Source: Bacteroidota bacterium (GTDB lineage: Bacteria > Bacteroidota > Ignavibacteria > Kapaibacteriales > UBA2268). Taken from it: DNA of 34,142 nt. The position numbers were made by a program, and so were the translations under genes. Position 1 is the stretch's first letter; every line of letters starts with the position of its first letter. The notes below the pieces were generated by a model, which saw only the letters and a program-made list of their open reading frames with translations, had not been told where the DNA came from and ran no database searches. The DNA is taken from NCBI GenBank assembly GCA_021780815.1, contig JAJXYC010000016.1:1-34142 (forward strand), given 5' to 3'. Below, piece by piece: positions 1 through 34,142 of the stretch.

Positions 1-2
1 CG

Positions 3-251
3 ATACCGGCGACAAATCGAGTGCAAGCAGAAATATATTGGGATAAAGCGTTAGATATAAATCAAGCAGACATCAAGGTTTATAATATTTACGGCGAAGA
101 AATCAACAGCAAGGACAAAATCGAAGTAATACCAGAAAGCGATTGGTATGGCAAATTAATATGGAATTGCGAAGGAAACGAAGCAGGAGTTTACATCATT
201 ACAATAAATTACGGCACCGAGAAAAAAGCAATAAAAGTAATAAAGAATTAG
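3..251 (+). CDS. C-terminal end of a T9SS-secreted protein (5' truncated by window)
   Basis: The reading frame is open from the first bases of the window, so this is the 3' end of a longer gene and the GTG at 21 is not a credible start. The visible 82 or so residues look like a type A T9SS sorting domain: a PATNRV segment at the start, a VYNIYGEEI strand, then GVYIITINYG and a basic KKAIKVIKN tail. In this family the domain directs export across the outer membrane and is then cleaved. The function of the rest of the protein is outside the window. It is convergent with the minus-strand gene ending at 303. Confidence 0.8.
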   Translation: MPATNRVQAEIYWDKALDINQADIKVYNIYGEEINSKDKIEVIPESDWYGKLIWNCEGNEAGVYIITINYGTEKKAIKVIKN

Positions 252-302
252 ACTAGGGCTCCCCGTTTACACGGGAATGACAGGGGAAAAGAATTTTTAT
301 TT
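252..302. terminator. Convergent intergenic region with small hairpin
   Basis: Between two convergent genes lies CCCGT (262-266), loop TTAC, ACGGG (271-275), followed by a T-rich stretch from about 294. The 5-bp stem is short. It may serve as a terminator for the plus-strand gene, or be part of a dispersed palindromic repeat (a GGGAATGAC segment follows). Confidence 0.35.
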
Positions 303-815
303 TTAATTTAATTTTTTTAATATTATTTGTTGAACAGATTCTTCATTATATCCCTGTTCAAATAAATCCTTATAATCAAAGTAAATAAATTGATGCTTCC
401 AAAGCACTAACAAACAAGGTGTATTAACTACCTTGTAATGAAAAAAAAGTGAAGTTGTATCAAACTGTCTCTTATTTACATTTAAGACTGAAGCATTTGC
501 AAAGAATATATCATTAGGATTAAATTTATCCTTAATTTCTATATATGTTTTTTTCCTTGCTAAAAATGAAGAATCTTCATTTACATAAAAATAAGTGGTT
601 GGTATAACGTAGTTTAAAGAATCAATAGTAGAGATTAACACATCTAAACATTTACCACATAAAGGTTGGTCATAAAAAATGAAGAACGAAGATTTATCCT
701 TATCAGTAAAAGTGACGGCTTGACCTTTGAGGTTAAGTAAAATGATGTTATCAGCATAAGAAATTGAAAAGAAAAGTATTAATATTAATACTAATTGGAA
801 GAATTTAATTTTCAT
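303..815 (-). CDS. Secreted thioredoxin-fold protein with CGKC motif
   Basis: A 170-residue protein with an N-terminal signal peptide (hydrophobic residues about 5-20, likely cut after SYA). The mature part has a thioredoxin-like layout: a beta strand (FFIFYD), then a CxxC motif CGKC at residues 53-56, and late in the chain a VVNTPCLLVL segment that fits the cis-proline loop of the fold. It is therefore probably a periplasmic or exported redoxin-like protein; oxidase, reductase or another role cannot be told. Its start codon lies 11 bases inside the upstream propeller gene, so the two are probably translationally coupled. I do not recognise a named subfamily. Confidence 0.7.
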   Translation of the reverse strand: MKIKFFQLVLILILFFSISYADNIILLNLKGQAVTFTDKDKSSFFIFYDQPLCGKCLDVLISTIDSLNYVIPTTYFYVNEDSSFLARKKTYIEIKDKFNPNDIFFANASVLNVNKRQFDTTSLFFHYKVVNTPCLLVLWKHQFIYFDYKDLFEQGYNEESVQQIILKKLN

Positions 816-1941
816 AAAGTTGCCACCAAAATAAAGAAAATCTCGGATTGTTTTCTAAATAATATTTTTCAATAGAATTATTAAGTATTTTTATGGGTTT
901 ATCAAGAAACTTTTTATATTCGACCGGGAAATCAAGTAACAGAAAAAAATTATTAGCTTTATTTTTAAAATTAAAGTGTTTGTAATTATCAATTTTGTAA
1001 TTATCATTAGAAACATAAGATTTTAAAAACTTTTCTGAATTATTTAATTTCCAACTCGTATTTTCTTTTATCCAATAGTCCCAAATTTCAATTGGAAGAT
1101 TATTGTTATTTATTGAATTCCAAACAACGACTATATGTAGGCTATCGACAAAATTTATACTTTGAATTGTGTTAAAGCTATCTAACTTTGAAACAACTGA
1201 ACCAAAAAATTTGGAGGGTCGTTTTCTCCAAATAGAATCAGGTAACTTATTCTCGTATTTTTTCCAAAGCAAATTATAGTTATTTAATTGTGAAACAAAT
1301 GAACCATCATCTGAATTATAAAATTTAATAATATATTCAGTTGGGGATGCAATTGCTATTAATTCATTATTACAATCGATTATTTTCCTCGGTAAAATTA
1401 TTGAAAATTCAATACCTTCGGGAGATGGAAACGATAAAACGGTCATTTTATAATTTGATAAGTTTATTTGTATAACGTTAATATCACTCGCTAAATTAGT
1501 AGGTTTTATAACATTACTAATTACGAAAAGTTTATTTCCTGTATACTTTAATTCGGTTATACCGTAATCAATATATAATGAATTGATTAAATTGTAATTA
1601 TCATCTCTGTAATTATAAACAAATAAATTATGAAAATCAGCAATAAACAAGAGTGTATCGACAATTACAAAGTCAATAATATTGTAATTTGTTGAAATAG
1701 ATGGTAATTTAATTTTATGTTTTTCATAATTATTTTGATATTCCCACAACTCTATATTATTTTTATCTCTAAAATAGATAAAATATAATTTATTATTATG
1801 AATTTGTGGGGAAATAATTTTATTTTGGATAATTAATGTAGTATCAAGTAAAAATTGACCTTTGAATTGCAAGGAAATCTTAGAGAAAGCGGGATTCATT
1901 GTCAATACAACAAGACTAATATAAAAAATTATTTTCTTCAT
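805..1941 (-). CDS. Secreted beta-propeller-like protein, function unknown
   Basis: A 378-residue protein with a signal peptide (hydrophobic residues about 4-20, likely cut after AFS). The mature chain is a run of short beta strands separated by turns (for example KLYFIYFRD, LLFIADFHNLFVYN, KLFVISNV), as in six-bladed propeller proteins common in Bacteroidota, but no blade signature is strong enough to name a family. It sits second in a three-gene minus-strand cassette: 68 bases after the small Cys-rich protein gene and overlapping the thioredoxin-fold gene by 11 bases. There is no clear Shine-Dalgarno site before its ATG. A perfect hairpin (1968-1995) lies in its leader. Confidence 0.65.
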   Translation of the reverse strand: MKKIIFYISLVVLTMNPAFSKISLQFKGQFLLDTTLIIQNKIISPQIHNNKLYFIYFRDKNNIELWEYQNNYEKHKIKLPSISTNYNIIDFVIVDTLLFIADFHNLFVYNYRDDNYNLINSLYIDYGITELKYTGNKLFVISNVIKPTNLASDINVIQINLSNYKMTVLSFPSPEGIEFSIILPRKIIDCNNELIAIASPTEYIIKFYNSDDGSFVSQLNNYNLLWKKYENKLPDSIWRKRPSKFFGSVVSKLDSFNTIQSINFVDSLHIVVVWNSINNNNLPIEIWDYWIKENTSWKLNNSEKFLKSYVSNDNYKIDNYKHFNFKNKANNFFLLLDFPVEYKKFLDKPIKILNNSIEKYYLENNPRFSLFWWQLYEN

Positions 1942-1967
1942 TTTGTTTAGCTCTATTTATATATTCA

Positions 1968-1995
1968 AGGTAGAGAATTTGTTAATTCTCTACCT
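1968..1995 (-). promoter_or_regulatory. Perfect 12-bp hairpin between two cassette genes
   Basis: AGGTAGAGAATT (1968-1979), loop TGTT, AATTCTCTACCT (1984-1995). It begins 14 bases past the stop of the Cys-rich protein gene in the direction of transcription. No T-tract follows on the minus strand, so it is more likely an RNA-stability or processing hairpin, or a leaky attenuator, than a full terminator. Confidence 0.6.
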
Positions 1996-2009
1996 CGTTG
2001 CAAGAAAAA

Positions 2010-2489
2010 TTAAAATGGTATTTGAACTTTTGAAATATTGATTTGTATGCTGATAGTAGATTTATCGTTTGATGCATTCCATTGAATTGAACGTAAGAAA
2101 TTCCCATAAGCATTAGAAATGTTACTTGAATAATTTCCTACTAAAATAGAGTCTTTTATTTGTGTCATTCCATAACTTAATATAGAATAACCGTCTGCAA
2201 TTGAATATAACTGAGGACCAGGGTCAATAGGTTCATTAGCACAGTCAAAATCACAAAATATATTACCTATCCCCTTACATATCACTTTCCAACATCCATT
2301 ACTGCCAGGCTCATAAGTTACTGATTCAGAATATACTCCATTTTCAGCGCCTTTGGAATTCTGACATGTATTAGGATTTGTTGTTATTGGTCCATTTGAA
2401 TTCGAAATTTCAAATGTATATTGTTCTGTTATTGTTGCTTCTGCCTTAATAAAGGCAGTAAAGAGAAATATTAATAAAAGATATTTCAT
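2010..2489 (-). CDS. Small secreted cysteine-rich protein
   Basis: A 159-residue protein with a short signal peptide (residues 1-16, ending IKA). The mature part has five cysteines at 42, 66, 71, 79 and 83, four of them within 18 residues (C-x4-C-x7-C-x3-C), which suggests disulfides or a bound metal. AAGGAA lies about 6 bases before the ATG, a good ribosome site for this organism. It is the first gene of a cassette with a propeller-like and a thioredoxin-fold protein. The arrangement recalls Bacteroidota loci in which small NVEALA-type secreted peptides precede propeller lipoproteins and TlpA-like redoxins, but I see no NVEALA motif here, so the comparison is by context only. Confidence 0.65.
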   Translation of the reverse strand: MKYLLLIFLFTAFIKAEATITEQYTFEISNSNGPITTNPNTCQNSKGAENGVYSESVTYEPGSNGCWKVICKGIGNIFCDFDCANEPIDPGPQLYSIADGYSILSYGMTQIKDSILVGNYSSNISNAYGNFLRSIQWNASNDKSTISIQINISKVQIPF

Positions 2490-2857
2490 AGCAATTCCTT
2501 CATTTTAATTGTAAATATTATTTAATTCATTCTATTTTGTTCTTCCTCTATTGCTCGGAAATTATTACAGAGGAAGTAGTAATAATATTCTCGCAATAAC
2601 AAAATATTTAAATGCAATTTATAAAAATAAAAAAAATAAAAAAAATAAAAAAAAATATAGTAATAATAATTACACAAATGTAGTAATAATTCTATATTAA
2701 GTATAAAAAATTTATGTTTTTTTAGCGTTCTGAATAAATATTCAATATTTACTTCCATAATAAAATTAATGATTTATTCTATTAAATCACTTATAATTAA
2801 TGCAAAAATGAAGAGATAGATAAATGTATTTGAGGAGATCATACATTACGATTTTAA
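2490..2857. other. AT-rich intergenic region with low-complexity tract
   Basis: This holds the presumed promoter of the minus-strand cassette. A run of A-blocks separated by single T (about 2625-2656) is low complexity. TAGTAATAAT occurs three times (2577-2586, 2658-2667, 2681-2690). A -7-like element (TACATTTG on the minus strand) lies at 2675-2682, about 185 bases from the nearest start codon. I see no credible gene. Confidence 0.5.
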
Positions 2858-2888
2858 TAAAAAAAAAGCTGCCACGAAGGCAGCCTTT
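2858..2888 (-). terminator. Rho-independent terminator of mdh
   Basis: On the minus strand AAAG-GCTGCC, loop TTCGT, GGCAGC and then a run of T. The GCTGCC/GGCAGC core is at 2868-2873 and 2879-2884, and flanking A and T residues extend the stem to about 10 bp. It starts about 20 bases after the mdh stop codon. Confidence 0.9.
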
Positions 2889-2906
2889 CTTTGGAAAAAA
2901 AATGTT

Positions 2907-3863
<957 letters not shown>

Positions 3864-5141
3864 TTAACCTTTAACTAATTCCATATATTTTTTAGTTGGC
3901 AATGATTTTGGACGAGTAATAGGTAGTCCATAAGCACGAGCAATAATAGATTGAGCAGCAATACCCAAAGCACGAGAAATTGAGAATAGAACTGTATAGT
4001 AACTAAATTCTGTAATTCCGAAATGATAAAGTAAAGCACCGGAACCAGCATCAACATTAGGCCATGGGTCTTTAATTTTTTGAACTTGTTTCAAAACTTC
4101 CGGAACTGTATTGAACACTAAATCTACTGTTTGGAAAACTGGGTCATTTGGAATATGTTTTAATCCAAATTCACGGAAAGCAACAAAACGTGGGTCAACA
4201 ACACGTAATACAGCATGTCCATAACCTGGAACAACTTTTCCGGATTCAAGAGTTTCCCAAGCAAATTTTTCTAATGTATCTTTAGATGGTACGCCACCGA
4301 ATTTTTCCATAACACTTAAAATCCAACCAAGACATTCTTGATTAGCTAATCCATGCAATGGACCAGCTAAACCATTTAATCCACCTGCTAATGAATAATA
4401 CATATCAGATAATGCTGAATTGATAGTAGCTGCGGAATAAGCACTAACGTTACCACCTTCGTGGTCGCTATGTAAATTAAGATACAATCTCATTAATTTA
4501 GCAAAATCGCCATTTGGGTCTGGCAAACCAAGCATATGAACATAGTTTTCAGACCAATCAGCACCTGCTTTTGGTTCAATTCTTGGACCTTTATTGTATC
4601 TTTTACGATAAACATAAGCACCGATAGCCGGCAATTTAGCAATAATATTTAAAGAATCTTCTAATGTTGCTTCCCAATATTCAGGTTTTTTCATCCCTTC
4701 TGCATATCTTTTAGCAAAAATAGATTCTCTTTGCATTACCAACACAGCAGTATTAAACATTGCCATAGGGTGAGAGTCAGCAGGCATAGCATCAATAACA
4801 TCCCAAACATATTGTGGAACATTTTGACGTGCATTTAATTCTTTTTTCAAATCTGCTAATTCATTAGAATTTGGTAATTCACTTGTTAATAATAACCAAA
4901 AGATTTCCTCTGGGGTTTTATCAACTAAATCTTTTAATTCAATTCCTCTAATAATCAAGCCTTTATCAGGAGGTACTTCTGATGTATCACATACTAACCC
5001 TTTGACTCCACGCATTCCTCCGTAAACTTGTGCAATGGTAACTTGCGATACTACTTTATCGCCATTTTCTTTTACGAAATTTGATATTTCTGCTATTTGA
5101 CCAGGTAAAACCTGCATCAATTTCTCTTTTAATAATGACAT
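3864..5141 (-). CDS. gltA: Citrate synthase, mitochondrial (type I) family
   Basis: Condenses acetyl-CoA and oxaloacetate to citrate. The 425-residue protein resembles the eukaryotic mitochondrial type rather than the E. coli hexameric type: GLIIRGIELKDL near the N-terminus, HSDHEGGNVSAYSA (from 224), LAGPLHGLANQE (His263), VVPGYGHAVLR (His309, Arg313) and NVDAGSGALLYHFG (Asp364). His263, His309 and Asp364 correspond to the catalytic triad of the pig enzyme (His274, His320, Asp375). An AAGGG sequence lies before the ATG. The next gene, mdh, makes its substrate oxaloacetate, which fits a TCA operon. The symbol gltA is applied by function; this clade is sometimes named differently. Confidence 0.95.
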   Translation of the reverse strand: MSLLKEKLMQVLPGQIAEISNFVKENGDKVVSQVTIAQVYGGMRGVKGLVCDTSEVPPDKGLIIRGIELKDLVDKTPEEIFWLLLTSELPNSNELADLKKELNARQNVPQYVWDVIDAMPADSHPMAMFNTAVLVMQRESIFAKRYAEGMKKPEYWEATLEDSLNIIAKLPAIGAYVYRKRYNKGPRIEPKAGADWSENYVHMLGLPDPNGDFAKLMRLYLNLHSDHEGGNVSAYSAATINSALSDMYYSLAGGLNGLAGPLHGLANQECLGWILSVMEKFGGVPSKDTLEKFAWETLESGKVVPGYGHAVLRVVDPRFVAFREFGLKHIPNDPVFQTVDLVFNTVPEVLKQVQKIKDPWPNVDAGSGALLYHFGITEFSYYTVLFSISRALGIAAQSIIARAYGLPITRPKSLPTKKYMELVKG

Positions 5142-5220
5142 CTTAAACCCTTTATTTAATGAAACAATTAGTTTTTAAACCTTTAAATTTAATTAAAGTT
5201 ATTTTTAAATTAAATTTTAA

Positions 5221-5228
5221 CAAAATTA
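5221..5228 (-). promoter_or_regulatory. Candidate -7 element of the gltA-mdh operon
   Basis: TAATTTTG on the minus strand matches the Bacteroidota consensus TAnnTTTG and would give a leader of about 70 bases. A TTG lies 22 bases upstream, slightly further than usual for the -33 box. Such matches are common by chance in AT-rich DNA. Confidence 0.3.
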
Positions 5229-5342
5229 AGAAATAATTTAGATAAATTATCAATAATTTTAATTTATTTTCAACTTTTATTACAAAGATTAATTCTTTAG
5301 GTTACTTAAAATTAGTAAAATTAATTAAAATTTATTCATAAT

Positions 5343-5361
5343 TTAAGTATCTAATACTTAA
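5343..5361 (-). promoter_or_regulatory. Hairpin spanning the stop codon of the WD40 gene
   Basis: TTAAGTAT (5343-5350) and ATACTTAA (5354-5361) form an 8-bp stem whose 3-base loop is the stop codon TAG itself. No T-run follows directly, so termination is possible but unproven. Confidence 0.4.
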
Positions 5362-8300
5362 TTATTTTTCGTATAAATTTTCCTTTATTTGAATTAATTT
5401 CCAATATATAAATACCAGTTGAATATTTTGATAAGTCTATTGAAATCAATATATGATTTTTATCTTCTTTTATATTGGATGTATCAATAAGTCTTCCTAT
5501 TTCATCACACACCCTATAAGAGTACTTGAAGTTATTTGAAGTATAAACATCAATATTAGCATTATTTTTAGTTGGATTGGGATATGTGTCACTGATATGA
5601 AATGTGTCCGATAGCTGTATAATATTACCTATCAAAATGACAGATTTTTCATTTTGGCAACTATCAATAAATGTAAATTTATCCGTATATTTTGTTGGTA
5701 AATTATTCCCTGAAAATATTGCAGTAATTGTTATAGATGAGTTTGGTGAAATAATATCTTTGGAATACTGATAATTAAATGAATTGCTTTGATTGTAAAA
5801 GTTTGATTGCATCTGTATATTCCCTAAATTATTGAACTGAAATTCTAATGTATCTGATTGACCTGAATAAATTGCCTTGAAATACAAAGTATCTGCAGAA
5901 AAATTATAATTAAAGGAATTCTTTTGTGCGAATACTGGAATTTTCACCACTCCATTTGGATAATTTGTTGCATTAGTTATTATTGTTAAAGTATCTTTAA
6001 TATCTTCATCTTGTTTTGGATTAAATTTTGCAACGAATGTTCTGTAACTTTGAGGAAGAATAAATCTGGGATATGAATTTGCAATAGAAAACTCATCGGA
6101 CTTACTAAAATATAAAGTATCAATCAATAAAGTGTCAAGTCCGCCGTTGGAAATCTGGAAATTAATTTGCTTTGAGCTCTCGCAGACAACTTGTCCAAAG
6201 TTAATGGATTGAGGAACATCAATAAATGCTTGCTTATTATCAAAGGTTGCAACAAGCAAAATTTTATAAAAAGTTCCACAGTCATCTTCCAACGTTGTTG
6301 AATCAATATAAGATGATAAATTTAGCCCACCTAAAAAAGAAATGTAAACTTGTATATTTACAGAATTAGAAACAATACTATCAACTACAAAATATTTAGG
6401 ATATTGAGCAATAATTAAATTTGGAGTTAAATTTCCCGTATTGATAAATGAGGCAATATGCTGAATTTGGTCATTGTCATTTTTAGGCTTATAATTAATA
6501 ATATTATCTGTTTGTTTTAATCCGATTGAATCCTTAATTGAATGTAATGTAATGGCAATTGTTGTATCACCTAAAATTTGCCTATTCGTTGAAATAGAAA
6601 GCACTATATATTTTTCGCCCATTGTATGTGGTGTATAAAGAATTTTAATTATACTTGAATCGTTTATAGGAATATTATCTTTGGAAATATTTATTATTGA
6701 AAATTCGTTTTGGTTATCATTCAAAAATTTGAATCCATTTAATTTTAAAGTAGATGTTCCCGTATTTTTGACAGAAATAAGAGTATCGGCGGAATTTTCG
6801 CATTTTAAATAAGGGAAATTAATAGTTTTTGAATAAACACTTAGAGGAGCAATAACATTGCCCGTTAAATAAATATCAATAGGAATATACTGATTGATAA
6901 AAATCCTGAAAAAAGCAGTAACATAACCAACTTTTTTTGTTGGTGCGAAATGGAATTTTGGAACAAAGACTCCTCCCGTCTCATTCATTGTATATGGGAA
7001 AGGTGGATTAATAAGAGAAAAACTAGAATCCCCAATAGAAATAAAATTAGCGGAATCAATAACAATTTTTGCGTTACTAATATTTTGTAAAACAAAAATG
7101 GAACTATCTTTTGAATTTCCTAATTCAATTGTTCCAAAATCAATTTGTATAACTTTTTTGTCTAAAAAGTGAGAATGAATCAAACCTGAAATATTTGAAT
7201 TTGCAATTCTATTATTTGATTTTAAATTAACTTGTCCAGTATAATATAAAGAATCTTTTGGAGCAAACTCTATTTCAACAGGTTGATTTTGTGTTTGCTT
7301 CCAAACAGTTGAAGAAGGTTGATAAATAAATTGCATTCCATTTAAATTATTACTTATCGTAATTGTGTCTAATTCCGTATCAAACAAGCTGTTGTTTATT
7401 GCAAGGGAATCGTTATAGAAATATAAAGTATCGCCTATTTGCATTGTAGGTAATATAAAATTATGTGTATCAATTTTTTTAGGTAATACGTGTAAATAAT
7501 TGGTTTGTTGGCTAATCAGTTCAGGTCTAATAAAAGGGAAATCATCTGGGGACCAAATTTGGACAATATTTGATTCATCAACGCTGGAAATCCATTTACC
7601 TGAATGGCTTGATTTTATTAAATAGACAAGTCCATAATGTTGGTCGTAAACATTTACCAAAGAGCCATCGGCAGGAGACCAAAGTTTAATTAGGTTTTGC
7701 AATGAACTTGCTATAAATCTTTTATTAGAAAGCCAATCAACTGCAAGAATAGGAGAATTCACATCAAATAAAGTCAAGACATTTTCATTTGTAGAAACAT
7801 CGTAAATTTTTATTTTATTATCTGTTCCTGAAATTGCTAAATTATTTCCATTTGGACTAAATGATACACTTAACACTTGATTTGGTAATTGCGTAATTTC
7901 CCTAATTTCTTTTCCTGCAACATAATCCCAAAGTATAATTTTCCCATCACTATGTGCCGTTACAAGGTTAGTATATACAGGATTAAAATCAACTGCAACA
8001 ATCTCAGAATAACCTGTTTGAATAACAAATTTAGGGTCGACAGATGACAAAGACCAAACACAAATATTGCCGTCTTCTAAACACCCGACCAATAAAGAAT
8101 CATCGACTGAAAAGTGAATTAAACCTACTTTGACAGGTGCTTTCAACTCAGTCAATAAAATGTCATCAACGATATTCCAAATTTTAATAACTGTATCACT
8201 TGCAGAAATTGCAATATATTTCCCATTAGTACTCCAATCAATACCACTTATTACTTTAGATTGGGATTGGAACAAAGTTTTAATTAAATTTCCATTTTTT

Positions 8301-9832
8301 GTATTCCAAAGTATAATTTTACCATCTTCACTTGCAGTAACTATTAAACTATCATTTGGAGACCAACTTATATCAGTTATTTTTTTCTTATGTCCAATCA
8401 ATTGAATTACTTTTGATGAAACTAAATTTGATGCTGTTTGTGAAACTTTAATTTTAATTAATGTGTCTGGTAAATCAGGAACTTGCCATAAATATTCATT
8501 ATTAGTTGAATTTTGTGTTATTTGTTTCCATAAAGAATCATTTTGAACTTGATAATCTATGCGAAAAGTATCATTTGGAAAAGAGCCTGCCCAATAAATT
8601 TTTTCAAATTCATTTGCGTAAATCTTATTTACAGGAGATTGTATATTAATTTGGGTATCTTCTACTTTTGGTTTATTGCCACCTGATAAATTTATTTCAT
8701 ATTGATTCGGCGTGTTTGTATTTATCACCATTTGCCCAAAAATAAAAGATTGATTGTTCGGTGAATACGAAACTGTTAAATCTAAAAAGTTGTTAGGTGG
8801 TATTAAAGTATTTGGTTTAAAATTATCAATTGTAAAGACAGGATTATCAATATTAATTGAAGTTATAACTATACTTTTATTCCCAGAAAACATTCTAATT
8901 GTTTTAGTAGCACTGCTTAACGAGTCAAATACTCCAAAATAATAGTTGTTTGATGCTAAATTTAATACTGGTAAATCATAAGATGAAATATCCAAATTTG
9001 TTTTACTTGTATCATTAATATGAGATAACTCAATAAGATGATTACCAACAGGAAGAATAGAATTCCAATAAATTTTATGTGGTTTACCACCAAGTGAAGA
9101 ATAAATACAAATTGGGAATAAACTTTCAAAATTTGGTAAAGAAGTAATTGGAAGATAAAATGAATTTGTTTGCTTTACTAAATCATCAAATCTGGGTTGA
9201 AGTTGATTAGACAAAGATACATTTATAAATTTAATTGAATTATCGTTTATTATTTTACTAAATGCGGCAACATCAATTTTAGGATTAGACTTAGTAATAA
9301 AAACAATTGCTTTATTATTCGGTGCTTGTAAAAATTTCTGAGTTATTGAAAAGTTAAAAAAGTTTAGGAAATTTACTCTTTTTAAAGGGGGCGATTTAAA
9401 TAAATAGTCAATATTATTTAAGTTATTCCAATGCTCATCGATACATACCATAGGTAATTCATTAAATAAAAGCACATTATAATGAATATGTGGAATTGGG
9501 TTAGTAAATGAATTCAAAAAATTTTTAATTATTTGTAAATCGCTTTGATTTATTGCTTGTGAAAGTTCTACAACAACCAATAAATCCAAAGAATCTGCAA
9601 TTACTGAATTTTGAACAAGGAGGGAATCCACCTTTGTATCTTTATTATCAACTTTAAAAGAAATTAAATTACTGGAAATGTTAGATTGATGATAAGTATT
9701 ATCAAAAGCAAAAAGAAGATTTTCAAATTCTGGATAAGAAGAATTATTCTGCTTTACCAGATAGAAATTTTGGCTCAATCCATTAAAATGAAATAAAATG
9801 AATAAACAAAATATAGTAAATGAAATTTTCAC
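5351..9832 (-). CDS. Giant T9SS-secreted WD40 protein with VWA-like and ASH-like domains
   Basis: A 1493-residue exported protein. Order of parts: signal peptide (1-20); a VWA-like region (about 80-235) whose metal site is degenerate (VELSQA instead of DxSxS); beta-rich segments to about 475; seven WD40 repeats (about 480-762, each ending in ILW, KIW, CVW, KIY and similar); a long tail of Ig/ASH-like modules with phrases such as ISVKNTGTSTLKL (about 1090 onward); and a type A T9SS sorting domain in the last 80 residues (YPNPTKN, then STGIYILEIN). It is probably placed on the cell surface as a protein-binding scaffold; the ligand is unknown. A TAACTTTG -7-like box at 9860-9867 could be its own promoter. 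Confidence 0.88.
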   Translation of the reverse strand: MKISFTIFCLFILFHFNGLSQNFYLVKQNNSSYPEFENLLFAFDNTYHQSNISSNLISFKVDNKDTKVDSLLVQNSVIADSLDLLVVVELSQAINQSDLQIIKNFLNSFTNPIPHIHYNVLLFNELPMVCIDEHWNNLNNIDYLFKSPPLKRVNFLNFFNFSITQKFLQAPNNKAIVFITKSNPKIDVAAFSKIINDNSIKFINVSLSNQLQPRFDDLVKQTNSFYLPITSLPNFESLFPICIYSSLGGKPHKIYWNSILPVGNHLIELSHINDTSKTNLDISSYDLPVLNLASNNYYFGVFDSLSSATKTIRMFSGNKSIVITSINIDNPVFTIDNFKPNTLIPPNNFLDLTVSYSPNNQSFIFGQMVINTNTPNQYEINLSGGNKPKVEDTQINIQSPVNKIYANEFEKIYWAGSFPNDTFRIDYQVQNDSLWKQITQNSTNNEYLWQVPDLPDTLIKIKVSQTASNLVSSKVIQLIGHKKKITDISWSPNDSLIVTASEDGKIILWNTKNGNLIKTLFQSQSKVISGIDWSTNGKYIAISASDTVIKIWNIVDDILLTELKAPVKVGLIHFSVDDSLLVGCLEDGNICVWSLSSVDPKFVIQTGYSEIVAVDFNPVYTNLVTAHSDGKIILWDYVAGKEIREITQLPNQVLSVSFSPNGNNLAISGTDNKIKIYDVSTNENVLTLFDVNSPILAVDWLSNKRFIASSLQNLIKLWSPADGSLVNVYDQHYGLVYLIKSSHSGKWISSVDESNIVQIWSPDDFPFIRPELISQQTNYLHVLPKKIDTHNFILPTMQIGDTLYFYNDSLAINNSLFDTELDTITISNNLNGMQFIYQPSSTVWKQTQNQPVEIEFAPKDSLYYTGQVNLKSNNRIANSNISGLIHSHFLDKKVIQIDFGTIELGNSKDSSIFVLQNISNAKIVIDSANFISIGDSSFSLINPPFPYTMNETGGVFVPKFHFAPTKKVGYVTAFFRIFINQYIPIDIYLTGNVIAPLSVYSKTINFPYLKCENSADTLISVKNTGTSTLKLNGFKFLNDNQNEFSIINISKDNIPINDSSIIKILYTPHTMGEKYIVLSISTNRQILGDTTIAITLHSIKDSIGLKQTDNIINYKPKNDNDQIQHIASFINTGNLTPNLIIAQYPKYFVVDSIVSNSVNIQVYISFLGGLNLSSYIDSTTLEDDCGTFYKILLVATFDNKQAFIDVPQSINFGQVVCESSKQINFQISNGGLDTLLIDTLYFSKSDEFSIANSYPRFILPQSYRTFVAKFNPKQDEDIKDTLTIITNATNYPNGVVKIPVFAQKNSFNYNFSADTLYFKAIYSGQSDTLEFQFNNLGNIQMQSNFYNQSNSFNYQYSKDIISPNSSITITAIFSGNNLPTKYTDKFTFIDSCQNEKSVILIGNIIQLSDTFHISDTYPNPTKNNANIDVYTSNNFKYSYRVCDEIGRLIDTSNIKEDKNHILISIDLSKYSTGIYILEINSNKGKFIRKIIKY

Positions 9833-9859
9833 ATAAATTTATGTTTTATTTGAAAATTA

Positions 9860-9867
9860 CAAAGTTA
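9860..9867 (-). promoter_or_regulatory. Candidate -7 element of the WD40 gene
   Basis: TAACTTTG on the minus strand matches TAnnTTTG 27 bases before the start codon. A TTTG (plus-strand CAAA at 9890-9893) lies 22 bases further upstream. Confidence 0.35.
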
Positions 9868-9899
9868 ATAATATTAAGACAAACAAGAACAAAAAAAAG

Positions 9900-11711
9900 T
9901 TACAAATCAGGTGAATAAAGTTGATTAATAATTTCAGAATATTTTTTTTCAACAATATGACGACGAATACTCATCTTGGGACTTAATTCACCATTTTCAA
10001 TAGTAAAAGGTTCGCTAAGCATAGCAAATTTTCTAACTTTTTCGAATTTAGCAATGTCTTTTTGCAAATAATCAATTTCTCTTTTAAGATGTGCGATGAT
10101 TTTTTGATTAGATATTAATTCGCTTTTATTAGTGTATGAGATACCAAATTCTTTTGCTAAACTTTCTAATTGTTCAAAATTTGGAGAAATTAAAGCCGTA
10201 CAATACTCACGTTTTTCACCAATTAAAATAACGTGGTCTATGTATTTACTTTGAGTAAGCAGAGATTCAATCGGTTGTGGAGCAATATTTTTTCCTCCAC
10301 TACTCACAAAAATATTTTTCTTTCTATCGGTAATTTTAATATTTCCTGATGGCGTAAGCACTCCTATATCACCTGTATAAAGCCAGCCTTCGTCGTCAAT
10401 TGCTTCTGCTGTGGCTGTTGGATCGTTCCAATAACCTTGCATTACATTATCCCCTTTTACTAAGATTTCACCATCTTCGGCAAACTTAACTTGTACATTT
10501 ACTAATGGCTTGCCAATTGTTCCAATCTCATTATCATCTAAACGACCAGCAGAAACAACGGGAGAAGCTTCTGTAAGTCCATATCCTTGTAAAACAGTAA
10601 TTCCAACTGATAAAAAGAAATAATGTAAATCTTCATTTAACGCTGCACCACCAGAGACCATAAAACGAAGATGTCCACCAAATTTCTCTCTTATTTTTGA
10701 AAAAACTAATTTATCTGCTATTTTCCTTTGTAATTCTAATGTTATTGTGCTTTTTTTATTTTGTTTACGCTTAATATACTCCGTCCCAAGATTTATTGCC
10801 CATTGAAAAACCTTTTGCGTTGTAGGGCTTTCTTTTTCAATTGATAAGATAATTTTTTTTCGGGCTGTTTCTAAAAAGCGTGGTACCGTTGTTACAACTG
10901 TCGGTTTAATTTTTTGGATAAATGGCAACAAATTTTCAATAGATTCGGCTAATGCAATTGTAACTCCACAGAAGAACAAACTATAATAACCGGTTGTTCT
11001 TTCGTAAGAGTGTGAAAGTGGTAGATATGACACAGAAATATCTTTTTCAGAAAAATCAAAAGAATGGATTATTCCAAAATAATTTGCTAATATATTTTTA
11101 TTTGTTAGTATTACTCCTTTTGGTTCACCTGTTGTTCCGCTCGTATAAATTAAAGTAACAACATCATCTGCTTTAATTTTTGCAATTGAATTTTTCAAAG
11201 TAGCAGAGCAATCAGCTTTGCTTTTTGCAAGTTTTCCCCAATTAAAAACATCTTGTATAGATTTAATAGCAATATCTTTGGGAGTATAATCTTGATTCAT
11301 AACGATAATTTGCCGCAATGAATCTAAATTATCTTTAATTTCAATAACTTTTTTAAGTTGCATATTATTTGATACCACAATAGCAATTACTTTACAGTCA
11401 TTAAAGATATATTCTATTTGTTTTGCTGTTAAAGTTGGGAATATTGGAACAGTTACTATTCCTAACGAAACACAAGCAAAATCAGTTAAAATCCATTCCA
11501 ATCTATTTTCAGCAATGATTCCTATTCTATCGCCTTTTTTTATGCCTAATTCCATCAACCCAATCGCATAACATTCCACTTGATTAAACAATTCCGAATA
11601 GTTAATTTTTTCTAATTCACCTTTTTGGTTGGTATAAACAAAGGCGGTCTTTTGATTTTGATATTTATTACAAACTTCTAAAAATCCTTTGCCGATAGTA
11701 TTAAATTGCAT
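9900..11711 (-). CDS. Long-chain acyl-CoA synthetase (AMP-forming)
   Basis: Activates fatty acids to acyl-CoA through an acyl-adenylate, at the cytoplasmic face of the membrane. The 603 residues carry the adenylating-enzyme motifs in order: P-loop YTSGTTGEPKG (189-199), GYGLTEASP (376-384), YTGD (445-448), DRKK (462-465) and a C-terminal LSPKMSIRR that holds the expected catalytic lysine. Length and motifs fit the FAA1/long-chain family (COG1022) rather than short-chain ligases. It lies 67 bases upstream of the WD40 gene and 95 bases downstream of the acylase gene, with its own consensus-like promoter in the latter gap. Chain-length preference cannot be read from sequence. Confidence 0.93.
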   Translation of the reverse strand: MQFNTIGKGFLEVCNKYQNQKTAFVYTNQKGELEKINYSELFNQVECYAIGLMELGIKKGDRIGIIAENRLEWILTDFACVSLGIVTVPIFPTLTAKQIEYIFNDCKVIAIVVSNNMQLKKVIEIKDNLDSLRQIIVMNQDYTPKDIAIKSIQDVFNWGKLAKSKADCSATLKNSIAKIKADDVVTLIYTSGTTGEPKGVILTNKNILANYFGIIHSFDFSEKDISVSYLPLSHSYERTTGYYSLFFCGVTIALAESIENLLPFIQKIKPTVVTTVPRFLETARKKIILSIEKESPTTQKVFQWAINLGTEYIKRKQNKKSTITLELQRKIADKLVFSKIREKFGGHLRFMVSGGAALNEDLHYFFLSVGITVLQGYGLTEASPVVSAGRLDDNEIGTIGKPLVNVQVKFAEDGEILVKGDNVMQGYWNDPTATAEAIDDEGWLYTGDIGVLTPSGNIKITDRKKNIFVSSGGKNIAPQPIESLLTQSKYIDHVILIGEKREYCTALISPNFEQLESLAKEFGISYTNKSELISNQKIIAHLKREIDYLQKDIAKFEKVRKFAMLSEPFTIENGELSPKMSIRRHIVEKKYSEIINQLYSPDL

Positions 11712-11768
11712 ATAACCTCTTTTAAATTATTGAAATTGTAAAAAAAATATAACAATAAATCCAAACTG

Positions 11769-11799
11769 CAAAAATATGAAAATGAATCTAATTTACAAA
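11769..11799 (-). promoter_or_regulatory. Consensus-like promoter of the acyl-CoA synthetase gene
   Basis: On the minus strand TTTG (plus 11796-11799), a 19-base spacer, then TATTTTTG (plus 11769-11776). This fits the Bacteroidota -33/-7 pattern TTTG-N19-TAnnTTTG and is the best such match I found. It suggests transcription independent of the acylase gene. Confidence 0.5.
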
Positions 11800-11806
11800 T
11801 TTTATT

Positions 11807-14281
11807 TTATTTTTTCTTTATAATTCTCACGTTTGTTGAATTAATTTCATTTGTTGTATGGGATATTCTAAAGTAACCGCCATTTGCCCAAATACGAACT
11901 TGATTATTGTAATTTATATTGGTCTCGTCTCCCGAATTTCCCCCAGGCATAGTAATATAAACCGTAGAATCGTTCATATCTGCTATAAATCGCATTGAAA
12001 CTCCTTGGTTTATTTCAAAAATCAAATTGCTATTCCAACTTGATTTATTAATTGTTGTATAATCGCCACTCATTTGAAGTGGTCCAAACGAAAAAGATTG
12101 GCTAAATATATCTTCATCTTCTAAAATGTTCTTCAATTCAAGTTTATGGATTTTTCCCCATGACCACTGTGTGTAATCTTTTGTTAGGAAAGCTTTTTTG
12201 AGCAAATTAATACCATCACGAAAACTTTTGAATACAATATAATGTTTGTTCTCAATTTCTTTTGTGGTACAATTGTCAAATAAAGGGGAATTTGCTGTTC
12301 TTAAAAGTTCTAAAATTTTATTATATGAAATTGCCGGATAAGAAACATACTGATTAAAATAATAGCCGCCTAATTTATCTTGGAAAGTATTGTAAATTAA
12401 TCTATTCAAAAAAGCATTGTAAACAGTTGGTGCAAAATTATTCGCTGACATAATAAAATCCCATTTCTTCATATCTTGTAAAATACTTAATTCGTCCCGA
12501 GACAACAGATTTGTGTATTCATTTAAAATTGGAAGGCAAATGGTCATAACAGCTTTGGCAAAGTAGGAAAAATTATCAACTTGCATTTTTTGCATATCTC
12601 TAATATCAAAATCTTTGATTTCGCTTAGATATTCGTCAATTCTTGATATGCGTGATGCTGGCTCAAATAAACTTGAAATAAACAGATGCGAACTGTCTTG
12701 GATTGCATTATTAGCCGAAGATACATAATTATTAGTCGGGTTATATAAATAAGCATAATTCGGTTCTTGTTCGATTTTATTCCAACATTGCTTTTTATCA
12801 GAGGCTAAATTAAAAAAATTAGGATTATTTTCATTCCCACGAACAGGAATTGCCCCTGCAAATTTTCGCCCTAAATTCCCGTAAATATCAACATAATGGA
12901 AAAGAACAGCAGGAGTTTTCCAATTATGATTTAAAGGTAAAACAAAATCAGACCAATTCTGTGCTTTATTGATTTTATATAATGCAGTCATCTCATCTGA
13001 AATTGTTGTGCCAACCCACTGAAAAGTTAAATTTTGAAAATTATATTTTTGCTTATCATTTTTTTTGTTAAAAAAATCAATTCCTTGACCTTCCTTGTAA
13101 AAATCTGAAATGATTATTGATTTATCTGTTCTTCTTTGGTAATAACGGACAGGATTGCTATTTTTGACAAAAATTGTATCAATGTTAAATGTTAATGGTT
13201 TGTATGTAGAATCGGAAGACAAATAATGCTTTCCATCTTGACTTATAACTTCTTCAAAGAAATCGGAAGCATCGACCATTGCATTTGTTAATCCCCAAGA
13301 AATTTTATCATTGCGCCCAATAATAAAAAAAGGGATACCCGGTAGAATAAATCCTGTTACGTGAAATGTTGGACTTTGTACCGACATTTCCATCCAAAAT
13401 GAAGGTAACATCAAAGGTAAATGAATATCATTAGCCAAAACCGACTTAACACTTTTGTTGCTTAAAGCCCAGCAATTACAACCATTATCAACCGGTAATA
13501 TATGAATTTGATTAAATATTTTATTTAAATTATAAGAAAGAGATATTGTTTGTATTAAATTCGATGTTGTCGCTTTAGATTTGTGAATAGTGTCTTGGGT
13601 TGTTTTAGCAATAGAATCTAAATCGCTGATTTTTGGTAAAGAAAAATCAGTTGGTAAAATTGCCCGAGCAAATGCTTGTCCTTTTATTTTTGCAATTTCA
13701 CCAAAAATTGCATCAGTCCAAAAATTTGTATTCATTTCAAAAGCATAAAATTTGAGAATATAGAGACAATCTTTTGGGACCCATTTTTGTGGCTTATAAT
13801 TCAAAAGTGAAAATTCAATCGGCAAATTGGAAATATTTTTTTCAATATAAAAATTAATTCCATCGGAGTAACTTTTTAGTAATGCCTTTGTTTCTTTATC
13901 CATAGATTGCCAAGTTGAATTAACAATATTTTGAAAATCAATAGCACGGAAAAACTTATCAGTAATAATAAAATTTGTACCAAATATTTCTGACAATTTA
14001 CCTTGCGGAATACGACGAAGATAATCTAATTGCCATAATCTATTTTCTGCCACGGTATAGCCCATTCCAAAGAACAAATCAGTTTCATCATTAGCATAAA
14101 TATAAGGAACACCAAAATTGTTATATTTGACTTTGATTTCATTGTTAATTTCATCTGATTTAAGTTCAATTATACCTTCATTTGGGGTTATGCTTAAAAA
14201 TTTAATGATAAAAAGAACAGTAAAACTTATTATAATTAAAATTGAAACAACTACCGCAATAGTTTTAGTAAGTTTAGACAT
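11807..14281 (-). CDS. Penicillin acylase family Ntn hydrolase with Cys at the nucleophile position
   Basis: An 824-residue amide hydrolase of the penicillin G acylase type (family S45), anchored by one N-terminal membrane segment (about 8-30) with the rest outside the cytoplasm. Family landmarks: VPYIYANDETDLFFGMGY and ENRLWQLDYLRR in the alpha part; LANDIHL, WGLTNAMVDASDFFEE, SSANNAIQD and SRISRIDEYL in the beta part; and PGGNSGDETN near the end. The beta chain normally begins with Ser in a G-SNNW context; here it reads GCNCW, so Cys268 (codon 13478-13480) replaces Ser. Processing and activity are therefore open. It lies 12 bases after the SDR gene and probably shares its transcript. The substrate is unknown; family members cleave N-acyl amides including penicillins and acyl-homoserine lactones. 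Confidence 0.9.
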   Translation of the reverse strand: MSKLTKTIAVVVSILIIISFTVLFIIKFLSITPNEGIIELKSDEINNEIKVKYNNFGVPYIYANDETDLFFGMGYTVAENRLWQLDYLRRIPQGKLSEIFGTNFIITDKFFRAIDFQNIVNSTWQSMDKETKALLKSYSDGINFYIEKNISNLPIEFSLLNYKPQKWVPKDCLYILKFYAFEMNTNFWTDAIFGEIAKIKGQAFARAILPTDFSLPKISDLDSIAKTTQDTIHKSKATTSNLIQTISLSYNLNKIFNQIHILPVDNGCNCWALSNKSVKSVLANDIHLPLMLPSFWMEMSVQSPTFHVTGFILPGIPFFIIGRNDKISWGLTNAMVDASDFFEEVISQDGKHYLSSDSTYKPLTFNIDTIFVKNSNPVRYYQRRTDKSIIISDFYKEGQGIDFFNKKNDKQKYNFQNLTFQWVGTTISDEMTALYKINKAQNWSDFVLPLNHNWKTPAVLFHYVDIYGNLGRKFAGAIPVRGNENNPNFFNLASDKKQCWNKIEQEPNYAYLYNPTNNYVSSANNAIQDSSHLFISSLFEPASRISRIDEYLSEIKDFDIRDMQKMQVDNFSYFAKAVMTICLPILNEYTNLLSRDELSILQDMKKWDFIMSANNFAPTVYNAFLNRLIYNTFQDKLGGYYFNQYVSYPAISYNKILELLRTANSPLFDNCTTKEIENKHYIVFKSFRDGINLLKKAFLTKDYTQWSWGKIHKLELKNILEDEDIFSQSFSFGPLQMSGDYTTINKSSWNSNLIFEINQGVSMRFIADMNDSTVYITMPGGNSGDETNINYNNQVRIWANGGYFRISHTTNEINSTNVRIIKKK

Positions 14282-14293
14282 TTGTTTTATCCT

Positions 14294-15280
14294 TTAAATC
14301 CATTTCATAGTTTTATACCAGTTAGCAGTTTCGAGCATTCCTTTTTCCAAAGAAATTTCAGATATAAAATTGAAATCTTTTTTTGCCTTATTCGGCGAAC
14401 AAGTCCAATAATTCTGTATAAAATCTTGTCCTTTTTCATAATCAAAAACGGGTGGCTTCTGAGAAAATTTGCCAAAGAACCCTGAAACAGCTGCGAGTGA
14501 TAAAACTAAACTATGTGGAAGGTGAATTTTAATCATGATTTTATTATTTAAAGCGATTTTCATTGTATCCATAATTTCATCCCAAGTGTAGAACTTATTT
14601 GAAGTAATAAAGTAAATTTCACCAACTGAATTTGCTGATTCGCCTGCTAATTGAATACCACGAGTTAAATCAGAGGAATGAATTAAACTTACATATTTTT
14701 TATTAAATCCAATTAAAGTTGCTAAACCTTTATTAGCAATTTTAAATATATCTTTAATCGCAGGATCTCTAGGTCCATAAACTGCAGGAGGACGAACAAT
14801 AGTAATAGGTAATTTGTTCATAAAAGATTTAGCAATATCTTCACTTTCTTTTTTGCTTTTACCATATCGAGTAATTGGACTTGGTACATCATCTTCTGTT
14901 TTTGGTTTATCAAACGATTCCGAAGGACCAGCTGCTGTTTGACTGCTTACTAATACAAATCTTTTTAATTTATTATTTACATTGTAAGTTGCTTCCAATA
15001 AGTTGCGAGTTGTTTCGCAATTTGCTTGTACAAATTCCTTATAACTTTTTGCAGCTACTAATCCTGCAACATGATATATATAATCAACATCTTTAACTAC
15101 ACTTTCTAAAGAATTTTTATCTTGCAATGAAACATCAACAAGTTCAATTGGTAAGTTGTTTAACCATCTCAAATTACTTGTTTTGCGAATCGTGGCTTTA
15201 ATTTCGTAACCTGATTTTAGAAGCCTTTCAACTAGATGGCTACCAATAAAACCAGTTGCTCCTGTAACTAATATTTTCAT
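14294..15280 (-). CDS. Extended SDR, NAD(P)-dependent epimerase/dehydratase family
   Basis: A 328-residue Rossmann-fold oxidoreductase. Seen: TGATGFIG (6-13), TIRKTSN after the second strand (the arginine hints at NADP), HVAG (70-73), a VSSQTA serine segment (111-116) and the catalytic pair Tyr139/Lys143 in YGKSK. The VRPPAVYGPRD segment follows, as in the 3-beta-hydroxysteroid dehydrogenase/dihydroflavonol reductase branch. The substrate cannot be told; a nucleotide sugar or a lipid-type alcohol are the usual options. First gene of a probable two-gene unit with the acylase (12-base gap). A TAAATTTG box (15311-15318, minus strand) lies upstream. Confidence 0.88.
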   Translation of the reverse strand: MKILVTGATGFIGSHLVERLLKSGYEIKATIRKTSNLRWLNNLPIELVDVSLQDKNSLESVVKDVDYIYHVAGLVAAKSYKEFVQANCETTRNLLEATYNVNNKLKRFVLVSSQTAAGPSESFDKPKTEDDVPSPITRYGKSKKESEDIAKSFMNKLPITIVRPPAVYGPRDPAIKDIFKIANKGLATLIGFNKKYVSLIHSSDLTRGIQLAGESANSVGEIYFITSNKFYTWDEIMDTMKIALNNKIMIKIHLPHSLVLSLAAVSGFFGKFSQKPPVFDYEKGQDFIQNYWTCSPNKAKKDFNFISEISLEKGMLETANWYKTMKWI

Positions 15281-15427
15281 TTTTTTTGCTTTTTTAATTA
15301 TTAATTAATACAAATTTACTAATTTGTCTATCAATTTTATGTTAAATTGATTTTTAATATACTCCAAAATTTAATTTTCAACAAAAATAAAAAAACAAAA
15401 AAATAATATAAAACAAACGAGGGAACA
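15281..15427. promoter_or_regulatory. Divergent promoter region between SDR and pyrophosphorylase fusion
   Basis: 147 AT-rich bases drive two divergent genes. A minus-strand -7-like element TAAATTTG lies at 15311-15318. On the plus side the ribosome site GAGGGAA ends 3 bases before the ATG at 15428, closer than usual. Confidence 0.35.
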
Positions 15428-17929
15428 ATGAAAGCAGTTATAATGGCAGGTGGTTTTGGTACGAGACTTCGTCCACTAACAATGACTATACCCAAGCCAA
15501 TGGTTCCAATTGTCAATAAACCAATGATGGAACATATAGTAAATTTATTAAAAAAGCATTCAATTAAAGATTTTGTCTCTGTTTTATATTTTCATCCTGA
15601 TATTATTACTTCCTATTTTGGAAATGGTGAGAACTTCGGAATAAATATGAATTATATTACTGCTGTGGCTGATTATGGAACTGCCGGAGCAGTAAAGAAC
15701 GCTTATAAATTTCTTGATGAAAGATTTATTGTGATTAGCGGTGACGTCTTAACAGATTTTGATATTAGTGAGGCTGTTAAATTCCATAAAGAAAAAAAAG
15801 CTAAGGCTACAATTCTTTTGACAAGAGTTAGCAAACCTTTGCAATTTGGTATAGTAATTACAGATAAAGACGGTAAAATTACGAGATTTTTAGAAAAACC
15901 TACTTGGGGTGAAGTTTTTTCAGATACTATTAATACAGGTATTTATATCCTTGAACCAGAAGTTTTGGATTTAATTCCTTATCAAGAAGAATTTGATTTT
16001 TCAAAAGATTTATTCCCTTTGATGTTAAAGGAAAATATGCCACTTTACGGATATATAGCAAAAGGTTACTGGCGTGATGTTGGGAATTTAGATGAATATA
16101 TATTAGGGCAAAAAGACGCTTTATGGAAAAAAATCAATGTACAAATTGATGGGAATATGTCTGATAATTTACATTCCTTCTCAAGTTCAATTATAGCAAA
16201 TTCTGCAAAATTTAAGGGAACAGTAATAATTGGGAAAAATTCTAAGATTTCCCAACATTGTGAAATTTCAGATTCTGTAATCGGTGATAATGTTATCATT
16301 GAACCAGGTGCAAGGCTTACAGGGGTTACAGTATGGGATAATGTAAAAGTATCCGAATTTGTTGAGGTATCAAATAGTGTTATATGCAATGGGGTAAGTA
16401 TTGGCAGGTCAACTGTTATCCAAGATAATGTGTTCATTGCTGAAAATTGTTCAATAGGGACAAATGTCCACATCAATCCAAATTTAAAATTATGGCCCAA
16501 TAAAGACATAGAAGAAGGTTCAGTAGTTACACATTCGTTAGTACAAGAAGAAAAATGGTCAAGGGAATTATTTTCAGGAGCAAGAATTTCAGGCATATCA
16601 AATGTGGATATATATCCTGAATTCGCCGCTAAGCTTGGAACCGCTTATGGTATGTCTCTTGGTAAAAATGCTCGTATACTAACAAGTAGAGACCCTGACA
16701 ATTGTTCTCGAATAATTAAAAGAGCAATAGTTTCTGGTCTTACTTCTGTTGGAATTAATGTCAATGATTTACAACTTAATTCTATTCCACAAACACGTCA
16801 AGAACTTCTAACAGGGAAATATTCAGGTGGCTTCCATGTACGTCGTTCACCACGAGACCCTGAAAAAACAGATATTATTATATTTAGTTCTGATGGACGT
16901 GATTTGAACGTTTCTAAAACAAAAAATGTGGAGAGGTATTTTTATGGCGAAGATATTATGCGAGTTCATTATAAAGAGATGGGAAAAATTTATTTCCCTG
17001 AACGAACAAATGAAATTTACTTCAACCGCTTTATGAACTCCTTGAATAAAGAACTCATCAAATCTAAAAACTTTCGGATACTTATTGATTATTCTTATGG
17101 TCTTGCCTCATCAAGTTTACCGCAGCTGCTGGGTAATTTAGGCGTAGAAGCAATCTCATTAAACAATTTCATTGATGCAACACGTTTCAATCCAGATCCC
17201 GCAGAAGAATCAGAAGAAATTGATGAAACTTGCAAAATTATGAAATCAATTGGTTATCCTTTGGGTTTTCGTATTGAACCAGGTGCTGAAAAGATTTTAT
17301 TAGTTGATGAAAGAGGTTTTTGGTTAGCTCCACATAGACTTTTAACCATTATCACAAAATTATTTTTGGAAACACATCGCAATCGTGAACCTTATAAAAT
17401 TGCGGTTTCTATTCTTGCAACAAATGAAATTGAAACAATTGCCAAAGATTATAATGTTGAAGTTATACGTATCAAAAATTCCCATTCAGCAATGATGGAT
17501 GCAACTATTGACGAAAAAGTCCTTTTTGTAGGTAGTATTCATGGTGGTTTTATCTTTAGAGATTTCTTGTTTGCAACAGACGGTATGTTTACAATTGCTC
17601 AAATATTAGAAATGTTAGCGGCAACAAACAAAAAAATTTCGGAAATAGATTTGTCGCTTCCTCGTAAAATATTTAAAAGTAAAGAAATACGTGTACCCTG
17701 GGAAATGAAAGGATATATTATGCGAAGAATTATGCAACATACTGAAGATATGAACAGGGAATTAAAAGAAGGAGTAAAAGTCAATTTCCAAGATGCTTCT
17801 GTTGTGCTTATTCCAAGTCAAGAAAAAGCTTCATTCGATATTTATGTAGATGCTATCGATTCTGTCATTGCGGATAGATATATCACTCAATATCACAATT
17901 TAATTTGTCGTTGGAAGGAAGAATATTAA
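15428..17929 (+). CDS. Mannose-1-phosphate guanylyltransferase-like / phosphohexomutase-like fusion
   Basis: 833 residues in three parts. (1) Residues 1-235, a nucleotidyltransferase with MAGGFGTRLRPLT (6-18), KPMVP (23-27), GDVLTD (105-110), EKP (156-158) and RDVG (216-219). (2) Residues about 250-370, left-handed beta-helix repeats (VIGDNVIIEPGA, VICNGVSIG). (3) Residues about 385-833, a phosphomannomutase/phosphoglucomutase-like region. In part 3 the usual TASHNP phosphoserine loop reads VRRSPRDP (Ser474 retained) and the DGDGDR metal loop is reduced to VDERG (626-630), so mutase activity is doubtful. Full-length fusions of this kind are known in actinobacteria, cyanobacteria and relatives and are annotated as GDP-mannose pyrophosphorylases. 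Likely role: sugar nucleotides for surface polysaccharide. Confidence 0.85.
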   Translation: MKAVIMAGGFGTRLRPLTMTIPKPMVPIVNKPMMEHIVNLLKKHSIKDFVSVLYFHPDIITSYFGNGENFGINMNYITAVADYGTAGAVKNAYKFLDERFIVISGDVLTDFDISEAVKFHKEKKAKATILLTRVSKPLQFGIVITDKDGKITRFLEKPTWGEVFSDTINTGIYILEPEVLDLIPYQEEFDFSKDLFPLMLKENMPLYGYIAKGYWRDVGNLDEYILGQKDALWKKINVQIDGNMSDNLHSFSSSIIANSAKFKGTVIIGKNSKISQHCEISDSVIGDNVIIEPGARLTGVTVWDNVKVSEFVEVSNSVICNGVSIGRSTVIQDNVFIAENCSIGTNVHINPNLKLWPNKDIEEGSVVTHSLVQEEKWSRELFSGARISGISNVDIYPEFAAKLGTAYGMSLGKNARILTSRDPDNCSRIIKRAIVSGLTSVGINVNDLQLNSIPQTRQELLTGKYSGGFHVRRSPRDPEKTDIIIFSSDGRDLNVSKTKNVERYFYGEDIMRVHYKEMGKIYFPERTNEIYFNRFMNSLNKELIKSKNFRILIDYSYGLASSSLPQLLGNLGVEAISLNNFIDATRFNPDPAEESEEIDETCKIMKSIGYPLGFRIEPGAEKILLVDERGFWLAPHRLLTIITKLFLETHRNREPYKIAVSILATNEIETIAKDYNVEVIRIKNSHSAMMDATIDEKVLFVGSIHGGFIFRDFLFATDGMFTIAQILEMLAATNKKISEIDLSLPRKIFKSKEIRVPWEMKGYIMRRIMQHTEDMNRELKEGVKVNFQDASVVLIPSQEKASFDIYVDAIDSVIADRYITQYHNLICRWKEEY

Positions 17930-17967
17930 TCAAATATAAATATGTTAAATTAATTTGGAACAATATT

Positions 17968-18849
17968 ATGAAAAAGAGCAGTAAAATATTTGTTGTTTTG
18001 TTGTTTTTCTTTCCGATTTTTTTATTCTCGCAATGTGCAGATGAACAAAATATTTATAAGTTTAGTTTTAATGGAGAAAAATATGAGATAGTGAAAGAAA
18101 TGAGAACCTGGGAAAATGCCGCACAATGTGCTGTTGAACGTGGTGGATATTTAGTAGAAATCAATTCAAAAGAAGAACAAGATACAATTTATAAAGCGAT
18201 TTTTGCGGCAGGGATACCTAAAAACTATACACAAGTTCCCGATGGTGGTGGTACTGCGTATATTTGGATTGGTGCAACTGATAAAGAAAAAGAAGGAAAG
18301 TGGATATGGGATGGAAAAAATCAAGGGAAAGGTATCAATTTTTGGACTGGACAAGGAACATCTGGCGCTGGTAATGGTCAGATTATTAATAATAGTTATG
18401 TCAACTGGGGTGGTGCTTCAACTGGTACTTTTCACGAACCAGATAATTATAACAATTCCCAAAATGCTGCCGCTATTGCTTTGGACGGCTGGCCTCTTGG
18501 TTCTACTTTACTTGGTTCACCTGGTGAGTGGAATGATATTAACGAAAATAACACTTTGTATTATATCATTGAAATTGATAATAATTCTGGTGTTCTTGAA
18601 AACGAGTTTAAAAAAAATCCAATTTTCTCCTTTAACTCATTTTCAAACAATTGCATAATATCAAATTTGCAACAAAATTCTCAAATTTCTTTGTTTGACT
18701 TTTTGGGGAACAATATTTTAAATTATTATAATAAAAATACAAACCCGGAAGTATCTTTGGATTTAAAATCTGTTTCATCGGGTTTGTATTTCGTTTTAAT
18801 TAAGGGTAAAACTAACAACAATTATTTTTATAAATTTTTTAAAAATTAA
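17968..18849 (+). CDS. Secreted C-type lectin domain protein with T9SS tail
   Basis: I place the start at ATG 17968, not at the in-frame codon at 17905, because 17968 directly precedes a clean signal peptide (hydrophobic 7-20, likely cut after LFS) and 17905 lies inside the upstream gene. The 293 residues contain a C-type lectin fold (about 30-204): TWENAAQCAVERGGYLVEI, WIGATDKEKEGKWIWDG, the calcium/sugar motif EPDN (157-160) and WND (188-190). EPD-N resembles the mannose-type EPN motif. Residues about 215-293 form a T9SS sorting domain (SGLYFVLI near the end). Probably an exported carbohydrate- or protein-binding protein. Its stop codon overlaps the convergent gene by 4 bases, so there is no room for a terminator. 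Confidence 0.85.
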   Translation: MKKSSKIFVVLLFFFPIFLFSQCADEQNIYKFSFNGEKYEIVKEMRTWENAAQCAVERGGYLVEINSKEEQDTIYKAIFAAGIPKNYTQVPDGGGTAYIWIGATDKEKEGKWIWDGKNQGKGINFWTGQGTSGAGNGQIINNSYVNWGGASTGTFHEPDNYNNSQNAAAIALDGWPLGSTLLGSPGEWNDINENNTLYYIIEIDNNSGVLENEFKKNPIFSFNSFSNNCIISNLQQNSQISLFDFLGNNILNYYNKNTNPEVSLDLKSVSSGLYFVLIKGKTNNNYFYKFFKN

Positions 18850-19787
18850 ATTAATCGTTTTTCACCTTGTAATTCACGATAAGGTTTTATATCTTGGACC
18901 ATTTCTATGCACCCTTGATATTTGCCTAGTTTATCTCTTACTGCAAAATATGAGATATAGATAAATTTATCTCCAAAATTTATCCAAAATTCTGCGTTAT
19001 CTCTTTGATTATCTTTCATTTCGCTTAAAATCTGATTAACTAAATGAACACTCTTTTGTGGGTGGCATTGCTGGACAGTGCGACCTATAACTGAAAGTGA
19101 ACGAGTAAATATTTTCTTTTCATCTTGCTTTGAATAATATCTTACTATATCATTTTCATCAACAAAAGACAATTCAACAGGTAAAGCATCTAACATATTT
19201 TGTATTACCTCGTAAGGAAGAACTTCTAACATATTCACTCTACCGCCTGCTTGCTTTTCTAAAGTAGAAATTAATCGCAAATTTCTTTGATAACCATTGT
19301 CTTTGTATATTTCAAAAGAAATTTCTTCAAATTCTTTTTGTAAATATTCACCGTCTTGTTGGTTAAGGAATTTTTTACCCATAGGGTACAAAATATCATT
19401 TTCTTTCCAAATATGATTTTTAGTTAAATTTACATAATCTATTACTAAATTATGAAAATTTTCATTTAAAATTCCTGTTTGTTCTTTTTCAATAAGCATT
19501 TGCTTTAATTCAGCCAAGTATTTTCTCTCTCCATCGTGTTCTTCTAACATAACTCTGATAGGTCCCATTGGAGGAAAACCTTTTTTTAGCAAATAAGGGA
19601 AATATTTTTCTTCCTCTTTACGATTATGGCAACTATCACCATATACTTCTAAAAAATCAATCAAAGTGAAAGCAAGTGATATATATATATCTTCTCTTTT
19701 ATTAGCCTGTTTTTCAAGCATTATTAAAGCCCTTTCAATAAGTGAATGGTCATTAATTAAGTGGTCTAAATAAGTTTGACTTTCCAT
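18846..19787 (-). CDS. Hemerythrin domain protein with C-terminal PAS domain
   Basis: 313 residues. Residues about 5-150 form a four-helix hemerythrin-like domain with a full set of candidate di-iron ligands: His14, His54, Glu58, His84, His125 and Glu129. Residues about 190-305 form a PAS domain of the kind found in DUF438 proteins, including the RTVQQCHPQKSVH segment (Cys241-His242). Such proteins bind O2 or NO and are thought to act in sensing or repair; there is no signal peptide, so it is cytoplasmic. It is divergent from threonine dehydrogenase and a flavodiiron protein, which fits a shared response to oxygen or NO. A 9-bp inverted repeat (19812-19837) lies 25-50 bases before its start. 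Confidence 0.88.
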   Translation of the reverse strand: MESQTYLDHLINDHSLIERALIMLEKQANKREDIYISLAFTLIDFLEVYGDSCHNRKEEEKYFPYLLKKGFPPMGPIRVMLEEHDGERKYLAELKQMLIEKEQTGILNENFHNLVIDYVNLTKNHIWKENDILYPMGKKFLNQQDGEYLQKEFEEISFEIYKDNGYQRNLRLISTLEKQAGGRVNMLEVLPYEVIQNMLDALPVELSFVDENDIVRYYSKQDEKKIFTRSLSVIGRTVQQCHPQKSVHLVNQILSEMKDNQRDNAEFWINFGDKFIYISYFAVRDKLGKYQGCIEMVQDIKPYRELQGEKRLI

Positions 19788-19811
19788 AATTTTTCTCTTT
19801 TATTTTTATCA

Positions 19812-19837
19812 TAAATAAGATTTATAAGTCTTATTTA
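19812..19837. promoter_or_regulatory. 9-bp inverted repeat upstream of the hemerythrin gene
   Basis: TAAATAAGA (19812-19820), 8-base spacer TTTATAAG, TCTTATTTA (19829-19837). Position and symmetry fit an operator for a dimeric regulator, but AT-rich palindromes arise easily by chance. Confidence 0.4.
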
Positions 19838-19926
19838 CGATTTGTTAAATTGAATATTTTAAAATGCTAATAAAATAATTTGCTTCAAAAAAGTTAATTA
19901 AATTTCAAACTCATAAGAAATTTAGT

Positions 19927-19934
19927 TAATTTTG
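19927..19934 (+). promoter_or_regulatory. Candidate -7 element for the tdh-flavodiiron unit
   Basis: TAATTTTG matches TAnnTTTG 29 bases before the ATG at 19964; TTTC lies 20 bases upstream at the -33 position. Confidence 0.35.
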
Positions 19935-19963
19935 AATTTCATTAAAAATCAAAAATTAAAAAT

Positions 19964-20920
19964 ATGAATATGAAAAGAATATTAGTATCTGGCGGAGTAG
20001 GCCAAATTGGTACAGAATTATCTGTTGAATTAAGAAAGAAATATGGTGCAGACAATGTTTTTATAACAGACATTAGAGAAGATGTTCCTGCAATAATAAA
20101 AGAAGGTGGTCATTACAATAAATTAAATGTAATGAATTATGATGAAGTTAGTAATTTCGTTAAAAAAAATGAAATTAACACAATTTACCATTTAGCCGCA
20201 ATTTTGTCAGGAAAAGGTGAAGAGAACCCATTTTTATGCTGGGATGTGAATATGAATGGCAGTATGAATGTTTTCAAAGTTGCAATTGAAAACAAAGTAA
20301 AACAAATATTTTTACCAAGTTCGATGGCCGCTTGGGGATTAGGAATACCAAGTGAAAACGTCCCACAAGAATCTATTATGAGACCAACATCAATGTATGG
20401 TGTTACAAAAGTTGCTGGTGAAAGGCTTGGAGAGTATTTCTTTTATAAATACGGATTAGATACACGGGGATTACGTTATCCAGGAATTATTTCGAGTGAA
20501 GCTTTGCCCGGAGGTGGGACCACTGATTACGCAGTTGAAATTTTTTATGAAGCAATTAAAAACAAGCATTATACTTCATATATTAACAAAGGAACACCAT
20601 TGCCAATGATGTATATGCCTGATTGTATTAAAGCAACTATTGATTTAATGGAAGCAGATATTAAAACTTTACGGTACCATGGAGATTATAATGTTGCCGC
20701 TTTTAGTTTTGCCCCCGAAGATATTGCGGCTGAAATCAAAAAAGTTATCCCTGAATTTACAATTGATTACAAACCTGATTTCAGACAACAAATTGCCGAA
20801 TCTTGGCCTACTTCAATTGATGATACTGCCGCTCGTCAAGATTGGAATTGGAAACCAAATTTTGATATTACTGCTATGACTGTTGATATGATAGATAAAT
20901 TATCTAAAAAATTGATGTAA
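19964..20920 (+). CDS. tdh: L-threonine 3-dehydrogenase, SDR type
   Basis: Oxidises L-threonine to 2-amino-3-ketobutyrate with NAD, the first step of threonine breakdown to glycine. 318 residues of the short-chain (non-zinc) class known from animals and Bacteroidota. Diagnostic features are GGVGQIG (10-16), Asp36 (NAD preference), LPSSMAAWG (117-125), the catalytic Tyr145/Lys149 in YGVTK, RYPGIIS (171-177), GGGTTDYAVEIFYEA (183-197), MYMPDCI and the terminal SWPTSIDDTAARQDW. Starts at 19964 and 19970 (Met1 or Met3) are equally possible; no Shine-Dalgarno site is evident. The symbol is by function, since tdh in E. coli is an unrelated zinc enzyme. Twenty-five bases separate it from the flavodiiron gene. 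Confidence 0.92.
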   Translation: MNMKRILVSGGVGQIGTELSVELRKKYGADNVFITDIREDVPAIIKEGGHYNKLNVMNYDEVSNFVKKNEINTIYHLAAILSGKGEENPFLCWDVNMNGSMNVFKVAIENKVKQIFLPSSMAAWGLGIPSENVPQESIMRPTSMYGVTKVAGERLGEYFFYKYGLDTRGLRYPGIISSEALPGGGTTDYAVEIFYEAIKNKHYTSYINKGTPLPMMYMPDCIKATIDLMEADIKTLRYHGDYNVAAFSFAPEDIAAEIKKVIPEFTIDYKPDFRQQIAESWPTSIDDTAARQDWNWKPNFDITAMTVDMIDKLSKKLM

Positions 20921-20945
20921 ATTTGCAAAATAATATGAGGCTTGT

Positions 20946-22130
20946 ATGAAAATTGAAATAAATGAAAAAATTAGTTGGGTCGGTAAAATTGATTTTGAAC
21001 TGCGTAAATTTCACGGTGACCAAATTGCTACTGAAAGTGGTTCAAGTTATAATTCATATTTAATAAAAGATGAAAAGAATATTCTAGTAGATTTAGTTTA
21101 CAAACCTTTTGCAAAGGAATTTATTTCAAATTTGCAAAAAGAAATTGAATTATCAAAAATTGACTTTATTATTGTGAATCATAGTGAACCTGACCATAGT
21201 GGCGCTTTACCTGATTTAATGGATTTAATTCCTCATACTCCAATTATTTGTACAGCAAGTGGAGCAAAAGCAATTCAAGGACAATACCATAAAAATTGGG
21301 ACTTCAAAATTGTAAAAAATGGCGAGAAACTAAATATTGGTAGCCAAGATATTTTATTTATTGAAGCACCAATGATGCATTGGCCTGATACAATGATGTG
21401 CTATTTGACGAAAAATGAAGTTCTGTTTTCTAATGATGTTTTCGGACAGCATTTTGCTAATCCTGCTATGTTCGATGATTTATCCGACAAGTGTAATTTA
21501 ATTGCTGAAACAGAAAAATATTATGCAAATATAATTTCACCATTTTCAAAAAAAACTGTCAAAAAGCTAAATGAACTTAAATCAATGAATTTAAATATAA
21601 AAACTATTTGCCCTGCTCATGGCATTATCTGGAGAAACAATCCTAATCAAATAATTGATTTATATGAAAAATGGGCTAGTGCATACCAAGAAAATCAAAT
21701 TACAATATTGTACGATTCTATGTATGGCAATACAAAACAAATTGCTGAAAACATTGCGATTGGGATTCAATCTATTGATACAAATGTTGTGGTAAAAGTG
21801 TTGAATGTTTCCAAAACAGATGGTAGCGATATAATCACAGATGTATTTAAATCAAAAGGGATTTTGGTCGGTAGTTCTGCAATAAACAATGGAATTTTGA
21901 ATTCGGTGGCAGGGTTATTGCAAGAAATATGCAATCTTGCACCTGAAAACAAGAAGGCTGGAACCTTTGGTTCTTTTGGTTGGAGTGCAAAGCCCATTGA
22001 AAACATCAATGATGTACTGGCAAAAGCTGGTTATAATGTCTTCCCTGAAGTTTTTAAAGTTCAATGGTCACCTGACGAATCTGTATTAAAAAATGCACAA
22101 GAGTTTGGCATTAATTTCTTTAAATTTTAA
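20946..22130 (+). CDS. Flavodiiron protein (class A), O2 or NO reductase
   Basis: A cytoplasmic enzyme that reduces O2 to water and/or NO to N2O. 394 residues, the length of a simple class A protein. N-terminal metallo-beta-lactamase-like domain with the di-iron ligands His79, Glu81, Asp83 and His84 (HSEPDH), His145 (MHWPD), Asp164 (SNDVFG) and His225 (CPAHG). A C-terminal flavodoxin domain begins at about 253 with the FMN loop YDSMYGNT (256-263). No fused rubredoxin is present, so electrons must come from a separate partner. GAGG precedes the ATG. Co-oriented with tdh upstream and FemAB-like downstream (11-base gap); the hemerythrin-PAS gene is divergent and close. Confidence 0.95.
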   Translation: MKIEINEKISWVGKIDFELRKFHGDQIATESGSSYNSYLIKDEKNILVDLVYKPFAKEFISNLQKEIELSKIDFIIVNHSEPDHSGALPDLMDLIPHTPIICTASGAKAIQGQYHKNWDFKIVKNGEKLNIGSQDILFIEAPMMHWPDTMMCYLTKNEVLFSNDVFGQHFANPAMFDDLSDKCNLIAETEKYYANIISPFSKKTVKKLNELKSMNLNIKTICPAHGIIWRNNPNQIIDLYEKWASAYQENQITILYDSMYGNTKQIAENIAIGIQSIDTNVVVKVLNVSKTDGSDIITDVFKSKGILVGSSAINNGILNSVAGLLQEICNLAPENKKAGTFGSFGWSAKPIENINDVLAKAGYNVFPEVFKVQWSPDESVLKNAQEFGINFFKF

Positions 22131-22141
22131 ATTTATTTCTT

Positions 22142-23119
22142 ATGAATTCAATAAAGGTTCAAGAATATAGTGAGGATTATAGGCAAATTTGGGAAAAATT
22201 TGTTGATGAATCAAATAATGGTACTATGTTCCATAAATTAATTTTTTTAGATTATCATCCTTCAAATAGATTTAGTTTTCAGCACCTTTTATTTTGGAAA
22301 GATGGTGAATTAGTTGCTGTTTTACCAGGTGGATTAAAAGAAAATAATACTGTCTTTTGGTCTCCTGTTGGTGCCAGTTATGGTTCTTTCGTTACCAAAG
22401 ATATTCCTTTTTCATTAGCTTTGGAAATAGTTGATGCTTTTATTGCCTTTTGCAAAAATAAAGGCATTAAAGAGGCTTTTTTAATTCCTCCGCCTTTGAT
22501 TTATTCAATTAATTATTCACAACATATTGAATATGCTTTACTTTACCGTAAATTTGATTTCGAATTACATTACATTTCACATTCTATCGATTTAAAGCAT
22601 AAAGAGCATTTCTTAGAACATTTTGACAAAACAGCAAGAAAAACTTTACATAAAATTTTAAGGGAAAATAAAGTTATAATCAAAGAAAGTAACGACTACG
22701 AGACATTTAATAAAATCTTACTTTCTAATAAAGCAAGGCATAACGTCAAGCCAACTCATTCGCTTGAAGATATGTTGAAGCTAAGAGAACTTATGCCTGA
22801 TAATGTGAAGTTGTATCTAGTGTATTATGAAGATAAGCCGATTGCAGGATCTTGGCTTTTCTTAACAAATAAAAAGGTTGTTCTTTGCTTTTATAATATG
22901 CTATATTATGAATATGAACACTTAAAACCTATTTATCTAATTATGTATGAAACTGTTCGTTGGGCAACTGAACAAGGTTATGAATGGGTTGATATTGGTG
23001 TATCGCAAGATACAAGTGCCGAAGACCCAATGACACCATCGTTAAATTTAATTTATTTCAAAGAAAGGTTTAATTCTCGTGGTATTTTACGTAGTACTTA
23101 CCACTTAAAATTTACTTGA
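22142..23119 (+). CDS. FemAB-like / GNAT-fold acyltransferase
   Basis: 325 residues without signal peptide or membrane segment. The C-terminal half has the FemAB/BioF2-like acetyltransferase pattern: FDKTARKTLHKILREN (basic helix), YYEDKPIAGSWLFL, then LMYETVRWATEQGYEWVDIG and LIYFKERFNSRG. Relatives in Bacteroidota are often encoded with polysaccharide or peptidoglycan genes and transfer an acyl or aminoacyl group; the exact substrate is unknown. It is followed by a glycosyltransferase gene 14 bases downstream, which supports a role in envelope glycans. Confidence 0.8.
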   Translation: MNSIKVQEYSEDYRQIWEKFVDESNNGTMFHKLIFLDYHPSNRFSFQHLLFWKDGELVAVLPGGLKENNTVFWSPVGASYGSFVTKDIPFSLALEIVDAFIAFCKNKGIKEAFLIPPPLIYSINYSQHIEYALLYRKFDFELHYISHSIDLKHKEHFLEHFDKTARKTLHKILRENKVIIKESNDYETFNKILLSNKARHNVKPTHSLEDMLKLRELMPDNVKLYLVYYEDKPIAGSWLFLTNKKVVLCFYNMLYYEYEHLKPIYLIMYETVRWATEQGYEWVDIGVSQDTSAEDPMTPSLNLIYFKERFNSRGILRSTYHLKFT

Positions 23120-23133
23120 TTATATTAATTTTT

Positions 23134-24258
23134 ATGGCAATTATTAACAATGAACTTGATTTATGCTATATTTCTTATTCAGATTTAGCGACTGATGGTC
23201 GAAGCCGTAATTTCATTAGATCTTTTAAATCATTAGGATTAAATATTTGTACTTTGTCTATTGTTGATGCTTTGGTAAATCAATCCCAGCAAAAAAATAA
23301 TTTTACTATCAAAATTAATTCTAATGCAAGATTTTTATTTAATTGGGTTAAGTTTATCCAACAAGGTAGTAAAAAGTATGGTCAGTTAATTAAAGCAAAA
23401 ATTTACTTTGCCGCAGACTTATATTCTTTACCCGTTGCAATTGCACTTGCTAAAAAAGATGATAAAGTGATTTACGATTCCAGAGAAATCTTTTCTGCAT
23501 TAGGAACACTGCAAAACAGATCTTTTAAGCAATTTGCACTAGCACAATTTGAACAGTTCTTAATTACAAAAGTTGATAAATTCGTTGTTTCAGGGGAATT
23601 AGATAAAGAGTTTTTGCAAAAACATTTTCATACTAATAAGCCTTTTTTTGTTGTTAAAAATTTACCTGAAAAATCAAGTAATTGCAAAAAAAACAATTAT
23701 TTACGTGAAAAATTTTCTATCCCAAAAGATAAACTTATTTTGATTTATCAAGGTGTAATTTTGGAAGGTCGTGGGATTTTGCCTATGTTTACTTTTTTAA
23801 AAGAAAATGATGAATTTGTTTTTTGCATCATCGGTGATGGGAAAAGCAAACAACAATATATTGATATAGCGTCTTCTCCGTTATTACAAAATAAAGTTTT
23901 TTTTCATAATGCTGTTGAATATGACAAATTACCTGAAATAACAGCTTCCGCAGATATTGGTATTGCTTTAATTGAACCAATTACGTTTTCTTATCGGCTT
24001 GCTTTACCAAATAAATTATTTGAATATATCCAATCAGGATTGCCTGTTCTAACTTCTGATTTACCAGCAATGAAAGATGTAGTAGATACTTTTCATTGTG
24101 GTTTAACAATACCAGAAAAATCTTCTAACGATATAATTAAAAAAAATTTGGAAAATTTGAAATCCAATTATAGTCTTTTTGCAAATAATGCTTTATCCGC
24201 AAGTAAATTTTTAAATTTTGAAAGTCAATATGAAACAATAAAAACGATTATTTCGTAA
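23134..24258 (+). CDS. Glycosyltransferase, GT-B fold (GT4-like)
   Basis: 374 residues from ATG 23134. An upstream in-frame TTG at 23116 overlaps the previous gene and is less likely. The N-terminal half begins with ISYSDLATDGRSRNFI, typical of an acceptor domain. The C-terminal half has LIYQGVILEGRG, FCIIGDG, ASADIGIALIEP, and ALPNKLFEYIQSGLPVLTSD, the nucleotide-sugar binding region of GT4-type enzymes. It probably transfers a sugar to a lipid- or protein-linked glycan in the cytoplasm. Neighbours (FemAB-like upstream, lspA downstream) suggest an envelope role. Donor and acceptor cannot be told. Confidence 0.85.
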   Translation: MAIINNELDLCYISYSDLATDGRSRNFIRSFKSLGLNICTLSIVDALVNQSQQKNNFTIKINSNARFLFNWVKFIQQGSKKYGQLIKAKIYFAADLYSLPVAIALAKKDDKVIYDSREIFSALGTLQNRSFKQFALAQFEQFLITKVDKFVVSGELDKEFLQKHFHTNKPFFVVKNLPEKSSNCKKNNYLREKFSIPKDKLILIYQGVILEGRGILPMFTFLKENDEFVFCIIGDGKSKQQYIDIASSPLLQNKVFFHNAVEYDKLPEITASADIGIALIEPITFSYRLALPNKLFEYIQSGLPVLTSDLPAMKDVVDTFHCGLTIPEKSSNDIIKKNLENLKSNYSLFANNALSASKFLNFESQYETIKTIIS

Positions 24259-24314
24259 ATTGATTAAAAACACAATTAAATCGTCTAATAATAGATATAT
24301 TTAAATAAAATTTT

Positions 24315-24950
24315 ATGGTTATAGAAAATCAACAAGAAAATAAAAAGATAGCACCGTTTTTTATTGTTGCTACTTTATTAGTAGTTATTGACCAAATAAC
24401 AAAACTTATTGTGCATGGATTTAATTTTTTTGGTATTTCATTGCCAGGAATGGGATATGGGGAATTAATTTCTGTAATCGGGAATACTGTTCAATTTACT
24501 TATATTGATAATCCGGGAATGGCTTTTGGAATTCATTTTGGCTTAATTGGGAAATTCTTTTTAAGTTTATTTTCAGTAGTAGCAAGCATTTTGTTGATTT
24601 TTTTATTATTTAAACTTAGAAATAAACATATTGGCGTAAAAATTGCATTTAGCTTAATTTTAGCAGGGGCGGTAGGTAATTTAATAGATAGAGTGTTCTA
24701 TGGTGTTATATTTGACTATGCTCCTTTATTTTATGGACGGGTAGTAGATTTTGTGCAAGTTGATATACCTGATATTAATATTGGAGCATTCCAAATGACA
24801 CATTGGCCTGTCTTTAATGTAGCTGATTCTTGCGTTTCTATTGGTATTGTTTTACTTTTAATTTTTTTCAATAAAATTCCTTCTTTAAATTCTTTGTTTC
24901 TTAAAAAAAATGGTTTAAAAGAAGATTTACCGCAAATAAAAAATGATTGA
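24315..24950 (+). CDS. lspA: Lipoprotein signal peptidase (signal peptidase II)
   Basis: Cleaves signal peptides of diacylated prolipoproteins in the inner membrane. 211 residues with four hydrophobic segments (about 12-32, 78-100, 108-128, 168-188). The catalytic aspartates are Asp145 in GRVVDFVQV and Asp171 in FNVADSCVS; GNLIDRVFYG (121-130) and FTYIDNPGMAFG (61-72) are also family signatures. An extra loop of about 30 residues between GNTVQF and the first helix is moderately longer than in E. coli. The last 8 bases overlap the rluD-like gene; an lspA-rluD pair is a common arrangement. Confidence 0.95.
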   Translation: MVIENQQENKKIAPFFIVATLLVVIDQITKLIVHGFNFFGISLPGMGYGELISVIGNTVQFTYIDNPGMAFGIHFGLIGKFFLSLFSVVASILLIFLLFKLRNKHIGVKIAFSLILAGAVGNLIDRVFYGVIFDYAPLFYGRVVDFVQVDIPDINIGAFQMTHWPVFNVADSCVSIGIVLLLIFFNKIPSLNSLFLKKNGLKEDLPQIKND

Positions 24951-26037
24951 ATACGATAAATTTACTGAAACCAAAGTTGAATACGTTGAACAAATATTTG
25001 AATTTCAAATTCCAAAGGGTCAAAAGTCCGAAAGGATAGATTTATTTTTAACCCGAATGATTCAAAATGCAACAAGGACAAAAGTTCAAAAAGCAATAGA
25101 TGACCAACGAGTATCAGTAAATGGGAAAGTTGCCAAATCAAGCCACAAAATTAAACCACTTGAAAAAATTTTATGCAAAATTTTAAAGCCGCCACCGATG
25201 GAATTAGTGCCGCAAAATATTCCTTTGGAAATTGTTTTCGAAGATGAGTATCTATTAGTAATCAATAAGCCAGCGGGAATGGTAGTTCACCCTGGTTTTG
25301 GTAATCGCTATGGAACTGTGGTTAATGCTGTTTTGTATCATCTCGGGAAAAGAGAACCTATTTCTATTGAATTAGACGATGATGATGAACAGGAAAATAG
25401 TGGCGAAATGCCAAGCGAAGGAGAAGGTCTTATTTACGCAAGTGATATTATTAGACCTGGAATTGTCCATAGAATTGATAAAGATACTTCTGGATTGTTG
25501 GTGATTGCCAAAGACCCTGTTACGCATGCAAATTTATCTGCTCAATTTTCTAAACATACTATTGAGAGAGAATATTGGGCTATTGCTTGGGGTAAGTTTA
25601 AAAGCAGTATAGGAACTATTGAGGGAGACATTGGTCGCTCTTCACAAAATCGCAAAATGTTTGCTGTGGTCAAAAAAGATGGTAAATTTGCTAAAACTGA
25701 TTATTTTATTTTGAAAGAATTTGAGTTCGCCAGTTTAGTTAAATATAAATTACATACAGGCAGGACACATCAAATTCGTGTGCATTCATCATTTACTCAT
25801 CATCCGATTTTAGGTGATGAACTTTATGGAGGAAATAAAATAATTTATGGAAGTGAAATTCCACGACTAAGATCAAAAGCAAATGAATGTTTAAAAATTG
25901 CTACAAGACAAATGCTTCACGCTAAAACTTTGGGATTTATACATCCAAAGACACAAGAGAAAATGCTTTTTGATTCTAATTTAGCAGATGATTTTCAAAA
26001 GGTTCTAAAAATATTAGAGGACAATTTAATTTCTTGA
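24943..26037 (+). CDS. rluD: RluD-like 23S rRNA pseudouridine synthase
   Basis: Converts uridine to pseudouridine in large-subunit rRNA. 364 residues: an N-terminal S4 RNA-binding domain (about 25-85: RIDLFLTRMI and KAIDDQRVSVNGKVAK) and a catalytic domain with INKPAGMVVHPG (107-118), HRIDKDTSGLLVIAK (176-190, catalytic Asp179) and LHTGRTHQIRVH. An acidic, low-complexity insert (about 141-163, with DDDD) separates the first two catalytic-domain motifs. It starts 8 bases before the lspA stop, so the two are translationally coupled. RluD versus RluC specificity rests on the domain pattern. Confidence 0.93.
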   Translation: MIEYDKFTETKVEYVEQIFEFQIPKGQKSERIDLFLTRMIQNATRTKVQKAIDDQRVSVNGKVAKSSHKIKPLEKILCKILKPPPMELVPQNIPLEIVFEDEYLLVINKPAGMVVHPGFGNRYGTVVNAVLYHLGKREPISIELDDDDEQENSGEMPSEGEGLIYASDIIRPGIVHRIDKDTSGLLVIAKDPVTHANLSAQFSKHTIEREYWAIAWGKFKSSIGTIEGDIGRSSQNRKMFAVVKKDGKFAKTDYFILKEFEFASLVKYKLHTGRTHQIRVHSSFTHHPILGDELYGGNKIIYGSEIPRLRSKANECLKIATRQMLHAKTLGFIHPKTQEKMLFDSNLADDFQKVLKILEDNLIS

Positions 26038-26082
26038 ATTATCTAATGAATATCTATGAAAAAAAAGGAATAACAAAAATTT

Positions 26083-26113
26083 TTAGTAATTTTGTAAAAA
26101 AGAAAATTACTAA
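26083..26113. terminator. 11-bp hairpin between rluD and tRNA-Glu
   Basis: TTAGTAATTTT (26083-26093), spacer of 9, AAAATTACTAA (26103-26113). No clean T-tract follows, so it may be a weak terminator of the lspA-rluD unit. It overlaps TAATTTTG (26087-26094), a possible -7 box for the tRNA. Confidence 0.4.
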
Positions 26114-26136
26114 TGTTTAAAATTAGTAATTTACAA

Positions 26137-26208
26137 GGCGCATTCGTTTAGCGGATAGGACGCTGGCCTCTCACGCCGGTAACAGGGGTTCGATTCCCCT
26201 ATGCGCTA
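26137..26208 (+). tRNA. tRNA-Glu (anticodon CTC)
   Basis: A full cloverleaf: acceptor GGCGCAT (26137-26143) pairs with ATGCGCT (26201-26207) with a first G-U pair; D arm GTTT...GGAC; anticodon stem CTGGC/GCCGG around the loop CTCTCAC (anticodon CTC, reads GAG); T arm AGGGG-TTCGATT-CCCCT; discriminator A at 26208. CCA is not encoded. It marks the border between conserved genes and an accessory island, as tRNA 3' ends are common integration sites. Confidence 0.95.
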
Positions 26209-26386
26209 CTGGAACAAAAACTCTGCATTCTAGTCTCGCTCGCATATCAATCCATTCGAGGCTTTTAAATTTATTCTTAATTCAAGTCTAAACAGTTTTC
26301 TAAACAGTTTTTTTTTCAAAATATATTATTTTTTTATTTATACTTTTTTGTTATTTTTGTAGTAAATTTAAATAATTATTTTTTTT
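26209..26386. other. Non-coding stretch after tRNA-Glu
   Basis: 178 bases. It holds two tandem copies of the 12-mer TCTAAACAGTTT (26287-26298, 26299-26310) followed by a T-run, and a possible -7 box TATTTTTG at 26352-26359, 27 bases before the next start codon. Confidence 0.5.
26287..26310 (+). repeat. Tandem 12-mer TCTAAACAGTTT, two copies
   Basis: Two exact adjacent copies, about 80 bases from the tRNA 3' end. Integrase arm-type or excisionase sites lie at such places in integrative elements, but no match to a known site can be claimed. Confidence 0.7.
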
Positions 26387-27502
26387 ATGCCTAATTTTGC
26401 TTTTGAATTAATAGATTTGATGGACTTTAATCCTAATATTTTAAGGATAAAGATCTCTGCTCGAGATCAAAGCTTTGATGGACTTACCAATAGATTGAAT
26501 TATTTTTTTGAATATATTATTAAATTTGATACAGATTTTACAAAAGATAATGTAACATATTTAATAAATGAATTTTGCAATAATTTATTTTATGATATAT
26601 ATTTAAACTTCTATTACTACAATTTTACTGAATTTTATGGTAAATTTAATGAATTACAAGAAAATTTTAATAAACTATATAAAGTAAATAATCAAATAAT
26701 TGCATCAAGTATTTATCGAGAATTAATTCAAAATGTAGAATCATTATTTGAATTTTATGAAAAAATATTTGAGTGCTTTTCTACAAATTTTTTAAATAAA
26801 CAAGAAAAAAACATATTTCGTATTAAAGTATTTAATATTAAAGATTTTATGGATGTTTTTTCTTTCGATTATATAATCGGATTAATCACAAATTTTGCTC
26901 TTCTTTTTCTTCATAAAGATAATATTAATGATTATTTTGAAGAAATTCGTATTAAAGCTGCTTCAGTCATTTCTGATACTTCTATTGTCGGATATTATGC
27001 AAAACTTGAAACAGCAAGGGTAAAGGTTGTAAAAAGTATAGAGGAATATGAAAATAACTATAACAACTCCTTAAAAGACCAACCTAATCAAAAATTATCA
27101 AATAGTTATCAAAATAGGCAAGAAGAAATTGAAACTAAAAAAAACAGAATATCAAATGAATTGTACAGACTTTTATCAACATATGGAATGCAAGCAGAAC
27201 AAAATGATTTTGACAGCTTTTTAAGAGGAAAAGTAAAAAATTTGAAATTTCAAAGAAATAAATCCAAAATATTTCTTCATAATTATGAATTTGGATTTAT
27301 ACTTTATAATATTAACAAAGTTTTCTATGAATTTAAATCGAAAGAATGCTCTATAATAATTTATGAGAACGGTCATTCAAAATTATTCAAATATGAGAAG
27401 TTAAAAGATGCTTTGAGACCATTTCACATGGATTTAAGCAAGAAAATAATAAGAACTGATTTTTTTATAATTTATCAATACATATTAAATAATTTTAATT
27501 AA
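26387..27502 (+). CDS. Hypothetical protein beside tRNA-Glu, no family recognised
   Basis: 371 residues, no signal peptide and no membrane segment. The chain is rich in Phe, Tyr, Asn and Ile and looks largely alpha-helical. Residues about 205-275 are charged and repetitive in spacing (SIEEYENNYNN, RQEEIETKKNRISNELYRLL), consistent with a coiled coil. The C-terminal part has short strand-like segments (GFILYNI, CSIIIYENG). It has no tyrosine-recombinase signature (no R...HxxR...Y set), so it is not a hidden integrase. Its strong AT bias and its place between the tRNA and the excisionase-like gene suggest a mobile-element accessory protein. No ribosome site is visible before the ATG; the leader is a T-run. 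Confidence 0.7.
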   Translation: MPNFAFELIDLMDFNPNILRIKISARDQSFDGLTNRLNYFFEYIIKFDTDFTKDNVTYLINEFCNNLFYDIYLNFYYYNFTEFYGKFNELQENFNKLYKVNNQIIASSIYRELIQNVESLFEFYEKIFECFSTNFLNKQEKNIFRIKVFNIKDFMDVFSFDYIIGLITNFALLFLHKDNINDYFEEIRIKAASVISDTSIVGYYAKLETARVKVVKSIEEYENNYNNSLKDQPNQKLSNSYQNRQEEIETKKNRISNELYRLLSTYGMQAEQNDFDSFLRGKVKNLKFQRNKSKIFLHNYEFGFILYNINKVFYEFKSKECSIIIYENGHSKLFKYEKLKDALRPFHMDLSKKIIRTDFFIIYQYILNNFN

Positions 27503-27525
27503 ATTATTTTTCACCATATTATCCT

Positions 27526-27551
27526 TACAGTTAATGAAAAAGTTAACTGTA
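27526..27551. repeat. 9-bp inverted repeat TACAGTTAA/TTAACTGTA
   Basis: TACAGTTAA (27526-27534), spacer of 8, TTAACTGTA (27543-27551), followed at once by another GTTAAC. It lies 24 bases after a stop codon but lacks a T-tract, so a protein-binding site is more likely than a terminator. Confidence 0.6.
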
Positions 27552-27659
27552 GTTAACAAGCCTCCAATACAAACACCAGTACTACTATTTCAACCTTCGA
27601 CAAAAAAATGAAAAAAAATGAAATTAACCCTATAATATTTGAATAAATTTGCATTATTA

Positions 27660-27681
27660 ATTTTTGCAAAATTTTTGCAAA
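27660..27681. repeat. Tandem 11-mer ATTTTTGCAAA, two copies
   Basis: Two exact adjacent copies, each containing the palindrome TTTGCAAA, 11 bases apart (one helical turn). They sit between a -7-like box and the start codon at 27706, a natural place for an operator. Confidence 0.7.
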
Positions 27682-27705
27682 ATTATTAAAATATAATGAG
27701 GTAAT

Positions 27706-28029
27706 ATGATTGCAAAAAAACTTGAAATTGAAAATATTTCAATAGAAGAATTAGAGATGCTAATTCGCAAAGTTACTCGGGAGGAAATACAAAATGTTTC
27801 TCATTCAGAAAACAAAAACAATCAATACACAACTGAGGAGAAAATGATTCCAAGAAAGAAGTTTCTTAAGATGATTGGGAAAAGTGAAAGTTGGTTGAGT
27901 AAAAACATGAGGGATAATAAAATCCCATTTCACAAAGTTCGCAGAAGTATATTCTTCAACTTAGAAGAAGTTTTACAAAACAGTACAATTACAGAAATAA
28001 AAAAGAAATTGAGATGTAAACATGAATAG
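27706..28029 (+). CDS. Excisionase-like HTH DNA-binding protein
   Basis: 107 residues. The N-terminal third is acidic and helical. Residues about 47-95 (MIPRKKFLKMIGKSESWLSK, then IPFHKVRRSIFFNLEEV) fit the MerR-like helix-turn-helix/excisionase fold (HTH_17): a helix pair followed by a beta-hairpin wing and the phrase in which a conserved residue reads the side of the site. Such proteins control excision or operon expression in integrative elements. A good ribosome site (GAGG) precedes the ATG. First gene of a tightly overlapped operon: its end overlaps the next ORF by 8 bases. Confidence 0.78.
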   Translation: MIAKKLEIENISIEELEMLIRKVTREEIQNVSHSENKNNQYTTEEKMIPRKKFLKMIGKSESWLSKNMRDNKIPFHKVRRSIFFNLEEVLQNSTITEIKKKLRCKHE

Positions 28030-28204
28030 AATACCTTTAAAAAGAAAAAGTTCTGAAAATAGCCGTTTTCAGAACTTTCTATCAAAAATTTTGTTTTGCT
28101 TTAAGTTGCAATTCAAAATTAACAATAATCCATTGAATAACAATGGTTTATTGGAAAATATTTTGCAGCCGCATCACAACAAAGTTTTGGGAGACGATTT
28201 ATGA
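28022..28204 (+). CDS. Small basic protein, second gene of the replication operon
   Basis: 60 residues, basic at the N-terminus (RIPLKRKSS) and Asn-rich in the middle. No family is recognised. It overlaps the excisionase-like gene by 8 bases and the next small ORF by 4 (ATGA), so translation would be coupled. A perfect 13-bp stem-loop (28047-28078) lies inside it, 25 bases after the ATG. It may be a real small protein or chiefly a carrier of that RNA structure. Confidence 0.5.
   Translation: MNRIPLKRKSSENSRFQNFLSKILFCFKLQFKINNNPLNNNGLLENILQPHHNKVLGDDL
28047..28078 (+). promoter_or_regulatory. 13-bp stem-loop just after a start codon
   Basis: AAAGTTCTGAAAA (28047-28059) and TTTTCAGAACTTT (28066-28078), spacer TAGCCG, plus one inner U-G pair. 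The perfect stem lies within the coding region, 25 bases after ATG 28022. Confidence 0.75.
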
Positions 28205-28368
28205 GAAACTTCCAAATTAACGAAAATCTCCTTGCTACAAAACAGCAAGGAGAAGAGAAAACAAAAATTACAACAGCAAAGAATTTTAAAAATTATCCTG
28301 AAAGGTTTTGTGAAACTTTACAAATCAGAGAAATCATTGCAAAAAACTTTGGAGGTATAAATGTATAA
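28201..28368 (+). CDS. Tiny ORF whose start duplicates that of the primase gene
   Basis: 55 residues from ATG 28201 to TAA 28368. GGGAG precedes the ATG. It overlaps the previous ORF by 4 bases (ATGA) and the primase gene by 8. Its first 54 bases are identical at 38 positions to the first 54 of the primase gene, and both proteins share Asn3, NLLA (9-12) and Gln16-Gly17. The remainder has no counterpart I can see. It may be a leader peptide that couples or limits translation of the primase, or the remnant of a duplicated gene start. Confidence 0.6.
   Translation: MRNFQINENLLATKQQGEEKTKITTAKNFKNYPERFCETLQIREIIAKNFGGINV
28227..28253 (+). promoter_or_regulatory. Start-proximal hairpin 1 (tiny ORF)
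   Basis: TCTCCTTGCT (28227-28236), 7-base loop ACAAAAC, AGCAAGGAGA (28244-28253). The CTCCTTGCT arm begins exactly 27 bases after ATG 28201. The arm also resembles an anti-Shine-Dalgarno sequence pairing with AGGAG. Confidence 0.75.
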
Positions 28369-30595
28369 CATCCTCAATAAAGGTAACCTCCTTGCCAGAA
28401 CACGGCAAGGAGATTTGATAGCAGAATACATATATCGACAAAAGGGATTAGAATTTTCAATAAATAAATCTATAAAAAATCCTTTTTACAAAGATACAAA
28501 ACCCAGTGTACGTTTTTCAATTCAAAATAACATATTAGTTTATAACGACTTTGGTAATCAGAATTACAAAGGGAATATTTTCGATTTTGCAAAGTTATTT
28601 TGGAATGAAAATAATTTCTACAATCTATTGAAGAAAATCAATCAAGACTTGCGGTTAAATTTGACAGAAAAGCAAAGACCAGAATTACCTGTCCAAGAAA
28701 GAAGATTTTCAAACTCTGACATTTCATGTTGGAAACAGTATGGGATTGATTATGAACAATTAAATAAATATGGAGTAATATCTGTTCAATCATATCAATC
28801 GAGAAACAGAACCTTTTTAACTCCAGAGAATAAAAATGTATTTGCCTACAATACCAATAAAAATTGTTTCAAGATATACAGACCAAAAGAACTGAAGTAT
28901 AAATTTTTCTGGATTGGAGAAAAACCCAAAAATTTCATATTTGGATTCGAGCAATTAGATGATACTGGTGAAGTATTATTTATTACTGGTGGCGAAAAAG
29001 ATGTAATTACACTGAACTCACATAATTACAATGCAATTTCCTTAAATTCAGAAACAACAAATAATATAGATAATGAAATATTAACAGAGCTGAAAGGTAG
29101 ATTCAGTTTTATTTTTGTCCTTTTCGATAATGATGCGACAGGATTAAAGTCCTCAAAATTGCTCTCAGAAAAATATGGATTCGAAGAAATTAATCTTAAA
29201 CCAATTCCTAATGATAAAGCAAAGGATATATCAGACTATTTTGCTTATTTTTACAAAAACAAAGATAATACTTACTTTACAAAGGAAATATTCCAAGATA
29301 TAATTAATGAGAAACTAAAACCACTCAAAATAAATAAATATCGTTTCCCTGATTCAGTTTATCAGGAACTGCCTGAATTCTTTACAAGTTTATTAGAACC
29401 ATTCAAAGAACAACAACAAAGGGACATTATTCTTATGTCGAGCCTTGTTGTAATGAGTGATATATTCAATAATGTATATGGACTTTATGATAAGCAAAAG
29501 ATTTATCCAAATTTCTATACATTTATTATTGGAGAAGCCTCTTCAGGAAAAGGTATTATTTCAAGTGTAAAATATTTGGGAAATCAAATTCATGATGAAT
29601 TGATTAAAACAAGCAGAGAAAAGTTTCAAGAATTTAAATCCAAATCTGAGAAAGAAAAAAGGGAAGAATTAATGAAATGGGAATTACTTTATCTTCCAGC
29701 TAATTCAACTTCAGCAGGAATTTATGAATTGATTTACAATAATGGTGGGCATGGAATAATATTTGAAACCGAAGGAGACACTCTTACCAATTCTTTTAAT
29801 AATGAAATGTCCAATTTTAGTGATTTATTACGAAAGGCATTTCATCACGAAACAGTTAGTTCCTTTCGGAAAACAACAAAAGAATATTTCAATGTAGAAG
29901 AGCCAAAATTATCATGTCTGTTAACAGGTACCCCTAATCAAGTAACTGCTTTAATACCGAATACTGAAAACGGAACATTTTCAAGATTTGTATATTACAT
30001 TTTGGAAAGTAATCCAATTATCCGAGATGTATTTTCAGAAGAAAAAGATTTGAGTGAGCATTTTAAAAAATTCGGTGAAGAATTATTCTTGCTTTACTTT
30101 ATTTCACGAGAATCAACAAAAGAATGGAAATTTAAACTAACAAAAGACCAAGAGAATTTATTCCTGAATTTCCTTAAAGAACAAAACGAAAATCTCATTT
30201 TTAATTTTGGAGAACAATTATCTCAATCAGTTAAAAGATTAGGTGTTGTTCTTTATAGAATAATGATGATACTAACAGCATCAGCTGATAATTACAAATC
30301 CGAAGAATTAATTTGTCGTGATGAACATTTCAAAATAACTTTGGAAATTGGTATAGTACTTATTGAGCATTTAAAGAAAATGTCTCGAGTAATTCCACTA
30401 CATGATCTAAAACTGACAAGTAATTATGAAATAACTTTATATCAGAAGTTACCACCTGAATTCAAAAGAAGTGAAGCAGTTATGATAGCAAATACAAATA
30501 AGATTTCAGCATCAACACTTGACAGATTATTGAAGAAAGAAAATTTGATAGAAAAAGTAAAACAAGGCGAATATCGCAAAAAAATAGCAAAATAA
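28361..30595 (+). CDS. Toprim/DUF3987 primase-helicase of a mobile element
   Basis: 744 residues, probably priming and unwinding DNA for element replication. Order: a CHC2-like region (about 38-85: NPFYKDTKPSVRFSI, then GNIFDFAKLFW) that lacks the zinc cysteines; a Toprim domain (about 204-300) with GGEKD (210-214), FDNDATG (255-261) and KDISDYF (288-294); a DUF3987-type ATPase with Walker A GEASSGKG (391-398), Walker B-like GIIFETEGD (465-473) and LLTGTPNQ (520-527); and a C-terminal winged-helix-like part (about 692-740). GGAGG lies 5 bases before the ATG, the strongest ribosome site on the island. Overlaps the tiny ORF by 8 bases. A large stem-loop follows the stop. Confidence 0.88.
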   Translation: MYNILNKGNLLARTRQGDLIAEYIYRQKGLEFSINKSIKNPFYKDTKPSVRFSIQNNILVYNDFGNQNYKGNIFDFAKLFWNENNFYNLLKKINQDLRLNLTEKQRPELPVQERRFSNSDISCWKQYGIDYEQLNKYGVISVQSYQSRNRTFLTPENKNVFAYNTNKNCFKIYRPKELKYKFFWIGEKPKNFIFGFEQLDDTGEVLFITGGEKDVITLNSHNYNAISLNSETTNNIDNEILTELKGRFSFIFVLFDNDATGLKSSKLLSEKYGFEEINLKPIPNDKAKDISDYFAYFYKNKDNTYFTKEIFQDIINEKLKPLKINKYRFPDSVYQELPEFFTSLLEPFKEQQQRDIILMSSLVVMSDIFNNVYGLYDKQKIYPNFYTFIIGEASSGKGIISSVKYLGNQIHDELIKTSREKFQEFKSKSEKEKREELMKWELLYLPANSTSAGIYELIYNNGGHGIIFETEGDTLTNSFNNEMSNFSDLLRKAFHHETVSSFRKTTKEYFNVEEPKLSCLLTGTPNQVTALIPNTENGTFSRFVYYILESNPIIRDVFSEEKDLSEHFKKFGEELFLLYFISRESTKEWKFKLTKDQENLFLNFLKEQNENLIFNFGEQLSQSVKRLGVVLYRIMMILTASADNYKSEELICRDEHFKITLEIGIVLIEHLKKMSRVIPLHDLKLTSNYEITLYQKLPPEFKRSEAVMIANTNKISASTLDRLLKKENLIEKVKQGEYRKKIAK
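28388..28412 (+). promoter_or_regulatory. Start-proximal hairpin 2 (primase gene)
   Basis: CTCCTTGCC (28388-28396), 7-base loop AGAACAC, GGCAAGGAG (28404-28412). It begins exactly 27 bases after ATG 28361, the same offset as hairpin 1, and differs from it by a T-A to C-G exchange at the loop-closing pair. Confidence 0.75.
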
Positions 30596-30601
30596 TACTC
30601 G

Positions 30602-30662
30602 ATGACAAAATGATAAAATGACAAAATTGTCTTTTTGTCATTTTGTCAAGGGTATTTTTTTT
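30602..30662 (+). terminator. Long stem-loop after the primase gene
   Basis: AAAATGACAAAA (30615-30626), loop TTGTCT, TTTTGTCATTTT (30633-30644) form a perfect 12-bp stem, extended by four more pairs (one U-G) to 30611 and 30648. A T-run follows at about 30655. The left side comprises three 8-mers: ATGACAAA, ATGATAAA, ATGACAAA (30602-30625). It may be both a terminator and an operator for the XRE gene. Confidence 0.65.
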
Positions 30663-30708
30663 GAAGAAAATCTTTAACTAAATAGGAAAATATTAATAGG
30701 AGATAAAA

Positions 30709-30945
30709 ATGACAGGTAAAAATTTTAAATTAATAAGACGAGCAAACGGTATCACTCAGATGCAAATTGCTGAAATATTTGGCTTTAAGTCAACAACTCC
30801 GATTCATAATATTGAACGTAGGAGCGAAGTGCATAGTAAGTACTCAAATAAGCTAAAAGAAATGCTTAATTTACAATTTAATAACTCAGAAGAGTATCAA
30901 AGGTATTTAATACATTGCCAAAAAATACTGAAATGGGATACGTAA
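30709..30945 (+). CDS. XRE-family helix-turn-helix regulator
   Basis: 78 residues. The N-terminal part (about 5-55) fits a Cro/CI-type helix-turn-helix: FKLIRRANGITQMQIAEIFG, followed by TTPIHNIERRS as recognition helix and the next turn. The rest is a short helical tail, perhaps for dimerisation. AGGAG is well placed before the ATG. Separated from the primase gene by a strong stem-loop and followed by an excellent terminator, so it is probably its own transcription unit. Likely a regulator of the element; candidate operators are the 8-mer repeats at 30602-30649 and the 11-mers at 27660-27681. Confidence 0.82.
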   Translation: MTGKNFKLIRRANGITQMQIAEIFGFKSTTPIHNIERRSEVHSKYSNKLKEMLNLQFNNSEEYQRYLIHCQKILKWDT

Positions 30946-30974
30946 GTTGTCAAAAAGTATTAAGTATTCTGCAC

Positions 30975-31022
30975 AAAACGGTAATAATTTTACAATAAAT
31001 CAGGTTATTACCGTTTTTTTTT
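30975..31022 (+). terminator. Rho-independent terminator of the XRE gene
   Basis: AAAACGGTAATAA (30975-30987), 17-base loop, TTATTACCGTTTT (31005-31017), a perfect 13-bp stem running into a T-run ending at 31022. It begins 29 bases past the XRE stop codon. Confidence 0.9.
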
Positions 31023-31241
31023 GCTTAAATAATCATCTTAAAATCGATAAAAAAATATTTCGATATGTTTCGACTGAAAAAAATAGGTTTAAACTTTTTC
31101 AAAGAATTTTTAGTAAATTAAAAAAAATAATAATCCGAAAAAATTTCTTAAAAAATTTATCAAAATTTTTGGGAAAATAAAAAAAAATAAAAATATTAAA
31201 AAATCATTTTTGAAGAAAGTTGATATTTTTCCCAAATTATT

Positions 31242-31332
31242 ATCTTAAAATACTCTTAATTTCTCTTAAATTTCTCTTAAACCCTCTTATTTACCTTTTT
31301 TTACTCTTAAATTACTCATAATGTCCTCTTAA
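31242..31332 (+). repeat. Helically phased CTCTTAA array
   Basis: Exact CTCTTAA at 31253, 31263, 31274, 31304 and 31326; one-mismatch copies ATCTTAA at 31242, CTCTTAT at 31284 and CTCATAA at 31315; a degenerate position at 31294. Steps between starts are 11, 10, 11, 10, 10, 10, 11 and 11, a mean near 10.5 bases, the pitch of B-DNA. Spacers are 3-4 AT-rich bases. Confidence 0.85.
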
Positions 31333-31752
31333 TGTATCCCAAATAGTCATATCCAAAAATTACTCGAAAAATTACCTTGAAATTCTTGAATTTTGCAGAA
31401 AATATGTAAAAAAAATGTGTAGGTACAAGTTTTTTTAATAATTTTTTCAAGTTCCACAAAATTCATACTGAGTTTTTGTTTAATCCCTTTTGACATATTA
31501 AAAATTTCTCTTTCTCACCTTAATAGAAAAAAACTGCCTCCACAAATTCTCTATAAGAAGAAAATTTGCACCAATTGAATAGTTAAGTATTCCCACAGAA
31601 GAAAATTGAATATAATTGATATATGTACGTTTAGAGAGATTTCGATAAAATTTATTTATATTTTTCGATTTTTTTTCAAAATTATCAGTATTTTCTCACT
31701 TTCCAGACATATTAGGTCGCAGTAAATGTTAATTTTGTAATGGCATTAATAC

Positions 31753-31779
31753 TGCAAATATATTTAATAAATATTTGCA
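31753..31779. repeat. Inverted repeat TGCAAATAT/ATATTTGCA
   Basis: Perfect 9-base arms at 31753-31761 and 31771-31779 around a 9-base AT spacer, flanked on both sides by copies of TAATTTTGTAAT. It shares the core GCAAA with the operator-like repeats at 27660-27681. Confidence 0.55.
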
Positions 31780-31959
31780 AATGTAGAAATATACTTTTTG
31801 CAGTTAATTATATTATTGAATTTATTAGGAAATAATTTTGTAATTTACATTTATTTTTTTTTCGATTCCAATGTTTATAAAATCAATATAAATATAGAAT
31901 AGAATGACAGTGTATTTTTTGCTGCAGGAAAGATAAAATAAAGGAACACAATATAGTGA

Positions 31960-32103
31960 AAAGCCGACGTACTAAACCGAACATTTGCAAGCCCAGACAA
32001 ATCCCGATTTTTATCAGGACAAATGAGCAATTTTCTTGCCGAAGTTCCCGCAGGTATTTATTCTTATGCGTTTATTGATAATGATTTTAATAAAGGATTT
32101 TAA
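31960..32103 (+). pseudogene. Possible remnant of a T9SS-type C-terminus before hsdM
   Basis: An open frame without a clear start ends at TAA 32101-32103. Its last residues read EVPAGIYSYAFIDNDFNKGF, similar to the AGIYxY segment of T9SS sorting domains, and base composition rises here compared with the DNA to the left. Shortness makes chance similarity possible. If genuine, it would be the tail of a host gene cut by insertion of the island or of the restriction locus. Confidence 0.3.
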
Positions 32104-32105
32104 CA

Positions 32106-33569
32106 ATGTTTGAGCAGACTTTCAAGAACATAGATGATATTTTACACAAAGATGCTGGTTGTAGCAGTGAACTGGATTATGTTGAACAAACCAGTTGGAT
32201 TTTATTCCTCAAATATCTTGACGACTTGGAACATGACCGAGCAACTATAGCTGAACTGACTGGAAAAACTTACATCCCAATTGTAGATTCTGAGTACCGA
32301 TGGACAACGTGGGCAGCACCAAAAATTAAAAATGGTAACGGAAGTTTAAAAATTGACCATAATGCTCTGACTGGTGATGACCTATCAGACTTTGTAAATA
32401 ATAGATTATTTCCTTATCTGAAAAGTTTTAAACATTCTGCTCAAGGTGCTGACACCATTGAATATAAAATCGGCGAAATTTTTAGCGAACTGAAAAACCG
32501 CTTACAAAGTGGTTATAATCTTCGTGAAGTGATTAACCTTATTGATGAGTTACGTTTTCGCACACATGCAGAAAAGCACGAGATGAGCCACTTATACGAA
32601 GCAAAAATCAAAAATATGGGTAATGCTGGTCGAAATGGTGGTGAATACTATACTCCCAGACCTCTTATTACAACAATTGTGAAGGTCGTTGCTCCTCAAA
32701 TTGGTAATAAAATTTATGATGGTGCTTGTGGTTCGGCAGGTTTCCTTTGTGAAGCATTTAATTATCTGAAGCATGGAAAGTCACTTTCAACAAGGGAAAG
32801 CGAAATTTTGCAGAAAAATTCATTTTATGGAAAAGAGAAAAAGTCTTTGGCTTATATCATCGGAATTATGAATATGATTTTGCATGGTATTGAAGCTCCG
32901 AATATTATCCATACAAATACTCTGGCTGAAAATCTCGCTGATATTCAGGAAAAAGACCGTTTTGATGTTGTTCTTGCTAATCCTCCTTTTGGTGGCAAAG
33001 AACGTCAGGAAATGCAACAGAATTTTCCAATTAAAACGGGTGAAACTGCTTCGCTCTTTTTACAACATTTTATTAAGATTTTGAAAGCTGGTGGTACAGC
33101 AGGAGTTGTTATCAAGAATACTTTTTTGAGTAATACCGATAATGCCACAGTTGCTATTCGTAAGACATTACTTGAGAGCTGCAATTTACATACAGTTCTT
33201 GATTTGCCTGGTGGTACATTCACAGGTGCAGGAGTAAAAACAGTTGTGCTTTTCTTTGAAAAAGGAAGTCCTACTCAAAATGTATGGTTTTATCAATTGA
33301 ATCTGGATAGGAATTTGGGCAAGACAAATCCACTTAATGAAAATGATTTGGCAGAATTTGTTGAATTGCAAAAGACTTTTGCTAATAGTGATAATTCCTG
33401 GACTATTGATATAAAAGATGTTGACCAAAGTACGTTTGATTTAAGTGTTAAGAATCCTAATAAAAAAGAAGTGGTTCGGCTACGCTCACCAAACGAGATT
33501 TTGGAAGAAATGAAAGCTTTGGATTTAGAAACTGCTGAAATCTTAAACTCAATTTCGGAATTGATATGA
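32106..33569 (+). CDS. hsdM: Type I restriction-modification DNA methyltransferase subunit
   Basis: Methylates adenine within the sequence chosen by the HsdS subunit and protects against the HsdR nuclease. 487 residues: an N-terminal helical HsdM domain (about 1-150, with SWILFLKYLDDLE), NGGEYYTPRPL (177-187), S-adenosylmethionine motif DGACGSAGF (205-213), catalytic NPPF (292-295) in ANPPFGGKERQ, and GVVIKNTFL further on. AAAGGA lies before the ATG. Its stop overlaps the start of the ORF6N gene (ATGA), so they are coupled. hsdS and hsdR are not in the window and probably follow. Codon use and base composition are less AT-extreme than in the primase operon, consistent with a different origin. 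Confidence 0.96.
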   Translation: MFEQTFKNIDDILHKDAGCSSELDYVEQTSWILFLKYLDDLEHDRATIAELTGKTYIPIVDSEYRWTTWAAPKIKNGNGSLKIDHNALTGDDLSDFVNNRLFPYLKSFKHSAQGADTIEYKIGEIFSELKNRLQSGYNLREVINLIDELRFRTHAEKHEMSHLYEAKIKNMGNAGRNGGEYYTPRPLITTIVKVVAPQIGNKIYDGACGSAGFLCEAFNYLKHGKSLSTRESEILQKNSFYGKEKKSLAYIIGIMNMILHGIEAPNIIHTNTLAENLADIQEKDRFDVVLANPPFGGKERQEMQQNFPIKTGETASLFLQHFIKILKAGGTAGVVIKNTFLSNTDNATVAIRKTLLESCNLHTVLDLPGGTFTGAGVKTVVLFFEKGSPTQNVWFYQLNLDRNLGKTNPLNENDLAEFVELQKTFANSDNSWTIDIKDVDQSTFDLSVKNPNKKEVVRLRSPNEILEEMKALDLETAEILNSISELI

Positions 33570-34142
33570 GTAAAGAAATTATCACAAATCAAATTCAGAT
33601 TGATAATTGGATATACACAATCCGTGAAAAGCAAGTCATGGTTGATTTTCATTTGGCAGAATTATATGAAGTAGAAACAAAAAGAATTAATGAGCAGGTA
33701 AAACGTAATCAAGACAGATTTCCTGAACGATTTATGTTCCAACTAACTAAAGAAGAATGGGAAAACTTGAAGTCGCAAAATGCGACCTTAGAACTCAATA
33801 ATCTAAGGTCGCAAAATGCGACCTTAGAAAGTAAACAGGGAAAACATAGGAAGTATCTGCCTTATGTATTTACAGAACAAGGCGTTGCAATGCTATCTTC
33901 GGTATTGAAAAGTGATATTGCTGTTAAGGTTAGTATTCAAATAATGGATGCTTTTGTTAAAATGAGACAAATCCTTATAGAAAATTCATTGATTAATCAT
34001 CGCTTAGAAAAAATCGAAAGAAAACAACTCGATACCGACCAAAAATTCGAACAAGTCTTCAAAGCATTAGAAAGTAAAGATTCAATCCCTACGCAAGGTG
34101 TTTTCTTCGAAGGACAGATTTTTGATGCTTATGAACTTGCTT
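33566..34142 (+). CDS. ORF6N-domain protein (3' truncated by window)
   Basis: The frame runs open from ATG 33566 to the window end (192 codons). Residues 10-115 match the ORF6N DNA-binding domain of phage and mobile-element proteins: REKQVMVDFHLAELYEVETK, RFPERFMFQLTKEEW and YLPYVFTEQGVAMLSSVL. A helical stretch follows (about 130-175), then QGVFFEGQIFDAYEL, also usual in the family. A duplicated LKSQNATLE/LRSQNATLE stretch (about 69-88), encoded by near-perfect palindromes, interrupts the usual link between the EEW and YLPY segments. The ATG overlaps the hsdM stop by 4 bases. ORF6N-type genes often sit inside type I restriction loci; their role there is not established. Confidence 0.88.
   Translation, partial: MSKEIITNQIQIDNWIYTIREKQVMVDFHLAELYEVETKRINEQVKRNQDRFPERFMFQLTKEEWENLKSQNATLELNNLRSQNATLESKQGKHRKYLPYVFTEQGVAMLSSVLKSDIAVKVSIQIMDAFVKMRQILIENSLINHRLEKIERKQLDTDQKFEQVFKALESKDSIPTQGVFFEGQIFDAYELA
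33772..33829 (+). repeat. Duplicated palindromic unit inside the ORF6N gene
   Basis: A 22-base unit beginning GTCGCAAAATGCGACC occurs at 33772-33793 and 33808-33829 (period 36, in frame). The second copy lies in a palindrome with 12-base arms TCTAAGGTCGCA and TGCGACCTTAGA around AAA (33802-33828). Confidence 0.9.

Follow-up and report, generated by a model that had tools for sequence, protein, structure and literature searches.

Gene content of the island

The window, meaning here the whole stretch of DNA that was analysed (34,142 nt), comes from an uncultivated bacterium and carries a small mobile island in its right-hand part, with the array of CTCTTAA heptamers behind the replication gene. 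The features referred to below are as follows.

26137–26209, + strand: tRNA-Glu, left of the island genes
26309–26322, + strand: 14-base direct repeat T8CAAAAT, copy 1, a weak candidate for an island end
26387–27502, + strand: ORF of 371 aa without known family, positioned where related islands have their variable ORF
27659–27684: 2.4 copies of TTTTTGCAAAA at a spacing of 11 bases, immediately before the HTH_17 gene
27706–28029, + strand: HTH_17/excisionase-like winged-helix protein, 107 aa, the favoured candidate for binding the array
28361–30595, + strand: DUF3987 primase-helicase, 744 aa (PF13148, E 4.6e-48; DNA primase phrog_12622, E 1.8e-23)
30602–30648: three copies of ATGACAAA, then three of inverted TTGTCATT, between the primase and XRE genes
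30709–30945, + strand: small Cro/XRE-like repressor, 78 aa (phrog_7950, E 1e-4), an alternative candidate for binding the array
31051–31241: AT-rich left flank, 10–21% G+C per 100 bases
31242–31332, + strand: array of eight CTCTTAA-like heptamers, starting at 31242, 31253, 31263, 31274, 31284, 31304, 31315 and 31326
31669–31682, + strand: 14-base direct repeat T8CAAAAT, copy 2, 337 bases right of the array
31730–31840, + strand: two TAATTTTG elements, starting at 31730 and 31833, which resemble the −7 element of Pho promoters
32106–33569, + strand: type I restriction-modification methylase HsdM (PF02384, E 6.4e-64; PF12161, E 1.2e-9)

The array is situated between the small XRE-like gene, whose product also has a sub-threshold match to HTH_19 (E 0.0023), and hsdM, the next gene to the right at a distance of 774 bases. 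The two TAATTTTG elements are possible hsdM promoters. An ORF6N anti-repressor-type gene follows hsdM (33566–34141) and is cut by the contig end. The island is truncated on its right side by the end of the contig at 34142, and no integrase is found among the window ORFs.

Possible island ends were examined on both sides. The last 10 bases of the tRNA-Glu gene, a potential att site, have no second copy within the window. The T-rich 14-base repeat brackets the segment from the 371-aa ORF to the array (shuffles gave a median length of 11 and a 95% value of 13). In an empty-site comparison, four genomes of the same genus share the gene left of the tRNA, and nothing of the island side. In the AT-rich flank, the 100-base windows starting at 31051, 31101 and 31151 have 10–17% G+C, and an imperfect two-copy tandem repeat of 60 bases occupies nt 31078–31194. 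A search of Rfam returned a single match (mir-890, E 0.12), which lies under the gathering score and was taken as chance, and nt 31345–31645 fold no better than shuffled sequence (z 0.96).

The repeats at 30602–30648 may represent a terminator or an operator of the XRE-like protein. Tandem repeats of 8–9 bases are also found right behind the primase stop in two related islands (L015:8625–8665 and L016:9023–9056), and those of the window and L015 have inverted partners built on TGTCA/TGACA.

Sequence and phasing of the array

Five of the eight copies are exact (starts 31253, 31263, 31274, 31304 and 31326), and the other three differ by one base: ATCTTAA at 31242, CTCTTAT at 31284 and CTCATAA at 31315. 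Successive copies are separated by 11, 10, 11, 10, 20, 11 and 11 bases, or 84 bases over 8 turns, giving a mean period of 10.5. A recount thus confirmed the earlier note as to copy number, step length and period. The degenerate ninth site that it had also proposed, near 31294/31295, matches CTCTTAA in just 3–4 of seven letters, so this phase was counted as empty. The array is non-coding, as claimed previously, in that no ORF of at least 60 aa covers it; the small ORFs touching it are 33 aa (+ strand) and 47 aa (− strand) in length.

The density of the array exceeds chance. The surrounding 1,020 bases were simulated 1000 times with an order-2 Markov model, and heptamers with at least two G/C were counted per 100 bases; no word occurred more than four times, a value reached once, compared to 5 in the array, and ten shuffled copies of the whole window gave at most three. 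A detector requiring at least three exact copies at steps of 10–11 bases found no heptamer array in 3,343,120 bases of shuffled island sequence, and the same sequence held two 4-copy hexamer chains. Across the whole 2.63 Mb host genome, CTCTTAA-N2..6-CTCTTAA occurs at two places, both within the array (reversed control, one match). Equally dense phased heptamers in shuffled sequence, which the earlier note had named as a result that would refute it, were not obtained. The array is real, non-random and helically phased.

Related islands and their phased arrays

Relatives of the island were sought through the primase. None was found in viral contigs, nor in genome contigs with a single protein query, and phage and plasmid records gave partial matches only, less than 40% identical. 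Searching the genome contigs with a primase alignment recovered two island relatives. Six related stretches are considered here, all from the bacterial family of the host (L014, L015, L016, L018, L020 and L021). All six have the order variable ORF, HTH_17, primase, and most have a small HTH protein behind; an integrase stands in front in five and is absent next to the genes of L014, as in the window. The five islands with an integrase, which we take to be similar to the NBU1-type elements of Bacteroides, share with the window both this gene order and, after HTH_17, the succession of primase-helicase, small HTH protein and non-coding stretch. They differ from it in having an integrase next to these genes and in lacking the CTCTTAA array. 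The absence of the array from every related island was a result that the earlier note had said would speak against it, and the CTCTTAA array is indeed found in none of those fetched.

Phased arrays of other words are present in these islands, in the gap that separates the variable ORF from the HTH_17 gene: five GAAGCAA at 10 bases in L018 (14084–14144), three ATACATCCTTA at 11 bases in L020 (6696–6732), three TTACAT at 10 bases in L014 (2703–2730) and three TACAAC in L016 (6269–6296). Two further arrays upstream of HTH_17 genes are L098:685–791 and L104:4189–4215. As the words differ between islands, no shared motif ties the arrays to one protein.

The frequency of such arrays was determined in 39 loci (8 around primase matches and 31 around integrase matches) plus the window. 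Genes were called by a simple rule of our own, and the resulting 324 intergenic gaps of 60–1500 bases in the 40 sequences were scored for hexamer chains at 10–11 (or 20–22) bases against 300 first-order shuffles per gap. At p ≤ 0.01, arrays were detected in 6 of the 23 gaps that precede HTH_17 genes, in 2 of the 37 that precede integrase genes and in 4 of the 264 other gaps (Fisher 2.3e-5 for HTH_17 and 0.16 for integrase), and these p-values, like those that follow, are optimistic because the arrays of L018 and L020 were already known when the test was devised and some loci come from the same genus. The corresponding counts were 6/23, 6/37 and 6/264 at p ≤ 0.02 (Fisher 9e-5 and 1.2e-3), and 6/23, 9/37 and 11/264 at p ≤ 0.05 (9e-4 and 1.5e-4). 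An earlier version with 100 shuffles, in which integrase gaps were not separate (5/23 vs 5/301), is superseded. Phased arrays are commoner upstream of HTH_17 genes than elsewhere, and the same holds more weakly for integrase genes. The remaining 17 of the 23 HTH_17-upstream gaps have no array at p ≤ 0.01. The CTCTTAA array itself is one of the four 'other' gaps at this level, and the gap preceding the HTH_17 gene of the window itself gave p 0.12 and contains no CTCTTAA.

Weaker phased repeats were seen upstream of the integrases of L081, L098, L080, L102, L101, L087, L090 and L086, and also at L021:9976–10017. Gaps upstream of integrases are where arm-type or excisionase sites are expected.

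Predicted curvature

Curvature was predicted by a single model, one published wedge set. According to this prediction, curvature over 105 bases peaks within the window at nt 31224–31328, in agreement with the earlier suggestion that the phased AT spacers might bend the DNA. The array stands at the 99.9th percentile of length-matched intergenic DNA, as does that of L018, while the other arrays upstream of HTH_17 genes range from percentile 0.55 to 0.98 (0.55–0.91 in four of six).

Given that the predicted curvature is the highest in the window, that none of 1000 shuffles was equally curved and that two TAATTTTG elements lie downstream, the array could be purely structural, either a bend that activates or insulates hsdM promoters at 31730/31833, or a set of functionless repeats. 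This is improbable. When the heptamer was permuted within the same phases, 5.7% of 210 versions were as curved as the array, which means that the curvature is mostly a product of the phasing and that the word was not clearly chosen for it. In addition, the C and TTAA positions are kept across the copies and the spacers are free, a pattern that suggests reading by a protein.

A replication origin as an alternative

Together, the array, the AT-rich stretch and the primase-helicase gene have the layout of an iteron origin, and the origins of plasmids and phage-inducible islands likewise combine direct repeats, AT-rich DNA and a primase-helicase gene. The array might therefore represent iterons of an island replication origin beside an unwinding stretch, bound by the primase-helicase (which has a winged-helix-like C-terminus) or by the XRE protein. 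The AT-rich flank directly left of the array and the primase-helicase gene on the island, on which the earlier note had based its proposal of an iteron-like origin, are both real. In related islands, too, the small HTH gene is followed by a long non-coding stretch, which contains a weak 21-base TAAGTA repeat in L016 and a weak 10-base array (p 0.066) in L021. These are different repeats, however, found in these two only; the repeats of the window do not recur at the same place in related replicons, nor do the islands have any other repeat in common there (L014, p 0.11), and L015 is almost without such a stretch. A second repeat set, at 30602–30648, lies nearer to the primase gene, and the window repeat is short, the iterons of well-known plasmids being longer than its heptamers. 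An origin is unlikely on balance.

Occurrence of CTCTTAA repeats elsewhere

Among 123 genomes of the order, CTCTTAA-N3..4-CTCTTAA gave eight matches in six genomes, fewer than the reversed control, and those inspected were pairs, not arrays. Exact CTCTTAA triples occur in two of 391 genomes of the class, the host and G265 (matches to the reversed control were mostly in one genome, G027). The G265 triple lies between a gene that by eye looks like pstS, a 50-aa piece of which gave no Pfam match, and a CarbopepD_reg-domain gene.

Viral contigs contain 37 CTCTTAA stretches compared to 8 for the reversed control. They are a mixture of tandem microsatellite-like runs, sites before ThyX (Thy1) genes and unrelated intergenic places. 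At the ThyX sites, CTCTTAA stands three times at 11-base steps, no more than about 210 bases from the phage gene that follows (L164, L182, L187, L199, L168, L174 and L191).

Comparison with Pho boxes

Promoters of phosphate genes in the host's family contain TCTTAAC-type half-sites at 11-base steps; a run of as many as four CTTAA half-sites leads, after a spacer of five bases, to [TC]ANNTTTG. Clear examples precede phosphate genes at L110, L109, L144, L121, L215 and L210. In the host genome, Pho-type sites were found before pstS (PF12849) and before a DUF47/PHO4 transporter pair. The array could accordingly be a tandem site of this type, to which a PhoB-family regulator of the host binds head to tail on CTTAA half-sites, and it would then either place an island transcript under that regulator or titrate it.

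The likeness lies in the half-site. The array has CTTAA-type half-sites in direct repeat, as do the Pho boxes (PhoB/SphR) of the host's family and of cyanobacteria. TCTTAA-N4..5-TCTTAA occurs exactly at six places in the host genome, of which three are in the array, two are at the phosphate genes just named (pstS and the DUF47/PHO4 pair), and one is inside a 62-aa ORF, presumably that of ribosomal protein S21; the reversed control, with 13 matches, outnumbers the pattern. Of 4000 random heptamer arrays, only 1.3–1.8% match the Pho matrix as closely as the array does, so that it is more Pho-like than about 98% of them (for this and the best-chain comparison below, the matrix excludes four half-sites of L115 that are used in the strict model). 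Because of this low rate and the three pairs out of six, the shared core is noteworthy. The only other genome of the class with an exact CTCTTAA triple has it by a pstS-like gene, as described above. Furthermore, cyanobacterial Pho boxes such as CTTAATTT and CTTAAATT, among the examples in an excerpt of PMC1906773, have no C after CTTAA either.

Apart from simple repeats, six other in-step CTTAA triples occur in the host's family. Three precede PF12849 genes and a fourth, in G052, is 1.4 kb from one on the same contig. The two G015 sites precede proteins that by eye resemble a phosphate transporter and a PLP enzyme (60-aa pieces without a Pfam match). One of these sites, G015:C34:36705–36731, is a Pho-like box of three half-sites, 87 bases before a gene resembling, by eye, PLP-dependent acyltransferases of the sphingolipid type; such a box would fit lipid replacement under phosphate starvation.

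In its architecture the array departs from the family boxes, which have strict 11-base steps, usually four half-sites, a fixed −7 element, phosphate genes and little-curved DNA. The half-sites of the array score 7.37, 7.35, 6.1, 4.16, 2.24, 6.1, −0.49 and 4.29 against a training median of 8.6. Under the strict 11-base model with four sites the array scores 11.0, compared to 31.3–38.8 for the CTTAA half-sites at 9 of 13 phosphate-gene loci (the other four score 4.5–19.2), and is below the best locus in 634,482 bases of control sequence (20.5); allowing steps of 10 or 11 raises it to 25.0, where the top control reaches 25.4. Taken together, the best chains of 16 Pho-type loci contain 36 steps, of which 35 measure 11 bases; the steps in the best chain of the array are 11, 10 and 11. 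Sixteen bases after the last CTTAA start, where the −7 element [TC]ANNTTTG is expected, TAGTCATA stands instead (at 31344), and TANNTTTG does not occur on the + strand between 30941 and 31729. No phosphate gene adjoins the array, its neighbours being the XRE-like gene and hsdM. Pho promoters show little curvature, with a median at the 12th percentile (n = 11). The L020 island array has a higher Pho-matrix score (8.27 vs 4.39 for the window array), in a genome without a PF12849 match at E ≤ 1e-10.

Judged by its sequence, the array shares the Pho alphabet but not the Pho architecture. Of the proposed resemblance to PhoB/OmpR-type boxes, the CTTAA half-site core stands, and the steps, the −7 element and a phosphate gene do not, making a tandem Pho-type site distinctly unlikely. 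A more elaborate version is very improbable: the island would have taken over the phosphate alphabet of its host, with eight Pho-like half-sites moved from a period of 11 bases to one of 10.5, bending the DNA and capturing a phosphorylated PhoB-type regulator, thereby tying excision, replication or gene activity of the island to phosphate starvation or starving the host Pho regulon of its regulator. L020, with three CCTTAA at 11 bases before the HTH_17-primase operon, would then be a second case.

The HTH_17-like protein

An AlphaFold model of the window's HTH_17-like protein, built from a three-row alignment, predicts a winged helix (residues 51–90, pLDDT about 90). Its structural neighbours are lambda Xis (Z 5.5), RdfS (5.2), the GIsul2 excisionase (5.1), BldC (5.1) and Pukovnik Xis (5.0). 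All of these Z values are modest (below 8), and a terminase-related viral packaging chain (7lwr) reaches 5.1, equal to BldC; Foldseek with the same model gave no match at E ≤ 0.001. Pfam HTH_17 is found in six of seven island proteins, the window protein being the exception, which on its own has no Pfam match at E ≤ 0.01 (Phage_Cox, E 0.02; HTH_17, E 0.062). A profile of the seven proteins searched against PDB sequences has the AlpA-family 8c3t as its top match (E 1e-3), with BldC at 0.86. The small HTH_17-type protein thus models as an excisionase-like winged helix, with modest scores. It is the binder favoured below, and was already among the candidates listed in the earlier note.

A proposed operator of the excisionase type

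The reading we favour, tentatively and at somewhat less than an even chance, is that the array serves as an operator strip for a winged-helix protein of the recombination-directionality (RDF) type, similar to Xis, RdfS, Apl or BldC, and most likely for the island's own HTH_17 protein (27706–28029). It would most likely belong to a known kind of element, as a rather long representative. As described in the excerpted parts of PMC7498355, RDF operators consist of direct repeats about one turn apart, each taking one monomer, with cooperative binding that bends the DNA and spreads along it, and Apl has seven repeats at pR-pL. RdfS, which belongs to the HTH_17 group, is a filament-forming protein that binds to attP and to its own promoter (PMC11963761, in part), and BldC forms head-to-tail filaments on direct repeats, bending the DNA (PMC5859096, in part). 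The array, its phasing, the gene and the related islands fit this published binding mode, and for this reason the operator reading is preferred.

The array resembles the operators of Apl (phage 186), lambda Xis (X1-X1.5-X2 in attR), RdfS (ICEMlSym-R7A) and BldC (Streptomyces) in having several direct repeats about one turn apart. Its steps of 10–11 bases equal the one-turn spacing of Xis-type operators, and the mixture of 10 and 11 fits sites on the same face rather than a fixed step of 11. In those systems, as presumably in the window, the DNA is meant to be bent, and a small gene of the HTH_17 type, here predicted to encode a winged helix, is carried on the same element. There are also differences. 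The array has eight copies, against the seven reported for Apl at pR-pL in the excerpt cited above; its words have seven bases, against the 9-base repeats given for BldC at whiI; and they are better conserved than the low-specificity RDF operators described.

If the HTH_17 protein is the binder, one monomer would sit on each heptamer, head to tail, with all monomers on the same face of DNA that is already curved, and a bent nucleoprotein strip of about 8–9 turns would form on the array. The strip may serve to shape the DNA near the island end for excision, or to switch island transcription. Binding by this protein, a protein-made bend and the role of the array are all inferred.

That phased arrays are enriched in front of HTH_17 genes (6/23 vs 4/264) argues for an operator of this kind. 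Against it, the array is upstream of neither the HTH_17 gene nor an integrase. It is far from the HTH_17 gene and not at its promoter, and the nearest candidate for an island end is the weak 14-base repeat, 337 bases away. The distance from the HTH_17 gene and from any integrase, together with the missing right end of the island, is the main weakness of the operator reading.

Significance

The array carries a caution for annotation, since not every direct repeat of CTTAA in these genomes is a Pho box; the two can be told apart by step length and the −7 element. If the array is an operator of the excisionase type, then the small islands of the host's family with the order integrase, ORF, HTH_17, primase would carry visible, element-specific strips for excisionase filaments, and their operators could be found from sequence even though the words differ from island to island. 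Such islands would allow one to study how strongly cooperative proteins of low specificity select their sites and change them.
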